Below the pieces are notes generated by a model. That model made no database searches, was not told the origin of the DNA, and worked only from the letters and a program-made list of their open reading frames with translations. Shown in pieces: positions 1 through 64,000 of a stretch of DNA of 64,000 bases. A program made the translations under genes and the position numbers. The DNA is from Pseudolabrys sp. (lineage in GTDB: Bacteria > Pseudomonadota > Alphaproteobacteria > Rhizobiales > Xanthobacteraceae): NCBI GenBank assembly GCA_017849615.1, contig JAFIGS010000014.1:83740-147739 (forward strand), written 5' to 3'. Positions within the stretch are counted from its first letter, which is position 1. Every line of letters starts with the position of its first letter.

Positions 1-751
1 GCTCTACAAATTGCCGTTGATCATGCTGACCGGCGCGATCGTATCGCTGGGTTTCGTGCTGTGGCCGCGCAGCGGCAAGTCTGCCCCGGCACAGCGGCGG
101 CGCAACGAGACGCTGCTGCTGGCGGCGGCCGCGCTGTTTCCGGTGCTGTGCCAGGTCATCGACCGCGGACCGGCTTTTTGCGGCCTGCGGCACTTTCTGT
201 TCGTGGTGCCGTTGTTCGCGGTGCTGGCCGGCATCGGTTTCGATGCGGCGCTGCGCCATGTCGCCCTGTGGCAGCCGTGGGCGGCGCGCGCAGCCGCGAT
301 CGCCATCGTCGCGGTGCTCACCTGGAACGCCACAACGCTGATCGCGCTGCATCCCTATCAGTATCTTTTCTACAATCCGCTGGTCGGCGGCCTGCCCGGC
401 GCCTCCGGTCGCTATGAAGGCGACTATTGGGTCACGATCATGCCGGAAGCCGTGACCGACCTCGAAACCTATGTCGCGAAACTCGACGCCGCCGGCGATC
501 ACCCGCAGCGCTATACGGTCGCGGTGTGCGGCGACCGCCTGCCGTTCGAGAAGCAGGCCAACAGCCGCCTGCAATGGGTGTCGGACTGGAGCAAGGCCGA
601 GTTCTTCATCGCGCCCACGCACATGAACTGCGACCGCGCGCTCGGCGGCAGCGAGATCGTGCAGATCAGACGGCTCGGCGTGAAGATCGGCGTCGTGAAG
701 GACCGCCGCGGCCTGCTCATCTCGGAAGTCGCGAGCGGGCCCGAAAATTAA
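1..751 (+). CDS. Polytopic membrane protein, probable GT39-type glycosyltransferase, C-terminal part
   Basis: The frame is open at the left edge, so the N-terminus and any catalytic loop lie outside the window. The visible 249 residues contain three hydrophobic helices (near the left edge, around the FLFVVPLFAVL segment, and around AAIAIVAVLTW), followed by a soluble tail of about 140 residues with the motif HPYQYLFYNPLVGG and then YEGDYWV. I associate this arrangement with lipid-phosphate-sugar dependent glycosyltransferases of the GT39/ArnT-like group in rhizobia; that is recollection of family style, not proof. The gene ends in TAA and is followed at once by a strong hairpin, so it is the last gene of its transcript. 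It could equally be called an uncharacterised membrane protein. Confidence 0.5.
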   Translation, partial: LYKLPLIMLTGAIVSLGFVLWPRSGKSAPAQRRRNETLLLAAAALFPVLCQVIDRGPAFCGLRHFLFVVPLFAVLAGIGFDAALRHVALWQPWAARAAAIAIVAVLTWNATTLIALHPYQYLFYNPLVGGLPGASGRYEGDYWVTIMPEAVTDLETYVAKLDAAGDHPQRYTVAVCGDRLPFEKQANSRLQWVSDWSKAEFFIAPTHMNCDRALGGSEIVQIRRLGVKIGVVKDRRGLLISEVASGPEN

Positions 752-781
752 AGCGCCCGCCGGAGGGGCCAGCGGGCGCTT
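751..781 (+). terminator. Hairpin terminator after the membrane protein
   Basis: A perfect 10-bp inverted repeat, AAGCGCCCGC and GCGGGCGCTT, encloses an 11-nt loop and overlaps the stop codon of the upstream gene. There is no long T-tract, which is common in this GC-rich group. Two further hairpins follow at 825-845 (GGCCGGT/ACCGGCC) and 854-877 (GGAGCGCG/CGCGCTCC), between the convergent ends of this gene and the DUF1127 gene, and could stop transcription coming from the other side. Confidence 0.6.
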
Positions 782-884
782 GTCGATCCGGCGCGAGAGG
801 GGAATTTCGCGGTGTCGGACCGGCGGCCGGTGAGAGGGACCGGCCGTTTATCGGGAGCGCGACATCAGGCGCGCTCCATATTCG

Positions 885-1244
885 CTAGATCGCCTGCCGC
901 GCCGGCCGGTTGGTCGGCGGACGCTTGAAGGCGGTATTGTCGCCTTCCCAGCTCACGACGCGGGTGCGGGTGCGATTGATGCGCCGCTCGATGGCGCGCT
1001 CCGACAGCAGCGCCGTGGGGTCTTCCCACAGCGGCGCCGAGAAGGCGTCGTTCACGTCGGCCTGCGTGATGCCGATGTCGGCGAGCATGCGGTGATCGAG
1101 GCCGGCCAGCACCTGGGCATCGCGGCGGTGACGGATGGCACGGGCGACGGCTTTGACCGAGACGACAGCGAGATTGAGGGCGTTACCCAGAGCCCGGGCC
1201 AGGGTACCGGCGGCGAGCGGCAAAACAGGGTATGCGGTCGTCAT
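885..1244 (-). CDS. DUF1127 domain protein
   Basis: A small basic protein of 119 residues. A hydrophobic N-terminal stretch (about residues 5-30) precedes the DUF1127 signature: a basic patch RHRRDAQVLAGLDHRMLADIG followed by ITQADV, at roughly residues 38-63. DUF1127 (YjiS-like) proteins are small, often stress- or nutrient-responsive; some act through RNA binding, but no function can be assigned here. Two ATG codons lie six bases apart. I chose the inner one because the GGAG at 1251-1254 sits six bases upstream of it, whereas it abuts the outer ATG at 1250 directly. The C-terminal 40 residues are basic and unlike the short family members. The gene is divergent from the LysR regulator. Confidence 0.8.
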   Translation of the reverse strand: MTTAYPVLPLAAGTLARALGNALNLAVVSVKAVARAIRHRRDAQVLAGLDHRMLADIGITQADVNDAFSAPLWEDPTALLSERAIERRINRTRTRVVSWEGDNTAFKRPPTNRPARQAI

Positions 1245-1358
1245 GGTCATCTCCGTTTCCTACACACGATCAAGGCGTTAATCGCCCGGACCGGGCCGGC
1301 GGGCCACCCGGTTCCTGCACCTGAGTCCCTATCGGCAGGATCAATATGCGCTTGCGGT

Positions 1359-1390
1359 ATTGATTAGTGAAACGAATGTTTTTAATCTGA
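1359..1390. promoter_or_regulatory. Possible LysR-type box between DUF1127 and lysR genes
   Basis: The divergent intergenic region carries ATT-N9-AAT at 1363-1377, which fits the loose T-N11-A rule for LysR-family binding sites. It is nested in a wider GATTA (1362-1366)/TAATC (1383-1387) dyad. A TTGATT at 1360-1365 could serve as a -35 element. Location suits autoregulation of the LysR gene, but the motif is short and common by chance. Confidence 0.25.
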
Positions 1391-1454
1391 CCAATCAGGA
1401 TCGCTGATATGAAGCCGCCGGGACGAAAATCCCGTGATTTGCAGGGAGTCACTC

Positions 1455-2336
1455 ATGACCGCATTGCTCGACGCCGACCAGCTCCGCACATTCATCGCCA
1501 TCGCGGAGACCGGCAGCTTCACCAAGGCAGCCGAGGTCGTGAACAAGACGCAGTCCGCCGTGTCGATGCAGATGAAGCGGCTGGAAGAACGGCTCGACCG
1601 CCCGGTGTTCGTGCGCGACGGCCGCGCCTCCAAGCTGACCGAGGACGGCCAGCGCCTGCTCGACTACGCGCGGCGCATCATCAAGCTGAACCTCGAGACC
1701 ATCGCGGCCTTCGGCGACGAAGAACTGTCCGGCCGCGTGCGGCTCGGCGTGCCGGACGATTACGCCGACCGCTATCTGCCCGAGATCATGGCGCGGTTCT
1801 CGCGCGCCTATCCCGGCGTCGAGCTGTCGGTGATCTGCGAGCCGTCGTCCGATCTGTGGGAACGCATCGACGCCAACGAGATCGATCTCGCCATCGTCAC
1901 CAATTGCGAGTCACAGCGCGCCGCCGAGACCTTCCGCCGCGAGCGGCTGCTGTGGGTGACGTCGAACCGTCACGCCGCGCACACCGAGGAGACCGTGCCG
2001 CTGGCGCTCGGCCGGCCGACCTGCGCCTGGCGCCGCACCGCCATCGAACGGCTCGACACGATGGGCCGGCCGTATCGCCTGCTCTATTCGAGTTCGAATG
2101 CCGGCGCGGTGGCCGCCGCCGTGCTGTCCGGACTGGCCGTGTCGGTGCTCGCCGAGTCGGGGCTGCGCCCCGGCATGCGCGTGCTGACGCCGGCCGACGG
2201 CTATCCGGATCTGCCGAGTTGCCAGATCGGGCTGGTGCGCAACGCGCATGAAAGCTCGACCTTGGCCAATGCGCTGGCCGAGCACATCATCTCCTCGCTC
2301 GACAACCTGTCGGAAGCGGCGATTGCGGCGGAGTAA
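1455..2336 (+). CDS. LysR-family transcriptional regulator, LrhA-like
   Basis: A 293-residue regulator. The winged helix-turn-helix occupies residues 4-62 with the pattern LRTFIAIAETGSFTKAAEVV and KTQSAVSMQMKRLEE, typical of the LrhA/PecT branch of LysR proteins; a substrate-binding-like effector domain follows (about 88-290). The ATG at 1455 was chosen because a GGGAG Shine-Dalgarno lies six bases upstream (1444-1448); an upstream in-frame start would add seven residues without family similarity. The gene ends five bases from the convergent EamA transporter gene at 2342. LysR regulators commonly control a neighbouring operon, so the exporters or the divergent DUF1127 gene are candidate targets, but the effector is unknown. 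Confidence 0.85.
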   Translation: MTALLDADQLRTFIAIAETGSFTKAAEVVNKTQSAVSMQMKRLEERLDRPVFVRDGRASKLTEDGQRLLDYARRIIKLNLETIAAFGDEELSGRVRLGVPDDYADRYLPEIMARFSRAYPGVELSVICEPSSDLWERIDANEIDLAIVTNCESQRAAETFRRERLLWVTSNRHAAHTEETVPLALGRPTCAWRRTAIERLDTMGRPYRLLYSSSNAGAVAAAVLSGLAVSVLAESGLRPGMRVLTPADGYPDLPSCQIGLVRNAHESSTLANALAEHIISSLDNLSEAAIAAE

Positions 2337-2341
2337 GCGCG

Positions 2342-3277
2342 CTATCGTTTCGGCGCGCGCAGGATGAGCACATTGCCGAGCAGGACGGCGGCGAGGCCGC
2401 ATACCGCCAGCAGGCTCCAGCGATAGTCCTCGGCGAAGGTCGAGACGATGAGCGCGACCACGGGATACATGACCGTGGTGTAGCCGGTGCGCGCCGCGCC
2501 GATGCGCCCGAGCAAGGTGAAATAGACGCCGAAGGCGACGAACGAGCCGATGACCGACAGATAGGCGAGACCTCCGAGATAGGTGACGCTCAAGTCGATT
2601 GTGAAGGTCTCGCCGCGCGCCAGCACCACCAGACTCACGATGAGGATGCCGTACGTCATTCCCCATGCCGCCGAGGCGAACACCGGCAGGCGCCGCCGCT
2701 GCGCCGCGACGGAGATCATGTTGGCGATGCAAAACGACAAAGTGCCGCCAAGCGCCAGCAGCAGTCCGAGCATGGCCGTGCTGTTAAAACTGATGCCGCC
2801 CAATTCCGGATAAAACATCGCCGCGACGCCGCCGACGCCGAGGATGCCGCCGGCGACGGCGCGACGCTCGATCCGCGCGCCCAGCACCAGCGCGCCGAGA
2901 ACGACATTGCCGACCGACGCCAGCGAAAAGGCGATCGACAGCAGGCCGGACGCGACATACTGGGCGGCATGGTAGAAGAGGATGAAGTTCGTCGAGAAGA
3001 TGCCGGCGCCGAGGCCGACGAAGTAGAGATGATCGGCGAAGGGAAAGCGCAGGGGTTCGCCACGCGCCGCCGCCAGCACGAACATCAGCGGCGCCGCGAT
3101 GGCGAAGCGCCAGACCACCGAAACTTCCGGCGCGACGGCGCCGACCTGGTAATGCATCGCGATCCAGGACAAGCCCCAGACCAGCACGGAAGTGCCGTAA
3201 AGAGCATAGTCCAGCGGCGACAGCGCCCGCGTATTGGGATCGCGGCTCTGAACGGATTTGTCGGCTTGTTGCGGCAT
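2342..3277 (-). CDS. EamA/DMT family exporter (second of a tandem pair)
   Basis: An inner-membrane carrier of 311 residues with ten predicted helices in two EamA repeats. It starts with a cytosolic tail ending in LSPLDYALYGTSVLVWGLSW and ends in a short basic tail. EamA proteins export small metabolites such as amino acids or nucleosides; the substrate is unknown. It is clearly a paralogue of the gene 74 bases upstream on the same strand: both share GLSWIAMH, QVG.VAPEVS, SGLLSI and YFTLLGRIG at matching positions, with roughly half of residues identical by eye. The frame stays open upstream into the neighbouring gene, but those residues are nonsense overlapping the paralogue, so I start at the ATG at 3277. 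Confidence 0.8.
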   Translation of the reverse strand: MPQQADKSVQSRDPNTRALSPLDYALYGTSVLVWGLSWIAMHYQVGAVAPEVSVVWRFAIAAPLMFVLAAARGEPLRFPFADHLYFVGLGAGIFSTNFILFYHAAQYVASGLLSIAFSLASVGNVVLGALVLGARIERRAVAGGILGVGGVAAMFYPELGGISFNSTAMLGLLLALGGTLSFCIANMISVAAQRRRLPVFASAAWGMTYGILIVSLVVLARGETFTIDLSVTYLGGLAYLSVIGSFVAFGVYFTLLGRIGAARTGYTTVMYPVVALIVSTFAEDYRWSLLAVCGLAAVLLGNVLILRAPKR

Positions 3278-3350
3278 TTCGGACCGTTTCGATATCACGA
3301 CGGCTTCGCTTGTGCCTCCGAAGGCGTGGCCGCACAACCCGATTTCAGCA

Positions 3351-4277
3351 TCACGCAGGCCGCGGCCGCAGCACGAGGAACACGCCGACCATGACGCTGA
3401 CAAGGCCGAAGGCGGCGAGCGGCGTCCAGCGATAGCCCTCGAGCACGGTCGAAGCGGCCAGCGCGACCACCGGATAGAGCACGGTTGAATAGCCGGCGCG
3501 CGCCGGGCCGATGCGACCCAGCAGCGTGAAATAGATGGCAAAACCGGCGAACGATCCGAGCAGACTGATATAGCCCAGCGAAATCAGATAAGACGGGCGC
3601 CAATCAATGATGAAGCTGGCGCCTTTCACGAAGGCCACCACGGCGATCAGCGTGGTGCCATAGGCCATTGCCCAGGCCAGCGTGGGGACGACCGGCAGCT
3701 TGCGGCGCTGCGCGGCGAGAGAGACCATGTTGCCGGCGCAGAACGACAAGGTCCCCAGCAGTCCGAGAATGAAGCCGAGGACCGCGCCGCCTTCGAGCCG
3801 CAGTTCCTGCACTTCCGGATAGAACATGGCGGCGACGCCGGCCACGCCGAACAGGCCGCCGATGACGACGCGGCTCTGGATGCGGGTGCGGAAGAAGATG
3901 GCGCCCAGCGCAACATTGAAGATGGCGGCGAGCGTGAATTCGATCGACAACAGCCCCGACGGCACGTGCATCGCCGCGTAGTAGAAGAGCAGATAGTTCA
4001 TCGAGAACACGGTCAGGCCGAGGCCCGCGAAGTAGGCGTGGTCGATCAGGCGGTAACGAAGGCTCTCGCCGCGCACCAGCGCGAACGCGAACATCATCGG
4101 CGTCGCGATCAGATAGCGCCAGACGATCGAGACCTCGGGCGCAACCACGCCGACCTGAAAGTGCATGGCGATCCAGGACAGGCCCCAGATCAGCACCGAC
4201 GTCGAATAGAGGCCGTAATCCAGCGGCGTCATCGCGTTCGCATATGACACGGAATTCGGTTTGCTGGATTGGGACAT
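3351..4277 (-). CDS. EamA/DMT family exporter (first of a tandem pair)
   Basis: A 308-residue carrier with ten predicted helices and two EamA repeats, presumably exporting a small organic solute across the inner membrane. The N-terminus MSQSSKPNSV is polar and cytosolic, then LDYGLYSTSVLIWGLSW begins helix one. The second repeat contains YFTLLGRIGPARAGYS, a conserved stretch in this family. It lies 96 bases downstream of ybaK on the same strand and 73 bases upstream of its paralogue, so the three may be co-transcribed. The tandem arrangement points to gene duplication followed by divergence. The substrate cannot be deduced from sequence. Confidence 0.8.
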   Translation of the reverse strand: MSQSSKPNSVSYANAMTPLDYGLYSTSVLIWGLSWIAMHFQVGVVAPEVSIVWRYLIATPMMFAFALVRGESLRYRLIDHAYFAGLGLTVFSMNYLLFYYAAMHVPSGLLSIEFTLAAIFNVALGAIFFRTRIQSRVVIGGLFGVAGVAAMFYPEVQELRLEGGAVLGFILGLLGTLSFCAGNMVSLAAQRRKLPVVPTLAWAMAYGTTLIAVVAFVKGASFIIDWRPSYLISLGYISLLGSFAGFAIYFTLLGRIGPARAGYSTVLYPVVALAASTVLEGYRWTPLAAFGLVSVMVGVFLVLRPRPA

Positions 4278-4373
4278 CAGGCTCGGGCCTTACGGCAAGG
4301 GCCCGATTCTTGTGCCGATTTCAACGCCGTTCGGCAACCCGCACGCGGCGATAACGGTCATGAGCGACGACTC

Positions 4374-4844
4374 TCAGCAGATATCGGCCGCCGTGGCGCC
4401 GAGCACGCGCACCAGATCCGCCGGCGCCAGTTCCACCTGCAGGCCGCGGCGGCCGCCGTTGCAGAGAATGGTCGGGAATTGCAGCGCCGACTGGTCGATG
4501 AAAGCCCGCGCCCGCTTCTTTTGGCCGAATGGCGAAATGCCGCCGACATGATAGCCGGTGATGCGCTCGGCTTCGGGCGCGCCGAGCATGGCCGCGCTTT
4601 TCGCCCCGGCCGCCGCGGCCAGGCGCTTCAAATTCACTTCCTTGTCCGACGGCGCCAGCACGCAGGCGACGTCGTTGCCGGCCTTGGCCATCAAGGTCTT
4701 GAGCAGCCGCGCCGGCTCGATGCCAAGCGCCTCGGCCGCCTGCATGCCGATGCGTTCCGCGTTCGGATCGTACTCGTATTCGTGGAGCTTGAAGGCCACC
4801 TTGGCCTTTTCGAGCGCGACCGTCGCGGGCGTGGATTTGGCCAT
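4374..4844 (-). CDS. ybaK: Cys-tRNA(Pro)/aminoacyl-tRNA deacylase, YbaK/EbsC family
   Basis: A 156-residue cytosolic protein, the normal length for YbaK. It hydrolyses Cys mischarged onto tRNA(Pro), a trans-editing activity that protects translation. The sequence shows the family landmarks KTLMAK (about residue 50, containing the conserved lysine), VLAPSDKEVNLKRLA, ITGYHVGGISPFG and a C-terminal ADLVRVLGA. The frame extends 15 residues further upstream into repeat DNA, but the ATG at 4844 has a GAGG five bases ahead and matches the family N-terminus. It lies downstream of gshA on the same strand, separated by a 129-nt palindromic repeat. Confidence 0.88.
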   Translation of the reverse strand: MAKSTPATVALEKAKVAFKLHEYEYDPNAERIGMQAAEALGIEPARLLKTLMAKAGNDVACVLAPSDKEVNLKRLAAAAGAKSAAMLGAPEAERITGYHVGGISPFGQKKRARAFIDQSALQFPTILCNGGRRGLQVELAPADLVRVLGATAADIC

Positions 4845-4850
4845 CTCTGC

Positions 4851-4979
4851 CTCGTGTCCCGGACGCGGCGCAGCGCGCCAGCGGTGCACCGCAGATCCGG
4901 GACCTATTCACGTTCGAGATTTCATGGGTCCCGGTTCTGCAGCGCACGACTTCGTCCTGCGCTGCGCCCGCGACACGAG
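4851..4979. repeat. Dispersed palindromic repeat, family B copy 1
   Basis: The element fills the gap between gshA and ybaK. Its ends are inverted: CTCGTGTCCCGGACGCGG on the left against GCCCGCGACACGAG on the right, with GGCGCAGCG and CGCTGCGC just inside. A second copy with the same order of blocks (GTCCCGGACGCGGCGCAGC, CGCAGATcCGGGACC, GGTCCCGGTTC.GCAGCGCA, CGCGCCCGGGAC-like end) lies at 28647-28773. Such elements are transcribed into long hairpins but encode nothing obvious. Confidence 0.7.
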
Positions 4980-4983
4980 TCCC

Positions 4984-6354
4984 TCAATACATATACTCAT
5001 CGTAGATGCGGTCGACATTGCCGCCCCACTCGCCGTGGTACTTCTCCAGAAGCTCCTCGGCCGGCGTGATGCCGCGCGCGACCGATTCCTCGAGCGGACG
5101 CAGATAGCGCGTCTCGTCGCGGCCGTTGCGGTCGAGCCTTTTGCGGCGGGCAAGACCCCGCGCCGCAATGCGCAAGGTTTCCTGGGCCAAAGTCAGCATG
5201 TTGCGGCCGCGAATTTCGGCCCGAAAGCCGAGCCTGGGCACGTCGTCGCGCAGCTTCTGGCGCTCCTGCGCGGTCCAGTCCTTGACCATCTGCCAGCAGG
5301 CGTCGAGCGCGTCGTCGTCATAGAAAATGCCGACCCAGTAGGCCGACAAAGACGGCAGCCGCCGCCACGGGCCGCCATCGGCGCCGCGCATTTCGAGATA
5401 ACGCTTGAGACGCACCTCGGGGAAGATGGTCGAGAGGTGATTGGCCCAGTCCGAGATGGTCGGGCGCTCACCCGGCATGGTGTCGAGCCTGCCGGCGAAG
5501 AAATCGCGGAACGACTTGCCGGAGACGTCGATGTACCTGTCGCCGCGCTTGACGAAATACATCGGCACGTCGAGGGCGTAATCGACATAGCGCTCGAAGC
5601 CCATGCCGTCCTCGAAGGCGAAGGGAATCATGCCGGCGCGGTTGTTGTCGGTGTCGCGCCAGATCTCGGATCGCGCCGACAGGTAGCCGTTCAGCTTGCC
5701 TTCGGTGAACGGCGAGTTCGCGAACAGCGCGGTGGCGACCGGCTGCAGCGCCAGCGACACGCGCAGCTTCTTGACCATGTCGGCTTCGGAGGCGAAGTCG
5801 AGATTCGATTGCACCGTGCAGGTGCGATACATCATGTCGAGGCCGCGCGTGCCGACCTTCGGCATGTAGTTCGTCATGATCTTGTAGCGGCCCTTGGGCA
5901 TCACCGGCATGTCCGCGCGGCTCCAAGTGGGAGTCATTCCCAGCCCGATGAAGCCGAGGCCGAGCGGCTTGGCGACTTCGCGCACCTGCGCCAGATGCGC
6001 GAACAGTTCGGCGGCGGTCTGGTGCACATTGTCGAAAGGCGCGCCGGACAGTTCGAACTGGCCGCCCGGCTCCAGCGAAATCGCGCCGCCGCCGGTGACG
6101 TCAAACATGCCGATGATGTTCTCGCCTTCCATGATCGGCTCCCAGCCGAGCAGGCCGTGCATGCCGTCGAGCAGCGCGCGGATCGACCGCGGCCCGGCAT
6201 AAGGCACGGGCTTGTGATCCTTCAGCGTGAAGACGAACTTCTCGTGCTCGGTGCCGACGCGGAACTCGGTTTTCGGCTTGCAGCCTGCCTCGAGCCAGGC
6301 GACGAGTTCGTCGCGCGTCTCGAGGGGAGTCATGTCGATCTGGTCGCGCGCCAT
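4984..6354 (-). CDS. gshA: Glutamate-cysteine ligase (plant/alphaproteobacterial type)
   Basis: A 456-residue enzyme that joins glutamate to cysteine, the first and committed step of glutathione synthesis in the cytosol. It belongs to the GCS2/plant-type class rather than the E. coli GshA class, shown by FRVGTEHEKFVF near residue 33, GGGAISLEPGGQFELSGAP near 88, and the tract FADNSPF-like FANSPFTEG near 212, all in the ATP-grasp-like fold regions. Length agrees with alphaproteobacterial homologues. The start at 6354 is the first ATG; a weak GACC-type leader precedes it, and an internal ATG eight codons later is an alternative. It is followed by ybaK, then by the exporter pair, all on the minus strand. 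Glutathione also supports arsenate detoxification, relevant to the adjacent ars genes. Confidence 0.93.
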   Translation of the reverse strand: MARDQIDMTPLETRDELVAWLEAGCKPKTEFRVGTEHEKFVFTLKDHKPVPYAGPRSIRALLDGMHGLLGWEPIMEGENIIGMFDVTGGGAISLEPGGQFELSGAPFDNVHQTAAELFAHLAQVREVAKPLGLGFIGLGMTPTWSRADMPVMPKGRYKIMTNYMPKVGTRGLDMMYRTCTVQSNLDFASEADMVKKLRVSLALQPVATALFANSPFTEGKLNGYLSARSEIWRDTDNNRAGMIPFAFEDGMGFERYVDYALDVPMYFVKRGDRYIDVSGKSFRDFFAGRLDTMPGERPTISDWANHLSTIFPEVRLKRYLEMRGADGGPWRRLPSLSAYWVGIFYDDDALDACWQMVKDWTAQERQKLRDDVPRLGFRAEIRGRNMLTLAQETLRIAARGLARRKRLDRNGRDETRYLRPLEESVARGITPAEELLEKYHGEWGGNVDRIYDEYMY

Positions 6355-6421
6355 CAGGTCAGGTCCGGCAAATGGGCCGCGAACTAACCATGCGGCGAGG
6401 CAAAGGGCAATGCGGGCGACG

Positions 6422-7102
6422 TCAGGCGGCTACGGCGTTTTCGCGGGGCCATAGCAGGCGAGCCGCGGCGACCGCGACCAGCATGCCCGCAAGTTGGGCA
6501 AGGATAAAAGCCGGCACGCCGGCCGGCGCGATACCGGCAAAGGTGTCGGACAGCGCCCGCGCGATCGTGACCGCCGGATTGGCGAATGACGTCGAGGCGG
6601 TGAACCAGTAAGCCGCCGTGATGTAGAGGCCGACCGCATAAGGCACGGCCATCGGCGCCCGCGCGAGGCCGCCGAAGATCGTCAGCAGCAGGCCGAAGGT
6701 GGCGACCGTTTCGGCGAACCATTGCGGCGGACCGGAGCGGATTTTCATCGACAGCTGGATCAGCGGCAGATCGAACATGGCATGCGCGGCCAGGACACCG
6801 ATGACGCCGCCGATGATCTGCGCCGCGATGTAGGGAAACACATCGCCACGGTCGAACTCACCGCGCAAGGCGAAAGCCAGGGTCACCGCCGGATTGAAAT
6901 GCGCGCCCGACACGGGGCCGAAGACCAGGATCAAAACGACGAGCATCGCGCCGGTCGGCAACGTGTTGCCGAGAAGGGCGAGCGCCACGTTTCCGCCGGC
7001 GATGCTGTCGGCCATGATGCCGGAGCCGACCACGGCCGCCAGCAGAAACGCGCTGCCGAGCGCTTCGGCGAACAGGCGGCGCGAGAGAGGCGCTTTGCTC
7101 AC
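6422..7102 (-). CDS. aqpS: Aquaglyceroporin of the ars operon, AqpS-like
   Basis: A 226-residue MIP-family channel with six helices and both half-helix motifs intact: HFNPAVTLAF (asparagine about residue 70) and FANPAVTIAR (about 175). It sits at the end of arsR-arsC. In Sinorhizobium meliloti an aquaglyceroporin in the ars operon, AqpS, lets arsenite made by ArsC leave the cell down its gradient, instead of an ArsB pump; the same role is inferred here. No arsB or arsH is seen nearby. The start is a GTG at 7102 that overlaps the arsC stop as GTGA, indicating translational coupling. The frame also runs upstream through arsC in another phase, but those residues are not channel-like. Confidence 0.85.
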   Translation of the reverse strand: MSKAPLSRRLFAEALGSAFLLAAVVGSGIMADSIAGGNVALALLGNTLPTGAMLVVLILVFGPVSGAHFNPAVTLAFALRGEFDRGDVFPYIAAQIIGGVIGVLAAHAMFDLPLIQLSMKIRSGPPQWFAETVATFGLLLTIFGGLARAPMAVPYAVGLYITAAYWFTASTSFANPAVTIARALSDTFAGIAPAGVPAFILAQLAGMLVAVAAARLLWPRENAVAA

Positions 7103-7629
7103 GACACAGTCCTGCTGCGCTGCTTCGTATTCTGCTGCGAAGCGCCGATATCCTTGAGCTCCTTGTGCAGCACCATCTTGTCGAGCCTGGCAATCGGCAA
7201 CGCCAGGAACAGTTCGATGCGGCGAGCGAGCATGCGATAGGCGTCGTCGAAGGCGGCAGCGATCTCGGCCTCGCTGCCGGTCGCCGCGGCCGGATCGGGC
7301 ACGCCCCAATGCGCCGTCATCGGCTGACCCGGCCACAGCGGACAGGCTTCGCCGGCCGCGTCGTCGCAAACGGTGAAGACGAAATCCATTTGCGGCGCGC
7401 CTTGCTGCGCGAATTCCAGCCAGCTCTTGGAGCGGAAACCGGAAACGTCGTAGCCGAGATTGCGCAGCAGCTTGAGCGTGCCCGGATTGACCGCGCCCTT
7501 CGGCTGGCTGCCGGCGCTGAAGGCGCGGAAGCGGCCCTTGCCTTCGCGCTCGAGAATGGCTTCGGCGATCACCGAGCGCGCGGAATTGCCGGTGCAGAGG
7601 AACAGCACGTTGTAGACACGATCGGACAT
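7099..7629 (-). CDS. arsC: Arsenate reductase, thioredoxin-coupled (low-molecular-weight phosphatase fold)
   Basis: A 176-residue cytosolic enzyme reducing arsenate to arsenite. The P-loop LCTGNSARS holds the nucleophilic cysteine at residue 12, and the redox pair C88 and C96 sits in TVCDDAAGEACPLWPG, the arrangement of thioredoxin-linked ArsC proteins. The PDPAAATG stretch contains the conserved general-acid aspartate. A C-terminal extension of about 35 residues beyond the usual 140 ends in a polar tail whose last codons overlap the aqpS start. Nine bases separate it from arsR upstream, so arsR-arsC-aqpS is one transcript. Confidence 0.93.
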   Translation of the reverse strand: MSDRVYNVLFLCTGNSARSVIAEAILEREGKGRFRAFSAGSQPKGAVNPGTLKLLRNLGYDVSGFRSKSWLEFAQQGAPQMDFVFTVCDDAAGEACPLWPGQPMTAHWGVPDPAAATGSEAEIAAAFDDAYRMLARRIELFLALPIARLDKMVLHKELKDIGASQQNTKQRSRTVS

Positions 7630-7638
7630 GCGAGTGCT

Positions 7639-7992
7639 CTATGAGGCTGGTTGTTTGGCGCGTTTCCGCGAAGGCTTGCAGGCCGCGACCGGCGCGCATT
7701 GCTCGGACGCACCGCCGCAGCAATTGTCGGTGAGGTAGGCGACGAGCGCATTCATGGTCTCGAAGCGCGCGGCGTAGATCATCGAGCGGCCGTCGCGGCG
7801 AACGGTGACGAGACCCGCCGCGCGCAGACGATCGAAGTGAAAAGTCAGCGTGTTCGGCGCGACGCCGAGTTCATCGGCAATCGCGCCCGCGGACAGGCCG
7901 TCAGGTCCCGCCTGAACGAGCAGCCGATAGACGCCGAGGCGATGGTTCTGCGCCAGAGCGGCGAGCGCCGCGACCGCATCCGTTTGTTCCAT
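7639..7992 (-). CDS. arsR: ArsR-family arsenite-responsive repressor
   Basis: A 117-residue winged-helix repressor: the helix-turn-helix spans about residues 34-60 (LSAGAIADELGVAPNTLTFH) and the wing 62-74 (VTVRRDGRSMIYAA). The cysteines C91, C92 and C99 in NCCGGASEQC match the C-terminal As(III) site of the Acidithiobacillus-type ArsR, with a fourth at C105. Without arsenite it should bind the dyad directly in front of its start codon and repress arsR-arsC-aqpS; arsenite releases it. The tail is basic (KPSRKRAK). The first gene of the operon. Confidence 0.92.
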   Translation of the reverse strand: MEQTDAVAALAALAQNHRLGVYRLLVQAGPDGLSAGAIADELGVAPNTLTFHFDRLRAAGLVTVRRDGRSMIYAARFETMNALVAYLTDNCCGGASEQCAPVAACKPSRKRAKQPAS

Positions 7993-8012
7993 ATTTCAAC
8001 GATTATTGAAAT
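7993..8012 (-). promoter_or_regulatory. ArsR operator overlapping the arsR translation start
   Basis: A perfect 7-bp inverted repeat ATTTCAA-N6-TTGAAAT occupies 7993-8012, beginning at the base next to the arsR ATG (7990-7992). The AT-rich dyad of this size is typical of ArsR/SmtB sites. Its position means either that the transcript is nearly leaderless or that the repressor blocks elongation from a start site further upstream. No Shine-Dalgarno is visible between the dyad and the ATG, which favours a leaderless or near-leaderless message. Confidence 0.65.
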
Positions 8013-8118
8013 GAAGCGCGCCCGTCAAGCGGATTGACCAGCGGACATGCGGGGGCGGCCCTGTTCTTGAAAGGCCCGGGCCGAGCCTCACCCCTTTTTC
8101 CTTTCTCCGAAGAGAAAT

Positions 8119-8291
8119 GGAGCGCCGGGAGGCGCCAGGGGGTTTGCGAGACCCCCTTTTGGCAAGGCTTGCGAGGCCCCGCCGCACGCCGGACCGAAGC
8201 AAGGTTTGCGAGACCTGCTCCGCGGCGCGCGCGCCGGCCCGCGCCGGGTTTGCGAGGCCCGATGCGGCGGCGCTGCGCCTCCCGGCGCTCC
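8119..8291. other. Structured element: four TTGCGAG-loop hairpins inside a 17-bp inverted repeat
   Basis: Outer arms GGAGCGCCGGGAGGCGC (8119-8135) and its exact complement (8275-8291) enclose four hairpins that share the same 7-nt loop TTGCGAG: stems GGGGGT/ACCCCC (8138-8156, followed by TTTT), GGC/GCC (8166-8178), AGGT/ACCT (8202-8216) and CGGGT/GCCCG (8245-8261). The stem sequences differ between copies but remain paired, which points to selection on structure. A further TTTCTC-CGAA-GAGAAA hairpin lies at 8102-8117. No protein-coding frame makes sense here. It may be a non-coding RNA or a folded mobile repeat; strand is unknown. It lies upstream of arsR in the divergent direction. Confidence 0.6.
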
Positions 8292-8859
8292 ACCACCAGA
8301 CCGGCCACCGGCCGGCCCGATCGTCACGAGGCGCATTGTCGGCGCCCCGCCCTTCCCTGCCCGCCCCGGCGCGTCATGACGGCGCCGGATGAGGCAGAGA
8401 GAGGATTGGGAATTTATACTGAAACGGGACGATGGTCAAGACAGAATTCCTCCGCCTCTCCACCGTCATGGTCCGCCGAGATCGGCCGCCACAAATATCA
8501 GAGGAGCTTGATTGTTACGGTGGGCACAGAATGCGTCGTGCAGGAGAATAAGCCGCGCAAGGCAGTGGCGACTATGTCGTAAGCACCGCCAAGCTGGGGC
8601 TAGGAAAGAAGCCGTAAACTAATTTCGGCAGTTACGGTTTGCGCCATATCGCTGAAGGGTGTGGACACCCGCACGCTCCTGCTCTTGGAGCAGCTTGCGA
8701 TCTGATAAATACGTTATGGGCACACACCCTGGCGGTCGCTATCCCCGCTAGTCACAGAAGACACACTAGCCATAGAGGGCCAGTGAGAAATTTGTACTAT
8801 GGGTCGACCAAATAGGGTTAGTTTTTAATTAACGAGTCTCGTGTTGATTCGCAAATGAA
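8292..8859. other. Gene-poor, AT-richer stretch; no gene recognised
   Basis: About 570 bases with lower GC than the surroundings and no convincing reading frame; the long plus-strand frame that crosses it starts inside the hairpin element and has no family likeness. Small palindromes are present: GGGTGT-GG-ACACCC at 8657-8670 and CTGCTC-TTG-GAGCAG at 8679-8693. The last part (8800-8850) is very AT-rich and may contain the promoter of the downstream tRNA gene. Composition suggests acquired DNA or a decayed insertion beside a tRNA gene. Confidence 0.4.
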
Positions 8860-8891
8860 GCGTCCCGGACTGCGCAAACAGCCCGGGACGC
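8860..8891. repeat. Hairpin immediately upstream of the tRNA gene
   Basis: GCGTCCCGG (8860-8868) and CCGGGACGC (8883-8891) form a 9-bp perfect stem with a 14-nt loop, ending five bases before the tRNA 5' end. It could be a processing signal, a terminator protecting the tRNA, or part of a recombination site. It resembles the GTCCCGG ends of the dispersed palindromes in this window. Confidence 0.5.
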
Positions 8892-8896
8892 CATTT

Positions 8897-8972
8897 GAGC
8901 CCGTAGCTCAGCTGGATAGAGCAGCTCTCTCGTAAAGCGCGGTCGGGGGTTCGAGTCCCCCCGGGCTCACCA
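8897..8972 (+). tRNA. tRNA-Arg-like gene with anticodon CGU (reads as Thr), possibly degenerate
   Basis: A full cloverleaf with encoded CCA: acceptor GAGCCCG/CGGGCTC, D-stem GCTC/GAGC, T-stem GGGGG/CCCCC with loop TTCGAGT, discriminator A. The body is that of alphaproteobacterial tRNA-Arg genes, as far as I recall them. The anticodon loop (8929-8935) reads CTCGTAA, giving anticodon CGT at 8931-8933, which would decode ACG (Thr). The anticodon stem GCTCT/AGCGC has one T-C mismatch, and the variable loop has only four bases. A change of one base would restore CCT (Arg) and a perfect stem would need AGAGC. It may be a decayed copy left by integration. Confidence 0.6.
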
Positions 8973-8986
8973 ACTTCACTGCGGAC

Positions 8987-9016
8987 AGGCCTCCCTTACG
9001 GGGGGCCTTTTCGTTT
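8987..9016 (+). terminator. Rho-independent terminator after the tRNA gene
   Basis: AGGCCTCCC (8987-8995) pairs with GGGGGGCCT (9000-9008, one G-T pair) around a TTAC loop, followed by TTTTCGTTTT. This is a textbook intrinsic terminator 15 bases after the tRNA CCA end. Confidence 0.85.
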
Positions 9017-9058
9017 TCTAGGCCACCAATATGGCCAGAGTCGACTCCGCTCATCAAG

Positions 9059-9088
9059 CAATTTATTGTCTAATAGAGCAATAAATTG
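9059..9088. promoter_or_regulatory. 10-bp perfect dyad upstream of the small RHH-like gene
   Basis: CAATTTATTG (9059-9068) and CAATAAATTG (9079-9088) are exact complements separated by 10 bases, so half-site centres are 20 bp apart, two helical turns. It ends 22 bases before the ATG at 9111. Position and symmetry suit an operator bound by the downstream small protein or by another dimeric repressor. A hairpin role in RNA is possible but there is no T-tract and the stem is AT-rich. Confidence 0.45.
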
Positions 9089-9110
9089 TTCACGAGTTTG
9101 TGCGGCGTCA

Positions 9111-9308
9111 ATGGCTAGAGGGCCTAGAAAACAAAAGACAGCGCCCCTTCGCATGAAGGTGTCGCCTAACTTGTATGCCTACCTTGAGGTTTTAGCGCGG
9201 GACACTCAGCTGGGAGCCGGTCCAAACGACGTCGCCAATTTCTTGCTGACACAACGCCTAGAGCAAATGCTGGCGGAAAATTACCATGAGAGGGTCATCC
9301 CAAAATAA
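9111..9308 (+). CDS. Small hypothetical protein, possibly ribbon-helix-helix
   Basis: A 65-residue basic protein. A short basic N-terminus (MARGPRKQKTA) leads into PLRMKVSPNLYAYLEVLARD, which looks like the strand plus first helix of a ribbon-helix-helix fold, then NDVANFLLTQRLEQMLAE as the second helix. I have seen similar small alphaproteobacterial proteins annotated as hypothetical; no function is established. A TTG 45 bases upstream would give a longer product, but it lies inside the dyad at 9059-9088, so the ATG at 9111 is preferred. Codon use is less GC-biased than neighbours, consistent with acquisition together with the adjoining AT-rich DNA. Confidence 0.6.
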   Translation: MARGPRKQKTAPLRMKVSPNLYAYLEVLARDTQLGAGPNDVANFLLTQRLEQMLAENYHERVIPK

Positions 9309-9592
9309 CGCTATTCACATGGCGAACGAAGATCCTTGACGTTCGGTAATTTTCAAACAAGCACCCCTCATCCCGGCGCGACCGTCGACGCTCTTCCCGC
9401 TTTGTCAGGCAGTTGACCAGCTTCTTGCTTAGAGCCCGGTCTCGCCATGACCAAACCGAAGCGGGTAGCTCCAGTTCTCAGCCCCCTGCGCATTTGATTG
9501 GAGCGGTGGCTATGGGTCCCGGGCCTCGCTATCGCTCGCCCGGGACGACGGCAAGGGTCGGTTCCCAATTTGTTCTTTGCCATCCGCGCGCC
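9309..9592. other. Intergenic stretch with one GC-rich hairpin
   Basis: No gene is seen between the small protein and the helicase. The one clear structure is GTCCCGGGC (9516-9524) against GCCCGGGAC (9538-9546), a 9-bp perfect hairpin with the same GTCCCGG core as the dispersed repeats elsewhere in the window. GC content rises through the stretch, marking the return to ordinary chromosomal composition. Confidence 0.4.
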
Positions 9593-10729
9593 ATGCATTA
9601 TGCAATGCCGATGAAATTCACGCCCCATCAGGATGACGCGCTCAAAGCCGTCTCAAGCTGGCTCAAGGCCAAGCCCGGCACCGGTTCGACGCCGCAGATT
9701 TTCCGCCTGTTCGGCTTTGCCGGCACCGGCAAGACCACGCTCGCCACCCACCTCGCCGAGGCGGTGGACGGCGAGGTGAAGTTCGCCGCCTTCACCGGCA
9801 AGGCGGCCTCCGTGATGCGCGGCAAAGGCTGCCGCGGCGCCACCACCATCCATTCGCTGATCTACCGCGCGCGCGAGAGCGGCGAGGAAATCCCCAGCTT
9901 CGATCTCTGGGAGGAGGCGCCGGCCTCGAAGGCGTCGCTCATCATCATCGACGAATGCTCGATGGTCGATGGCGAGCTCGGCAAGGACCTGCTCTCCTTC
10001 GGCGTGCCGCTCTTGGTGCTGGGCGATCCGGCGCAATTGCCGCCGATCACCGCCGGCGCCAATGGCGGCGGCTTCTTCACCGAGCACGAGCCCGACGTGA
10101 TGCTCACCGAGGTGCATCGCCAGGCGCAGGACAATCCGATCATCCGCCTGTCGATGGACATCCGCGCCGGCGAGTATCTCGAGCCCGGCCGCTATGGCGA
10201 GACCGAGGTCGTCATCAAGAGCGAGCTCGATCCGCAGCGCGTGCTCGATGCCGACCAGGTGCTGGTCGGCCGCAACAACACGCGGCGCGCCTATAACCAG
10301 CGCATGCGCGAGCGCCGCGGCTTCAAGGACCCGATGCCGGAAGCCGGCGACAAGCTGGTTTGCCTGCGCAACAACCGCAAGAAGGCTTTGTTCAACGGCG
10401 GCCTGTGGAGCGTCAAGGAACGCGGCGGCCGCAAGACCGGCATCATGACGTTACGCCTGATGCCCGACGACGAAACCGCGACGCGCGGCGTCAAGGTGTC
10501 GGTGCGGCCGGAATGTTTCACCGGCGGCATCGAGCAGATGGACTGGCAGCAGCGCAAACCCTACGACGAGTTCGACTACGGCTATGTGCTCACCGTGCAC
10601 AAGGCGCAAGGCTCGCAGTGGGACGACGTCGTTTTGTTCGACGAGAGCTTCGCGTTTCAGGAATCGCGCCAGCGCTGGCTCTATACCGGCGTCACCCGCG
10701 CCGCCAAGCGGCTGACGGTGGTGATGTAG
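9593..10729 (+). CDS. ATP-dependent DNA helicase, Dda/RecD-like (superfamily 1B)
   Basis: A protein of up to 378 residues. Walker A is FAGTGKTTLATH (near residue 40), Walker B IIIDECSMVD (near 119), motif III LLVLGDPAQLPP, and the C-terminal UvrD_C_2-like motif VLTVHKAQGSQWDDVV near residue 335 followed by WLYTGVTRAAKRL. These are the superfamily 1B helicase motifs seen in phage Dda and RecD. It probably unwinds DNA 5' to 3' in repair or replication restart. Three in-frame ATGs (9593, 9605, 9611) are possible starts and none has a clear Shine-Dalgarno; the frame stays open further upstream but those residues come from hairpin DNA. Confidence 0.85.
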   Translation: MHYAMPMKFTPHQDDALKAVSSWLKAKPGTGSTPQIFRLFGFAGTGKTTLATHLAEAVDGEVKFAAFTGKAASVMRGKGCRGATTIHSLIYRARESGEEIPSFDLWEEAPASKASLIIIDECSMVDGELGKDLLSFGVPLLVLGDPAQLPPITAGANGGGFFTEHEPDVMLTEVHRQAQDNPIIRLSMDIRAGEYLEPGRYGETEVVIKSELDPQRVLDADQVLVGRNNTRRAYNQRMRERRGFKDPMPEAGDKLVCLRNNRKKALFNGGLWSVKERGGRKTGIMTLRLMPDDETATRGVKVSVRPECFTGGIEQMDWQQRKPYDEFDYGYVLTVHKAQGSQWDDVVLFDESFAFQESRQRWLYTGVTRAAKRLTVVM

Positions 10730-10865
10730 GGCTTCGCCCCCGCGTCAGAAAAACAGACGCCCAGCGTAGCCGCGGCCGGCCGGCGACTTTCCCGGCGCGC
10801 GCGCGAATGGCACGATGCCGGCCGAAAGGTCTCACGGCGAACCGCCGCCGTGACGGGGAATTGCC

Positions 10866-11753
10866 ATGGAACCGATTATCGACGCGCACCACCACATCTG
10901 GCGTCACGCCGACCAGCCCTGGCTGCAGGGCCCGGCCGTGCCGCGCATTTTCGGCGAATACGAGAAGCTGCGCCGCGATTATCCGGTCGAGGATTTTCTC
11001 GCCGATCTGAAAGACACCGGCGTCGTCAAGTCGGTCTATGTGCAGACCAACTGGCTGCCGGGCCGCGAGGTCGAAGAGGTGGAGTATGTGCAGGAGGCCA
11101 ATAGCCGCAGCGGCTGGCCGCACGCCATCGTCTCCTTCGTCAACCTGCAGAACGAGGATGCGCCGCAGGTCATGGCGGCGCAGGCCAAGGCCTCAAAGCT
11201 GATGCGCGGCGTGCGTCAGCAACTGCACTGGCACGCCAACCCGCAATACAAGTTCGCGCCGACGCCGGTTGAGATGAACACGCCGATGTTCCGCAAGAAC
11301 TTCGCGCTGCTTCAGGAGCGCGGCTGGCTGTTCGAACTGCAGGTGTTCGCCTCGCAGATGGCGGACGGCGCGGCTCTGGCCAAGGCCTTCCCCGGCACCG
11401 TCATCGTGCTGGAGCACGCCGGCATGCTGGAGGACCGCTCGCCCGAAGGCCGCAAGGCCTGGCGCGAGGGCATGAAGCGGCTGGCCGGAGAGCCCAACAT
11501 GCACACCAAGTTCTCCGGGCTCGGCACCTTCATCCGCAGGAACGACCCGCAGCACATCGCCGACATCGTCGGCGAGACGCTGGAACTGTTCGGCGCGCAG
11601 CGCTGCGTCTGGGGCTCCAACTTCCCGGTCGAAAGCCTGTGGACCGACTACGCCTCGATCGTCACCGCGATCCGCGCCGCGCTGGCGCCCTATCCGGACG
11701 CCGACCGCCGCGCCGTGCTGCACGACACGGCGCAGAGGCTGTATCGGATTTGA
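10866..11753 (+). CDS. Amidohydrolase-2 family hydrolase (COG3618-like)
   Basis: A 295-residue TIM-barrel hydrolase. The metal-binding HxH is in DAHHHIW at residues 6-12; later conserved points include LEHAGM (near 178) and VWGSNFPVESLW (near 250), which supplies the barrel-end acid and substrate contacts in this family. Relatives act on lactones such as L-fuconolactone or 2-pyrone-4,6-dicarboxylate; the substrate here is unknown. The ATG follows GACGGGGAATTGCC, a plausible ribosome site. It stands alone between the helicase and a palindromic cluster. Confidence 0.8.
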   Translation: MEPIIDAHHHIWRHADQPWLQGPAVPRIFGEYEKLRRDYPVEDFLADLKDTGVVKSVYVQTNWLPGREVEEVEYVQEANSRSGWPHAIVSFVNLQNEDAPQVMAAQAKASKLMRGVRQQLHWHANPQYKFAPTPVEMNTPMFRKNFALLQERGWLFELQVFASQMADGAALAKAFPGTVIVLEHAGMLEDRSPEGRKAWREGMKRLAGEPNMHTKFSGLGTFIRRNDPQHIADIVGETLELFGAQRCVWGSNFPVESLWTDYASIVTAIRAALAPYPDADRRAVLHDTAQRLYRI

Positions 11754-11789
11754 GCCGAGCGAGAGGCCGGCGCTTCTCTTTCTTTCCTT

Positions 11790-11926
11790 CCCCTCTCCCC
11801 TTGGGGGAGAGGGTGGCAAGCGAACGAATGTGAGCGAGCCGGGAGAGGGGTGCTTGCTCAACGAAATTTACCCCTCTCCCGCCCTCGCTTTGCTCGGGCA
11901 CCCTCTCCCCCAAGGGGAGAGGGGAA
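11790..11926. repeat. Cluster of GC-rich palindromes (family C)
   Basis: Two hairpins of CCCTCTCCCC-TT-GGGGGAGAGG type (11791-11813 and 11901-11924) flank an inner pair GGGAGAGGGG (11841-11850)/CCCCTCTCCC (11871-11880). The whole is an inverted repeat lying between two convergent genes, so it may also terminate transcription. Related CCCTCCCC-type palindromes recur at 14199, 14658, 17288 and inside the helicase gene at 31818. Confidence 0.75.
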
Positions 11927-11952
11927 GGCACGGCAAGGCTTCGACGTAGAAC

Positions 11953-14163
11953 CTACGCCGCCTTCTTCTTCGGTGCGAACCTGGCGTGGAAGCTCTCGCC
12001 CTTCTCGGCCATCTCGACGAGCTGCTTGCCGGGCGCGAAGCGCTTGCCGAATTTGGTCTCCAGCTTCCTGCACAGCGCGACGAACTTCTTCGTCCCCATC
12101 ATGTCGATGTAGGACAGCGCGCCGCCGGTGAAGGGCGCAAAGCCCCAGCCCAGGATCGAGCCGACATCGGCCTCGCGCACGTCGGTGACGACATGCTCCT
12201 CGAAGGTGCGCGCGGCTTCCACCGCCTGCGCGACGAGGAAGCGCTGTTTGAGCTCCTCGACGTCGATGGCCTCGACCTCCTCGCGCGACAGCTTTTTCGG
12301 CGACAGGTCGGCGAGGCCCGGCCACAGTCTTTTGGGCTGGCCCTGCGGATAATCGTAGAAACCCTTGCCGTTCTTGCGGCCGAAGCGCTGGTTCTTCTCG
12401 ACCAGATCCTCCAGCAGCTTCTTCATGCCGGGATTGACCGCGCCGGCGCCAAGATCGGCTTCGGTGGCGCGCAGGATCTTCAGGCCGAGATCGACGCCGG
12501 TCTCGTCGTTGAGCGATAAAGGCCCGACCGGCATGCCGGCCATGCGCGCGGCATTCTCGATCATCGCCGCCGGGATGCCCTCCAGGAACATCAGGTGCCC
12601 TTCCTGGATGTAGGCAAGCACGCAGCGGTTGGCGTAGAAGCCGCGCGTGTCGTTGACGACGATCGGCGTCTTGCGGATGGCGCGAATGAAATCGAGCGCG
12701 GTGGCGAGCGCCGCATCACCCGTCTCCTTGCCCATGATGACCTCGACCAGCATCATGCGATCGACCGGCGAGAAGAAGTGGATGCCGATGAAGCGCTTCG
12801 GGTCCTTGAACTCGGCGGCGAGCGACGTGATCGGCAGCGTCGAGGTGTTGGAGGCGAAGATGGCCTTGTCGCCGATCACGGCCTCGATCTTCTTGATGAC
12901 ATCGGCCTTGACCTTGCGGTCCTCGAACACGGCTTCGACGATCAGGTCGCAATCCTTCAACGCCGCATAGTCGGCGGTCGCCGTGATCTTCTCCAGCAGC
13001 GCGTCGCGCTCGGCGCCCTTCATGCGGCCTTTCATGACGCGATCGGACAGCGCTTTGTGCAGCCCGGCCTTGCCCTTGTCGGCGGTTTCCTGATCGCGAT
13101 CGATCAGCACGACATTGAGCCCGGCCGCGGCCGAGACCTGCGCGATGCCGGCGCCCATGAAGCCGGCGCCGACGACGCCGATCTTCTTCAGGTTCGTCGC
13201 CGGCACGCTGGCCGGGCGGCGCGCGCCCTTGTTGAGGTCCTGCATGTTGACGAAGAGCGTGCGGATCATCGCCGCCGCTTCCGGCGAGCGCAGGATCTTG
13301 GCGAAGTGCCGCGACTCGACGCGCAAGGCGGTGTCGATGTCGACCTGCAGGCCCTCATAGACCACCTGCATGATGGCGCGGGCGGCGGGATAATTGTCGT
13401 AAGTCTCGCGGCGATAGATGGCGTTGGCCGGCGGGAAGGTCATCATGCCGGCCTTGGAGTAAACGAGGCCGCCGGGGAATTTGTAGCCCTTCACGTCCCA
13501 CGGCGCCTCGGCCTTGCCGCCGGCCTTGATCCAGGCTTTCGCGGTTTCGATCAGCTTGTCCTGCGGCACGACATTGTCGATGAGCTTCGCCGCCTTGGCG
13601 CGATCGACCTTGAGCTGGTCGCCCTTGAGCAGGAACTGCAGCGCATCGGCGGGCGGCATGATGCGCACGACGCGCTGCGTGCCGCCGGCGCCGGGGAACA
13701 GGCCGACCTTGATTTCGGGCAGGCCGAGGCGCGTTTTCGGATTGTCGGAAGCGACGCGGTGATGGCAGGCCAGCGCCAGTTCGAAGCCGCCGCCCATCGC
13801 CGTGCCGTTGAGCGCGCAGACCCACGGCTTGCCGCTCTTCTCGAGGCGGCGATAAAGCTGCGACAGCTTCGCGCTCTCCTCATAGACATATTGCGCGGCG
13901 GCGACCTCGCCTTCCTTCTTCACCTTGTCGGCGTAGATGGCGCCCATGCTCTCCAGCATGGTGAGATCGGCGCCGCCGCAGAAGGCCTCCTTGCCGGAGG
14001 TGATGACGGCGCCCTTGATGGCGGCATCGCCCGCCACCTTGTCGACGAGGTCGGACAACTCCTCGATCACCTCCATGGTGATGACGTTCATCGAGCGGTC
14101 GGCCATGTCCCAGGTGATCAGCGCAATGCCGTCGGCGTCGATGTCGAGCTTGAAAGCGGTCAT
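11953..14163 (-). CDS. Bifunctional enoyl-CoA hydratase/3-hydroxyacyl-CoA dehydrogenase (FadB/FadJ type)
   Basis: A 736-residue beta-oxidation enzyme. The N-terminal crotonase domain (about 1-190) shows FCGGADL for the oxyanion hole, AMGGGFELALACHHRVA with the first catalytic glutamate and LGLPEIKVGLFPGAGGTQR with the second. The NAD-binding domain begins at KIGVVGAGFMGAGIAQ (near 330) with the GxGxxG fold, and the catalytic histidine lies in IGIHFFSPVDRM; the C-terminal 3HCDH domains complete it. It hydrates enoyl-CoA and oxidises the hydroxyacyl-CoA. GAGGAAAACCC precedes the ATG. The thiolase gene upstream would normally be adjacent; here a DUF559 gene intervenes and its stop overlaps this start codon. 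Confidence 0.93.
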   Translation of the reverse strand: MTAFKLDIDADGIALITWDMADRSMNVITMEVIEELSDLVDKVAGDAAIKGAVITSGKEAFCGGADLTMLESMGAIYADKVKKEGEVAAAQYVYEESAKLSQLYRRLEKSGKPWVCALNGTAMGGGFELALACHHRVASDNPKTRLGLPEIKVGLFPGAGGTQRVVRIMPPADALQFLLKGDQLKVDRAKAAKLIDNVVPQDKLIETAKAWIKAGGKAEAPWDVKGYKFPGGLVYSKAGMMTFPPANAIYRRETYDNYPAARAIMQVVYEGLQVDIDTALRVESRHFAKILRSPEAAAMIRTLFVNMQDLNKGARRPASVPATNLKKIGVVGAGFMGAGIAQVSAAAGLNVVLIDRDQETADKGKAGLHKALSDRVMKGRMKGAERDALLEKITATADYAALKDCDLIVEAVFEDRKVKADVIKKIEAVIGDKAIFASNTSTLPITSLAAEFKDPKRFIGIHFFSPVDRMMLVEVIMGKETGDAALATALDFIRAIRKTPIVVNDTRGFYANRCVLAYIQEGHLMFLEGIPAAMIENAARMAGMPVGPLSLNDETGVDLGLKILRATEADLGAGAVNPGMKKLLEDLVEKNQRFGRKNGKGFYDYPQGQPKRLWPGLADLSPKKLSREEVEAIDVEELKQRFLVAQAVEAARTFEEHVVTDVREADVGSILGWGFAPFTGGALSYIDMMGTKKFVALCRKLETKFGKRFAPGKQLVEMAEKGESFHARFAPKKKAA

Positions 14164-14630
14164 GGGTTTTCCTCTCGATAGCTCGTTGATTGGCTTTTCC
14201 CCTCCCCCCGCGCGCGCTTGCGCGTGGTGGGGAGGGGTAAGGGGTGGGGGCCCGCCTGCGATCTTGCAGTCAATGCTTCAAAGATCACTGTCATTACGCC
14301 CTCAGTGTTCGCGAGCACGTCACCATTCCAGAACCGAAGCACGTGGTAGCCATGGTCGGCGAGATACCGCGTCCGCCGGGCATCGTGCGAAAGTGCTTGC
14401 CCGAGCATGTGGCCAGAGCCATCCAGTTCAATGACAAGCTTGGCCTGATGATGCGCGAAATCGGCGAAGTAGGGCCCGACGGTCGCCTGCCGGCGAAAAT
14501 GCCCATCGCCGACACCTAGACGCCGCAGGTGCCACCACAGCCGGCGCTCCGCGTCGGTCATGTCGCGACGCAGTTGCCGCGCCCGCGGCACGCGCCGGTC
14601 AGTCGCACGTTCCTGCTCGTTGCGAGGCAT
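14160..14630 (-). CDS. DUF559 (VSR-like) endonuclease-domain protein
   Basis: A 156-residue protein with the DUF559 pattern: [14 protein letters not shown] near the N-terminus, [25 protein letters not shown] carrying the likely catalytic acid, and [14 protein letters not shown]. The fold is related to very-short-patch-repair and type II restriction nucleases; biological roles are mostly unknown. The last 25 residues ([19 protein letters not shown]) are translated from a palindrome of the CCCCTCCCC family, and the TGA overlaps the start of the next gene as ATGA. A matching palindrome lies just upstream of the gene. I start at the ATG at 14630, where family likeness begins; upstream in-frame residues are repeat-derived. 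Confidence 0.75.
14199..14237. repeat. GC-rich palindrome inside the 3' end of the DUF559 gene
   Basis: CCCCTCCCC (14199-14207) pairs with GGGGAGGGG (14229-14237) around a GCGCGC/GCGCG inner stem. It encodes the C-terminal tail of the DUF559 protein. The same outer arms occur upstream of that gene at 14658-14687. Confidence 0.75.
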
Positions 14631-14657
14631 TCCCCTTGACTTGCCCCCCACCCCGGA

Positions 14658-14687
14658 CCCCTCCCCACCGCTGCGCGGGGGGAGGGG
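14658..14687. repeat. GC-rich palindrome upstream of the DUF559 gene
   Basis: CCCCTCCCC (14658-14666) and GGGGAGGGG (14679-14687), identical in arm sequence to the palindrome at the other end of the DUF559 gene. It lies between the thiolase stop and the DUF559 start. Confidence 0.75.
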
Positions 14688-14712
14688 AAAAGTTGCGCCG
14701 TGCATCAAGATG

Positions 14713-15924
14713 TCAAACCCGTTCGATGATCGTGGCGGTGCCCATGCCGGCGCCGATGCACAACGTGACCAGCGCGGTTTCCTTGCCGGAACGCTCCAGC
14801 TCGTCGAGCACGGTGCCGAGGATCATGGCGCCGGTGGCCCCTAACGGATGGCCCATGGCGATAGCGCCGCCATTGACGTTGATCTTGTCGTGCGGAATGT
14901 CGAAGGCCTGCATGTAGCGCAGCACCACCGAGGCGAAGGCTTCGTTGAGCTCGAACAGGTCGATGTCGCCGATCGACATGCCGGCGCGCTTAAGCACCTT
15001 CTCGGTCACCGGCACCGGGCCGGTGAGCATGATCGACGGCTCGGAGCCGATATTGGCGAAGGCCTTGATGCGCGCGCGCGGCTTGAGGCCGTTGCGCTTG
15101 CCGGCTTCCTCATTGCCGATCAGCACCGCGGCGGCGCCATCGACGATGCCCGACGAATTGCCCGGCGTATGGACGTGGTTGATCGATTCGAATTCCGGAT
15201 AGCGCTGGATCGCCACGGCGTCGAAGCCGCCCATCTCGCCCATCTGCACGAACGACGCGTTGAGCGCGGCGAGCGTCTGCATGGTCGTCGACGGACGCAT
15301 GTGCTCGTCCTTGTCCAGGATGGTCAGGCCGTTGACGTCCTTGACCGGGACCACCGACTTCTTGAAGCGGCCTTCGTCCCAGGACCGGCCGGTGCGCTTC
15401 TGGCTTTCCACGGCATAGGCATCGACGTCGTCGCGCGAGAAACCGTATTTGGTCGCGATCATGTCCGCCGAGATGCCCTGCGGCACGAAGTAGGACTTGA
15501 GCGCGATCGAGGGATCGACCGGCCAGGCGCCGCCCGAGGCGCCGATGCCGACACGGCTCATGGATTCGACGCCGCCGCCGATGGTCAGATCGTGCTGGCC
15601 GGACATCACCTCCGCCGCGGCGAAGTTCACCGCGTCGAGGCCGGAGGCGCAAAAGCGGTTGATCTGGATGCCGGGCACCTTCTCGCCGAAGCCGGCCATG
15701 ATCGCGGCGACGCGGGCGATATCGCCGCCGGCCTCGCCGACCGGATCGACGCAGCCGAGCACGACGTCGTCGACGGCGTCGGGGGCGTCGAGCTTGTTGC
15801 GCTCCTTGATGGCGCCGAGCGCCTGCGCCGCGAGATTGAGCGCGGTGACTTCGTGCAGCGCGCCGTCGGACTTGCCGCGCCCGCGCGGCGTGCGGACGGC
15901 GTCGTAGATGAAGGCTTCGGTCAT
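14713..15924 (-). CDS. Acetyl-CoA acyltransferase/thiolase
   Basis: A 403-residue thiolase for the last step of beta-oxidation. The nucleophilic cysteine is in [12 protein letters not shown] (near residue 91), the histidine in [14 protein letters not shown] (near 355) and the second catalytic cysteine in TLCIGAGMG (near 387). FELNEAFAS is also conserved. The ATG at 15924 has AGGGAG five bases upstream; the frame continues 20 codons further, but those codons lie in a palindromic repeat. Together with the bifunctional enzyme downstream it forms a fatty-acid oxidation operon, now separated by the DUF559 gene. Confidence 0.93.
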
Positions 15925-15937
15925 TCGGCTCTCCCTC

Positions 15938-16047
15938 GTCATTCCGGGGCGCGCTGAAAGCGCGAACCCGGAATCCAGCGACAAATCGTTAGCATTCCCT
16001 GTTTCCCTGGATTCCGGGTTCGCCGCTTCGCGGCGCCCCGGAATGAC
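15938..16047. repeat. Dispersed palindromic repeat, family A copy 1
   Basis: The element runs from GTCATTCCGGGGCGC to GCGCCCCGGAATGAC, with an inner pair of CCCGGAATCCAG/CTGGATTCCGGG-type arms. It fills the gap between the acyl-CoA dehydrogenase and the thiolase. Another copy with the same ends is at 35862-35966. Confidence 0.8.
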
Positions 16048-16054
16048 AGAGAGA

Positions 16055-17212
16055 TTACAAACTGCGCGCGATCAGCAATTTCATGATCTCGTTCGTCCCC
16101 GCATAGATACGCAGCACGCGGGCGTCGCGGTAGAGGCGCGAGATCGGATATTCGTCCATGAAACCATAGCCGCCGAACAGTTGCAGGCAGCGGTCAAGCA
16201 ACTGGCCGAGCGTGTCGGTGAGCCGGTATTTGGCCATCGAGGCGGTCACGGTGTCGAGCTTGCCCTCGATGTGCAAGCCGATGCAATGGTCGAGGAAGAC
16301 CTTGGCGATGGTGGCGTCGGTCTTGCAGGCGGCCAGTTCGAACTGGGTGTTCTGGAAATCGAGGATGGCCTTGCCGAAGGCCTTGCGTTGCTTGACATAA
16401 TCAATCGTCAAGGCGAGCGCGCGTTCCATCATGGCGACGGCGTTGATGGCGACAATCAGCCGCTCCTGCGGCAACTCCTTCATGAGCTGATAGAAGCCCT
16501 GCCCGGTCTCGGTGCCGAGCAGGTTCTCGGCCGGCAGCTTGACGTCGTCGAAGAACAATTCGGACGTATCGGCGGCGTCCATGCCGAGCTTCTGCAGCTT
16601 GCGGCCGCGGCGGAAACCGGGCGCGTTATCGGTCTCGACCACCATCAGCGACACACCCTTGGAGCCGGCGGCCGGGTCGGTCTTGGCGACGACGATGATG
16701 AGGTTGGCGTGCTGGCCGTTGGTGATGAAGGTCTTGGAGCCGTTGAGCACATAGCCGTTGCCGGACTTCTCGGCCTTGGTGCGCACGCCCTGCAAATCGG
16801 AGCCGGTGCCCGGCTCGGTCATGGCGATGGCGCCGATCATTTCACCGGACGCGAGCTTGGGCAGCCAGCGCTGCTTCTGCTCCTCGGTGCCGTAATGAAG
16901 GATGTAGGGCGCGACGATGCCGGAATGCAGGGGCGCGCCGAAGGAGTCGAAACCGCCGAGCGAGTATTCGCGGTAGATGACGGCCTCATGACCGAAATTG
17001 CCGCCGGCGCCGCCGTATTCCTCCGGCAGCGACGCCCCTAACAGGCCGGCCTCACCGGCCTTCTCCCAGACATCGCGCGGATAAATGCCGGCGTCGTGCC
17101 AGGCGTCGAGATGCGGCGTGTATTCGTCGGCAATAAAGCGGCGGGCCTGCTCCTCGAGCAGGACCAGATCCTCCGTCATCCAGGACGGACGAGGCAGATT
17201 GAGCGCTTCCAT
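16055..17212 (-). CDS. Acyl-CoA dehydrogenase, long-chain type
   Basis: A 385-residue FAD enzyme introducing the 2,3-double bond into acyl-CoA. Conserved stretches are [13 protein letters not shown] (near residue 130), [16 protein letters not shown] (near 275) and, at the end, [13 protein letters not shown]. The usual MCAD glutamate in the YEGT motif is alanine (YAGT), as in long-chain acyl-CoA and isovaleryl-CoA enzymes, whose catalytic glutamate is in the earlier helix; here E263 in AMMERALAL occupies that place. It lies upstream of the thiolase on the same strand, consistent with one beta-oxidation operon. Confidence 0.9.
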
Positions 17213-17287
17213 GGGCGGACTTTCCCGACGAGTCGTTTGTTTGCCGGGGAGGATAGGACGCCGGAAGGGCGGAAGCGAGGGGGCCTC

Positions 17288-17472
17288 TCCCCTCCCCCCG
17301 TTCGCGAAGCGAATGGCGGGGAGGGGTCGGGGGTGGGGGGCGAATTATCATTCGCGAGGCCGGTAAAATCCCCCCACCCCGCCAGCCTTCGCTATCTCTC
17401 AGACTGGCGCCCCTCCCCACCGCCATAGCGCGTCAAAGACGCGCGTTAACGCGCTTATGGCGGGGGGAGGGA
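17288..17472. repeat. Cluster of GC-rich palindromes between genes
   Basis: The 267 bases between the acyl-CoA dehydrogenase and the binding-protein gene consist largely of palindromes. CCCCTCCCC with GGGGAGGGG surrounds TTCGC-GAA-GCGAA at 17290-17326; a second unit pairs CCCCTCCCCACCGCCATA with TATGGCGGGGGGAGGG at 17411-17471, with nested GCGCG arms. No gene is present. Confidence 0.7.
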
Positions 17473-17479
17473 AAGCAAG

Positions 17480-18646
17480 TTACTTCGCCGGGTCCTTGAC
17501 CTTCTCGATCTTGTCGAACTCGACGTTCTGGCTGACGCCGTTCACCTTCTCGACACGGCGGATGTAGACCGTCTGGATGATGTCGCGGGTTTCCGGATCG
17601 ATCGAGATCGGGCCGCGCGGGCTTTCCCAGGCCATGCCCTTGGCGGCGCCGATGAGCGAGTCGCCGTCGGCCTTGCCGCCGGTCTTCTTCAGCGCCTCGT
17701 AGATGAGGTGCATGCCGTCCCAGCCGCCGATCGAGAAGATGTCCGGGTTACGCTTGAACTCGGCGTTGTAGGCCTTCACGAAGTCCTCGTTCATCTTCGA
17801 CTTGTGCTCCCAGCCGTAGTGGAAGACCGTGATGATGCCGAGGCCGGCGTCGCCCATGTTCTTGAGCGCGACGTCGTCCATCGTCAGTTCGCCCTGGCCC
17901 ATGACCTTGACCTTCTTGGGGTCAACGCCACGCTCCTGCAGCGCCTTGGCGATCGCGACCGGCTGCGCGCCGCCCGGAATGAAGATGAAGATCGATTCCG
18001 GGTTGAGGTCCTTGGCGCGCTGCACGAAGGCCGAGAAGTCCGGGTTGGCAACCGGCATGCGCACCGAGCCGACGATCTCGCCGCCGCCGGCCTTGAAGCC
18101 CTTCTGGAACCAGGTTTCGGCGTCGATGCCCGGGCCATAATCGGAGACCATGGTGTAGGCCTTCTTGGTGCCCTGCTTGGCCGCCCATTTGCCGAGCGTA
18201 TCCTCGAGTTGCGGAATGGTGAGCGAGGTGCGCGCGATGTAGGGCGACTTGGTGGTGATGATCGAGGTCGCCGCGTTCATGACGACCATGAACTTCTTGG
18301 CTTCTTCGGACGGACCGGCGGCGCCGAGCGCTTCCGGCGTCAGCGTGAAGCCGGCGAGGATGTCCACCTTGTCGCGAACGATGAGTTCCTGCGCCAGGCG
18401 CTTGGCGACGTCCGGGTTCGGACCGCCGGTGTCCTTGCGGATGATTTCGATCTTCTTGCCGGCGACGGTGTCGCCATGCTGCTTGATGTACAGCTTGACG
18501 GCGTTGTCCATCTGCGCCGCGGTGTCGGCGAACTGGCCCGAATAGGCCATGATCAAACCGATCTTGACGGTGTCCTGTGCCGAGGCCGAGGATGCGGCCG
18601 ACGCAGCCAGGAGCGCGGCCGCCAAAAACAGACCAGTCTTCTTCAT
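17480..18646 (-). CDS. Branched-chain amino acid-type ABC transporter substrate-binding protein
   Basis: A 388-residue periplasmic protein with a clear Sec signal peptide (MKKTGLFLAAALLAASAASS, cleavage after ASA-Q near 23). The mature part is a type 1 periplasmic-binding fold of the LivK/Peripla_BP_6 family: VKIGLIMAYSGQFADTAAQM at the start and FSIGGWDGMHLIYEAL near the C-terminus. Such proteins bind branched-chain amino acids, amides or aromatic acids; the ligand is unknown. No permease or ATPase genes lie next to it, so it is an orphan in this window. It is divergent from the luciferase-like oxidoreductase gene, suggesting possible functional linkage. Confidence 0.88.
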   Translation of the reverse strand: MKKTGLFLAAALLAASAASSASAQDTVKIGLIMAYSGQFADTAAQMDNAVKLYIKQHGDTVAGKKIEIIRKDTGGPNPDVAKRLAQELIVRDKVDILAGFTLTPEALGAAGPSEEAKKFMVVMNAATSIITTKSPYIARTSLTIPQLEDTLGKWAAKQGTKKAYTMVSDYGPGIDAETWFQKGFKAGGGEIVGSVRMPVANPDFSAFVQRAKDLNPESIFIFIPGGAQPVAIAKALQERGVDPKKVKVMGQGELTMDDVALKNMGDAGLGIITVFHYGWEHKSKMNEDFVKAYNAEFKRNPDIFSIGGWDGMHLIYEALKKTGGKADGDSLIGAAKGMAWESPRGPISIDPETRDIIQTVYIRRVEKVNGVSQNVEFDKIEKVKDPAK

Positions 18647-18760
18647 CTAATTCCTCCCCATGAGCCGCACGGTTGAAAGTCGGCTTCCCCTGCAAAATAG
18701 CGGCAATCCCGGCGTTCGTCACGCCTTAGCCGCACGCTCACCGGATGGAAACGACCCAGC

Positions 18761-19774
18761 ATGCTTAAATTCTCGATATTCGATCATCTCGACAACAGTG
18801 GCGCGCCGTTGGGCACGTTCTTCGAGGAGCGGCTTCGGCTTGTCGAAGCGATCGAACGCGGCGGCTTTGCCGGCTATCACCTCGCCGAGCATCACTCGAC
18901 GCCGCTTGGGCTGGCGGCGAGCCCCAGCGTGTTCCTTGCTGCGGCGATCCAGCGCACACGAACCTTGCGGCTTGGCCCGCTGGTTTACGTGCTGCCGCTC
19001 TATCACCCGCTGCGGGTGTACGAAGAGATCTGCATGCTCGATCACATGAGCGGCGGCCGACTGATGGTCGGCGTGGGCCGCGGCGGCGCGCTGGTCGAGC
19101 ACGAGCGCTATGGGATCGATCCCACCAACGCGTCGCCGCTGTACCACGAAGCCTTTGCCGTGCTAATGCGCGCTTTCGAGAGCGATGTCGTCAACTTCGA
19201 AGGCAAGTTCTTCACCTTCAAGGACTACGTGGTGCAAGCCAAGCCCGCCCAACGGCCCCACCCGCCGCTGTGGTACGGCGCGCCGAGCCCGGACGCGATC
19301 GCGTGGGCCGTGCCGAAATCGATCAATGTGGTGTCGCTTGGGCCGGCGGACCGCGCCCGCGCCATCAGCGATCGCTATCGCAATGACTGGCGCGCGCTCG
19401 GCCGCGACGATGCTGCACTGCCGCATATCGGCATCACGCGTCATGTCGTGGTCGCCGAGACCGACGCCGAGGCGCGGCGCATCGCCGACAATGCCTACGC
19501 CACCTGGCGCCAGTCCATGGACTGGCTGTGGCGGCACGCCGGCCAGGATTTCAGCCTGAAGGGCATTTACCCGCAAAGCTTCGCCGAACTCGCCGCCATC
19601 GGCCACGGCGTCGCCGGCTCGGCCGCCACCGTGCGGGACTACATGAGCAAGCTCGAGCGCGAGGCCGGCGTGAACTACGTGCTGTGCCAGATGGTGTTCG
19701 GCGACATGAGTTTTGCTGATGCGACTCATTCGATTGATTTGTTTGCCAAGGACGTGATGCCGGCGTTTCGGTAA
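18761..19774 (+). CDS. LLM-class flavin-dependent oxidoreductase
   Basis: A 337-residue TIM-barrel enzyme of the bacterial luciferase-like monooxygenase class, using reduced flavin (FMN or F420). The N-terminus FSIFDHLDNSGAP, AEHHSTPLG near 43 and GGRLMVGVGRGG near 97 are family landmarks; the tail resembles alkane/nitrilotriacetate monooxygenase-like members. The substrate is unknown. The gene is divergent from the amino-acid binding protein and 48 bases upstream of an MFS gene, so an uptake-and-oxidation unit is plausible but unproven. Confidence 0.85.
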   Translation: MLKFSIFDHLDNSGAPLGTFFEERLRLVEAIERGGFAGYHLAEHHSTPLGLAASPSVFLAAAIQRTRTLRLGPLVYVLPLYHPLRVYEEICMLDHMSGGRLMVGVGRGGALVEHERYGIDPTNASPLYHEAFAVLMRAFESDVVNFEGKFFTFKDYVVQAKPAQRPHPPLWYGAPSPDAIAWAVPKSINVVSLGPADRARAISDRYRNDWRALGRDDAALPHIGITRHVVVAETDAEARRIADNAYATWRQSMDWLWRHAGQDFSLKGIYPQSFAELAAIGHGVAGSAATVRDYMSKLEREAGVNYVLCQMVFGDMSFADATHSIDLFAKDVMPAFR

Positions 19775-19822
19775 CTTCGTTCGCGTGCTAACACGCGCCA
19801 TCGCCTTGCCGGGTGCGCTCTC

Positions 19823-21058
19823 ATGAATGCCACGATCGAAACCTCCGCCGCCTACGGCGTGGAGTCGCCCTACGCCTGGCGGCGCCTCGCCGCCGGGCTG
19901 ATGCTCAGCACCTTGGGCGGCGTCGGCATGTGGTCGGTCGTGGTGGCGCTGCCGGCGATGCAGGCCGAATTCGGCGTCGATCGCGCCTCGGCCTCCGTTC
20001 CGTTCACGATGACCATGCTCGGCTTCGGCGTCGGCAATATCGTCATGGGCCGGCTCGCCGACCGCTTCGGCATCGCGCTGCCGATGGCGCTGGGCACGAT
20101 CATGCTCGCGCTCGGCTATGTGCTCACCGGCCTTGCCGGCTCGCTGTGGCAGGTCGCGCTGGCGCATGGTCTGCTGATCGGCGTCGGCTGCTCGACATCG
20201 TTCGGGCCGCTGATGGCCGACATGTCGCACTGGTTCTCGCGGCGCCGCGGCCGCGCCGTGGCGATCGCGGCGACCGGCAATTATCTCGCCGGCACGTTCT
20301 GGCCGCTGGTGGTCTCGCACTTCATCGGCGTCAGCGACTGGCGCACCACGCATATCGGCATCGGCATCTTTCTCGTCTTCGCAATGTTTCCGCTCATCCT
20401 GGTGATGCGGCGCAAGCTGATCGAAGGCCACAGCGACGCCACCACCACCGATGACGAACGCCGCCGCGCCGACAGCCCGTTCTCGCCGCGCACGCTGCAG
20501 ATCCTGCTCTGCATCGCCGGCGTGTGCTGCTGCGTGGCGATGTCGATGCCGCAGGTGCATCTCGTCGCCTATTGCGCCGATCTCGGTTACGGCGCGGCGC
20601 GCGGCGCCGAAATGCTGTCGGCCATGCTGGCGCTCGGCATCATCAGCCGCGTCGGCTCAGGCTTCGTCGCCGACAAGATCGGCGGCGTGCGCACGCTGCT
20701 GATCGGCTCGGTGGCGCAGGGCGTCGCGCTATTCCTCTATCTGCCGTTCAACGGGCTTTATTCGCTGTACATCATCTCGGCGATGTTCGGCCTGTTCCAG
20801 GGCGGCATCGTGCCGATGTACGCCGTCATCGTGCGCGAATATTTTTCGCCGAAGGAGGCCTCGACGCGCGTCGGCTTCGTGATTTTCTCGACCGTGGCCG
20901 GCATGGCCATCGGCGGCTGGATGTCGGGCAAGATCTTCGATCTTACCGGCTCGTATCAGGCGGCCTTCGTCAACGGCATCGCCTTCAACGCCATCAACGT
21001 CACGATCATGATCTGGCTGCTGATGCGCTCGCGCCGCGGTGCAATGGCGACGGCTTAA
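19823..21058 (+). CDS. MFS transporter
   Basis: A 411-residue, twelve-helix carrier of the major facilitator superfamily, resembling the oxalate/formate-monocarboxylate branch. Between helices two and three GNIVMGRLADRFG is the MFS signature loop, and the equivalent in the second half is GSGFVADKIGG. A central cytosolic loop around residues 200-220 is polar (HSDATTTDDERRR). It follows the LLM oxidoreductase in the same direction and may move its substrate or product. The substrate cannot be told from sequence. Confidence 0.85.
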   Translation: MNATIETSAAYGVESPYAWRRLAAGLMLSTLGGVGMWSVVVALPAMQAEFGVDRASASVPFTMTMLGFGVGNIVMGRLADRFGIALPMALGTIMLALGYVLTGLAGSLWQVALAHGLLIGVGCSTSFGPLMADMSHWFSRRRGRAVAIAATGNYLAGTFWPLVVSHFIGVSDWRTTHIGIGIFLVFAMFPLILVMRRKLIEGHSDATTTDDERRRADSPFSPRTLQILLCIAGVCCCVAMSMPQVHLVAYCADLGYGAARGAEMLSAMLALGIISRVGSGFVADKIGGVRTLLIGSVAQGVALFLYLPFNGLYSLYIISAMFGLFQGGIVPMYAVIVREYFSPKEASTRVGFVIFSTVAGMAIGGWMSGKIFDLTGSYQAAFVNGIAFNAINVTIMIWLLMRSRRGAMATA

Positions 21059-21061
21059 ATT

Positions 21062-21117
21062 GTAGCGCGGGTGGAGCGCAGCGAAACCCGGGTTGCGCTT
21101 CGCTCCACCCGGGCTAC
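21062..21117. repeat. Palindrome between convergent genes
   Basis: GTAGCGCGGGTGGAGCG pairs with CGCTCCACCCGGGCTAC with one mismatch; a smaller AACCCGGGTT palindrome lies in the middle. It sits between the convergent MFS and acyl-CoA dehydrogenase genes, where it could act as a two-way terminator. The sequence resembles a repeat widely seen between genes in this bacterial group. Confidence 0.75.
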
Positions 21118-21120
21118 GAA

Positions 21121-22911
21121 CTAAAACGCCTCCGCCGGCAACTCCATCGTGCTCGCCGCGCCCGCCTGGATGCGGGCAAGGCGCGTCACCGTCTCGGGCA
21201 TGATGCGCTCCATAAAGAAGCGCGCGGTGACGAGCTTGGCGTTGAAGCGCGCCGCGTCGCCGCCGGCCTTGATCTTCGCACTCGCCGCGTCGGCGATCTG
21301 GCACCACATGTAGCCGAGCGCCACGAGACCGAAGAGATGCATGTAATCGGTGGCGCCGGCGCCGGCGTTGTCGGGCTTGGCCATGGCGTTCTGCATGAAC
21401 CACATCGACGCCTGCTGCAGATCGTTCGCGCCCTTGCCGAGCGCGGCGACCAGCGGCTTCATCGTTTCGTCGCCGCCCTTCTCTTTGGCATAGGCGCCGA
21501 GCTCCCCGAGGAACGCCATCAGCGCGCGGCCGCCGTCCTTGCCGAGCTTGCGGCCGACGAGGTCCATGGCCTGCACGCCGTTGGCGCCTTCGTAGATCAT
21601 GGCGATGCGCGCATCGCGCACGAACTGCTCCATGCCGTGCTCGGCGATGTAGCCGTGGCCGCCATACATCTGCTGCGCCGATACCGTGTTGGCGAAGCCG
21701 ACATCGGTCATCACGCCCTTGATCACCGGCGTCATCAGGCCGAGCGCATCATCGGCGGCCTGACGTTCCTTGGCGTCGCCGGAGCGGTGCGCGACGTCGC
21801 TCTTGAGACCGGCCCACAGCACCAGCGCGCGCGCCGCCTCGTTGAAGGCGCGCATGGTCATCAAGGTGCGGCGCACGTCGGGATGCACGATGATCGGATC
21901 GGCCGCCTTGTCGGGGAACTTCGCGCCGGTGATGGCGCGGCCCTGCAGGCGCTCCCTGGCGTAGACGACGGCGTTCTGATAGGCGACCTCGGACAGCGCG
22001 AGGCCCTGGATGCCGACGCCGAGCCGCGCCTCGTTCATCATCACGAACATGGCATTGAGGCCGCGGTTTTCCTCGCCGACCAGCCAGCCGGTGGCGCTGT
22101 CGTAATTCATCACGCAGGTCGAGTTGCCGTGGATGCCCATCTTCTCTTCGAGCGAGCCGCAGGACACGCCGTTGCGCGCACCGACCGAGCCATCGTCGCC
22201 GACCATGAACTTCGGCACCACGAACAGCGAAATGCCCTTGGTGCCGGCGGGCGCGCCTTCGATGCGCGCCAGCACCAGATGGATGATGTTGTCCGACATG
22301 TCGTGTTCGCCGGCGGAGATGAAGATCTTGGTGCCGGAGATCTTGTAGGAGCCGTCGGCCTGCTTCACCGCCTTGGTGCGCAACAGGCCGAGATCGGTGC
22401 CGCAATGCGGCTCCGTCAGATTCATGGTGCCGGTCCAGACACCTTCGATCATCTTCGGCAGATATTTCTGCTTGATCGCGTCATTGGCGTGGACGATGAG
22501 CGCGGCGATCGCGCCCTGCGTCAGGCCGGGATACATGGCGAAGGCCATATTGGCCGAGCAGAAGTATTCGTTGACGATCTCGGTGATCGTCATCGGCAGG
22601 CCCTGGCCGCCGAATTCCTGCGGCGCCGAGATGCCGATCCAGCCGCCCTCGACGATCTGCCTGTAGGCGTCCTTGAAGCCGGTGGGCGTCGTCACGCTGC
22701 CGTCGGCTGCGCGCTTGCAGCCTTCCTTGTCGCCGACACGGTTGAGGGGTGTCAGCACGTCCTCGGACAGCTTGGCGGCTTCGGTGAGGATCGCCTCGAC
22801 CACGTCCGGCGAGGCGTCGGAGAAGCCCGGCAGATTGCCGTAGCGCTCGATGTGAAAAACGTCGTTGAGCAGAAACAGCGCGTCATCGACAGGCGCTTTG
22901 TAGATCGGCAT
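21121..22911 (-). CDS. Acyl-CoA dehydrogenase, large (about 600-residue) type
   Basis: A 596-residue FAD enzyme with the extra C-terminal domain of the large acyl-CoA dehydrogenases (DmdC/AidB-like length). Motifs: FGGQGLPMTITEIVNEYF near 105, MNLTEPHCGTDLG near 163, GTKIFISAGEHDM near 193, and QQMYGGHGYIAEHGMEQFVRDARIAMIYEGANG near 425-457, where the YEG glutamate is the likely catalytic base. The substrate may be a fatty acyl-CoA or methylthio-acyl-CoA; this cannot be decided. It is divergent from the PodJ-like gene across a 339-base spacer. Confidence 0.88.
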   Translation of the reverse strand: MPIYKAPVDDALFLLNDVFHIERYGNLPGFSDASPDVVEAILTEAAKLSEDVLTPLNRVGDKEGCKRAADGSVTTPTGFKDAYRQIVEGGWIGISAPQEFGGQGLPMTITEIVNEYFCSANMAFAMYPGLTQGAIAALIVHANDAIKQKYLPKMIEGVWTGTMNLTEPHCGTDLGLLRTKAVKQADGSYKISGTKIFISAGEHDMSDNIIHLVLARIEGAPAGTKGISLFVVPKFMVGDDGSVGARNGVSCGSLEEKMGIHGNSTCVMNYDSATGWLVGEENRGLNAMFVMMNEARLGVGIQGLALSEVAYQNAVVYARERLQGRAITGAKFPDKAADPIIVHPDVRRTLMTMRAFNEAARALVLWAGLKSDVAHRSGDAKERQAADDALGLMTPVIKGVMTDVGFANTVSAQQMYGGHGYIAEHGMEQFVRDARIAMIYEGANGVQAMDLVGRKLGKDGGRALMAFLGELGAYAKEKGGDETMKPLVAALGKGANDLQQASMWFMQNAMAKPDNAGAGATDYMHLFGLVALGYMWCQIADAASAKIKAGGDAARFNAKLVTARFFMERIMPETVTRLARIQAGAASTMELPAEAF

Positions 22912-23250
22912 CGTTTTCTCCCCGGCATCAGGCTTCGGGCGTCACTTTGGGCGGTCAGGCGCCCGTTTGGAAAGTGGCCCGCTTGTTTCAAGTTCCCTTC
23001 AGGCAGCTAAGCGTCGGCCCGGGCGTCGCCAAGGCGGGAATCGGAACGCTTTCCCCGCATTTTGCCGCAGGCCCTTTACGGGCGCATTAAGGGACCTTGC
23101 CCCCTCGCTCGCCCCCGCAATTCCTAACGAAACCCGGCCGCTTCGGCCAAATCTTAACCCGCTGTTTACCCTAAGCGGCAAAAAGTCGGGAGTTAGCAAA
23201 AGTCGGGCAAACAGCGCTCTGTCGCCTCCACCTCGACGTTGGGTGTGCGA
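22912..23250. other. Divergent spacer before the podJ-like gene
   Basis: The 339 bases contain no gene. The half nearest the podJ-like gene is less GC-rich and contains the CtrA-like site described separately, plus a GGCCGCTTCGGCC hairpin at about 23137-23149. Promoters for both divergent genes presumably lie here, but no clear -35/-10 pair stands out. Confidence 0.4.
23154..23168 (+). promoter_or_regulatory. Candidate CtrA-binding site upstream of the podJ-like gene
   Basis: TTAA-N7-TTTA at 23154-23168 matches the alphaproteobacterial CtrA consensus TTAA-N7-TTAA in seven of eight bases. It lies 83 bases before the chosen ATG. In Caulobacter, polarity and cell-cycle genes are controlled by CtrA, so the position makes biological sense. 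Confidence 0.4.
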
Positions 23251-26200
23251 ATGAAATTTGGTGTCCCGTGGAGTGTCAAAGGCATCCGGCCCGAAGCCCG
23301 CGAGACAGCCAAGGAAGCGGCTCGCCGGTCCGGCATGCCTTTGGGCGAATGGCTGAATTCGGTCATTCTGCAGCAAGCCGGGGACTTTGACGACGAGGAC
23401 GCCTACGGCGCCCAGGACATGTCCTCCGTTCATGAACGGCTGGACGACATCACCCGCCGCCTCGACCAGTTCTCCCGCAAGGGTCCGGAGGCCTATGCCC
23501 CGCGCCGCGACCGCGCCCCCGCCGGTCCCAACAACGACCAGCTCGTCCAGCTGATCGCCCGGCTCGACCAGCGCATCGAGAGCCTCGCCCAATTGCCGCG
23601 CATGATGGCGCCCTACGCGCCGCCGCTGGCGCCGCAGGCCCCGGCCTGGGCCCATGCCCCGCAAATGCCGGCGCAGATGCAGCCGCCGATGGCGCGGCCG
23701 CCCATCCCGCAACAACCGCTGCCGCAACAGCCCGGCCTGCCGCTCGGCCTCGACCGCGCCGCCGCCGACATCGCCGCTCGCCAGCGCAGCCTGAACGGCA
23801 TTGCGCCTCAGGCCGCGCCGATGGCTCCGCCGAACGCGCCGCTACCGCATGTCGTTACCGCTCCGGCCACCCCCGCTTACGTCCCGGCGGTGCCGACGCA
23901 GGACCTGTCCGGGCTCGAAGAGCACCTGCGGCAGATCACCGACCAGATCGAGACCTTGCGCCGCCCCGGCGTCGAGGACGCCATCAACGCCCTGCGCGCC
24001 GAACTCGGCGATATCGGCCGGGCGCTCAACGAGGCCATGCCGCGCCAGGCCATCGACGCCATCGAGCGGCAGATCCAGGGGCTGACCCAGCGCATCGCCG
24101 AAGGCCGCCAGAATGGCGGCGACGCCGGCGCGCTCGGCGGTATCGAGCACGGCCTCGCCGAGGTGCGCGACGCGCTGCGCGGCCTGACCCCGGCCGAAAA
24201 CCTCGTCGGCTTTAACGATGCCGTGGACGGCCTCGCGCACAAGATCGACATGATCGTGGCCCGCCGCGATCCGGAAATGCTCGGCCAGCTCGAGCGCGCC
24301 ATCACCACCTTGCGCGAGATGACCGGCCACGTCGCGTCCAACGACGCGGTCAGCCGGCTTGCCGCGCAGGTCGCGGAGCTGGGCGACAAGGTCGATCATT
24401 TCGCCATGGGCGGCGCCCAGGACGCGCTCAACAATCTCGAGCACCGCATCAGCGCGCTCGCCGATGCGCTCGCCGTCCGCTCGCAGAACGGCGCCAGCGT
24501 ACCGCCGCGGCTGGAAGCGCTGGTCGAGTCGCTGTCGGACAAGATCGAGCAGATCCAGCAGTCGCGCGGCGACAACGTCGCCGTCGGCCATCTCGAGGAT
24601 CAGATCGTCGCACTGGTGCAGCGCCTCGACGCTTCCGATTCACGACTCGGCCATCTCGAAGCCATCGAACGCGGCCTCGGCGATCTCCTCGTCCATATCG
24701 AGGAACTGCGCGCCAACAAGAATCCCGGCGCCGTTCGCGAAGAAAACGCGCCGCATGTGGCCCATTTGCAGGAGCAACTGGCGCGCACGCAGTCGGCGCT
24801 CGACGCCATGCACGGCACGCTCGGCATCGTCGTCGATCGACTCGCCACCATCGAAAAGGGCGTGCGCGAGCCGCGGCCGGCCGCCCCGATGGCCGGTTAT
24901 GACCAAGAGATGGAATTGACGCAGCCGGTCGGCCGCGTCGCCGCCCGCACCGTGTTCGACGAGCCGCTGCAGGCCCAGCCCGCTCCGCAGCCGGCGCAGC
25001 CACGCATGGACATTGAGACGGCGCCGCCGCCGGTGGCAGCGCCACAGCCGGAGCCGGCACGGTTGCCGCCGCGGCCCTATCCGCAACAGCCGGCGCCGGA
25101 GCTGGCGGCCGCGCTGGCGATGCAGCCGGCCGCGCAACCCGCGCCGCAACAGGCTGTCCAGCAGCCGGTGCAGCAGCAGGCGCCGCGCCGCCTGCCGCCG
25201 GTCACGCATCTGCCGATCAATCCCGACCTGCCGCCCGACATGCCGATCGAGCCGGGTTCGACGCCGCCGCGCTTTGCCGGCAGCCACGCCGCCCGCATCG
25301 CCGCTTCGGAAGCCGCGCTCGGACCGGCGCGGGCCAAACTGCAGGCCGAGCCGGAGAGCAAGTCCGGCTTTATCGCCGCCGCGCGCCGCGCGGCGCAGAT
25401 CGCGATGCGGTCGAACAAGCCTTCGGCCGCACCGCGCGCGCCGGAGCCGGAAATTTCGGAATACCTGCCGCACGATCAGGAGGCCCGGCCCTCGCTGCGC
25501 TCCTCGGTCGCGAAGAAGATCAAGTCGGTCTTCATCGCCGCCAGCCTGGTCGCCGTCATCATCGGCGGCATCCAGATCGCCAGCAAGTTCTTCAACTTCA
25601 GCCCCTCGTCGCAATCCACGCAGAACGCCATCAACAGCCTGCCCACGTCGCCGCCGCCGGCCGGCGACGATCCGCTGGTCACGCATTCGCTGACCGCGCC
25701 GATCAAGCCGTTCGACGGCTCCGGTACCGTAACCGGCGCGACGCCGAACAACGGGCCGGTCCGCAATGTGACGCCGGGCATCCTGCCGGGCTCCGACTCC
25801 TCGTCGCTGCTCTCGGCGCCGATGCTCAATCCGCCGCCGCGCACCACCCCGAACACGGCGGCGCCGGCCAACGACGTGACCGGAAGCATCACGCCACGCC
25901 CGTCCAGGGCGAAGCCGGCCAGCGTCTATGGCGACGTCGACCTGCCGATCGCCATCGGCGGCGCTCGCCTGCGCGACGCGGCGCTCGGCGGCGATGCCGT
26001 CGCCGCCTACGAGATCGCGCAGCGCTTTGCCGAAGGCCGCGGCGGCGTCGCCGCCAATGCCGAGGAGGCCGCGCGCTGGTTCGAACGCTCCGCCGGCAAA
26101 GGCTTCGTCCCGGCGCAATTCCGCTACGCCAGCACGCTCGAGAAGGGCAATGGCGTGAAGAAGGCGCTCGGCCAGGCGCGCAAGCTCTACGTCGCGGCCG

Positions 26201-26703
26201 CTGCCAAGGGTCACGCCAAGGCCATGCATAACCTGGCGGTGCTCTACGCCGAAGGCATCGACGGCAAGCCGGATTACGTCACCGCGGCGCAGTGGTTCCG
26301 CAAGGCCGCCGACCACGGCGTCGGCGACAGCCAGTACAATCTCGGCATTCTCTGCGCCCGCGGCCTCGGCGTGGAGAAGAATTTCAACGACGCCTACCAG
26401 TGGTTTGCGCTGGCCGCCGCCCAGGGCGACCGCGAAGCCGCCAAGAAGCGTGACGAGATCGCCAGCCGGCTCGAGCCCGACGAACTCACCGCGGCCCAGG
26501 CCGCGGTCAAGAAGTTCGCCGCCAGGCCGCAGCCCGCCGAAGCGATCGCGGTCCCCGCGCCACAGGGCGGCTGGGACGATAACGGCAACGCCGAGAGCCC
26601 CGCGGCTCCGGCGCCCGGCCCGGTTAGCAAGCCGCAACCCCGGCCGCAGACCTCGCGCGCCGCCGCCGCGCCGCTGAACCTCAGCAGCATGGGCCGGAAT
26701 TAA
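23251..26703 (+). CDS. PodJ-like polar localisation protein with Sel1 repeats
   Basis: A protein of about 1150 residues. The N-terminus MKFGVPWSVKGIRPEARETA with MPLGEWLNSVI matches rhizobial PodJ proteins as I know them. Residues about 50-560 alternate coiled-coil (LEEHLRQITDQIETLRR, repeated LxxLE/ALA heptads) with proline/glutamine-rich linkers (about 560-670). A single membrane helix (SVFIAASLVAVIIGGIQI, near 760) precedes a periplasmic part with at least four Sel1-type repeats (907-1060). In Caulobacter PodJ marks the new pole and recruits pili and flagellar regulators. The start is the ATG at 23251; a GTG and TTG just upstream are alternatives. Confidence 0.72.
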   Translation: MKFGVPWSVKGIRPEARETAKEAARRSGMPLGEWLNSVILQQAGDFDDEDAYGAQDMSSVHERLDDITRRLDQFSRKGPEAYAPRRDRAPAGPNNDQLVQLIARLDQRIESLAQLPRMMAPYAPPLAPQAPAWAHAPQMPAQMQPPMARPPIPQQPLPQQPGLPLGLDRAAADIAARQRSLNGIAPQAAPMAPPNAPLPHVVTAPATPAYVPAVPTQDLSGLEEHLRQITDQIETLRRPGVEDAINALRAELGDIGRALNEAMPRQAIDAIERQIQGLTQRIAEGRQNGGDAGALGGIEHGLAEVRDALRGLTPAENLVGFNDAVDGLAHKIDMIVARRDPEMLGQLERAITTLREMTGHVASNDAVSRLAAQVAELGDKVDHFAMGGAQDALNNLEHRISALADALAVRSQNGASVPPRLEALVESLSDKIEQIQQSRGDNVAVGHLEDQIVALVQRLDASDSRLGHLEAIERGLGDLLVHIEELRANKNPGAVREENAPHVAHLQEQLARTQSALDAMHGTLGIVVDRLATIEKGVREPRPAAPMAGYDQEMELTQPVGRVAARTVFDEPLQAQPAPQPAQPRMDIETAPPPVAAPQPEPARLPPRPYPQQPAPELAAALAMQPAAQPAPQQAVQQPVQQQAPRRLPPVTHLPINPDLPPDMPIEPGSTPPRFAGSHAARIAASEAALGPARAKLQAEPESKSGFIAAARRAAQIAMRSNKPSAAPRAPEPEISEYLPHDQEARPSLRSSVAKKIKSVFIAASLVAVIIGGIQIASKFFNFSPSSQSTQNAINSLPTSPPPAGDDPLVTHSLTAPIKPFDGSGTVTGATPNNGPVRNVTPGILPGSDSSSLLSAPMLNPPPRTTPNTAAPANDVTGSITPRPSRAKPASVYGDVDLPIAIGGARLRDAALGGDAVAAYEIAQRFAEGRGGVAANAEEAARWFERSAGKGFVPAQFRYASTLEKGNGVKKALGQARKLYVAAAAKGHAKAMHNLAVLYAEGIDGKPDYVTAAQWFRKAADHGVGDSQYNLGILCARGLGVEKNFNDAYQWFALAAAQGDREAAKKRDEIASRLEPDELTAAQAAVKKFAARPQPAEAIAVPAPQGGWDDNGNAESPAAPAPGPVSKPQPRPQTSRAAAAPLNLSSMGRN

Positions 26704-26946
26704 GTTTAAATCCGCGAAAGCGGTGACCTCGCGCCGGCAAGGGTGTTCAATCGCGCCGAATCGCGCGAAGACGTATGCGTGTCTTGAAACATCGTCAGGC
26801 TCGATCCGAGCCGATGCGTCGCAGGCGGCGCCTCACTTAGACCCGGATCGAAATCTACGGATGTCCGGCACGTGATCCGCGGCGGCGACGGCCGCCGGCG
26901 CGGAGTGCGCTTCCGACCCACGCCCTGAACGCCGGACGACGTCGCC

Positions 26947-27870
26947 TTGCAGATCTACCTCCCGATCGCCGACCTGCCTGTCAACATCTTCCTGGTTTTC
27001 GGGATGGGCCTGACCATCGGCTTCATCTCGGGCATGTTCGGCATCGGCGGCGGCTTCCTGATGACGCCGCTGCTGATCTTCATTGGCATCTCGCCGGCGG
27101 TCGCGGTGGCCAGCGTCACCAGCCACATCGCCGCCTCCTCCTTCACCGGCGCGATCAACTACTGGCGTAAGCGTGCCGTCGACATATCGCTCGCCTTGAT
27201 GCTGCTGGCGGCCGGCATCGTCGGCACCGCGGCCGGCGTCTGGCTGTTCACCGTGCTGCGCGCGATCGATCAGCTCGATCTCGTCATCGGCCTGTCCTAC
27301 GTGACGCTGCTGACCACCGTCGGCGCGCTGATGATCAATGAAGGCGTGCAGGCGGAACTGCGGGCGCGGCGCGGCGGCCCGGGCACCTTGCGCCGGCCGG
27401 GCAGCCACACCTTCGTTCACGGCCTGCCACTGAAGATGCGCTTCAAGCGCTCCAAGATCTATGTGTCGGTCATTCCGGTCTGGGGCATCGGCTTCATGAT
27501 CGGCTTCATCGGCGCCGTGCTCGGTATCGGCGGCGGCTTCCTTCTGGTGCCGATGCTCATCTATTTCCTGCGCGTGCCGACCGCGACCGTGATCGGCACA
27601 TCGATGGTGATGACCCTCATCACCATGACCTCCGCCACCGTGATGCACGCCGCCACCAACCACCTGGTCGATGCGGTGCTGGCGCTGATCCTGATGGTGG
27701 GCGGCGTCATCGGCGCGCAGTTCGGCGCCCATACCGGCCAGCGCATGCGCGCCGAGCGCCTGCGCCTGCTGCTCGGCCTCCTCGTCTTCATGGTCGGCAT
27801 GCGCTTCGCCTACGAACTGGTCGTGCAGCCCAACGAGCTGTACTCGATCCGCATGGTGGGGTTCGACTGA
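26947..27870 (+). CDS. Sulfite exporter TauE/SafE family permease
   Basis: A 307-residue polytopic membrane protein with eight predicted helices and the duplicated family motif: FGIGGGFLMTPLL near 36 and LGIGGGFLLVPML near 196. TauE/SafE proteins export sulfoacetate, sulfite or similar anions. I take the TTG at 26947 as start because homologues begin MQIYLPIA, which the sequence reproduces exactly. The stop TGA shares one base with the ATG of the next gene (TGATG), so the two are translationally coupled. The 243-base region upstream has no gene; no clear promoter is visible. Confidence 0.85.
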   Translation: MQIYLPIADLPVNIFLVFGMGLTIGFISGMFGIGGGFLMTPLLIFIGISPAVAVASVTSHIAASSFTGAINYWRKRAVDISLALMLLAAGIVGTAAGVWLFTVLRAIDQLDLVIGLSYVTLLTTVGALMINEGVQAELRARRGGPGTLRRPGSHTFVHGLPLKMRFKRSKIYVSVIPVWGIGFMIGFIGAVLGIGGGFLLVPMLIYFLRVPTATVIGTSMVMTLITMTSATVMHAATNHLVDAVLALILMVGGVIGAQFGAHTGQRMRAERLRLLLGLLVFMVGMRFAYELVVQPNELYSIRMVGFD

Positions 27871-28646
27871 TGCACCGCCTCGCCGCCATCGCCGCGATCC
27901 TTGCCTGCGCCGCCGCGCTGTCGCCGGCCCGCGCCGAAAACCTGGTGCTGTCGCTGTCGACGCACCGCGTCGCCGTCACCTCGAGCTTCGTCGGCGCCGA
28001 CCTCGTGCTGTTCGGCACCGTGGAGCCCGACGCGCCGCGCGCGGCGCTGCGCAACAATTACGACATCGTCGCCACCGTGAGCGGGCCGCGCGCCACCTTG
28101 CGCACGCGGCGCAAGGCGCGCGTGCTCGGCATCTGGGTCAATGTCGATACCCGCGAGTTCATCCGCGTACCGTCCTATCTCGCCGTGCTCAGCAATCGGC
28201 CGGTCGCCGACATCACCAGCGCCGAGACGGCGCGGCGCATGCAGCTCGGGCTGAACCAGGTCATCCTCACGCAGCGCATCGGCGCCGACTTCGCCGACAC
28301 CGTGCCCGACGATCCGTTCCGCGTGAACTACATCAACCTGAAGAAGGAAGCCGGCCACTATCGCGAAATGTCGAACGGCGTCACCTTCCTGACCCCGACC
28401 GTGTTCCGCGTCGCCATTCCGCTGCCGGCCGATGTCGTCACCGGCGGCTATTCCGTGGACGTCAAACTGTTCGCCGACGGAAAACTCGTCACGCGCAACA
28501 ATACCGCGCTGGAAGTGATCAAGACCGGCATCGAGCAATACGTCTTTGAGGCCTCGCAGCACCACGGCCTGGTCTACGGCATCGTCGCCGCCATGATGGC
28601 GCTGTTCATCGGCTGGGCCGGCAGCGTGGTGTTCCGGAGGGATTAG
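27870..28646 (+). CDS. TIGR02186-family transmembrane/periplasmic protein
   Basis: A 258-residue protein with an N-terminal signal peptide (MHRLAAIAAILACAAALSPA, cleavage near ARA-E) and one C-terminal membrane helix (GLVYGIVAAMMALFIGWAG) leaving only a few cytosolic residues. The periplasmic part between them is the TIGR02186 domain, which regularly accompanies TauE-like permeases in alphaproteobacteria. It probably serves as an accessory subunit of that exporter. Function is otherwise unknown. Overlap with the permease stop by one base supports a complex made in fixed proportion. Confidence 0.8.
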   Translation: MHRLAAIAAILACAAALSPARAENLVLSLSTHRVAVTSSFVGADLVLFGTVEPDAPRAALRNNYDIVATVSGPRATLRTRRKARVLGIWVNVDTREFIRVPSYLAVLSNRPVADITSAETARRMQLGLNQVILTQRIGADFADTVPDDPFRVNYINLKKEAGHYREMSNGVTFLTPTVFRVAIPLPADVVTGGYSVDVKLFADGKLVTRNNTALEVIKTGIEQYVFEASQHHGLVYGIVAAMMALFIGWAGSVVFRRD

Positions 28647-28773
28647 GTCCCGGACGCGGCGCAGCACGAAGTGATGCGACGCAGATTCGGGACCGCCTCA
28701 AGTTCCGCGTTCGCGAAGGTCCCGGTTCAGCAGCGCATCGTTCGCTGCGCTCACGCTGCACCGCGCCCGGGAC
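28647..28773. repeat. Dispersed palindromic repeat, family B copy 2
   Basis: Runs from GTCCCGGACGCGGCGCAGC to GCGCCCGGGAC, with internal blocks ATTCGGGACC and GGTCCCGGTTCAGCAGCGCA in the same order as the copy at 4851-4979. It lies between two convergent genes. The left end begins directly at the stop codon of the TIGR02186 gene. Confidence 0.75.
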
Positions 28774-28780
28774 AAGAAGA

Positions 28781-29533
28781 TCAATCCCCCAGGCAGCGCT
28801 TCGCCGTGAAGGCGTAGAGCCGGTCCGACCCCAGCATATGCGCGGTGAAGTCGAGCGCGCCGAACAGGTCGGCGAAAGCGGCGTCACGAATGTTCAGGCC
28901 GCCGGTGAATTCGCCGAAGGCCGGCATCACCATGCGGGTGGCATCGACGGCAAAGCAGCGGCGGCGCACCGAACGGCCGCGCTGCGAAATCTTCGCCACC
29001 GGATGCAGATGACCGGCGATCTCGCCATGCGCGCCGCTCGGCAGATGGCGGAAGGTCAGCGCGTCGATGGTCAAGGTGTGCGTGAACACGCCGCCGATGC
29101 CGTCGGCCGGTTCCGGATCGTGATTTCCGGTGATCCAGACCCAATCGCGGCCGCGTTGCAGCGCCGCGATGCTGTCGCGGTCCTCAGCGGCCAGCCGCGA
29201 CGGCCCGCCGCCGTCATGGAAGCTGTCGCCGAGCGCGACCATCATGCGCGGGGCATAATGCGCGATGAGTTTGGTCAGCCGCGCGAGAGTCGCGGCGGTA
29301 TCGTAAGGCGGCAGCAGCATACCGCGCCGGGCGAAGCTCGAACCTTTTTCCAGGTGCAGATCGCTGACCACGAGCAGACCGTGCGCGGGCCAATACAGCG
29401 CGCCGCAGGGGTCGCACACCAGCGAGACAGCATTGATCGAAACAATATGATCCGCTCGTCCCCGCGAAAGCGGGGACCCAGTGCCTTCATCTTCTGGATT
29501 CCCGCTTGCGCGGGAATGAGCGGAGTAGCTCAA
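28781..29533 (-). CDS. pdeM: Ligase-associated DNA damage response endonuclease/phosphoesterase PdeM
   Basis: A calcineurin-like metallophosphoesterase of up to 250 residues. Metal-binding motifs are VVSDLHLEKGSSF (near 55), ALGDSFHDGG (near 99), WITGNHD (near 132) and AGHLHPVAK (near 172), so the active site is complete. It belongs to the set formed with the helicase, exonuclease and ligase nearby (TIGR04120-04123). The family N-terminus would normally begin about ten residues before DPCGALYWPA; no start codon exists there. The only reasonable start is a TTG at 29533, overlapping the helicase stop as TTGA with AAGGA just upstream. The intervening 25 residues (SRASGNPE...GSPLSRGR) come from a palindromic repeat. 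Confidence 0.88.
   Translation of the reverse strand: MSYSAHSRASGNPEDEGTGSPLSRGRADHIVSINAVSLVCDPCGALYWPAHGLLVVSDLHLEKGSSFARRGMLLPPYDTAATLARLTKLIAHYAPRMMVALGDSFHDGGGPSRLAAEDRDSIAALQRGRDWVWITGNHDPEPADGIGGVFTHTLTIDALTFRHLPSGAHGEIAGHLHPVAKISQRGRSVRRRCFAVDATRMVMPAFGEFTGGLNIRDAAFADLFGALDFTAHMLGSDRLYAFTAKRCLGD
29456..29522. repeat. Palindromic repeat inside the pdeM reading frame
   Basis: Two hairpins: GTCCCCGC-GAAA-GCGGGGAC (29458-29477) and ATTCCCGC-TTGC-GCGGGAAT (29498-29517). Outer ends CGCTC and GAGCG are also complementary. The element lies in frame within the 5' part of pdeM and encodes residues about 5-28. Confidence 0.75.
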
Positions 29534-32163
29534 TTCATCGCTTCCTTGATCAACTCGTCGGCGGCTTCCGCCAGCAGCGTGTCCGCCGCCTCGCCATAGA
29601 CCGTTTCGCGGCCGATCTCCAGCATCACCGGAACCGCCAGCGGCGAGACGTGGTCCAGCCGTTTATGGACGATTCGGCCCTTAACGCGCGACAGCATTTC
29701 CGACAGCCGCTTGATATCGAGCAGCCCGGTCGCGGCGTCGGCCCGCGCCGCGCGCAGCAGGATGTGATCGGCCTGATGCTTGCGCAAGACGTCGTAAACA
29801 AGATCGGTGGAAATCGTGAGTTGCCGCCGCGTCTTTTCCTCACCGGGGAACCGGCGCTCGATCAGCCCGGCGATGATGGCGCAAGTGCGGAAGGTGCGTT
29901 TCATCAAGGCCGATTCATCGAGCCAGGCCTCAAGATCGTCGCCGAGCATGTCTTCGGCGAAGAGTTCCGCCAGCGACAGGCCGCCCTTCGCAATCCGCAG
30001 CCCCAAATCGCCAAGGCCCCACACCGCCAGCGCATATTCGTTGGCGACGAAACCGAGCGGCTTCAGCCCCCAGCGCTCAAGCCGCCGCGTAAGCAGCATG
30101 CCGAGTGTCTGATGCGCGAGGCGGCCCTCGAACGGATAGCAGACCAGATAATTCTTGGCCGCACGCGGAAAGGTCTCGACCAGCAGATCGTTCGCCGGCG
30201 GCAACAACGACCGCCACTCCTGGATCTTCAGCCACTCGCGCACTTGCTCCGGCAACGCGCCCCACGCTTTCGGATCGGCGAGAATGTCGCGCACGCGCGA
30301 AGCCAGATACGTCGACAGCGGAAACTTGCCGCCTTCGTAAGCCGGCACTTTCGGATCGGTGGCGTTGGAGCGCGAGGCATAGACTTCGTTTTCGACCAGC
30401 GCCTCGTAGCGCAATATTTCGCCGGCGAAGACGAAGGTGTCGCCCGGCGTCAGGCCTTCGATGAAATATTCCTCGACCTGGCCGAGCACGCGGCCGCCGC
30501 GCGGAATGACCGTCGTCGAACGCCGCGAGCGCATGAGGCGAACTTTCAGCATGTCGGCTTCGACGATGGTGCCGATATTCATGCGATAGCGCTGCGCCAC
30601 GTTCGGATGCGTGACGCGCCACTTGTTGTCCTTGCCGAGACGGATCTTGGCGAAACGCTCATAGGCTTTCAGCGCATAGCCGCCCGTGGCGACGAAATCG
30701 ATGACGCCATCGAAGTCGCTGCGCGCGAGTTTGGCGTATGGCGCGGCGGCGCGAACCTCATCATACAGTTCGTCGGCGGTGAACGGCTCGCCAACGGCGC
30801 GGCCGAGCACATGCTGCGCCAGCACGTCGAGCGCGCCGGTGCGGAGCGGCGGCGTGTCTTGAGCATTCTCGGCGACCGCGCCGATCGCCGCTGTGCATTC
30901 CAGCACTTCGAAGCGGTTGGACGGCACCAGCACCGCCTTCGACGGCTCGTCGAGCCGGTGATTGGCGCGGCCGATCCGCTGCAGCAACCGCGACGAGCCT
31001 TTCGGCGCGCCGATATTGACGACCAGATCGACATCGCCCCAGTCGATGCCGAGATCGAGCGAGGAGGTACACACCACCGCGCGCAATTTGCCGGCGGCCA
31101 TGGCGTCCTCGACCTTGCGGCGCTGCGCGACATCGAGCGAGCCGTGATGCAGGGCGATGGCGAGGTTGTCGTCATTGATGCCCCACAAAGCCTGAAACAT
31201 GAATTCGGCCTGGCTGCGGGTGTTGACGAAGATGAGCGTCGTCTTGTGCGCCTTGATCAGATCGTAGACTTCGCCCAGCGCGTGACGCGCCGAGTGGCCG
31301 GCCCAGGGCAGCCGCTCGGTGGTCTGCAGCATCGACACATCCGGCTGGGCGCCGGCTTGCGCGATGACGAGATCAGCAAACACCACGCCGTCCGGCGGCT
31401 GCGGCACGAGATAACGACGTAGCTCATCGGGTTCGGCGACGGTGGCAGAGAGCCCGACGGCGGTCAGCCCCGGCGCCAGCGTGAACAGCCGCGCGAGGCC
31501 CAGCGACAACAGATCTCCCCGTTTGGACAGCACCAACGAATGCAGTTCGTCGAGAATGACGCGCTTGAGCGAGCCGAACAGGAACGGCGCGTCGGCGGTG
31601 GCGAGCAGCAGCGCCAGTTGCTCGGGCGTCGTGAGCAGGATGTCGGGCGGATCGCGGCGCTGGCGCTGCCGCTTGGAGGTCGGCGTGTCGCCGGTGCGAG
31701 TCTCCAGCCGGATCGGCAGCTTCATCTCGGCGACCGGCGCTTCGAGATTGCGCGCGATATCGACGGCCAGCGCCTTCAGCGGCGAGATGTAGAGCGTGTG
31801 CAGACCGCCTTCTCTTCCTTCTCCCCGCTTGCGGGGAGAAGGTGGCGAGGCGCGCAGTGCCGAGACGGATGAGGGGGCCTCCTCCGACGTCAACACCCCC
31901 TCACCCGGCTGCCCCCGGCTCTTCGCCGGGAACAGCCGACCTCTCCCCGCAGGCGGGGAGAGGTGAAGAGAGCGCTCATGCAGCTCCACCAGCGTCGGCA
32001 GAAAACCGGCCAGCGTCTTGCCGCCGCCGGTGGGCGCGATCAGCAGCGACGATGTCCCGGCGCGCGCTTTCTCCAGCAACGCCAATTGATGCGCACGCGG
32101 CTGCCACCCGCGCGCGGCAAACCAGTTCGCAAAGATGTCCGGGAGCGGCGCCGATGCGCTCAA
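29530..32163 (-). CDS. Ligase-associated DNA damage response DEXH helicase (Lhr-like)
   Basis: An 877-residue superfamily 2 helicase. Motif I is LIAPTGGGKTLAGF (residues 41-54), Ia LYISPLKALAVDIARN (124-139), II ILDELH, III GLSATVAEP, with motifs V/VI in SSLDLGIDWGDVDLV and QRIGRANHRL; the Lhr core and winged-helix parts follow. It works with the neighbouring exonuclease, ligase and PdeM in DNA damage tolerance. Residues about 66-120 between motifs I and Ia are an insertion of repeat-derived sequence (SPPAGRGRLFPAK...PSPRKRGEG) without family counterpart. The start is TTG at 32163, overlapping the methyltransferase stop as TTGA. Confidence 0.92.
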   Translation of the reverse strand: MSASAPLPDIFANWFAARGWQPRAHQLALLEKARAGTSSLLIAPTGGGKTLAGFLPTLVELHERSLHLSPPAGRGRLFPAKSRGQPGEGVLTSEEAPSSVSALRASPPSPRKRGEGREGGLHTLYISPLKALAVDIARNLEAPVAEMKLPIRLETRTGDTPTSKRQRQRRDPPDILLTTPEQLALLLATADAPFLFGSLKRVILDELHSLVLSKRGDLLSLGLARLFTLAPGLTAVGLSATVAEPDELRRYLVPQPPDGVVFADLVIAQAGAQPDVSMLQTTERLPWAGHSARHALGEVYDLIKAHKTTLIFVNTRSQAEFMFQALWGINDDNLAIALHHGSLDVAQRRKVEDAMAAGKLRAVVCTSSLDLGIDWGDVDLVVNIGAPKGSSRLLQRIGRANHRLDEPSKAVLVPSNRFEVLECTAAIGAVAENAQDTPPLRTGALDVLAQHVLGRAVGEPFTADELYDEVRAAAPYAKLARSDFDGVIDFVATGGYALKAYERFAKIRLGKDNKWRVTHPNVAQRYRMNIGTIVEADMLKVRLMRSRRSTTVIPRGGRVLGQVEEYFIEGLTPGDTFVFAGEILRYEALVENEVYASRSNATDPKVPAYEGGKFPLSTYLASRVRDILADPKAWGALPEQVREWLKIQEWRSLLPPANDLLVETFPRAAKNYLVCYPFEGRLAHQTLGMLLTRRLERWGLKPLGFVANEYALAVWGLGDLGLRIAKGGLSLAELFAEDMLGDDLEAWLDESALMKRTFRTCAIIAGLIERRFPGEEKTRRQLTISTDLVYDVLRKHQADHILLRAARADAATGLLDIKRLSEMLSRVKGRIVHKRLDHVSPLAVPVMLEIGRETVYGEAADTLLAEAADELIKEAMN
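31804..31971. repeat. Palindromic element inserted in frame in the helicase gene
   Basis: A 168-base block flanked by hairpins TTCTCCCCGC-TT-GCGGGGAGAA (31819-31840) and CTCTCCCCGC-AG-GCGGGGAGAG (31941-31962), with CCCGGC-TCTTC-GCCGGG between. It is 56 codons long and keeps the reading frame. Arms belong to the same style as the intergenic family C palindromes. Confidence 0.8.
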
Positions 32164-33077
32164 GCGTCCTCCTTCTTGGCCACCACCACCAAGCCCGGAA
32201 CCGGCGCACCCTTCTCGGTGCGCGTCGAGGCGCGCTCGCAGATCAACATCCGGAGGCCGCCGCCGGCCACCGCTTCGCGCACATGCGCTTCCGCATGCGC
32301 ATAGCGCAGCGTATCGCGCAGGATCACGCCGTCGCCGTCATGGGTTTCGACGGTGAAAGCGAGATAGCCGCCCGGCTTCAGGACGCGCTCAATCGGCGCG
32401 CCGATCTGCATGAGTTCATGGAAGTAAATGAAGACATCGGCGGCCAGAACGAGATCGAAGGAGCCCGGCGTTGCGCCGCGCAGATAGGTCATCGCCTCGG
32501 CGTCGGCGAGATCGTCATAGACGCCCTTGCTGCGCGCCACCGCCAACATGCCGCCCGACAAATCGACGCCCGTAAGCCGCCCGCACAACGGCCGGAACAG
32601 ATCGCCGGCCAGCCCGGTGCCGCAGCCGAGATCGAGCACCGCGTCGCACATCTCGGGCGCGCCGGCGCGGCTCAGCGCATCGAGCAGCAATTGCGGGCCG
32701 CGATAATTGAGATGGCCGGTCAGCGAGGCCTCGAACTTCGGCGCATAGCCGTCGAACAGCGACTGGATGTAGCCGATCGGCATTGCGACCGGCGGCAGCG
32801 CGCCGAGCCGCGCCAGCCGCACCGCCGCGCCATGGGCGTCGCGCGGATCGGCCTGCCGCGCTTTCTCGAAGGCCGCGACCGCGCCCTCCTTGTCGCCGAG
32901 CCGCTCGCGCGTCTCGCCGAGCGCGAACCAGGCCGCGACAAAGCCGGGCGCCAGTGCCACGACCTCCGCCAGCAGTTCCGCGGCGGCGGCGTGGTCGCCC
33001 TCGTCCATGAGCCCGCGCGCCCACTCGAAGCGGCGATCGGCGATCAGGTCGCCCGAGGTCAGGTGGATGGCACTCAA
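32160..33077 (-). CDS. TPR-containing class I SAM-dependent methyltransferase
   Basis: A 305-residue protein. Residues 15-85 hold about two tetratricopeptide units (AAAELLAEVVALAPGFVAAW, EGAVAAFEKARQADPRDAHG). The methyltransferase part has motif I VLDLGCGTGLAGDLF (near 147), GVDLSGGMLAVAR and DLVLAADVFIYF; it resembles the family of predicted TPR methyltransferases in rhizobia. The substrate is unknown. It is the first gene of the helicase-pdeM operon, with its stop overlapping the helicase TTG start, and is separated by only 43 bases from the divergent exonuclease gene, so it may be a modifier or passenger of the DNA repair set. Confidence 0.85.
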   Translation of the reverse strand: MSAIHLTSGDLIADRRFEWARGLMDEGDHAAAAELLAEVVALAPGFVAAWFALGETRERLGDKEGAVAAFEKARQADPRDAHGAAVRLARLGALPPVAMPIGYIQSLFDGYAPKFEASLTGHLNYRGPQLLLDALSRAGAPEMCDAVLDLGCGTGLAGDLFRPLCGRLTGVDLSGGMLAVARSKGVYDDLADAEAMTYLRGATPGSFDLVLAADVFIYFHELMQIGAPIERVLKPGGYLAFTVETHDGDGVILRDTLRYAHAEAHVREAVAGGGLRMLICERASTRTEKGAPVPGLVVVAKKEDA

Positions 33078-33120
33078 GGGGCGCTCGCGCGTTGCGGTAT
33101 GGATGCCTATCTAAACCGTC

Positions 33121-34170
33121 ATGCGGCCCGAACAAATCCTCGCCCCCATGCCGTCCGGCCTGTGCAGCAAGGCCGGCGGCTTTCATATCGACCCGACCCG
33201 GCCGGTGGACAAGGCCCTGATTACCCATGGCCATTCGGACCATGCCCGGGCCGGGCACGGCCATGTGCTGGCGACCCAGGAAACCCTGGACATCATGCGC
33301 CTGCGCTATGGCGAAAATTTTGCCGGCTCGACCCAGGCGATCCGCTACGGCGAAACCCTCGAGATCAGCGGCGTGCGGGTGAGCTACCACCCCGCCGGCC
33401 ATGTGCTCGGCTCGGCGCAGATCGCCGTCGAGCGCAAGGGAACCCGGATCGTCGCGTCCGGCGATTACAAGGATGTCGCCGACCCGACCTGCGCGCCGTT
33501 CGAACTCGTCCCCTGCGACGTCTTCATCACCGAGGCGACTTTCGGCCTGCCCGTGTTTCGGCATAGCGATGCTGCCGGCGAGATCAGGAAGCTTCTGCAT
33601 TCGGTCACGGTGTTTCCCGAGCGCGCGCATCTGGTCGGCGCCTATTCGCTCGGCAAGGCCCAGCGCGTCATCGCCATGCTGCGCGCCGCCGGTTACGACA
33701 GGACCATCTATCTCCACGGCGCGATGGAGAAGATCACCGCCTATTACCGGGAGCGCGGCATCGATCTCGGCCCGGTCGAACTGGTGAAGGGCGCCAGGAA
33801 GGCCGAACTGGCCGGCACCATCACCATCTGCCCGCCGACCGCGATGAGCGATCTGTGGTCGCGGCGCTTTCCCGATCCGGTGCTCGCCTTTGCCTCGGGA
33901 TGGATGCGCGTGCGCGCCCGCGCGAGACAGCGCGGCGTCACGCTGCCTTTGGTGATTTCCGATCACGCCGACTGGGATGGCCTGGTGAAGACGATTGCTG
34001 CCACCGGCTGTTCCGAAGTCTGGGTCACCCATGGCGAAGAGGAAGCCCTCGTGCACTGGGCGCACATGCAGGGCATTAAAGCCAAGCCATTGGCGATCGT
34101 CGGCTATGGCGATGAGGAAGAGCACGAGAATCCGGCGCCTGCTGACGCCGAAACCGGGGCGAAGCCATGA
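33121..34170 (+). CDS. Ligase-associated DNA exonuclease (metallo-beta-lactamase fold)
   Basis: A 349-residue nuclease with a metallo-beta-lactamase/beta-CASP-like fold. The metal-binding motif HGHSDH is at residues 36-41; HPAGHVLGSAQ (near 90) and ASGDYKD (near 117) supply further ligands, and VISDHADWD (near 280) the last. It belongs to TIGR04122 of the ligase-associated DNA damage response set and probably trims DNA ends before ligation. The ATG is 43 bases from the divergent methyltransferase start. Its stop overlaps the ligase start as ATGA, so the two proteins are coupled. Confidence 0.92.
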   Translation: MRPEQILAPMPSGLCSKAGGFHIDPTRPVDKALITHGHSDHARAGHGHVLATQETLDIMRLRYGENFAGSTQAIRYGETLEISGVRVSYHPAGHVLGSAQIAVERKGTRIVASGDYKDVADPTCAPFELVPCDVFITEATFGLPVFRHSDAAGEIRKLLHSVTVFPERAHLVGAYSLGKAQRVIAMLRAAGYDRTIYLHGAMEKITAYYRERGIDLGPVELVKGARKAELAGTITICPPTAMSDLWSRRFPDPVLAFASGWMRVRARARQRGVTLPLVISDHADWDGLVKTIAATGCSEVWVTHGEEEALVHWAHMQGIKAKPLAIVGYGDEEEHENPAPADAETGAKP

Positions 34171-35885
34171 ACCGCTTCGCCGAACTGCTCGACCGCCTCG
34201 CCTACGAGCCGGGGCGCAACAACAAGATCAAGCTGATCGCCGCTTATCTGCGCGAGACGGAAGATCCCGACCGCGGCTATGCGCTCGCCGCCATGACGGG
34301 CGCGCTGTCGTTCCGCAATGCCAAGGCCGGCATGATCCGCCAGCTCATCGCCGAGCGCACCGATCCGGCGCTGTTCGCACTGTCCTACGACTATGTCGGC
34401 GATCTGTCGGAGACGGTGGCGCTGATGTGGCAACCGAAGGCAGGCGATGCCTCAGCGCCGGCGATCGAAGACTTCCCGACCGATCTCTTCGCGACGCCGC
34501 GCGACGAAACGAAGCTGCTGCGCAACGATCCCTCGCCCTCTCTCGCCGAGGTCGTCGAGACCCTCGCGACACTGAGCAAGGCGCAACTGCCGGCGCAGAT
34601 CGCGCGCTGGCTCGACACGCTCGACGAGACCGGCCGCTGGGCGCTGCTCAAGCTAGTCACCGGCGCGCTGCGCATCGGCGTGTCGGCGCGCCTCGCCAAG
34701 ACCGCAACGGCGAGCCTCGGCGGCAAGGAGCCGGACGAGATCGAAGTCATCTGGCCGGGCCTCGCGCCGCCTTACACCGGCCTGTTCGCCTGGCTCGAAG
34801 GCAAAGGCGACAAGCCGGTCAGCAGCGATCCCGCGCCGTTCCGGCCGGCGATGCTGGCGCATGGCATCGAGAACGGCGACCTGGCCGCGCTCGATCCCGA
34901 GGACTTCATCGGCGAATGGAAGTGGGACGGCATCCGCGTCCAAGCCGTCGCCGGACGCGACGAGAACGGCGACATGGTACGGCGGCTTTATTCGCGCACC
35001 GGCGAGGACATCTCGCCGAGCTTTCCCGATCTGCTGCCGTCGCTGCGCCAGCCCGGCGCCATTGACGGCGAGTTGCTGATCCTGCGCGATGGCCGCGTGC
35101 AGTCGTTCAACGTGCTGCAGCAGCGGCTCAACCGCAAGTCCGTGACGCCGAAGCTGATCACCGAATTCCCGGCGCATCTGCGCGCCTATGATCTGCTCGC
35201 CGATGACAGCGGCGACCTGCGCCACCTCGGCTTTGCCGAACGCCGCGAGAGGCTCGAAGCCTTTGTCGGCAAGCTCGACACGAGGCGCGTCGATCTCTCG
35301 CCGCTGGTTGCCTTCAAGACCTGGGACGAGCTCATCGCCGCCCGCGCCAACCCGGCCGAAGGCGGCGCCGGCGATGACGCCGACGCCGTCGAAGGCGTCA
35401 TGCTCAAGCGCCGCGACGCGGCTTATGTGCCCGGCCGGCCGAAAGGCCCGTGGTGGAAGTGGAAACGCGACCCGATGACGGTCGACGCCGTGCTGATGTA
35501 CGCCCAGCGCGGCCACGGCAAGCGCTCGTCCTTCTATTCCGACTATACCTTCGGGGTCTGGAACGGCGAGGACGTGCTGGTGCCCGTCGGCAAGGCCTAT
35601 TTCGGCTTCACCGACGAGGAGCTTGCCGAGATCGACCGCTTCATCCGCCGCCACACTGTCCGGAAATTCGGGCCGATGCGCGAGGTGACCCATGAGCCCG
35701 ATACCGGCCTGGTGCTCGAGGTTGCATTCGAAGGGTTGCAGCACTCGACCCGGCACAAGTCGGGCATAGCCATGCGCTTTCCGCGCATCAGCCGGTTGCG
35801 CTGGGACAAGCCGCCGCGCGAGGCGGACCGGCTGGAGACGCTGGAGACGATTCTAAATTCCGTCATTCCGGGGCGCGGGCATTAG
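34167..35885 (+). CDS. Cisplatin-damage-response ATP-dependent DNA ligase
   Basis: A 572-residue ATP-dependent ligase (TIGR04120). The N-terminal DNA-binding domain spans about 1-220; the nucleophilic lysine is K252 in EWKWDGIRVQ, with IDGELLIL (motif III), VEGVMLKRRDA (motif IV) and WWKWKRDP (motif V) following; the OB domain completes it. It seals nicks after the neighbouring exonuclease and helicase have acted. The last eight residues (SVIPGRGH) are encoded by the beginning of a palindromic repeat, so the original stop has probably been replaced. Confidence 0.93.
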   Translation: MNRFAELLDRLAYEPGRNNKIKLIAAYLRETEDPDRGYALAAMTGALSFRNAKAGMIRQLIAERTDPALFALSYDYVGDLSETVALMWQPKAGDASAPAIEDFPTDLFATPRDETKLLRNDPSPSLAEVVETLATLSKAQLPAQIARWLDTLDETGRWALLKLVTGALRIGVSARLAKTATASLGGKEPDEIEVIWPGLAPPYTGLFAWLEGKGDKPVSSDPAPFRPAMLAHGIENGDLAALDPEDFIGEWKWDGIRVQAVAGRDENGDMVRRLYSRTGEDISPSFPDLLPSLRQPGAIDGELLILRDGRVQSFNVLQQRLNRKSVTPKLITEFPAHLRAYDLLADDSGDLRHLGFAERRERLEAFVGKLDTRRVDLSPLVAFKTWDELIAARANPAEGGAGDDADAVEGVMLKRRDAAYVPGRPKGPWWKWKRDPMTVDAVLMYAQRGHGKRSSFYSDYTFGVWNGEDVLVPVGKAYFGFTDEELAEIDRFIRRHTVRKFGPMREVTHEPDTGLVLEVAFEGLQHSTRHKSGIAMRFPRISRLRWDKPPREADRLETLETILNSVIPGRGH

Positions 35886-35966
35886 CCCGCGAGCCCGGAA
35901 TCCATATCCCCGGTGCTGCGGTGTATGGATTCCGGGCCCGGCCCTGTCGGGCCGTCCCGGAATGAC
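35862..35966. repeat. Dispersed palindromic repeat, family A copy 2
   Basis: Runs from GTCATTCCGGGGCGCGGGC to CCCGGAATGAC, with inner arms CCCGGAATCCAT/ATGGATTCCGGG. Same ends as the copy at 15938-16047. Its first 24 bases are translated as the C-terminus of the DNA ligase. Confidence 0.8.
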
Positions 35967-36047
35967 GAGACTGGCTTCTTGACCGCCGTCGCAACTTCGC
36001 CTCAGGTACCGCCCATGCCAAACGACCTGGAGCCCGTGGAGCGCCGC

Positions 36048-36323
36048 ATGAGCAACGACACCGCTACCCGCATTTTCGGCGGCTCGCCGCTCGGCGTCCT
36101 CGTGCGCCTGATCCTGGTGTCGATCCTGGTCGGCGTCATCCTGTCGGCGCTCGGCCTCAACCCGCTCGATATCTTCGAGAGCCTGCGGCGGCTCATCCGC
36201 AACATCTGGGACATGGGCTTCGACGCCATCCGCTGGGTGTGGGGGTATTTCCTGCTCGGCGCCGTCATCGTCATCCCGATCTGGCTGATCATGCGCCTCG
36301 TCAACGCGCCGCGCGGGAAGTAA
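36048..36323 (+). CDS. DUF6460 family small membrane protein
   Basis: A 91-residue protein with two hydrophobic helices: VLVRLILVSILVGVILSALG (about 14-33) and FLLGAVIVIPIWLIMRLV (about 68-85). The family pattern is FGGSPLGVLVRL near the N-terminus and a tryptophan-rich middle (IWDMGFDAIRWVWGY). Function is unknown. I prefer the ATG at 36048 over one at 36015 because GGAG lies exactly six bases upstream and the family usually begins a few residues before the GGSP motif. It is 12 bases upstream of the MATE gene and probably co-transcribed with it. Confidence 0.72.
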   Translation: MSNDTATRIFGGSPLGVLVRLILVSILVGVILSALGLNPLDIFESLRRLIRNIWDMGFDAIRWVWGYFLLGAVIVIPIWLIMRLVNAPRGK

Positions 36324-36335
36324 ACCGGCCGGACC

Positions 36336-37655
36336 TTGTCCTCCCACATCGAGATCAATTCGGCGCGCATCTTTGCGCTCGCCGCTCCGGCGATGCTCGC
36401 CAACATCACGACGCCGCTGCTCGGCGTGGTGGCGACGACGGTCATCGGCCGCCTCGGCGATGCCGCCATTCTCGGCGGCGTCGCGATGGCGGCGCTGGTG
36501 TTCGATTGCATGTTCTGGCTGTTCGGCTTTCTGCGCAGCGGCACCGTGGCGCTGACCGCGCAGGCCTATGGCATGCGCGACCCCGACGAGCAGCGCGCTG
36601 TGCTCGCCCGCGCCTTGATGACGGCGGCCCTCGTCGGCGGGCTGCTGATCGCGGCGCGCCTGCCGCTGACCGATCTCATCTTCAACCTGATGGGCGGCAG
36701 CGCCGACGTCTCCGCGACCGCGCGCGAGTACTTCCTGATCCGGACATGGTCGTCGCCCTTCGCGCTGGCCAACTATGTGATGATCGGCTGGTTCGTCGGG
36801 CTCGCGCGGCCGCTCAAGGCGCTGTCGGTTCAGATCACGGTCAATATCATCAACATGGTTCTGACCGTGATCGCGGTGCTGTGGCTCGGCTGGGGCGCCA
36901 GCGGCGCGGCGCTGTCGGCGGTCATCGCGGAGGCCTGCGGTCTGGCCATGGGCCTCACCATGGCGTGGCGCATGCTCGAAGGACGCTTCGAATGGCGCAG
37001 CCGCGGACATTTCGACCGCAACAAGCTGTGGCGCATGCTGCTGATCAACCGCGACATCATGCTGCGCACCGCGGCGCTGATCACCGTATTCCTGGTGTTC
37101 TCCTCGCAAGGCGCGCGCGCCGGCGACCTGACGCTGGCCGCCAATGCCGTGCTGCAGAACCTGATGCTGGCCGGCACCTTCCTGCTCGAGGGTCTCGCCA
37201 ATGCTGCGCAGCAACTGTGCGGCGCGACCTATGGCGCGCGCGATCGCGCCGGGTTTGCCCGCGCCGTGCGCCTGCTGCTGCAATGGGCGGCGGCATTCGG
37301 CCTCGCCGTCTCGGTATTGTTCTATTTCGGCGGCGGCCTGGCCATCGACCTGATGACGGCGAGCGAGGACGTGCGCCGCGTCGCCCATGCCTATCTGCCG
37401 CTGGCCGCGCTGGTGCCGGCGATCGGTGCGCTCGGCTTCTGCTTCGACGGCATCTATATCGGCGCGACCTGGACGCGCGACATCCGCAACATGATGGCCG
37501 CCGCGATGGCGTGTTATCTGGCGATGTGGTGGGCGACGGCATCGCTCGGCAATACCGGGCTGTGGATTTCGATGCTGACGTTCTACTTCTTCCGCAGCAC
37601 CTTGCTCGGGCTGCGCTGCCGCTGGCTCATCCGCGCCGAATGGCCGCCGCGATAG
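36336..37655 (+). CDS. MATE family efflux transporter (DinF-like)
   Basis: A 439-residue, twelve-helix exporter of the multi-antimicrobial extrusion superfamily, DinF branch, normally driven by protons or sodium. The two six-helix halves are visible: the first begins IFALAAPAMLANITTPLLGVV and contains LFGFLRSGTVALTAQAYG; the second contains FLLEGLANAAQQLCGATYG, the equivalent duplicated motif. The substrate is unknown. The start appears to be TTG at 36336 because no ATG or GTG precedes the conserved first helix in frame. It is convergent with pyrD, ten bases away. Confidence 0.87.
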   Translation: MSSHIEINSARIFALAAPAMLANITTPLLGVVATTVIGRLGDAAILGGVAMAALVFDCMFWLFGFLRSGTVALTAQAYGMRDPDEQRAVLARALMTAALVGGLLIAARLPLTDLIFNLMGGSADVSATAREYFLIRTWSSPFALANYVMIGWFVGLARPLKALSVQITVNIINMVLTVIAVLWLGWGASGAALSAVIAEACGLAMGLTMAWRMLEGRFEWRSRGHFDRNKLWRMLLINRDIMLRTAALITVFLVFSSQGARAGDLTLAANAVLQNLMLAGTFLLEGLANAAQQLCGATYGARDRAGFARAVRLLLQWAAAFGLAVSVLFYFGGGLAIDLMTASEDVRRVAHAYLPLAALVPAIGALGFCFDGIYIGATWTRDIRNMMAAAMACYLAMWWATASLGNTGLWISMLTFYFFRSTLLGLRCRWLIRAEWPPR

Positions 37656-37664
37656 CGGGCGCCG

Positions 37665-38759
37665 TCACGTCGGCCAGCTATCCGCGGTGATGTCGGCGGC
37701 GTCGACGCCCACCATGGCGGCGAGCGACTCGCGGTTGCCGCGTTTGAGCGCGGCGGCGATATCGGCCTTCATGCGCGGCACCAGTCCGATGCCGTGATAG
37801 ATCAGGCCGGTATAGAGCTGCACCAAAGTCGCGCCGGCCTTGATCTTGGCGATGGCCGTGGCGCCGGAATCGACGCCGCCGACGCCGATCAGGGGAAAGG
37901 CGTTCTCGGTGCGCACGAAGGTCTCGGCGAGGATGCGCGTCGACAGGCGGAACATCGGCTTGCCGGACAGGCCGCCGGTTTCCTTGGCGCGCTCGTGATC
38001 GCGCAGGGCCGAGGGCCGCGAGATCGTGGTGTTCGACACGATCATGCCGTCGACGCGATGCTTGCGCGCGACACCGACGACATCGTCGAGTTCGGGCAAG
38101 GTGAGGTCGGGCGCGATCTTGACCAGCACCGGCGTCGGGCCCGTGCGCTCCTTCACGCCGTCGCGGGCCTCGATGACGCGGGACAAGAGTTCGTCGAGCG
38201 CGCTGGCCTGCTGCAGACTGCGCAGGCCGGGCGTGTTCGGCGACGACACATTGACGGTGAAATAGCTCGCCACCGGCGCGAAGGTCTCGATCAGCCGCAC
38301 ATAGTCCTCGGTGCGATCGACCGAATCCTTGTTGGCGCCGATATTGACGCCGACGATACCGCCGTCGCGCGGCCGCGCCGACAGCCGCGCCAGCGCCGCG
38401 GCGGCGCCGCCATTGTTGAAACCGAGTCGGTTGATGACGCCGCCGTCCGATTCGAGACGGAAAACGCGCGGCCGCGGATTGCCGAGCTGCGGCCGGGGCG
38501 TCAGCGAGCCGACCTCGACGAAGCCGAAGCCGAATCGGAGCAGCGCGTCGGGCGCCACCGCGTTCTTGTCGAAGCCGGCGGCGAGCCCGATCGGATTGGG
38601 GAAATTCAGGCCAAAGGCGCGCACCTTGAGCTCGGGCGGATCGGCGGCCGGGCGGCCCCGCGGCACGAAATGCAGCGCCTTCAGCGCCAGATTATGGGCG
38701 TCTTCGGGGTCGAGGGCCCGCAGGAAGGGGCGCGACAGGCGATCAAGAAAGCCGATCAC
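37665..38759 (-). CDS. pyrD: Dihydroorotate dehydrogenase (quinone), class 2
   Basis: A 364-residue FMN enzyme oxidising dihydroorotate to orotate in pyrimidine synthesis, using quinone at the inner membrane. The N-terminal helix IGFLDRLSRPFLRAL is the membrane/quinone-binding segment of class 2. NPIGLAAGFDKN (near 57), NRLGFNNGG, NVSSPNTPGLR (near 168) with the catalytic serine of class 2, and LIGVGGVDSG (near 290) with the FMN phosphate site are present. The start is GTG at 38759 with GGAG eight bases ahead; the frame continues upstream but reads repeat-like non-conserved residues. Confidence 0.93.
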   Translation of the reverse strand: MIGFLDRLSRPFLRALDPEDAHNLALKALHFVPRGRPAADPPELKVRAFGLNFPNPIGLAAGFDKNAVAPDALLRFGFGFVEVGSLTPRPQLGNPRPRVFRLESDGGVINRLGFNNGGAAAALARLSARPRDGGIVGVNIGANKDSVDRTEDYVRLIETFAPVASYFTVNVSSPNTPGLRSLQQASALDELLSRVIEARDGVKERTGPTPVLVKIAPDLTLPELDDVVGVARKHRVDGMIVSNTTISRPSALRDHERAKETGGLSGKPMFRLSTRILAETFVRTENAFPLIGVGGVDSGATAIAKIKAGATLVQLYTGLIYHGIGLVPRMKADIAAALKRGNRESLAAMVGVDAADITADSWPT

Positions 38760-38900
38760 CGGCAAAACTCCGCTGAACAAATCAGGCGCCCGGGGCCGCC
38801 TTGATTCCAAATGCCGCAGAGACATAAGCCCGGCGGGCGCCAAAAGCGATGCTCCCGGCAAATTTCCTGTCGGAATTCGGGTATTCAGCCACAGAAACAC

Positions 38901-38931
38901 TTGCTTTATACCCCCGATTCGAGGCTATAAT
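38901..38931 (+). promoter_or_regulatory. Promoter with 25-bp operator-like dyad before the S24 repressor gene
   Basis: A perfect -10 hexamer TATAAT (38926-38931) is preceded by TTGCTT at 38901-38906 (spacing 19, longer than ideal). Overlapping it is a dyad: TTATACCCCCG (38906-38916), ATT, CGAGGCTATAA (38920-38930), with nine of eleven positions complementary. A protein bound there would cover the -10 box. The downstream gene encodes a LexA/CI-like regulator, so autorepression is the natural reading. Confidence 0.6.
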
Positions 38932-39002
38932 TCCTACGTAATGACCGATAACCCATGCCTCCGGCTCCCGAGCGGGCCGCGGCCGCAACGCTGGTGCCTT
39001 TC

Positions 39003-39632
39003 ATGCTGACCCATGCGCAAATCTGGAATGCCATCGACCGCCTGGCCGAGCGCTCAGGGATGACCGCCTCCGGCCTCGCCAAGAGGTCCGGGCTCGATCC
39101 GACCACCTTCAACAAGTCGAAACGCATCACCCCCGAAGGGCGGCCGCGCTGGCCCTCGACCGAATCGGTGGCCAAGGCGCTGGCGGCGACCAACACGAAG
39201 GTGGATACCTTCGTCTCCCTGATCGCCGACGGCACCAAGCCCTCCATCAGCAGCGTGCCGCTGATCGGCTTCGCCGAGGCCGGCGCCGCCGGCTATTTCG
39301 ACGACGCCGGTTTCCCGGTCGGCAAGGGCTGGGAGAAGGTGAGCGTACCCAGCATCACCGACGAGCACGCCTATGCGCTGGAAGTGTCTGGCGACTCGAT
39401 GAAGCCGGCCTATCGCGAGGGCGACATCATCATCGTCTCGCCCGGCTCCCCGGTGCGCAAAGGCGACCGCGTTGTGGTCAAGACCCGCAAGGGCGAGATC
39501 ATGGCCAAGGAGCTCAAGAAAAAGCAGGCCAAATCGATCGAGCTCAAATCGCTCAACTCGGAGCACCGCGACCGCACCTTGCAGATGTCGGACGTCGAGT
39601 GGATCGCCCGCATCCTGTGGGCGAGCCAGTAA
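39003..39632 (+). CDS. XRE/S24 family LexA-like transcriptional regulator
   Basis: A 209-residue regulator. Residues 5-45 form a helix-turn-helix (IWNAIDRLAERSGMTASGLA with PTTFNKSKR as recognition part); residues 85-205 are a peptidase S24 domain with catalytic serine S132 in VSGDSMKPAYREGD and lysine K169 in IMAKELKKK. An Ala-Gly pair within GFAEAGAAGYFD (about 92-97) is the likely self-cleavage point. Such proteins are repressors inactivated by RecA-stimulated or stress-induced self-cleavage; whether it is an SOS regulator, a prophage-type repressor or a domesticated one is unknown. No phage genes are nearby. The start ATG at 39003 lies about 65 bases after the predicted promoter. Confidence 0.85.
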   Translation: MLTHAQIWNAIDRLAERSGMTASGLAKRSGLDPTTFNKSKRITPEGRPRWPSTESVAKALAATNTKVDTFVSLIADGTKPSISSVPLIGFAEAGAAGYFDDAGFPVGKGWEKVSVPSITDEHAYALEVSGDSMKPAYREGDIIIVSPGSPVRKGDRVVVKTRKGEIMAKELKKKQAKSIELKSLNSEHRDRTLQMSDVEWIARILWASQ

Positions 39633-39771
39633 GCGCCCAGCCCGTCAGCGGCCATGGATCGCGGCCGGCGATCCCGGTAGAGTTCCCTCGCACCGGCTCC
39701 TGAGTCGCGGCAACGGCGCGTCAGCGTTGTTGCCGCGATTGGTAGTCCGGTATTCCATCAGGGGGCTCGTT

Positions 39772-40524
39772 ATGGATCGTCGACATGCGTTGAAGGTGTT
39801 GGCTGGTATGGCGCTGTGCCCGGTTTGCGCATCGCCGGGTTTTGCCGCGGAAGGCGCGCACTGGAGCTACGAGGGCGACCACGGCCCGTCACATTGGGGC
39901 GATCTCGACGCCGCCAGCAAAGTCTGCTCGGTGGGCTCGCAGCAATCGCCGATCGACATTCAAAGCAGTATCAAGTCGCAACTGCCGGCCTTGAAAATCA
40001 CCTGGCCGAAGATGCCGGACATGATCGTCAACAACGGCCACACCATCCAGGTGAACGCCGATCCCGGCAACAGCTTGACGGTGGGCTCGAGCAAGTACGA
40101 GCTGCTGCAGTATCATTTCCATCACCCGAGCGAGCATCTGATCGCCGGCAAGGCCTATCCGATGGAAGTGCATTTCGTGCATCGCGAGTCGAGCGGCAAT
40201 CTCGCGGTGATCGGCGCGCTGATGGCGGCCGGCAAGGCCAACGCCGCCTTCAACAAGATCGTGACCGCCATGCCGAGCAAGGAAGGTCCGGCGGTGAAGA
40301 TGTCGGCTGCCGCCGACCCCAACCAGATGCTGCCGGCCGGCCGCAGCTACTATCGCTATTCCGGCTCGCTGACGACGCCGCCTTGCAGCGAGGTGGTGAA
40401 CTGGCTGGTGCTGCGCGACCCGATCCAGGTCGCGCGCGCCGACATCGACGCGTTCGGCAAGCTGTTCCCGATGAACGCGCGCCCGGTGCAGAAGGACAAC
40501 CGCCGCTTCGTGCTGAGTTCGTGA
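39772..40524 (+). CDS. Alpha-class carbonic anhydrase, exported
   Basis: A 250-residue periplasmic zinc enzyme interconverting CO2 and bicarbonate. The N-terminus MDRRHALKVLAGMALCPVCA resembles a twin-arginine signal (RR followed by a hydrophobic stretch), cleaved near FAA-EG. The zinc histidines are H115 and H117 in LLQYHFHHPSEH and H134 in MEVHFVHR, all intact. The C-terminal SLTTPPCSEVVNW is the conserved alpha-class substrate loop. The ATG follows AGGGGGCTCGTT. Export of alpha carbonic anhydrase is common in alphaproteobacteria and supports CO2 capture for carboxylases; the ethylmalonyl-CoA pathway nearby consumes CO2. Confidence 0.92.
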   Translation: MDRRHALKVLAGMALCPVCASPGFAAEGAHWSYEGDHGPSHWGDLDAASKVCSVGSQQSPIDIQSSIKSQLPALKITWPKMPDMIVNNGHTIQVNADPGNSLTVGSSKYELLQYHFHHPSEHLIAGKAYPMEVHFVHRESSGNLAVIGALMAAGKANAAFNKIVTAMPSKEGPAVKMSAAADPNQMLPAGRSYYRYSGSLTTPPCSEVVNWLVLRDPIQVARADIDAFGKLFPMNARPVQKDNRRFVLSS

Positions 40525-40535
40525 GGCTTGCTTGA

Positions 40536-40558
40536 TCCCTCCCCTTTCAGGGGAGGGA
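40536..40558. terminator. Two-way hairpin terminator
   Basis: TCCCTCCCC (40536-40544) and GGGGAGGGA (40550-40558) form a 9-bp perfect stem with a 5-base loop between the convergent carbonic anhydrase and lysK genes. The plus-strand 3' side is followed by TAACTTT. Confidence 0.65.
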
Positions 40559-40563
40559 TAACT

Positions 40564-42219
40564 TTACGCGCTTCTTGCCAGCGCCCCGTCGATCATGTCG
40601 ACGGTGTTCTTGACGCCGTAGACGGCGACGAAGGAGCCGAAGCGCGGCCCCTTCTCCTGGCCGAGCAGCACCTGATACAGCATGTTGAACCAGTCCAGCG
40701 ACACGCCGGGACGGCCGTCCTTGGCCTTCTTGGCGTGATCGAGGAACGGCTCGCGGCGCCCGATCTCGTAGACGACGTTCTGGATGTCTTCCGCCGTCGA
40801 TTCCGGATTGAGGTTGGCGAGCGCATCGCGCAGGTCGGACAAAGCCTTGCGCTCGACCGCGCTCGGCTCGCGGAATTTCTTTTCCGGCAGCACGAAGTCG
40901 CGGAAGTAATGAATGGCGTAGCCGACCGCGTCGTTCAGCTTCGGATGGGTCTGCGGCGTCACGCCCGGGCGATAACGGCCGATGAAGCCCCACAACGTCT
41001 CGGCGTTCTCGGCGTTCGACGATGACACCAGGGTCAGCAGCATCGTGAAGGTCACCGGCATGTCCGCCGCCGGCGGCTTGCCGGAATGGATATGCCACAC
41101 CGGATTGCCGAGCTTCTGCTTCCAGTCCTGCTGGCGCGGATAGCCTTCGAGGAACTGCTGATAGTCGTCGACCTGACGCGGGATCACGTCGAAGTACAGG
41201 CGCTTGGCCGCCTTCGGCTCGCGGTACATGAACAGCGACAGCGATTCCGGCGAGGCATAGCGCAGCCATTCCTCGATGGTCAGGCCGTTGCCCTTCGACT
41301 TGGAGATCTTCTGCCCCTTCTCGTCGAGGAACAGTTCGTAGTTGAAGCCTTCCGGCGGCTTGCCGTCGAGCGCCTTGCAGATCTGGCCGGACAGCTTGAC
41401 CGAGTCGATGAGATCCTTGCCGGCCATTTCATAATCGACCCCGAGCGCGACCCAGCGCATCGCCCAGTCCGGCTTCCATTGCAGCTTGCAGGCGCCCCCC
41501 GTCACCGGAACCGTGACCGGCTCCTTCGTTTCGGGATGCTCGTAGGTGATGGTGCCGGCTTTGGCGTCATGCGCGGTGATCGGCACCTGCAGCACGATGC
41601 CGGTCTGCGGATCGATCGGCAGGAACGGCGAATAGGTCGCGGCGCGCTCCTCGCGCAGCGACGGCAGCATGATCGCCATCACCTTATCGAGGCGCGCCAG
41701 CATCTTCAGCAGCGTGGCGTCGAAGCGGCCCGACTTGTAATACTCGGTCGACGAGGCGAACTCATACGTGAAGCCGAAGTGGTCGAGGAAGGCGCGCAGC
41801 CGCGCGTTGTTGTGTTCGCCGAACGAGGGATGCGTGCCGAACGGATCGCGCACCTGCGTCAGCGGCTTGCCGAGATCGAGCGCCAGCGCGTCCTTGTTGG
41901 GCACGTTGTCCGGCACCTTGCGCAGGCCGTCCATGTCGTCGGAGAAGGCGATCAGCCGCGTCGCCACCTTGTCCTCCGTGAGCGCCCGGAAGGCGTGGAG
42001 CACCATGGTCGTCCGCGCCACTTCGCCGAAGGTGCCGATATGCGGCAGGCCCGAGGGGCCGTAGCCGGTCTCGAAAATGACCTCGTCCTTTGGCTTCGCC
42101 TTGAGCCGCGCCACGATCTTTTTGGCCTCTTCGAACGGCCATGCGTTCGACTGCTCGGCGAACTTCTTGAGCTCTTCGGGCGTGATTTGCGGCGCAATTT
42201 CAGCAGTGGTCATCGACAT
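40564..42219 (-). CDS. lysK: Lysyl-tRNA synthetase, class I
   Basis: A 551-residue class I enzyme charging tRNA(Lys). It is unrelated to the class II LysRS of most bacteria; class I is typical of archaea, spirochaetes and alphaproteobacteria. HIGTF near residue 61 replaces HIGH, and KISKSKGNG near 300 is the KMSKS motif. [17 protein letters not shown] lies at the Rossmann-fold start. The C-terminal 150 residues contain the helical anticodon-binding part. The first ATG at 42219 and another two codons later are both possible starts. No class II lysS is seen in the window. Confidence 0.95.
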
Positions 42220-42304
42220 TCCGGCCTCCGGCGGGCAGACATAAGCGGGGAGCCCATTTCCGTCAATTCAAGCCAAAAACCCGCAAATACGAAAAGCAGC
42301 CATC

Positions 42305-43552
42305 TTGAGCCGTTTCAGCGCACCAAAAAGCAAGAATGCCGCGGTCATCGGCGGCGGCCCGGCGGGGCTGATCGCGGCCGAGACGCTGGCGCGCGCCGGC
42401 ATCGCCGTGACGGTTTACGACCAGATGCCGTCGCTTGGCCGCAAGCTGCTGATGGCGGGGCGCGGCGGGCTCAACCTCACGCACAGCGAACCGCTCGTCG
42501 ATTTCCTCAAGCGCTATGGCGAGGCCGACGAGCGATTGCTTGCCGCGGTGACCGCGTTTCCACCGGCGGCGCTGCGCGCCTTCGCCGATGCCCTCGGCGC
42601 CGATACCTTCGTCGGCTCCAGCGGCCGCGTCTTTCCCAAGGCGCTGAAGACCTCGCCGCTGCTGCGGACCTGGCTGCTGCGGCTGCGCAATCTCGGCGTC
42701 ACCGTGAAGCTGCGGTACCGCTGGGCAGGCTGGGACGACGACGGCCAACTCACGTTCAACGCCGGCGGCGAGGACGTCGCCGTGAAACCCGATGTCACGA
42801 TTTTGGCGACGGGGGGCGCAAGCTGGCCCAAGCTCGGCTCGGACGGACGCTGGGTCGACATCCTGCGCCGCGAGAAGGTGTCGGTGGCGCCATTGCAGCC
42901 GGCCAATTGCGGCTTCACCGCCGCATGGTCGGAGGTGCTGCGCGGCTATGCCGGGCAACCGCTCAAACGCATCGCCATCTCGTTCGGCGAACGTAGCGCG
43001 CGCGGCGAAGCCATGATGACGAAGACCGGCATCGAAGGCGGCGCGATCTATGCGCTGTCGTCGCCGATCCGCGACGCCATCAACAAGCACGGCAAGGCCA
43101 CCATCACCATCGATCTGTTGCCGGACGTCACGGCCGCCAAGCTCGGCGAACGCCTGTCCGCGCCGCGCGGCAAGCAGTCGCTGACGAACTTCCTGCGCAA
43201 GAACACGCATCTGGCCGCCGTCGCGCTGTCGCTGTTGCACGAGGCGGCGCTGGCGAAGGGCAAGCCGCTGTCGGCGCTGCCGGCCTCAACCATCGCGGCG
43301 CTGATCAAGGCGGTGCCGGTCACGCTGACCGGCGTGCAGCCGATCGAGACGGCGATCTCCAGCGCCGGCGGCATTCGCTTCGGCGAACTCGACGACCACT
43401 TCATGCTGAAGAACAGCCGCGGCGTTTTCGTCGCCGGCGAAATGCTGGACTGGGACGCGCCGACCGGCGGCTATCTTCTGCAGGCGAGTTTCGCCACCGG
43501 CGTCGCCGCCGCGCAAGGCGCGCTGGCCTGGCTCGCCAGGCCACGAAAATGA
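42305..43552 (+). CDS. HI0933-like flavoprotein (TIGR03862 family)
   Basis: A 415-residue FAD-dependent oxidoreductase-like protein. The dinucleotide-binding motif VIGGGPAGLIAAETLARAG starts at residue 14; LGRKLLMAGRGGLNLTHSE (near 44) is a family signature, TILATGGASWPKLGSDG (near 166) the second glycine motif, and the C-terminal GVFVAGEMLDWDAPTGGYLL the flavin-contacting end. Function of the family is unknown. The start is probably TTG at 42305, 85 bases from the divergent lysK. A strong hairpin follows the stop. Confidence 0.85.
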   Translation: MSRFSAPKSKNAAVIGGGPAGLIAAETLARAGIAVTVYDQMPSLGRKLLMAGRGGLNLTHSEPLVDFLKRYGEADERLLAAVTAFPPAALRAFADALGADTFVGSSGRVFPKALKTSPLLRTWLLRLRNLGVTVKLRYRWAGWDDDGQLTFNAGGEDVAVKPDVTILATGGASWPKLGSDGRWVDILRREKVSVAPLQPANCGFTAAWSEVLRGYAGQPLKRIAISFGERSARGEAMMTKTGIEGGAIYALSSPIRDAINKHGKATITIDLLPDVTAAKLGERLSAPRGKQSLTNFLRKNTHLAAVALSLLHEAALAKGKPLSALPASTIAALIKAVPVTLTGVQPIETAISSAGGIRFGELDDHFMLKNSRGVFVAGEMLDWDAPTGGYLLQASFATGVAAAQGALAWLARPRK

Positions 43553-43554
43553 AG

Positions 43555-43582
43555 AAGGGCCGCCCCTTCCGGGACGGCCCTT
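43555..43582. terminator. Two-way terminator between flavoprotein and small peptide genes
   Basis: AAGGGCCGCCCC (43555-43566) pairs with GGGACGGCCCTT (43571-43582) with one mismatch and a TTCC loop. On the minus strand it follows the small peptide stop by 30 bases and ends in a run starting TTC; it is equally placed two bases after the flavoprotein stop on the plus strand. Confidence 0.7.
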
Positions 43583-43611
43583 CCATTGTCGAACCGCAAT
43601 CCGCGGGACCG

Positions 43612-43689
43612 CTAGCTGACGCGGAACCCCACCGAGGCGAAATTCCAGGTCGCGGTTGCCGACGTCTGCGGCGATAGACAATGAGACAC
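43612..43689 (-). CDS. 25-codon peptide gene with a perfect Shine-Dalgarno
   Basis: A GTG start at 43689 opens a frame of 25 residues, beginning MSHCLSPQTS and ending ASVGFRVS. Seven bases ahead of it is AGAAAGGAGGTGATCC, complementary to the whole 16S rRNA 3' tail; I see no other gene in the window with such an extended ribosome site. A hairpin terminator follows the stop. The peptide has one cysteine, one tryptophan and a Ser/Thr-rich middle. I do not recognise a family. It lies 98 bases downstream of the kinase gene on the same strand. Options are a small regulatory or membrane-associated peptide, a peptide precursor for modification, or a leader. Translation is inferred only from signals. 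Confidence 0.5.
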   Translation of the reverse strand: MSHCLSPQTSATATWNFASVGFRVS

Positions 43690-43787
43690 TGGATCACCTC
43701 CTTTCTGATGTTGACGATGGACGTAACGTAATCGGTCCACGCCGGTTTGGAAGGGGCTTCGAGCGCCAAAATGAGGCGCCGACCGCG

Positions 43788-44969
43788 CTACGAGACAATC
43801 CGCTGCAGCGGCAGCACGATCGCGGCGTGCAGGCCGCGCGGGTCCCAGTCGGATTCGATACGGCCGCCAAGCTGCTTCTCGATGATGCGCTGGGTGAGCG
43901 TCGAGCCGAAGCCCGCCTTGGCCGGCGCCACGACCGCGGGGCCGCCGCGCTCGCGCCAGTCGAAGCGCAGCGACGTGTCGTCCACCGTCCACTGCAGCGT
44001 CACTTCGCCGTCGCGCTCGCGGAGCGCGCCGTATTTGGCGGCGTTGGTGGCGAGTTCGTGAAGGATCAGCGTGAGATCGGACAAAGCCTGCGGTGCGATG
44101 CGCAGGTCGGGTCCGTCGATCCGAATCTGCGTGGCCGGGCCGCTGGCGTAAGGCGTGAAAGTGCTGGCGACGAGATCGCGCAACGAGGCATCCGCCAGCG
44201 CGCCCTCGCTCGCGCTCAGCCGGTCAAGCAGCAGATCGTGCGCGCGGCTGAGGCTCGCCAACTTGCCCTGCACCGAGGTTGCGAGATCGGCGGCGCTCGG
44301 CGCCGTCCGCGCGCCGACGGCGACCAGCGCGCCGGCCAGCGCGAAGGCGTTCCTGACGCGGTGATTGAGCTCCTGGAGCAGCAGCTTGCGCTGCTCTTCG
44401 GCGCGCGCACGCGCCATGTCGGCGCGGTGACGCTCGACGGCGATGGCCGCGGTCTGCGCGACCGTCTCGATCGCAAGAACGTCGCGGCTCGTCGGCACGC
44501 GCGGTACGCGGTAATAGTTGGCGAAAGTGCCGAGCACCTGACCATCGCTCGAGCGCAGTGGCACCGACCAGCAGGCGGCGAGGCCGTGACTTTTGGCCAG
44601 ATCGCGAAAATCCTTCCACAGCGGATCGGTGGCAATGTCGGCGACGAATACCGACTCGCCGGTGAAAGCTGCGGTGCCGCAGGAGCCGATGCCGTTGCCG
44701 ACGGGAATACCATCGATGGCCACGTTGTAGGCCGGCGGCAGGCTGGGCGCGGCGCCTTCGACGAGGTGATTGCCGTCTTCCGACAGGATCAGGACCGAGG
44801 CGAGCATCTCGCCACGCGAGGGCTGCTCGATCAGCAGGATGAGGTCGCGCAGGACGTCGTGCAGTGGTCCGCCTTTGGCGACCCGGCCGAGGATGCTGCG
44901 CTCGCCTTCCAGCAAGGCCACGTCCGGAATCTCTCTTTCTAGCGAACCGATGAACGCCTCCTGCCGCAC
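43788..44969 (-). CDS. GAF-domain HWE/HisKA_2 family sensor histidine kinase
   Basis: A soluble kinase of about 393 residues. A GAF domain occupies roughly 30-180 (SVLILSEDGNHL to AIAVERH); the dimerisation helix carries H203 in LLLQELNHRVRNAFAL, and the ATPase domain shows LILHELATNAAKYGAL and WRERGGPAV with GFGSTLTQRIIEKQLGG. This combination is the HWE/HisKA_2 group, common in rhizobia and often feeding the PhyR general stress response or light/redox signalling. No response regulator is adjacent. The start is uncertain; GTG at 44969 fits the family N-terminus (DVALLEGERSILG follows). The frame remains open further upstream only because it shadows the next gene. Confidence 0.87.
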   Translation of the reverse strand: MRQEAFIGSLEREIPDVALLEGERSILGRVAKGGPLHDVLRDLILLIEQPSRGEMLASVLILSEDGNHLVEGAAPSLPPAYNVAIDGIPVGNGIGSCGTAAFTGESVFVADIATDPLWKDFRDLAKSHGLAACWSVPLRSSDGQVLGTFANYYRVPRVPTSRDVLAIETVAQTAAIAVERHRADMARARAEEQRKLLLQELNHRVRNAFALAGALVAVGARTAPSAADLATSVQGKLASLSRAHDLLLDRLSASEGALADASLRDLVASTFTPYASGPATQIRIDGPDLRIAPQALSDLTLILHELATNAAKYGALRERDGEVTLQWTVDDTSLRFDWRERGGPAVVAPAKAGFGSTLTQRIIEKQLGGRIESDWDPRGLHAAIVLPLQRIVS

Positions 44970-45005
44970 GGATACGGCAACGCTGTGTGCCGCCGATATG
45001 TGTCG

Positions 45006-45052
45006 ACTATAAAAGGATACCCCGACGCGGCAAATCGGCCTATCAAATTTGA
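45006..45052 (-). promoter_or_regulatory. Candidate sigma-70 promoter and palindrome upstream of the kinase
   Basis: On the minus strand TTGCCG (45028-45033) and TATAGT (45006-45011) are 16 bases apart, and the start codon of the kinase follows at 44969. Just upstream of the -35 lies the exact palindrome TCAAATTTGA (45043-45052), inside a wider imperfect one, at a position suited to an activator. Confidence 0.4.
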
Positions 45053-45082
45053 CAGGTTCCGCGCGACTAATTCGTCTGGGGA

Positions 45083-46006
45083 TCAGAACGGGCTGATCGG
45101 AAAATAGCGCAGCCACAAATCCGTGAACCGGCCCTGCTCCCACAACCGGAACAGCGCCCAGTTGATGGCCTGGCGCACCAGGTCGTTGCCGCGGCGGACC
45201 GCGATGCCGACGCCTTCGCCGAAGTAGCGGCTCTCCATGTAGGGCCCGCCGACGAACTGGCAGCAGCCGCCCGAGTCGGTGCCGTTGAGCCAGAACGATG
45301 ACGAGATGCCGTCGCCGAACAGGATATCGACCTCGCCTTTCTTGAGCGCCTCGCGCGCCGCGGCGACGTCCGCGAACGGACGCAGCTCGGCCTCGGTGAA
45401 CAGCGCCTTGATATAGGCCTCGTGCGCGGTGCCGGCGACGACGCCAACCTTCTTGCCCTCGAGCACTTGCGGGCGGACATCGGCAAGCCCGGCATTGCGC
45501 CGCGCGACGAAACGCGCCGGCGTGCGGTAATAGGGATCGGAGAAATCGACGCGCTTGCGCATCGCCGGCGTCGCCGCGAAGGAGGCCACCACGGCGTCGC
45601 CCTGATTGGTGTTGAGGGCGTCGATCAAAGTGTCGTAGCGCCGCATCTGTACCGTGCAGGCGACCTTGATCTCCTCGCAGATCATACGCGCCAGATCGAC
45701 ATTGAAACCGACCGGCGCGCCGTCCGGCCCGGCATAGTTGAACGGCGGATAGTCGGTTTCGGTGAGGAAGCGGATGACGGTGAGGCGCGACAGGTCGGGC
45801 CGCTCGGGGCGGCGACGCGGATCCCAGAAGCCGGGTACGGCGAGCGGGCTGCGCACCGGATTGGTATCGGGCGCGTCGGCGGGCGGCTGGTCGCGCTGCT
45901 CGCCCGCGCGCGGCACATGGGCCTGCGGCCAGGCAGCCGGCGCGGTCAGCATCAGCGCGAGCGCGGCGAGGGCTGCCTGCCCTGTCAGTTTTTGAAGGAA
46001 GCCCAT
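45083..46006 (-). CDS. Amino-acid ABC transporter-type solute-binding protein
   Basis: A 307-residue exported protein of SBP family 3. The signal peptide is MGFLQKLTGQAALAALALML with cleavage near WPQA-H. After a 40-residue proline/arginine-rich linker the binding domain begins FLTETDYPPFNYAGPDGAPV (near 80) and includes GFNVDLARMICEEIKV, SDPYYRTPARFVARRN and LEGKKVGVVAGTAHEAYI. Ligands of the family are polar amino acids. No permease or ATPase lies beside it. It is followed by the kinase gene 113 bases downstream, which has its own promoter, so co-regulation is possible but not shown. Confidence 0.85.
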   Translation of the reverse strand: MGFLQKLTGQAALAALALMLTAPAAWPQAHVPRAGEQRDQPPADAPDTNPVRSPLAVPGFWDPRRRPERPDLSRLTVIRFLTETDYPPFNYAGPDGAPVGFNVDLARMICEEIKVACTVQMRRYDTLIDALNTNQGDAVVASFAATPAMRKRVDFSDPYYRTPARFVARRNAGLADVRPQVLEGKKVGVVAGTAHEAYIKALFTEAELRPFADVAAAREALKKGEVDILFGDGISSSFWLNGTDSGGCCQFVGGPYMESRYFGEGVGIAVRRGNDLVRQAINWALFRLWEQGRFTDLWLRYFPISPF

Positions 46007-46085
46007 CGGCCGGTCCGACCTCGATCAGATTCGGCCGGACCATAGAGCGTTTTCGGGCCCGTTGGAAACCGCTTCGCGCCGGGCT

Positions 46086-46529
46086 TTAGCTCGTCAGATG
46101 CTTCTCGATCTCGTGGATCGGCATCTTCACCAGATCCTTGTCCAGCTCGGCGCGCACCGCGGCCTTGACGCCGTGGCCATAGGCCTGACGCAGGAAGCCC
46201 AAGGCCCGGGGCGGGGCCACCACGATCAGCGACTTCACGTCATGGCCGTTCACCGCCTGATCGAGCTTGGCGGCAAGGTCGGCGAGGAAGGTCTCTTCCT
46301 CCTGCGTGTGCCAGTCGGTCTGGCCGACGGACGACCGGCCCGGCCCGACCGAGGAATGCGACCGGCCCGGTTTGTCGGTGCCGAGCTCGTGGGTCGCTGC
46401 GGCCTTGTGCTCGTAGACCTCGCGTGTCTTCAGGTTAGGAAATTTGGCGTCGCCGGCATTCTCGAGAATGAGCGCCTTGGCGCCGTCGCAGACCACGACC
46501 CATTCGCCCTGATTGATGGTAAGCGCCAT
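46086..46529 (-). CDS. Host attachment family protein
   Basis: A 147-residue soluble protein of the Host_attach family (PF10116), named after proteins needed for plant-surface attachment in Agrobacterium; related folds are eRF1-like. Visible landmarks are GEWVVVCDGAKALILEN at the start and VAPPRALGFLRQAYGHGVKAAV near 107, ending in MPIHEIEKHLTS. The middle (about 45-75) is polar and rich in histidine, serine and glycine. The ATG at 46529 has AGGAGG five bases upstream, so the seven residues of in-frame sequence before it are excluded. The cellular role is not established beyond the family name. Confidence 0.82.
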   Translation of the reverse strand: MALTINQGEWVVVCDGAKALILENAGDAKFPNLKTREVYEHKAAATHELGTDKPGRSHSSVGPGRSSVGQTDWHTQEEETFLADLAAKLDQAVNGHDVKSLIVVAPPRALGFLRQAYGHGVKAAVRAELDKDLVKMPIHEIEKHLTS

Positions 46530-46624
46530 GAGAACCTCCTCGCGTGACAAAGATTAGAGCGCGGTCGCCGCCGCATCGATTTGCGGCAGATCAACGCCCG
46601 AGCCGGTATTTTTGTTGCGTGAGG

Positions 46625-48301
46625 TTAGTTGGTGCCGTCGAGCAACCGGCGCGCGATCACCTGCGCCTGAATTTCCGCCGCGCCCTCGAAGATATTGAGG
46701 ATGCGGGCGTCGCAGAGAATGCGCGACACCGGAAACTCCAGCGCGAAGCCGTTGCCGCCATGCACCTGCACGGCGTTGTCGGCATTGGCCCAGGCGACGC
46801 GCGCGCCGTAGAGCTTGGCCATGCCGGCTTCGAGATCGCAGCGGCGGCCGGAATCCTTCTCGCGCGCGGCGTGATAGGTGAGTTGACGCGCGATCATGAT
46901 CTCGGTCGCCATCATCACGATCTTGTCGGAGACGCGCGGGAAGTCGGCGATCGGCCGCGAGAACTGCACGCGCTGCTGCGCGTAATCCATGGCCGTTTCC
47001 ATCGCCGCCTGCGCCACGCCGATGGCGCGCGCCGCAGTCTGGATGCGCGCGGATTCGAAGGTCTGCATCAGTTGCTTGAAGCCGAGACCCTCGACGCCGC
47101 CGAGCAGGTTCTCCGCCTTCACCTCGAAGCCGTCGAAGGCGATCTCGTATTCCTTCATGCCACGATAGCCGAGCACCTCGATCTCGGTGCCGGTCATGCC
47201 CTTGGCCGGAAACGGGTTGTTGTCGTCGCCGCGCGGCTTTTCCGCCAGCAGCATCGACAGGCCGCGGTGCCCCGGCTCCTTCGGATTGGTGCGCACCAGC
47301 AGCGTCATCAGGTCGGCGCGGACCGGATGCGTGATCCAGGTCTTGTTGCCGTAGACCTTGTAGACATCGCCGTCGCGCACCGCGCGTGTCTTGAGCGACG
47401 CCAGATCCGAGCCGGTGTTCGGCTCGGTGAACACCGCCGTCGGCAACACTTCGCCTGAGGCGATTTTCGGCAGCCATTTGGCCTTCTGCTCCGGCGTGCC
47501 GCCGCCGAGGATGAGTTCGGCCGCAATTTCCGAGCGCGTGCCGAGCGAGCCGACGCCGATATAGCCGCGCGACAATTCCTCCGAGACCACGCACATCGAT
47601 TCCTTGCCGAGGCCCATGCCGCCGAATTCTTCCGGAATGGTCAGACCGAACACGCCGAGTTCGGACATCTGCGCGATGATCTCGAGCGGGATATAGCTGT
47701 TGCGGCGATGCCAGCCCTGCGCGTGCTCGACGACCTCGGCATCGGCGAAGCGCCGCATTTCCTCGCGGATGGACTCCAGCGTTTCGTCGAGACCGCCATT
47801 GCCGATGGTGGCGCCGTGATGCGTGCGCATCAGCTCCATCAGCCGGGCGCGGCGCCCGGCGGTGTTGCCATGCGCCATCAATGTTTCGACGCCGGGCGTG
47901 ATGCGCGCGGCAACCTGCGCCATCGACAGGCCCATGTCGGCGGGGCGCACGATTTCGCCCTGGCTCATCGGGATGCCGCCGACGGTCTGCGCCAGCAACT
48001 CACCGAGACCGATCCAGGTAAGATGCTCTTCCATCTCGCCGAAGCTGCCGGCCGCCGTCATGCGCTCGGCATAGGCGGTAAGCTGTTTGACCGCCTCGAC
48101 ATAAGTGGCGAGCCAGGCGAGGCCATGGGTGGCGCGCTGCTCGCGGTCGAACAGCTTGGCCACGGCATGGCCCTCGACCACCACCTTGGCCCGCACCCGG
48201 ACGGTGGCACCGGACAGCAGCGCTTCCATGGCGGAAACCGCCGTGCGGCCAAGTTCGACGATGTCCTGATCGACAGCGGTACGGGAAGCGGCAATCGGCA
48301 T
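46625..48301 (-). CDS. mcd: (2S)-methylsuccinyl-CoA dehydrogenase
   Basis: A 558-residue FAD enzyme. Beyond the usual acyl-CoA dehydrogenase core (about 170-555) it has an N-terminal extension of some 160 residues containing REQRATHGLAWLATYVEAVK and GGIPMSQGEIVRPADMG, which I recognise from methylsuccinyl-CoA dehydrogenases of the ethylmalonyl-CoA pathway. Core motifs are TEPNTGSDLASLKT, QRVQFSRPIADF and VQVHGGNGFALEFPVSRIL, with GAAEIQAQVIARRL at the end. It oxidises methylsuccinyl-CoA to mesaconyl-CoA during acetate or C1 assimilation. The ATG at 48301 matches family length. ccr and ecm lie 3-8 kb away. Confidence 0.85.
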   Translation of the reverse strand: MPIAASRTAVDQDIVELGRTAVSAMEALLSGATVRVRAKVVVEGHAVAKLFDREQRATHGLAWLATYVEAVKQLTAYAERMTAAGSFGEMEEHLTWIGLGELLAQTVGGIPMSQGEIVRPADMGLSMAQVAARITPGVETLMAHGNTAGRRARLMELMRTHHGATIGNGGLDETLESIREEMRRFADAEVVEHAQGWHRRNSYIPLEIIAQMSELGVFGLTIPEEFGGMGLGKESMCVVSEELSRGYIGVGSLGTRSEIAAELILGGGTPEQKAKWLPKIASGEVLPTAVFTEPNTGSDLASLKTRAVRDGDVYKVYGNKTWITHPVRADLMTLLVRTNPKEPGHRGLSMLLAEKPRGDDNNPFPAKGMTGTEIEVLGYRGMKEYEIAFDGFEVKAENLLGGVEGLGFKQLMQTFESARIQTAARAIGVAQAAMETAMDYAQQRVQFSRPIADFPRVSDKIVMMATEIMIARQLTYHAAREKDSGRRCDLEAGMAKLYGARVAWANADNAVQVHGGNGFALEFPVSRILCDARILNIFEGAAEIQAQVIARRLLDGTN

Positions 48302-48498
48302 GAAAAACCTCGGAACGGCGTTACAAACAGCTTGGAGCCTGTCCCGGAGCCTATGCGTGCGGCGCACAAAAGCAAAGGGCAGGCCTGTGCCTGACCCCGC
48401 CGCCCTTACGTGGATACCGAAATATTAACCAATTCAGGCTCTTGTGGCAGCACACCAATGGCGTGCGTTGTCGCCCTCCTCGCCAACCTGAAACGAAC

Positions 48499-50514
48499 AT
48501 GCGCTTCGGAACCCGGCTTCTTTTATCGCTGTCGCCGAATCGGTTGCTGACGTCGATTTCGGTGCGAACCCGCATCGTCGTGCTGGCGGTGGCACCGCTG
48601 GCTGGCTTTGTCGCCACCGGTGTGACCTTCAGCGCCGGCGAGGCGGAAACCGTGCGTGCCTTTCAGACGGTCGCCCAGTCAAGGGCGCTGGCCGACGCCA
48701 GCCGCGAACTCAAGATCGCCATCGGCGCGATGCGTATCGCGGTCAAGGATTTCGGCCGCGAGCGCAATTTCGTGCTTGACGCTTTCGCCGAGTCCCAGGC
48801 GCTCGCAGCGCAAAGCCTGGCGACGATCGAGGCCTCGAGCGGCGGCTCCCGCGCCGATGACATCAAGGCGTTGCGCGAGCAACTCGCCTCGATCAAATCA
48901 AATCACGAAAAGCTGTATCAGCTTCAACGCGCGCTCGGCTTCAACGATCAGGAAGGCGTTCGCTGGGCGCTGAAGGACGCCGGCAACCGTATCGAAGCGA
49001 CCATCAATGGCAATCTGCACTGGATGGCTGACGCCGATGCGCGCCAGATCGCCGTGGTGCTCCTCAATATGCGGCATCAGGAGAGCGAATACCGGCTTCT
49101 GCCAAGCGAAACGATCCGCAGCCAGTTCGCCCTCGGCTATAGGACCTTCACAAGCCTGTTCGGCGAAATCGCCGGCGACCCCGATCTGAAACAACGGCTC
49201 GGCCGCGAGGTCAGGGACTACAACGAGACTTTCGATTACTGGAGCTCGCTCAACGACCGCGCTCATCCGCTGCGCGTCTTGATCGACATCGATAACCAAA
49301 CCCTGCTGCCGCGAGTCGACGCCATCATCCTGTCCGCGAACGGCACCGCAGAGCGCGCCGCCGCGGCGCTCAGCCAGTCGCAACGGAATACGCGCGATGC
49401 CATCATCGGCATCGGCACCGCCATGGCCGTGCTCGGTCTGATGTTCAGCTGGTTCGTCGGCCGCAGCATCACGCAACCGCTCGACCGCCTCGGGGCCGCG
49501 ATGAAGGCGCTCGCTACGGGCGACACAGCCGTCGCAATTCCAGCCACGAAGACGAACGACGAAATCGGCGGCATGGCGCGCACGGTGCTGGTGTTCCGCG
49601 ATTCCATGATTGAACGCCAGAAGCTCGCCTCGGTCCAGAACGAACACAGCATCGCCCGCGAAGCACGCAGCGACCGGATTGCCGCGGCGATCCGTCGTTT
49701 CGAAGCCTCGGCGGGCGGCGCCCTGGGCAAGTTGCGCGCCACGTCGCAAAACCTCGAGCACAGTTCGACCGCGCTCACCGCGACCGCCGACACCGTCTCC
49801 GCCGAAGCGCACGGCGCAGAGCGCAGCGCCACCGCGGCGTCGGACAACGTCGCGAACGCGGCCAGTTCGATCGAAGAACTCGCGACCTCCATCGAGGCCA
49901 TCGCCGCGCAGGCCAATCAGTCGAACGACGTCGCCGCGCGCGCGGTGGCGGAAGCCCAGCGCACCGGCAAGACCATGACCGATCTCGATCAGGCCGCCGG
50001 CCGCATCGGCGAGGTGGTCGGTCTCATCCAGGCCATCGCCGGGCAGACCAACCTTCTGGCGCTCAACGCTACCATCGAGGCGGCGCGGGCCGGCGAAGCT
50101 GGGCGCGGCTTCGCCGTGGTCGCCGCCGAGGTCAAATCGCTGGCGGCGCAGACCGCCAAGGCCACTGAAGAGATCGCCGAACAGATCGGCGGCATCCAGA
50201 CCGCCGCCGCCGGCACCGCTACGGCTATTGGCGAGGTCAACGCCATCATCGACGACATGGCCGCCATCGCGACCGTCGTTGCCGCCACTGTCGAGCAGCA
50301 GAACGCCGCAGTCGCCGTTATTGCCGAAGGTGTCAGCCGCGCCTCTGACGACGCCCGCGACGGCGCCAAGGCCATGAGCCGGGTCGCCGGAGTGACAGTC
50401 GATGCGCGCTCGACCGCGGCCGGGGTCAAGGAACTTGCCGACGCCGTCGCCGTTGAAGCCGGCAATATCGACGATGAGATCCGCCGTTTCCTGAACGACG
50501 TCCGGGCGGCCTGA
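48499..50514 (+). CDS. Methyl-accepting chemotaxis protein
   Basis: A 671-residue receptor. An N-terminal membrane helix ([19 protein letters not shown], about 25-43) leads to a helical periplasmic sensor of about 255 residues, then the second helix ([18 protein letters not shown], about 305-325), a HAMP domain with [21 protein letters not shown], and a cytosolic signalling domain with the hairpin tip [38 protein letters not shown]. The ligand is unknown. The start ATG at 48499 fits the position of helix one. The gene is divergent from mcd across 197 bases. No che genes are adjacent, as is usual for dispersed receptors. Confidence 0.92.
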
Positions 50515-50607
50515 CGGTCGGTATAACCGTCCGCCGGGCGGTGACTTGCCAACGCCTCGCCAATCCCCAACTCTGCCGGATCGTCACGAGCCAGGGACCC
50601 CAGCGCT

Positions 50608-51501
50608 TTGCGCCTTGTGAAGTTATCATTGCGCGTCGTCGCGGAAGCCGGCCGGCAATTCCTGGCCGACGACGGCTGGGCCATCGCCAGTCACATCGCA
50701 CTGTCGCTATTGATGGCGATGTTCCCGTTCCTGATCGTCTGCACCGCTCTGGCCGCGGTGTTCTTCGGCTCCGAAAGTCTGGCGGACGAGGCGGCGCGCA
50801 TCCTGCTCGAAGCCTGGCCGGAGCAGGTCGCGGGTCCGATCGCGGCCGACATTCGCGGCGTGCTAACCGGCAGCCGCGGCAACGTACTGACCTTCGGCGT
50901 TCTGTTCGCGCTCTACTTCGCCTCGAGCGGCGTCGAGAGCCTGCGCATCGCGCTCAACCGCGCCTACGGCATGGCCGAACGGCGGCCGTGGTGGCTGCTG
51001 CGCATCGAGTCGATCGGCTACGTCATCGTCGCCGCGATCTCGCTTTTGGCCTTCTCATTCCTCGTGGTGCTGGCGCCGTTCATCTGGAGCCGCATCGTGC
51101 GCTACGTGCCGACGCTAGAGCCGCTCAGCGATCTCGTCACCCTGTCGCGCTTCGCGACGGCGGCGATCGTGCTGATCATCTCGCTGCTGATCGTGCACCG
51201 CTGGCTGCCGGCAGGCCACCGCCGCTTCAGCGAAATCGCGCCGGGCATCGTTGCGACGCTGGTGCTGTGGATGATCGGCGGCGCCGCCTTCGGCCGCTAC
51301 CTCGCCGACTACGCCTTCGCCTATGTCAACATGTATGCGGGTCTCGCCTCGGCGATGATCGCGCTGATATTTCTCTATGTCTGCGCCTCGATCTTCATTT
51401 TTGGCGGCGAACTGAACTCGGTGGTGCAAAAAGCAAGGCTCGGCCGCATGGCGACGGCCGAGCCCGAACCGGTTCACGAAGATCACCCGACGCTGCCCTA
51501 G
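50608..51501 (+). CDS. YihY/BrkB family inner membrane protein
   Basis: A 297-residue protein with six predicted helices. Family landmarks are IASHIALSLLMAMFPFLIV at helix one, LYFASSGVESLRIALNRAYG near 105, and the C-terminal YLADYAFAYVNMYAGLASAMIALIFLY with FIFGGELNSV. Once misnamed ribonuclease BN, the family is now regarded as a membrane transporter or lipid-related protein of unknown activity. TTG at 50608 is preceded by AGGGA about ten bases upstream; GTG at 50617 is an alternative. It follows the chemoreceptor by 93 bases and is convergent with ccr. Confidence 0.85.
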   Translation: MRLVKLSLRVVAEAGRQFLADDGWAIASHIALSLLMAMFPFLIVCTALAAVFFGSESLADEAARILLEAWPEQVAGPIAADIRGVLTGSRGNVLTFGVLFALYFASSGVESLRIALNRAYGMAERRPWWLLRIESIGYVIVAAISLLAFSFLVVLAPFIWSRIVRYVPTLEPLSDLVTLSRFATAAIVLIISLLIVHRWLPAGHRRFSEIAPGIVATLVLWMIGGAAFGRYLADYAFAYVNMYAGLASAMIALIFLYVCASIFIFGGELNSVVQKARLGRMATAEPEPVHEDHPTLP

Positions 51502-51502
51502 A

Positions 51503-51520
51503 GCGTTTTCAGGAAAACGC
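51503..51520. terminator. Hairpin between yihY-like gene and ccr
   Basis: GCGTTTTC and GAAAACGC form an 8-bp perfect stem around AG, directly after the stop of the YihY-type gene. It matches a short repeat (AGAGCGTTTTC...GAAAACGC) I have often seen in Bradyrhizobiaceae intergenic DNA. It may terminate from either side. Confidence 0.5.
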
Positions 51521-51550
51521 ATCGGGCATGAAGCGCGTGGCGCAACGGCG

Positions 51551-52831
51551 TTACGACTGCCCCGCCACTTCCAGCACATCCTCGTAAGTCTTGAGGCCCG
51601 TGACGGTGGCGTTCACCAGACACGCCATGTTGCCGGGCGGATGCTGGTTCTTCCACATCATGGTGTGCGCCTTCGGGATTTCCATCCACGAAAAAGTCCT
51701 GGACAGGCACGGATCGATGCGGCGCTCGAGCACGAAACGATTGGCCTGAGAGGCCTGTTTCAAATGCGCGAAGTGCGAGCCCTGGATGCGCTTCTGCCGC
51801 ATCCACACGTAGCGCGCGTCGAAAGTGATGTTGAAGCCCGTCGTGCCGGCGCAGAACACCACCATGCCGCCGCGCTTCACCACCATGGCCGAAACCGGGA
51901 AGGTCTGCTCGCCCGGATGCTCGAATACGATATCGACGTCACGCTTGCCGGTGATGTCCCAGATCGCCTTGCCGAAGCGGCGCGCTTCCTTGGCCCATTC
52001 GTTGAATTCGGGCGAGTTCACCTGGGGCAACTGGCCCCAGCACTTGAAATCCTTGCGGTTGATCACGCCCTTGGCGCCGAGGTTATAGACATACTCGGCC
52101 TTGGAATCGTCCGAGATGACGCCGATGGCGTTGGCGCCGGAGGCAGCGGCGAGCTGGATGCCGAACACGCCGAGGCCGCCGGAGGCGCCCCACACCAGCA
52201 CGTTGTCGCCCGGCTTGAGGGTGTGCGGCGCGTGGCCGAACAGCATGCGATAGGCGGTGGCGAGCGTCAGCGTATAACAGGCCGCCTCTTCCCACGACAA
52301 ATGCGCCGGCTTGATCATCAACTGGCGCGACTGCACGCGGCAGAACTGCGCGAACGAACCGTCCGGCGTCTCGTAGCCCCAGATACGCTGCGACGGCGAC
52401 AAAAGCGGATCGCCGCCGTTGCAGTCCTCGTCGTCGCCGTCGTCCTGGTTACAGTGGACGATGACTTCGTCGCCGACCTTCCAGCGCTTCACCTTGGAGC
52501 CGACCGCCCAGACGATGCCCGAGGCATCGGAGCCGGCGATGTGGAACGGCTGCTTGTGGACGTTGAAGGGCGTGATCGGCTGGCCGAGCCCGGCCCAGAT
52601 GCCGTTGTAGTTGACGCCGGCAGCCATCACCAGAACGAGAACATCCTCTTCGCCGATCGGCCATGTCGGCACGGCCTCGAGCTGGAATGACTGCTCCGGC
52701 GGCCCGTGGCGCTCCTGACGGATCACCCAGGCGTGCATCTTCTCGGGCACGTGACCGAGCGGCGGGATTTCGCCAATGTCATACAGGGACTTGAGCGGCC
52801 CCTCCCGCTCCACCTTCGCAACCGCCGGCAT
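51551..52831 (-). CDS. ccr: Crotonyl-CoA carboxylase/reductase
   Basis: A 426-residue medium-chain dehydrogenase/reductase that uses NADPH and CO2 to convert crotonyl-CoA into ethylmalonyl-CoA, the defining step of the ethylmalonyl-CoA pathway. The NADPH motif is NVLVWGASGGLGVFGIQLA (near 210); VIVHCNQDDGDDEDCNGGDP near 125 and the C-terminal IPKAHTMMWKNQHPPGNMA are typical of Ccr proteins. The ATG at 52831 has GAGGAG about nine bases upstream. mcd lies 3.3 kb downstream and ecm 1.4 kb beyond the divergent GT87 gene, so the region concentrates three pathway enzymes. Confidence 0.95.
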   Translation of the reverse strand: MPAVAKVEREGPLKSLYDIGEIPPLGHVPEKMHAWVIRQERHGPPEQSFQLEAVPTWPIGEEDVLVLVMAAGVNYNGIWAGLGQPITPFNVHKQPFHIAGSDASGIVWAVGSKVKRWKVGDEVIVHCNQDDGDDEDCNGGDPLLSPSQRIWGYETPDGSFAQFCRVQSRQLMIKPAHLSWEEAACYTLTLATAYRMLFGHAPHTLKPGDNVLVWGASGGLGVFGIQLAAASGANAIGVISDDSKAEYVYNLGAKGVINRKDFKCWGQLPQVNSPEFNEWAKEARRFGKAIWDITGKRDVDIVFEHPGEQTFPVSAMVVKRGGMVVFCAGTTGFNITFDARYVWMRQKRIQGSHFAHLKQASQANRFVLERRIDPCLSRTFSWMEIPKAHTMMWKNQHPPGNMACLVNATVTGLKTYEDVLEVAGQS

Positions 52832-52979
52832 CGGTCATCTCCTCGGATGAAAGTTTGTTTTATTTTTCCGCAGCGAGTGTGACCCAAGTCATGCTGCGAC
52901 GCAATATCGCCCGAAGGCGTTTAAGGGTTCCGCAAGCCGAGGTGGCCTAAGGTCGGCGCCTCACAATGCGGCAAGGGGC

Positions 52980-54215
52980 ATGGCGGTTTCCGGCAGCAAG
53001 GACTTATCGGCCGCAGGCGTGACGCGGCCACCCGGCGCTGTCCTGAGCCGGCCGGTGGAACTCGTCGGCGTCGCCCTTCTGATGGTCACGGCGACTTATC
53101 TTTTAGCGAGTTATTTCAACCATCTGTGGCTTGTCGGCGCCGATGGCAACGGCATTCCGGACGACTTCGTCAATGTCTGGGCGGCGGGCCGGATGGTACT
53201 CGAAGGCCATTCGCCCGCCGTCTATGACTGGCCGGCGCACAAGGCCATGGAGGAGACGGCGCTCGGCCGTGCCTTCGAGGGCTATTTCGGCTGGCACTAT
53301 CCGCCGAATTTCCTGTTCGTCGCCGCGGCGCTGGCGCTGTTGCCTTATATCCCGGCCTATCTGCTGTGGCTCGCCGTCACCTTTCCGATCTATCTGCTCA
53401 CGATCCGCGCCATCATCGGCGAACGCAGCGGCTATCTGCTCGCCGCCGCTTTTCCCGGCGTGCTGTTCAACGCCATTGTCGGCCAGAACGGCTTTCTGAG
53501 CGCGGGCCTGATGGGCGCAGGCCTCGTGCTGCTCGCGGAGCGGCCGGTCCTCGCCGGGCTTGCCTTCGGCGTTCTTACCTACAAGCCGCAACTCGGCATC
53601 CTCATCCCGATCGCGCTGATCGCCGGCGGTTACTGGCGCACCATCGCCGCGGCGGGCGCCGTGACCCTCGCATGGTCGGCGCTCTCGCTGGCCGCGTTCG
53701 GCCTGCCGACATGGCAAGGCTTCATCGCCAATATCCGCCACACGTCGGAGGCGTTTCTGTCCAAGGGCTGGGCCAATTTCGGCAAGCTGCAAACGGCCTT
53801 CGGCATGATCCGCTCGATGGACGGCAGCGAAGTGCTGGCCTGGTCGGTGCAAGGCGCGATCATTGCGGCCGCGGCCGTCACCATTGCCGTGCTGTGGCGC
53901 AGTCGCGCGAGCCATGAGATGAAGACCGCGGCGCTCGGCGTCGCTTCGTTGCTGGCGACGCCGTATCTCTATCCCTACGATCTCGCCGTGCTCGCGGTGC
54001 CGCTCGCCTTCCTGTTTCGCCGCGCGCGTCACACCGGCTTCCTGCCCTATGAGCTGCCGACGATCGGCGCCGCCTGTTTGTTGTTGCTGGCCTTCCCCTT
54101 CGTCGTTCTGCCGCTCGGCTTTATCACGGTGGCCATGGTGGCGGCCCTGGTGGCGCGCCGCGCGGTGACGGAGGCCGATACCAGCGCCGGCCGATTTCAT
54201 ATTGCGTTGCAATAA
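52980..54215 (+). CDS. GT87 (DUF2029) family membrane glycosyltransferase
   Basis: A 411-residue polytopic protein with about ten helices. The motif DFVNVWAAGRMVLEGHSPAVYDW (residues about 63-85) is the family's extracytoplasmic catalytic loop, with an acidic D near the start, and YKPQLGILIPIALIAGGYWR near 203 is a second landmark. Members transfer mannose or arabinose from polyprenyl phosphate onto lipoglycans in actinobacteria; in alphaproteobacteria the substrate is unknown. It is divergent from ccr and 40 bases before ecm, so it may share a transcript with ecm without an evident metabolic link. Confidence 0.82.
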   Translation: MAVSGSKDLSAAGVTRPPGAVLSRPVELVGVALLMVTATYLLASYFNHLWLVGADGNGIPDDFVNVWAAGRMVLEGHSPAVYDWPAHKAMEETALGRAFEGYFGWHYPPNFLFVAAALALLPYIPAYLLWLAVTFPIYLLTIRAIIGERSGYLLAAAFPGVLFNAIVGQNGFLSAGLMGAGLVLLAERPVLAGLAFGVLTYKPQLGILIPIALIAGGYWRTIAAAGAVTLAWSALSLAAFGLPTWQGFIANIRHTSEAFLSKGWANFGKLQTAFGMIRSMDGSEVLAWSVQGAIIAAAAVTIAVLWRSRASHEMKTAALGVASLLATPYLYPYDLAVLAVPLAFLFRRARHTGFLPYELPTIGAACLLLLAFPFVVLPLGFITVAMVAALVARRAVTEADTSAGRFHIALQ

Positions 54216-54254
54216 AAAACACGGCACCTTGGGTTATTCCCATGAGTGCCGGTC

Positions 54255-56240
54255 ATGACCATCGAGAAGCAGAAGCGCGATAAACCCTGGATTTTCCGCA
54301 CCTATGCGGGCCATTCGACGGCCGCGGATTCCAACGCGCTGTATCGGAAGAACCTCGCCAAGGGGCAGACCGGTCTGTCGGTCGCCTTCGATCTGCCGAC
54401 GCAAACCGGTTACGACAGCGACCATGTCCTGTCGCGCGGCGAAGTCGGCAAGGTCGGCGTGCCGGTCAGCCATCTCGGCGACATGCGCGCGCTGTTCGAC
54501 CAGATCCCGCTCGGCTCGATGAACACCTCGATGACCATCAACGCCACCGCGGCGTGGCTGATGGCGCTCTACATCGCCGTGGCCGACGAGACCGGCGCGC
54601 CGCGCACGGCGCTGACCGGCACCATCCAGAACGACATCATCAAGGAGTACCTGTCGCGCGGCACTTACGTGTTTCCGCCGAAGCCGTCGCTTCGCCTGAT
54701 CAAGGACGTCGCGATCTTCACCACTTCGGAACTGCCGAAGTGGAATCCGATGAATATCTGCTCCTATCACTTGCAGGAAGCCGGCGCGACGCCGGTGCAG
54801 GAACTGGCTTACGCGCTGGCCACCGCCATCGCCGTGCTCGACACCGTGAAGAACTCCGGGGAAGTCGATCAGGCCAAGTTCGGCGAGGTGGTCGGCCGCA
54901 TTTCGTTCTTCGTCAATGCCGGCCTGCGCTTCGTCACCGAAGTCTGCAAGATGCGCGCCTTCAGCGAACTCTGGGACGAGATCACGCGCGAGCGCTATGG
55001 CGTCACCGATCCCAAGCAGCGCCTGTTCCGCTATGGCGTGCAGGTCAACTCGCTGGGCCTCACCGAACCGCAGCCGGAAAACAACGTCGCCCGCATTCTC
55101 ATCGAGATGCTGGCCGTCACGCTGTCGAAAAACGCACGCGCGCGCGCGGTGCAATTGCCGGCCTGGAACGAGGCGCTCGGCCTGCCGCGGCCGTGGGACC
55201 AGCAGTGGTCGCTGCGCATGCAGCAGATCCTCGCCTACGAAACCGACCTCCTCGAATACGGCGACATCTTCGACGGTTCTTCCGAGATCACCCGCAAGGT
55301 GGAGGAACTGAAAGCCGAAGCCCGCGAAGAACTCAAGCGCATCGAGGACATGGGCGGCGCCGTGGCCGCGGTCGAGACCGGCTACATGAAGCAGCGTCTC
55401 GTCGAGTCGAACACCGCGCGTCTCGAAGCCATCGAGCGCGGCGATCAGGTGGTCGTCGGCGTCAACAAGTATCTCGAGACCGAGCCGTCGCCCCTCACCG
55501 GCGGTATCGATTCCATCATGACCGTGCCCGAGGAAGCCGAGCACAACCAGATCGAACGGCTCAATGCCTGGCGCGCGCAGCGCGACAACAAGGCCGTCGC
55601 CGAGGCGCTGGCCGCGCTCAAGCGCGCCGCGACCGAAGGCAGCAACATCATGCCGCCATCGATCCAGTGCGCCAAGGCCGGCGTCACCACCGGCGAATGG
55701 GGCTGGACCTTGCGCGAAGCCTTCGGCGAATACCGCGCGCCGACCGGCGTCGGCAACGCCATGCGCAACGACGTCGAGGGGCTCGACGATATCCGCGCCG
55801 ATGTCGATCGCGTGTCGTCGAAGCTCGGCCGCCGCCTCACATTCCTGGTCGGCAAGCCGGGGCTCGACGGCCACTCCAACGGCGCCGAGCAGATCGCCGT
55901 GCGCGCCCGCGATGCCGGCATGCAGGTCGTCTATGAAGGCATCCGCCTGACGCCGGAAGAAATCGTCGAAGCCGCGCGCGACAACAAGGCCCACGTCATC
56001 GGCCTGTCGATCCTCTCGGGCAGCCATCTGCCGCTGGTCAAGGATGTGGTCGGCCGCATGAGGGCCGCCGGGCTCGATGTACCGGTGGTCGCCGGCGGCA
56101 TCATCCCGCCGGAAGACGCCGCCGAACTGGAGAAGGCCGGCGTCGCCGCCGTCTATACGCCCAAGGACTTCGAGCTCAACCGCATCATGGGCGATCTCGT
56201 CCGCATCGTCGAGCGCAAGAACGATCTGACGAACGCCTAG
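54255..56240 (+). CDS. ecm: Ethylmalonyl-CoA mutase
   Basis: A 661-residue coenzyme B12 enzyme (also called MeaA) converting ethylmalonyl-CoA to methylsuccinyl-CoA. The mutase barrel spans about 1-515 (FDLPTQTGYDSDHVLSRGEV near 47, STMTINATAAWLMALYIA-like tract near 90); the C-terminal cobalamin domain has GKPGLDGHSNGAEQIA with the D-x-H-x-x-G motif, then LSILSGSHL and VVAGGIIPPEDA. It acts between Ccr and Mcd. The start is ATG at 54255; a GTG three codons earlier is possible. The TAG stop overlaps the TAG of the convergent selenoprotein gene by three bases. Confidence 0.95.
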   Translation: MTIEKQKRDKPWIFRTYAGHSTAADSNALYRKNLAKGQTGLSVAFDLPTQTGYDSDHVLSRGEVGKVGVPVSHLGDMRALFDQIPLGSMNTSMTINATAAWLMALYIAVADETGAPRTALTGTIQNDIIKEYLSRGTYVFPPKPSLRLIKDVAIFTTSELPKWNPMNICSYHLQEAGATPVQELAYALATAIAVLDTVKNSGEVDQAKFGEVVGRISFFVNAGLRFVTEVCKMRAFSELWDEITRERYGVTDPKQRLFRYGVQVNSLGLTEPQPENNVARILIEMLAVTLSKNARARAVQLPAWNEALGLPRPWDQQWSLRMQQILAYETDLLEYGDIFDGSSEITRKVEELKAEAREELKRIEDMGGAVAAVETGYMKQRLVESNTARLEAIERGDQVVVGVNKYLETEPSPLTGGIDSIMTVPEEAEHNQIERLNAWRAQRDNKAVAEALAALKRAATEGSNIMPPSIQCAKAGVTTGEWGWTLREAFGEYRAPTGVGNAMRNDVEGLDDIRADVDRVSSKLGRRLTFLVGKPGLDGHSNGAEQIAVRARDAGMQVVYEGIRLTPEEIVEAARDNKAHVIGLSILSGSHLPLVKDVVGRMRAAGLDVPVVAGGIIPPEDAAELEKAGVAAVYTPKDFELNRIMGDLVRIVERKNDLTNA

Positions 56241-56761
56241 GCGCGCAGCAACAGTTCCCGCGCCTGGGCGATGGTGTCGCGCGCATATTGCTCCATGGTC
56301 TCGTCGGATGCGCTGCTGATCGGGTGGCCGATGACGCAGAACCTGTAGTCCGGCATGCCGAGCACGCGGCACATCAGCTCCGCCGCGCTGACGAAACGCG
56401 ACGTCATGACGCCGATGGCCGGAACGCCGACTTTCTCAACCGCGATACTGTCGTGCAGACTGCACGATGAACAGCTTCCTCAATCGCCGACGCCGGTCAC
56501 CGCCGCGTGCCATTGCCGCGCCTCATCGATGATCGCGGCTTCGGCCGGAGCGCTGTAGTTCTTCTTCTGGCGCCACACCACGTCGGCAACGCCGAGCTCG
56601 TCGCGCAGCAGCCGCTCGACCCTTGTAAAGTAGGGCCTCGTGCCTTCCTTGCCATTGGTGATGATGCCGACGGTCTTGCCCTCGAGCGTCAACGGACGCG
56701 GCGCCGGGCGAATGCCGGCCGCCTTGAGCTCATGAGTCGGATCGAAAATATGCAAGGCCAT
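56237..56761 (-). CDS. UGSC-family selenoprotein (UGA at 56480-56482 read as selenocysteine)
   Basis: Read with the TGA at codon 94 as selenocysteine, the gene gives a continuous 174-residue protein ending in TAG at 56237. The order is MALHIFDPTHELK at the N-terminus, GKTVGIITNGKEGTRPYF near 27, a helix with IIDEARQWHAAVTGVGD, then U-G-S-C at 94-97, SSCSLHDSIAVEKVGVPAIG and a C-terminal CVIGHPISSASDET. This is the UGSC (seleno)protein family, in which U or C precedes GSC in a thioredoxin-like redox motif. GGAAGGGAAG before the ATG supports the start. A SECIS-like hairpin lies just after the UGA. The partner gene ends 38 bases upstream on the same strand. Function is unknown; a selenol-based redox role is inferred. 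Confidence 0.88.
56448..56474 (-). promoter_or_regulatory. Bacterial SECIS-like hairpin after the Sec codon
   Basis: On the minus strand, 12 bases after the UGA, TCGTGCA and TGCACGA form a perfect 7-bp stem around GTC, with CTG/CAG pairing outside a bulge. The apex TGCAGTCTGCA is close to the E. coli fdhF SECIS apex TGCAGGTCTGCA, and the apical loop lies 19 bases from the UGA against 18 in fdhF. This is the position and shape SelB requires. Confidence 0.75.
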
Positions 56762-56799
56762 GTTTCTTCCCTTCCTGCTTCTTATCGTTGACTTCGTCT

Positions 56800-57885
56800 T
56801 CAGCCCTTCGGCGGCTCGCAATCGACGCAGGCGCCGATGGCGGCCGTGACCGCGCGGGTCTTGCTGCCCATCCACGGCGGAATGACGGCGCCGAAACCGC
56901 CCGCCGGACCCCCGGCGGCAATCACCAGCAGGTCATCCGGCGAACCAAGTGCGGCGTGAATTTTCTCGGGGCGGTCACGCACGATCGCGCCCTTGCCGAC
57001 ATTGGCCCACTCCTTGCGCGTCACGCGCGCGCGCTCGTGAACGTAGTCGGCGACATCCTGTTTGCTCCAGCCCGCTGCTTCGATGATGTCACGCAACTGC
57101 TTGGGAACGACAATGGCGTAGTTGCCGCCGTAGATCGAATAGTTCAACTGGTTGGCGCGCATCTCCGCAGCGAAGGTTTCGAGAATTTCTTTCGGATCGT
57201 TGGTCCACTCGTTCATGATCTGGCGCGGCGACATGGCCGCCATCACCGTGACGGCGGACAGGCCGTCGGGAATGCCGCGCATCGCGGCCAGCGATTGCCA
57301 CGACGTGCCCTCCTCGTCTTCGGCCAGGCAGTACGAGAACTTGCCGGGATGGCCGAAGGTCGAGCGGTCGATGCCGCCGGGCCGCACATCCATCAGATTG
57401 ATCAGGCCGAGGCGAACCGCGCGCCCGATCACTGCTGTGGCGCGATCGCTGTTGCCGAGCGCGTTGAAGGTTCCGGAAGCGCCAATCTCAAGACGGATCG
57501 GCCCGTTGATGACCACGAACACCGCGCAGCCGCCGGTGCTCGATGATATGCCATGGAGCAGAAACTCGTCTTTCAGCATCGCCTGCCAGGCTGTGGCGAC
57601 GACCGGGAAATGCATCGGCAGACAGCCGGCCATCACGGCGTTGATCGCCAGCTTCTCTGCGGTAATGGGCTGGGCGCGTACCGGCTCGATGCCGATCAAC
57701 TGGTCGGGCGGCATCAGCGCCCAGTCGAGACATTCGGCGACGGCTTTTTCGGTTGGCGGGACCACCGGCAAGCCGTCGGTCCAGCCGTTGCTGTGGAACA
57801 TCTCCTGCGCCGCGGCGAAGTCGGCGACCTCGTAAACCTTCGAGCTCAGCGTCGGTTTCGCATCGGCGTGGAGGACGTTCGACAT
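56800..57885 (-). CDS. Conserved partner of the UGSC selenoprotein, unknown function
   Basis: A 361-residue soluble protein with no signal peptide. The most conserved-looking tract is FHSNGWTDGLPVVPPTEKAV near the N-terminus (about 30-50), then QPITAEKLAINAVMAGC, SSTGGCAVFVVINGP, and near the C-terminus AAGGPAGGFGAVIPPW and IGACVDCEPPKG, giving cysteines as CVDC at the tail. I recall the DGLPVVPPT motif from uncharacterised proteins encoded beside UGSC genes; this is memory, not a search. The ATG at 57885 follows GGGAGCGCCACCTC. The stop is 38 bases before the selenoprotein ATG, so they form an operon. The C-terminal CxxC may exchange electrons with the selenol. Confidence 0.65.
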   Translation of the reverse strand: MSNVLHADAKPTLSSKVYEVADFAAAQEMFHSNGWTDGLPVVPPTEKAVAECLDWALMPPDQLIGIEPVRAQPITAEKLAINAVMAGCLPMHFPVVATAWQAMLKDEFLLHGISSSTGGCAVFVVINGPIRLEIGASGTFNALGNSDRATAVIGRAVRLGLINLMDVRPGGIDRSTFGHPGKFSYCLAEDEEGTSWQSLAAMRGIPDGLSAVTVMAAMSPRQIMNEWTNDPKEILETFAAEMRANQLNYSIYGGNYAIVVPKQLRDIIEAAGWSKQDVADYVHERARVTRKEWANVGKGAIVRDRPEKIHAALGSPDDLLVIAAGGPAGGFGAVIPPWMGSKTRAVTAAIGACVDCEPPKG

Positions 57886-57932
57886 GAGGTGGCGCTCCCG
57901 GACGTGCAATCATACACGCCTGAAGTCGCGTC

Positions 57933-59192
57933 TCAATCGCCGGTTTGCGGAACTCTCGCCAGCGCCAGCGACAATTGTCGTGGGCTGATCGGCTTCGGCA
58001 GATAATCGGTCATGCCCGCGCCCCGCGCGGCCGCGGCATGACCGGCATCGTCATGACCCGAGATGCCAATGATCGTGATCCGCGACGGCAACCCGGGCAA
58101 GGCGCGAATGCGGCGGGTGGCTTCCAGCCCGTCTATATCCGGCAACGCCACATCCATCAGGACGGCATCAAAGCCCCCGCGCGCCACCGCCGTCACCGCC
58201 GCTTGGCCGCTCTCGACGAACACGGCGCGATGGCCAAGCGCGGTGAGAATCGCGTTCATCACCACGCGGCCATAAGGATTGTCTTCGGCGCAAAGAATGG
58301 TAAGCGCGCGCCGCGCAGCCAGCGCCGCGTCCTGCTCGGATGCGGCAGCGGCAGGAGAAGTCAGCACGGTGAGCGTGAACACCGAGCCTTTGCCGGGCTT
58401 ACTGGTCACGGTGAGATCGCCGCCCATGGCGCGCGCGATACGGCGCACGAAGACAAGACCGAGGCCGGCGCCGCCATACCGTTGCGCCACATCTTCGTTG
58501 GCCTGCGCGAACGGCTTGAACAGCGGCCTAACGTCGGCAGGCGAAAGGCCGATGCCGGTGTCGGTGAACGTGAAGGTGAGGCGCACGCGGCCGCGCGCCG
58601 CTCTGGTTGACGCCGCATCAAAACGGACCGAGCCTGCGCGCGTGAATTTCACCGCATTGTCGGCAAGGTTCTCCAGCGCCGCGCGCAAGCGCAGCGCATC
58701 GCCCGACACAAAGTCCGGCAAGGCGCCGACGCTGGTTTGCACGGCAATCGATTTGCTGCCAGCCCGCGCGGCCAGGGCTTGGGCGACGGCCTCGGCCAAT
58801 TGCCGTGGCGAAAACGGCTCGTCGCGCAGGACCAGGCCGATGGCGTCGGCGCGCACGGCATCGACCAGCAGTGTCGCGATCTGCGCTAGATGATCGGCGC
58901 CGCTCTTGATGGCGCTGGCCCAGCCGCGTTCGCGCTCACCGAGATCGGACGCCGACAACAGATCGGCCAGCGCGACGATGCCGGTCAGCGGCGTGCGGAT
59001 ATCGTGAGCGATGCCGGCAAGGGCGGCCTCCATCGCGCGCTCGCGCGTAAGAGATTTGGCGCGCGCGGCCGGCAGCCGGCGTCGCGGCGTGACCCGCTTT
59101 GCTCCGGCTTTCTTCGGCTTTTTGACGGTCTTCCTGCGCTTCGCCATACCCATCGCCCCTGCGGACGACATTGCCATGGCGCCGCCGCTCAA
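57933..59192 (-). CDS. Hybrid sensor histidine kinase/response regulator
   Basis: A soluble protein of up to 419 residues. After a lysine/arginine-rich N-terminus (about 17-45) comes a HisKA helix with H63 in [20 protein letters not shown], an ATPase domain ([39 protein letters not shown]), and a C-terminal receiver ([39 protein letters not shown]). It lacks a sensory or membrane domain, so the input is unknown. Start is either TTG at 59192, which overlaps the gluQ stop as TTGA, or ATG at 59147 with AGGGG eight bases ahead. It follows gluQ in the same direction. Confidence 0.87.
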
Positions 59193-60046
59193 TCGAGCCC
59201 GACCCGGCGGCGGATGTCGGACGGGGTTAATCCCTGCGCGCGCAGTTCGCGCAAGGCCGTGGCAGCCGTCGATTTCGACAGTTTGCGGCCATCGGCGTCG
59301 AGAACAAGCCGGTGATGGCGATAGCGCGGCGCCGGCAGGGCGAGCAAGGTCTGCAGCAGACGGTGCACGCTGGTGGCATGAAACAGGTCGAGCCCGCGCA
59401 CGATGTCGGTCACGCCCTGCAGCGCATCGTCAACGACAACGGCGAGATGATAGCTCGCGGGCGCATCCTTGCGGGCGAGCACCACGTCGCCCCAGGCCGC
59501 CGGATCGGCAGCGATATCCCCGGTGGCGCCATCGCCGTATTCGGACCAGGTCAGTTTGCCGGCCCCTTGCGCAAGCGCCTTCTGCATGTCGAGCCGCAGG
59601 GCGTAAGGCTCGCCCGCTGCCATGCGCCGGGCGCGCTCGTGCGGCGTTATCGACTTCGCCGCGCCCGGATAAAGTGGCGCGCCGTCGGGATCACGCGGCC
59701 ACGGTTCACGCGCGGCGACCAGCGCCGCGATCTCGGCGCGGCTTTCGAAGCTCGGATAAACGATGTCCAGGGCGCGCAGGCGCTCGAGCGCCTCGCTGTA
59801 ATCCGCGAAGTGTTCCGACTGCCGCCGCACCGGCTGTTCCCATGTCACGCCGAGCCAGGCGAGATCCTCGTGGATCGCCGCCTCGAATTCCGGCCGGCAG
59901 CGCGTCACGTCGATGTCCTCGATGCGCAGCAGCATCCGCCCGCCGGCCGCGCGCGCGGCTTCGATATTGAGCAGCGCCGAGAGCGCGTGGCCCAGATGCA
60001 GGTAGCCGTTCGGGCTCGGGGCAAATCGGAAAACGGGTGGCGTCAT
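59189..60046 (-). CDS. gluQ: Glutamyl-Q tRNA(Asp) synthetase
   Basis: A 285-residue truncated class I synthetase that attaches glutamate to the queuosine base of tRNA(Asp). FAPSPNGYLHLGHALSAL at residues 8-25 contains the HIGH motif (HLGH), RIEDID follows, and KLSKS near 255 is the KMSKS motif; the anticodon-binding domain of GluRS is absent, as expected. In E. coli the enzyme has a zinc site (Cys-x-Cys and a later Cys); here the equivalent is YPSFESRAEI and LYPGAAK, so all three cysteines are lost. It is divergent from the DNA glycosylase gene across 64 bases. Confidence 0.92.
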   Translation of the reverse strand: MTPPVFRFAPSPNGYLHLGHALSALLNIEAARAAGGRMLLRIEDIDVTRCRPEFEAAIHEDLAWLGVTWEQPVRRQSEHFADYSEALERLRALDIVYPSFESRAEIAALVAAREPWPRDPDGAPLYPGAAKSITPHERARRMAAGEPYALRLDMQKALAQGAGKLTWSEYGDGATGDIAADPAAWGDVVLARKDAPASYHLAVVVDDALQGVTDIVRGLDLFHATSVHRLLQTLLALPAPRYRHHRLVLDADGRKLSKSTAATALRELRAQGLTPSDIRRRVGLD

Positions 60047-60110
60047 AAAAAATCAGCTGTCAACGCGGGCGATGACAGCCTCCTCCATACCATGGCATGA
60101 GTACACTCGC

Positions 60111-60905
60111 ATGACCCACTTCCTCCACACCCAGGCCGACCTCGAAGCCGGCCTTGGCGAACTGATCCGCATCGACCCGCGGCTGGCGCCGGTGGCGCAA
60201 AAGGCCGGCGCTTTCGCGCTGCGCCGCCGCCAAGGCGGCTATCCGGGCCTCTGCGCCATCGTGTGCGGCCAGCAACTATCGACCGCCAGCGCCGCGGCCA
60301 TCCGCGATCGCCTGTTCAAGGCTTTCGATCCGTTTCATCACGACACGGTGCGCGCGGCGCGCAGCGACAAGCTCAAGCGCCTCGGCCTGTCCAACGCCAA
60401 GGTCAAGGCGGTCAAGGAAATCGGCAAGGCGGTCTCCACCGGCGCGATCGACCTCAACGCCGTCGGCGAGATGGATGCCGACGCCGCGCACGCTTTGCTC
60501 ACGGCGCTGCACGGCGTCGGGCCGTGGACCGCCGACATCTATCTGTTGTTCTGCCTCGGCCATGCCGACGCTTTCCCGGCGGGCGATCTTGCCGTGCAGG
60601 AAGCGGCCCGCATCGCGCTGAACCTGAAGAAGCGGCCCGATCCCAAGGCGCTGACCAAGATCGCGGAGGCCTGGCGGCCGTGGCGCGGCGTCGCGGCGCA
60701 TCTGATGTGGGCCTATTATCACGTCGTCAAACGGCGCGAGGGCATCAGCCTCGAAGCCAGGGCGGACAAGGCGGCGAAAGCCACCAAAGCCAGGAAGCAC
60801 TGGCCGCAAATCAAGAAAGCCAAAAAGCCGGCAACTTCGGCTAAGAAGGCCGTGAAGAAAACGGCGAAAGGAAAACAGCGTGGCACTCGACGGACCCCGG
60901 CTTGA
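60111..60905 (+). CDS. DNA-3-methyladenine glycosylase II (HhH-GPD family)
   Basis: A 264-residue base-excision enzyme. CAIVCGQQLSTASAAAIRDRL near 48 opens the HhH-GPD fold; LHGVGPWTADIYLLF (133-147) is the helix-hairpin-helix; catalytic D159 is in AFPAGDLAVQ. It removes alkylated purines from DNA. The last 50 residues are a lysine/alanine tail (KATKARKHWP...KKAVKKTAKG), unusual for AlkA proteins and resembling histone-like tails, probably aiding DNA binding. The ATG at 60111 fits the fold start. The stop overlaps the next gene by 26 bases. Confidence 0.88.
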   Translation: MTHFLHTQADLEAGLGELIRIDPRLAPVAQKAGAFALRRRQGGYPGLCAIVCGQQLSTASAAAIRDRLFKAFDPFHHDTVRAARSDKLKRLGLSNAKVKAVKEIGKAVSTGAIDLNAVGEMDADAAHALLTALHGVGPWTADIYLLFCLGHADAFPAGDLAVQEAARIALNLKKRPDPKALTKIAEAWRPWRGVAAHLMWAYYHVVKRREGISLEARADKAAKATKARKHWPQIKKAKKPATSAKKAVKKTAKGKQRGTRRTPA

Positions 60906-61548
60906 AGCGAAATCCGGCAAGGCGAAGCAGCTCGTCGTCTTCCTCCACGGTTACGGCGCCGACGGCAACGATTTGATCGACATCGGCCGCGCCTGGCAGA
61001 ACCTGCTGCCGGACGCCGCCTTCGTGTCGCCGCATGCGCCGCGCCCCTGCGGTCAGGCGCCGATGGGCCGCGAATGGTTTCCGCTGACGTTCCGCGACCC
61101 CAACGAACGCTGGACCGGCGTCAACATGGCGGCGCCGACGCTGCAGGAATTCCTCGATACCGAATTGGCGCGCCGCGGCCTGCCGGGCGAGGCGCTGGCG
61201 CTGGTCGGCTTCAGCCAGGGCACCATGATGGCGCTGCAGGTCGGCCTGCGCCGCGCCGTCGCGCCGGCGGCCATTGTCGGCTATTCCGGCATGCTGGTGC
61301 TGCCGGAGGAAGTCGATCTCGAGGTTTTCGCCGGCGAGATCACCAGCCGCCCGCCCGTCCTGCTCATCCATGGCGACCAGGATCAGCTCATCCCGGTACA
61401 GGCGCTCATGCACGCAACGCAGGGCCTCGCCGCGCTGGAAGTGCCGGCGCAGTGGCATATCTCAGCCGGGGTTGGTCATGGTATCGACCAAGAGGGCCTG
61501 CGCCACGGCGGCGAATTCATCGCCCGGCACTTTGCGGCCCGCAAGTAA
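60880..61548 (+). CDS. Alpha/beta-hydrolase, phospholipase/carboxylesterase type
   Basis: A 222-residue cytosolic serine esterase of the YpfH/acyl-protein thioesterase group. The oxyanion-hole region is VFLHGYGADGNDL (near 20); the nucleophile is S112 in LVGFSQGTMM; the aspartate lies in LLIHGDQDQLIPV (near 167) and the histidine in SAGVGHGID (near 204), so the triad is complete. Family members hydrolyse short-chain esters or thioesters. The GTG start at 60880 lies inside the upstream glycosylase gene (26-base overlap), so they are co-translated. Confidence 0.88.
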   Translation: MALDGPRLEAKSGKAKQLVVFLHGYGADGNDLIDIGRAWQNLLPDAAFVSPHAPRPCGQAPMGREWFPLTFRDPNERWTGVNMAAPTLQEFLDTELARRGLPGEALALVGFSQGTMMALQVGLRRAVAPAAIVGYSGMLVLPEEVDLEVFAGEITSRPPVLLIHGDQDQLIPVQALMHATQGLAALEVPAQWHISAGVGHGIDQEGLRHGGEFIARHFAARK

Positions 61549-61678
61549 ACGTCGCCTATCCGTGGTGGGCGGACACCGCCCGCCCCCTTGCATCTTTTTC
61601 ACAATCCCGTCACGCTGCCCTATTAGTAGAGGCTAAGCCGCGTGGCGGCGGCTGTCCTTGGAGGTCGAGGAGCAGCGC

Positions 61679-62236
61679 TTGAACGTGCATGTTTCGCCCG
61701 CCGGGTATCCGGCCCTTGTGCTCAACGCCGATTTCAGACCGTTGAGTTACTACCCCCTGTCCTTGTGGTCCTGGCAGGACACGATCAAGGCGGTGTTTCT
61801 CGAACGGGTCAGTATCGTCGCCAATTACGACCAGGCGGTACGAAGTCCCAGCTTCGAGATGAGATTGCCGAGCGTCGTATCGCTCAAGACCTACGTAAAG
61901 CCTTCGACCCACCCCGCCTTTACCCGCTTCAACGTATTTCTGCGCGACCGGTTTTCCTGTCAGTATTGCGGCTGCCGCGACGACCTGACCTTCGACCATG
62001 TCATTCCTCGCTCGCGTGGCGGCATTACCTCTTGGGACAACGTCATCACCGCCTGCTCGCCCTGCAATCTGCGCAAGGGCTCGCTGACGATGAACGAAGC
62101 CCACATGTTCCCGGCGCAAATGCCGTATCAGCCGACCGTGCATCATCTGCATCGCAACGGCCGCCAGTTTCCGCCGAACTATCTGCACGATAGCTGGCTG
62201 GACTATCTGTACTGGGATACGGAGCTGGAGCCTTAG
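61679..62236 (+). CDS. HNH endonuclease
   Basis: A protein of about 185 residues with a C-terminal HNH module: C94-x-x-C97 (RFSCQYCG) and C126-x-x-C129 (ACSPCNLRKG) bind a structural zinc, and D106-H107 in LTFDHVIPRSRGG carry the active-site histidine. The N-terminal 80 residues (PALVLNADFRPLSYYPLSLW and RLPSVVSLKTYVKP) belong to the large alphaproteobacterial HNH family of unknown target. It is widely conserved on chromosomes, so a DNA metabolism role is more likely than mobility. TTG at 61679 has GAGGAG seven bases ahead; TTG at 61658 is an alternative. Confidence 0.83.
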   Translation: MNVHVSPAGYPALVLNADFRPLSYYPLSLWSWQDTIKAVFLERVSIVANYDQAVRSPSFEMRLPSVVSLKTYVKPSTHPAFTRFNVFLRDRFSCQYCGCRDDLTFDHVIPRSRGGITSWDNVITACSPCNLRKGSLTMNEAHMFPAQMPYQPTVHHLHRNGRQFPPNYLHDSWLDYLYWDTELEP

Positions 62237-62397
62237 AGGCGGCGCGTTGCGTCTCTGATTACTGCCCCGCGCGCAAGGCGGCATTGCTCTATCGCATCGA
62301 GGCGCTCCACGACGGACGGACCGATTGCCGAGCGCGGGATGATCATCTCATCATTATAAGATGAACGCGCATTCATAAGAAACTCAACCTCGAAGGC

Positions 62398-62423
62398 GGA
62401 ACGTCTCGCTATTAAATATCGTT
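62398..62423 (+). promoter_or_regulatory. EcfG-type general stress response promoter
   Basis: GGAAC (62398-62402), 17 bases, CGTT (62420-62423) is an exact match to the alphaproteobacterial EcfG/SigT promoter consensus GGAAC-N16-17-CGTT. Transcription would start about seven bases later, giving a leader of about 30 bases with AGGAGG ahead of the DUF1236 ATG. Confidence 0.75.
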
Positions 62424-62458
62424 TGATGTCCTGGGGGATAGAAACCCAGGAGGAACTT

Positions 62459-63607
62459 ATGAAGAGCAAGCTTCTCGTTACAACAGCCGCGTTGGCATTG
62501 ACGATATCGGCGAGCGCAAATGCGCAAATGCGTAGCGACGCCAAGCCGGATCAGCCGGCGGCAATCCAGAGCCAGAAGGAAAACGGTTCCGCGCAAAAGG
62601 AAATGAACCGCACCGAAAACGGCAGCGCCCAGCGCCCTGGAACCGGAACCACCGGCCAGTCCGCGACCGACAGAAAATCGTCGGACACCAAGGCCGCGGA
62701 CGATACCAGGGCCGGCGACCGCAAGCCTTCGTCGGCACAGGACACCACCGCGTCGCCGCGCAATGGCTCCAGGCCCGACGACAAGGCCAGCAACAGCTCG
62801 TCGAGCGATACGGCCAGAGACAAGTCGAAGGCCGCCCGCGACGACAAGAGCCCGGCGTCCGACCGCAAGCAGGCCACCGAACCGGCTGACAGCAAGTCGA
62901 ATACAGCGGGCCAGACCGACCCGAAGCGGCCGGCGGCCGCGCAAGGCACCGGCTCCAGCGACCGCGACCAGGCCACCACCAACTCCCGGACCAACGAGCG
63001 TGATCGCGACACCGCAACCGACACAAGGACGGAGTCAAGCGTTCGCGTCTCGGCGTCTCTCAAAACCGAAGAGAAGGCCCGCCTGCGTCAGGCGGTCACC
63101 AGGCTCGACGTGAAGCCGGTAACGAACGTGAATTTCGCGATCTCGGTTGGCACTGCCGTGCCGCGAACCGTTAGCCTTCACCCCGTGCCGACCACCATCG
63201 TCGAGATCGTCCCGCAGTATCGCGGCTATGATTACTTCGTGGTGCGCGAGCAGGTGATCATTGTGCATCCGCAAACGCACAAGATCGTCGACGTGATCGA
63301 GCGCGGCGGCGACTCGCGCGCCAGCGTGAGCACCACGCGGGAAAGGCGCGTCAACCTGTCGGACAAGCAACGTGCCTACCTCCGCCAGCACACGACGTCA
63401 CGCCAGATCACCACGGGCTCCGCCCCGCGCGGTTCGACGACGGTCGTTATCGGCCAGGAAGTGCCGCAGACGGTGCAAATCGAAACTTTCCCCGAGGAGG
63501 TTTATCGTGAAGTGCCGACCGTTCGCGAATACCGATATATTCGCAGCGGCGCCGGGGTTTACCTTGTCGATCCGGGCACCCGGCAGGTGATCGAAGAAAT
63601 CGACTGA
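62459..63607 (+). CDS. DUF1236 protein, exported, with a long disordered segment
   Basis: A 382-residue protein with signal peptide MKSKLLVTTAALALTISASA, cleaved near ANA-Q. Residues about 25-190 are low-complexity and polar, rich in Ser, Thr, Asp, Lys and Gln, likely disordered. Two DUF1236 units follow (about 205-275 and 305-380), each with the pattern TVxIxxxPxxVxxxVPxxRxYxY: VSLHPVPTTIVEIVPQYRGYDYF and VQIETFPEEVYREVPTVREYRYI. DUF1236 proteins are rhizobial, envelope-located and of unknown function. A strong AGGAGG and an EcfG-type promoter precede it, so it is probably induced in stress or stationary phase. A terminator follows. Confidence 0.85.
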   Translation: MKSKLLVTTAALALTISASANAQMRSDAKPDQPAAIQSQKENGSAQKEMNRTENGSAQRPGTGTTGQSATDRKSSDTKAADDTRAGDRKPSSAQDTTASPRNGSRPDDKASNSSSSDTARDKSKAARDDKSPASDRKQATEPADSKSNTAGQTDPKRPAAAQGTGSSDRDQATTNSRTNERDRDTATDTRTESSVRVSASLKTEEKARLRQAVTRLDVKPVTNVNFAISVGTAVPRTVSLHPVPTTIVEIVPQYRGYDYFVVREQVIIVHPQTHKIVDVIERGGDSRASVSTTRERRVNLSDKQRAYLRQHTTSRQITTGSAPRGSTTVVIGQEVPQTVQIETFPEEVYREVPTVREYRYIRSGAGVYLVDPGTRQVIEEID

Positions 63608-63629
63608 CGAGCTCAAGCTGGCTCGGATC

Positions 63630-63666
63630 GAGAGGGTGGCCTTGACGGCCGCCCTCTCATTTTATC
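63630..63666. terminator. Rho-independent terminator between convergent genes
   Basis: GAGAGGG-T-GGCC (63630-63641) pairs with GGCC-G-CCCTCTC (63647-63658) around a 5-base loop, followed on the plus strand by ATTTTAT. It ends the DUF1236 transcript and overlaps the stop codon of the convergent cytochrome gene. Confidence 0.8.
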
Positions 63667-64000
63667 CAGCGGCCCGGCAGCATCCGCTTGAGCACGCCGT
63701 CGCCCATGACCATGTGGTGATAGAGCGCCGCGGCCACGTGCAGGCCGACCAGAATGAGCATCGCATAGTTGGCCAGAAGACCGTGCACGTCCCCGGTCCA
63801 CTGCCAGCCCGCGGCACGCGCCGCGATCAGATGCGGCAATTCGTGGCCGAACATCGCGATCGGCATGCCGCGCCAGTCGGCATTGATCCAGCCGAGCAGC
63901 GGCACCACCAGCAACAGCAGATACAGCAGCCAGTGCACGATCTGCGCCGAGTTTTCCTGCCAGCCGGGAATGCCCGCCTCCGGCTCCGGGACGCCGCGCG
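63657..64000 (-). CDS. Cytochrome b561 family protein, C-terminal part
   Basis: The frame is open to the right edge, so the N-terminus is missing; 114 residues are visible. IVHWLLYLLLLVVPLLGWIN begins one helix with a likely haem histidine, GMPIAMFGHELPHL forms a loop, and HGLLANYAMLILVGLHVAAALYHH gives the last helix with paired histidines; the tail is DGVLKRMLPGRW. This fits bacterial cytochrome b561/YodB-type proteins, which carry electrons from quinol in the inner membrane. Its stop lies in the shared terminator. Confidence 0.85.
   Translation of the reverse strand, partial: RGVPEPEAGIPGWQENSAQIVHWLLYLLLLVVPLLGWINADWRGMPIAMFGHELPHLIAARAAGWQWTGDVHGLLANYAMLILVGLHVAAALYHHMVMGDGVLKRMLPGRWIK

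What the first reader, a model, noticed from the sequence alone, without database searches (positions are those of the whole stretch)
56237..56761. UGSC selenoprotein gene hidden as two broken frames
Reading the in-frame TGA at 56480-56482 as selenocysteine yields one uninterrupted 174-residue protein with the diagnostic U-G-S-C motif after TGVGD. The sequence continues in the same frame for a further 80 codons with convincing family likeness (HDSIAVEKVGVPAIG, a conserved end) up to a TAG. A standard caller would end the gene at the UGA and lose the redox centre and the whole second half. Selenoproteins are uncommon in this bacterial group beyond formate dehydrogenase.
Basis: partly seen in the sequence, partly recalled or inferred. 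Interest (0 to 1): 0.88.

Follow-up and report, generated by a model that had tools for sequence, protein, structure and literature searches.

The report
Selenium protein read through a stop
A bacterial gene that looks cut in two by a stop codon is almost certainly one whole selenium-containing protein of an already named but unexplained family, and it comes with a second, unnamed protein that was found in just the same genomes.

Summary
On the minus strand, 56761 to 56237, one frame encodes 174 residues if TGA 56480-56482 is read as selenocysteine. The product matches the UGSC family across the TGA (PF24696, E 4.8e-49). The genome has tRNA-Sec, selA, selB and selD. Three congeners keep the TGA. 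Codons after it form a SECIS-type hairpin: the loop serine codon is AGT in 142 of 142 Sec genes with this motif, against 7.5% of serine codons in partner genes. So it is a real selenoprotein, of a family in print since at least 2008.

New here: the adjacent 361-aa gene (56800-57885), with no Pfam or NCBIfam family, looks like an obligate partner. In 385 genomes of the class, UGSC and partner were found in the same 38, adjacent or fused in 48 of 49 loci. Many partners carry a C-terminal Cys pair or an N-terminal CxxC extension; two of four annotated loci have trxB beside the pair. I propose a dithiol/thioredoxin-fed, two-subunit selenol reductase resembling selenoprotein B of glycine/proline reductase (UxxCxxC). 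That likeness is suggestive only. Substrate unknown.

The parts
56237..56761 (-). UGSC-family selenoprotein gene, 174 aa including Sec94; stop TAG 56237-56239
   Evidence: translation with TGA=U; PF24696 E 4.8e-49; AlphaFold2 model mean pLDDT 91.2
56480..56482 (-). in-frame UGA read as selenocysteine (Sec94)
   Evidence: same codon TGA in 3 congeners; in the 49 loci found by protein profile 41 have TGA and 8 TGC at this codon
56462..56482 (-). U-G-S-C-S-S-C redox motif (UxxCxxC), Sec94-Cys97-Cys100; Sec sits at the start of helix 95-110 after strand 86-92 in the model
56451..56467 (-). SECIS-type hairpin, nt 16-32 counted from the U of the UGA: stem UCGUGCA/UGCACGA, loop G23-U24-C25
   Evidence: fold; loop Ser codon AGT in 104 of 104, then 142 of 142 Sec genes with the SLHD motif; pair 18-30 covaries
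56766..56776 (-). ribosome-binding-site-like AGGAAGGGAAG before the UGSC start codon
   Evidence: sequence read
56800..57885 (-). partner gene (361 aa from ATG 57885; scanned as 364 aa from 57894), upstream in the same direction, 38 nt before UGSC; C-terminal tail ...GACVDCEPPKG with CxxC
   Evidence: no Pfam, NCBIfam or PHROGs family at E<=0.001, nor Pfam or NCBIfam at E<=1 bar one Pfam hit of 0.14; same 38 of 385 genomes as UGSC; adjacent or fused in 48 of 49 loci

Best explanation
The gene is a genuine selenoprotein gene: SelB and Sec-tRNA read the UGA with the help of a hairpin 16-32 nt downstream, giving a 174-residue UGSC-family protein. It works as one half of a two-protein reductase with the gene upstream. 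Sec94 sits at the start of a helix in an alpha/beta (Rossmann-like) domain. Its selenolate attacks or reduces the substrate held by the partner, closes to a Se-S bond with Cys97 (or Cys100), and is re-reduced by a dithiol. In this locus that dithiol is the CVDC at the partner's C-terminus; in others it is an N-terminal CxxC (thioredoxin-like) extension or free thioredoxin. Shown by comparison: Sec decoding, family, partner linkage. Inferred: complex, electron path, catalytic order. Unknown: substrate. My odds: selenoprotein 0.96; obligate functional pair 0.9; thioredoxin/dithiol-fed reductase 0.55 (lowered from 0.6 on re-check, because trx genes are rare near the pair in the wider set); working like selenoprotein B of glycine/proline reductase on a small organic substrate 0.4-0.45.
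For: Family match across the TGA. tRNA-Sec 75.7 bits with anticodon TCA, plus selB, selA and selD. TGA conserved in three congeners. AGT at the loop serine in 104 of 104 versus 7.5% of 1634 Ser codons in the partner genes; Leu codon NTG in 104 of 104; A18 only with U30 in 10 of 10; none of 8 Cys homologues has NGT there. With 39 further loci: AGT 142 of 142, NTG 142 of 142, A18 with U30 11 of 11. selA in 32 of 36 genomes with Sec-type UGSC versus 11 of 37 congeneric genomes without UGSC (Fisher p 2.5e-7). Partner and UGSC in the same 38 of 385 genomes, adjacent or fused in 48 of 49 loci. Dithiol in the partner: of 40 loci that have a partner and are not UGSC-first fusions, 23 have a C-terminal Cys pair and 12 an N-terminal CxxC extension without tail. 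trxB next to UGSC in Roseovarius and trxB-trxA-partner-UGSC in Arthrobacter. UxxCxxC is also the motif given for GrdB (PMC13188914 passages); profile comparison aligns Sec with Sec.
Against: The hairpin's folding energy is no better than shuffles (z -0.56, 34-51% of 500 synonymous shuffles fold as well, 4 sequences). Within the genus only 2 of 4 genomes with Sec-type UGSC have selA, against 11 of 37 without UGSC. One 99%-complete genome (G056) has a Sec-type UGSC but neither selA nor a strong tRNA-Sec; the three other such genomes are only 72-85% complete. Of 118 pattern-found loci with a Sec UGSC, 35 of 105 adjacent partners show no tail or N-terminal dithiol by the script's rule, and 13 loci show no partner, 9 of them with under 1.4 kb of upstream DNA held. 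In 120 stretches (L070-L189) a TrxB query matched 3 and a TrxA query none at E<=1e-8; two of the four annotated regions opened have no trx gene listed. The GrdB likeness weakens with a larger alignment (25% probability) and with cysteines masked (46% and 5%). No solved structure resembles the partner clearly. No substrate, expression or protein data.
Confidence: 0.68

Rival explanations
1. The TGA is a sequencing error or a nonsense mutation in a dying gene.
For: A standard caller sees broken frames. The congener G041 has a frameshifted partner gene, so decay of the pair can happen.
Against: Same TGA in three congeners and in 41 of 49 profile-found loci; dN/dS 0.16-0.19 after the TGA; a loop codon choice that SECIS explains and codon usage does not.
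Confidence: 0.02
2. The UGA is a working stop and the 93-residue first half is the product.
For: No protein data here exclude some termination at the UGA. The Sec machinery might be kept for formate dehydrogenase alone (one search finds an Fdh-like gene with a TGA; 11 of 37 congeners without UGSC have selA).
Against: The second half holds Cys97 and Cys100 and stays under purifying selection; synonymous choice at the hairpin; Cys homologues read through.
Confidence: 0.03
3. UGSC plus partner is a peroxidase or disulfide oxidoreductase for stress defence, not a metabolic reductase; the family has been guessed to be thioredoxin-like (PMC2398784).
For: UxxC motif; thioredoxin genes or CxxC extensions nearby in part of the loci.
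Against: The confident model is a Rossmann-like sandwich, and the structural neighbours listed are not thioredoxins, which does not exclude it. A large partner found in the same genomes, several paralogues per genome and catabolic-type neighbours fit substrate-specific enzymes better.
Confidence: 0.2
4. The pair reductively cleaves a C-N, C-S or C-O bond of small organic acids, as glycine/D-proline reductase does, with the partner in the role of the substrate-binding subunit.
For: Shared UxxCxxC; hhalign 86.8% with Sec on Sec, reversed control 0.4%; a PrdB-like Sec gene directly downstream of UGSC in G440; CoA-transferase, enoyl-CoA hydratase, TctC/TRAP genes among the neighbours.
Against: Likeness falls to 25% with the larger alignment; no PF07355 match for 20 UGSC proteins; of five partner-family proteins scanned none matched a substrate-binding family; neighbours differ from locus to locus.
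Confidence: 0.4

Closest known systems
UGSC family (seleno)protein, PF24696 / NF041046
   Same: Near whole-length match across the Sec codon, U-G-S-C motif, Sec or Cys at the same place
   Different: Nothing essential; this gene is an ordinary member that scores 0.1 bit below the NCBIfam cut-off. The passages I read assign the family no function.
'Unknown_1' domain fused to UGSC (Global Ocean Sampling, PMC2398784)
   Same: A conserved domain fused to UGSC; very likely the partner family described here, since the partner is fused behind UGSC in 8 of 49 loci
   Different: [quoted passage not shown] here it is mostly a separate neighbouring gene found in the same genomes as UGSC. Its Figure S1 was not seen, so the identity is inferred.
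Selenoprotein B of glycine/D-proline reductase (GrdB/PrdB, PF07355)
   Same: UxxCxxC motif; in a profile alignment Sec, UxxC and the G-[VI]-P strand line up
   Different: No PF07355 match for UGSC proteins; partner without detectable likeness to a Pfam substrate-binding family
selC nested inside selB of Alphaproteobacteria (Mukai 2021, PMC8124441; abstract and section 2.1 seen)
   Same: In this genome tRNA-Sec lies inside the 699-aa selB frame, whose stop overlaps the next ATG
   Different: None seen; a further instance

Membership tests
UGSC family (PF24696 / NF041046) | profile match over the curated cut-off, Pfam | tested here: met
   167.2 bits versus 25, residues 5-171
UGSC family (PF24696 / NF041046) | profile match over the curated cut-off, NCBIfam equivalog | tested here: inconclusive
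   124.9 bits versus 125, E 2.4e-36, with U scored as C
UGSC family (PF24696 / NF041046) | U/C-G-S-C motif at the conserved site | tested here: met
   U94-G-S-C97; columns 94 and 97 are invariant (Sec/Cys and Cys) in the alignment of 20 sequences
Bacterial selenoprotein | complete Sec machinery in the genome | tested here: met
   tRNA-Sec, selB, selA, selD over cut-off
Bacterial selenoprotein | SECIS hairpin just after the UGA | tested here: met
   comparative codon and pairing evidence; energy alone not significant
Bacterial selenoprotein | Se shown in the protein | not testable with these tools
   needs 75Se label or mass spectrometry
GRDB (selenoprotein B of glycine/proline reductase) | PF07355 profile match | tested here: not met
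   none of 20 UGSC members at E<=5; no PF07355 match at E<=0.001 in the own genome
GRDB (selenoprotein B of glycine/proline reductase) | UxxCxxC motif | tested here: met
   UGSCSSC; motif of GrdB as given in PMC13188914 (passage)
GRDB (selenoprotein B of glycine/proline reductase) | remote homology by profile-profile comparison | tested here: inconclusive
   86.8% with 20 sequences, 25.3% with 126; masked 46.5% and 4.8%; reversed 0.4% and 0.1%; best of 20 column shuffles 13.1%, next 0.8%
GRDB (selenoprotein B of glycine/proline reductase) | pyruvoyl-bearing partner subunit (GrdE/PrdA type) | tested here: inconclusive
   no such Pfam match for 5 partner-family proteins at E<=1; processing cannot be seen
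Thioredoxin-fold oxidoreductase | thioredoxin fold | tested here: inconclusive
   model has five strand-helix repeats; lists are led by other folds, which does not exclude it

The most novel reading that the evidence does not exclude
UGSC plus its unnamed partner is a widespread, so far unrecognised two-component selenoenzyme in free-living bacteria: a thioredoxin- or dithiol-fed reductase that works like selenoprotein B of glycine/proline reductase. The partner binds the substrate and in many lineages also brings its own dithiol arm (C-terminal CxxC tail or N-terminal CxxC extension) to recycle the Sec. Paralogues (at least 8 UGSC copies in one genome) would serve different substrates.
Probability: 0.4. 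Interest if true: 0.7.

Novelty: new member of a known kind. Interest (0 to 1): 0.45.

Why it matters
The gene itself is a further member of a named selenoprotein family, but gene callers that stop at UGA would lose its redox centre. The pair matters more. UGSC proteins are among the commonest selenoproteins in aquatic metagenomes (PMC2398784, passages), and the passages I read assign them no function. A partner found in the same genomes, a dithiol in many of those partners and thioredoxin genes beside some pairs turn an orphan protein into a two-subunit enzyme that can be expressed, purified and assayed with a defined electron donor.

Tried and rejected

Neighbourhood enrichment: in 41 stretches, clustering of neighbour genes gave no family in more than 8 stretches (genes were called simply as longest open frames, so some are wrong). 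The ten cluster representatives scanned included a sensor kinase, an ABC transporter, a molybdopterin dehydrogenase, an LysR regulator, TctC, an enoyl-CoA hydratase and SelB. So no substrate could be read from context. In this genome the convergent neighbour is a mutase of the methylmalonyl-CoA type; a very similar frame lies in the same place in G014, on the strand opposite to UGSC.

Folding energy as SECIS evidence: not significant. I rely on codon choice and pairing instead. The pattern fixes the amino acids but leaves the tested codon positions free. One locus (L154) gave no motif and was left out there. Sequences are related (134 distinct 60-mers among 142), so the Fisher p of 1e-4 is only a guide. 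Five Sec genes outside the UGSCxxC motif type (L031, L035, L037, L038, L039) have other codons at nt 22-24 and, if a hairpin, another register. In the 11 other UGSCxxC Sec genes pair 22-26 fails in 8 and pair 18-30 in 2; pair 16-32 fails in 32 of 104.

The complementarity of tail and N-terminal extension is a tendency, not a rule (the script also counts L187 as neither, although CLDC stands a little further in). The CxxC in the N-terminal extensions of L046 and L048, which also have a tail, was not checked to be a thioredoxin-like domain; of the extensions only that of L033 was scanned. labels three loci (L041, L042, L067) partner-first fusions; one search shows a TGA stop between the two genes, so these are adjacent genes, and only the 8 UGSC-first fusions stand. 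Genome searches score a limited number of first-look candidates per genome (at most 8 and 5), so copy numbers are lower bounds and absences are not absolute.

The window also has a CC2171-family sRNA, which I did not connect to the gene. PHROGs gave nothing.
Full report
What is there. The sequence at 56237-56761, read on the minus strand, is one open frame of 174 residues interrupted only by TGA at 56480-56482. A mechanical list splits it: the first half runs to the TGA, and the second half has no frame of 60 residues or more in this reading frame. The read-through product matches Pfam UGSC over residues 5-171 with E 4.8e-49 and NCBIfam NF041046 with E 2.4e-36, 0.1 bit below the curated cut-off. 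It is the only UGSC match in the genome.

Is the UGA read as selenocysteine? Four lines agree. First, machinery: a tRNA-Sec (75.7 bits; ARAGORN calls it tRNA-SeC, anticodon TCA), selB (421.9 bits), selA (588.8) and selD (419.1), all on contig C35 of a 99.99%-complete genome. The same contig carries an Fdh-like gene with one in-frame TGA, so the machinery alone would not prove the case. Second, conservation: G014, G016 and G041 of the same genus have 75-83% identical homologues with TGA at the same codon. Two further congeners, G008 and G017, have more distant copies with TGC. dN/dS after the TGA is 0.16-0.19, against 0.20-0.29 before it.

Third, the hairpin: nt 16-32 after the UGA form UCGUGCA-GUC-UGCACGA. 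Among 104 Sec genes with the motif UG(S/A)C(S/T)(S/T)CSLHD, 25 found by profile and 79 by pattern, the Ser codon that places G-U in the loop is AGT in 104 of 104, although AGT is 7.5% of 1634 Ser codons in the partner genes of these loci. The Leu codon ends in G in 104 of 104, against 58%. A at position 18 occurs only with U at position 30, 10 of 10. With all 119 pattern loci the figures are AGT 142 of 142, NTG 142 of 142 and A18 with U30 11 of 11, over 134 distinct 60-mers. In 11 further UGSCxxC Sec genes the codon is TGT, AGT or GGT, always with G-U. Five Sec genes of other motif type (four UGSC-first fusions with USTC, and L039) have GTC or GTG there. In 8 Cys homologues it is never NGT. 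By recall, G-U at nt 23-24 is also where the E. coli fdhF element has its SelB contact.

Fourth, co-occurrence: selA was matched in 32 of 36 genomes with a Sec-type UGSC (one of them, G091, only by a partial match under the cut-off), in 2 of 7 whose UGSC copies show no in-frame TGA, and in 11 of 37 congeneric genomes without UGSC. The 36-versus-37 comparison has Fisher p 2.5e-7, but the two groups differ in kinship; within the genus it is 2 of 4 against 11 of 37.

Results against it: folding energy is no better than shuffles. Four genomes with a Sec-type UGSC lack a selA match, and their best tRNA-Sec matches are 42-48 bits, a range that tRNA-Ser also reaches (in the own genome a 50-bit hit is tRNA-Ser). 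Three of them are 72-85% complete, but G056 is 99% complete and remains an exception.

The partner. Directly upstream, same strand, 38 nt away, lies a gene of 361 codons from ATG 57885 with no Pfam, NCBIfam or PHROGs family. In 385 genomes of the class, UGSC was found in 38 and the partner in 38, and they are the same 38 (sets compared). In 49 loci fetched by UGSC alone, the partner lies in the fetched stretch (1.5-kb flanks at most) in 48, and in 8 of these it is fused behind UGSC. The one exception, L057, has a partner elsewhere in the genome (G164:C161). Of the 119 loci found by a DNA pattern, 118 gave a Sec UGSC match and 105 of these have the partner within 1.5 kb on the same strand. Of the other 13, nine have under 1.4 kb of upstream DNA held, and four (L135, L177, L178, L180) show none. 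In Roseovarius, Arthrobacter, Natrinema and Halorientalis plasmids a RefSeq 'hypothetical protein' next to UGSC is this partner (profile match). The 2008 paper that named a fused 'Unknown_1' domain probably saw the same protein (PMC2398784, passages); its figure was not available. Papers holding the word UGSC were searched. Passages of the 8 that also hold 'selenoprotein' name no partner beyond Unknown_1 and no function beyond a presumed redox role.

A dithiol in the partner. Leaving out the 8 UGSC-first fusions and the one locus without partner, 40 of the 49 loci remain. Of these, 23 partners end in a Cys pair such as ACVDCE or TCTDGSC. Another 12 have an N-terminal extension with CxxC and no tail (nine, and L047, L052 and L053 when read in longer stretches L074, L077 and L078). 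HMMER sees weak thioredoxin-like character in the one such extension scanned, L033 (TraF E 1.2e-4, Thioredoxin_2 0.028, both under their cut-offs). Five show neither (L027, L030, L044, L049, L055). In the pattern-found set, 70 of 105 partners have a tail by the script's rule and 35 have neither; those seen are largely a Reyranella-type paralogue and a betaproteobacterial type. In Roseovarius a trxB follows UGSC, and in Arthrobacter trxB-trxA-partner-UGSC stand in a row; the Natrinema and Halorientalis regions list no trx gene. In 120 stretches a TrxB query matched three and a TrxA query none, so trx neighbours are the exception. Sec genes lie near some pairs: selB 71 bases from the pair in L097, and selA 5-6 kb from UGSC in G190, G222 and G156 (places).

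Mechanism. The AlphaFold2 model of UGSC (mean pLDDT 91.2) is an alpha/beta sandwich in which Sec94 follows strand 86-92 and caps helix 95-110, a usual place for a reactive selenol. The motif is UxxCxxC, the motif that a 2026 review gives for GrdB (PMC13188914, passages). A profile comparison with 14 GRDB-like proteins of the same class puts Sec on Sec, UxxC on UxxC and GVPA on GIPT, at 86.8% probability (reversed control 0.4%, partner profile 0.3%). It drops to 25.3% with 126 UGSC sequences and to 46.5% and 4.8% with cysteines masked, while the best of 20 column-shuffled controls reached 13.1% and the next 0.8%. PF07355 itself does not match any of 20 UGSC proteins. I therefore do not file UGSC under GRDB; I only say that it may work like it. 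The proposed cycle is: substrate bound by the partner, attack or reduction by Sec94, Se-S bond with Cys97/Cys100, re-reduction by the partner's CxxC or thioredoxin.

Standing. The gene is a new member of a known kind. What I have not found in print in the searches named is the exact co-occurrence of the partner, its dithiol modules and the synonymous signature of the hairpin.

Noticed in passing
L009 1294-3393 (selB) and about 1346-1437 (tRNA-Sec), minus strand; G000:C35: The tRNA-Sec gene lies wholly inside the selB frame, whose TGA stop overlaps the ATG of the next frame, as described for other Alphaproteobacteria (PMC8124441).
   Followed up: yes
G000:C35:157569-160460: A formate-dehydrogenase-like gene with one in-frame TGA near the sel genes, a probable second selenoprotein.
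   Followed up: no
L074 about 9496-9954 and L248 (G440:C14:37504-37917): A PrdB/GRDB-like Sec gene (PVUPFC) follows UGSC directly, so two selenoprotein genes stand in tandem after the partner.
   Followed up: partly
class sample, PF07355: 43 of 385 genomes have short GRDB-like genes; 26 of these 43 are among the 38 with UGSC.
   Followed up: no
G056 (L035): A Sec-type UGSC in a 99%-complete genome without a selA match or a clear tRNA-Sec.
   Followed up: partly
L027 2057-3107: The partner gene of congener G041 is frameshifted near its end, an assembly error or early decay.
   Followed up: no
L081 9744-14076: The UGSC copy without an adjacent partner sits 182 bases from a 1222-residue protein that I read by eye as hydantoinase/oxoprolinase-like; not scanned against Pfam.
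   Followed up: partly
L232 4863-7525: In the haloarchaeon Halorientalis litorea a UGSC gene annotated in full is flanked by two partner copies.
   Followed up: no
window 43556-43713, minus strand: CC2171-family sRNA (RF01867, 98.7 bits).
   Followed up: no
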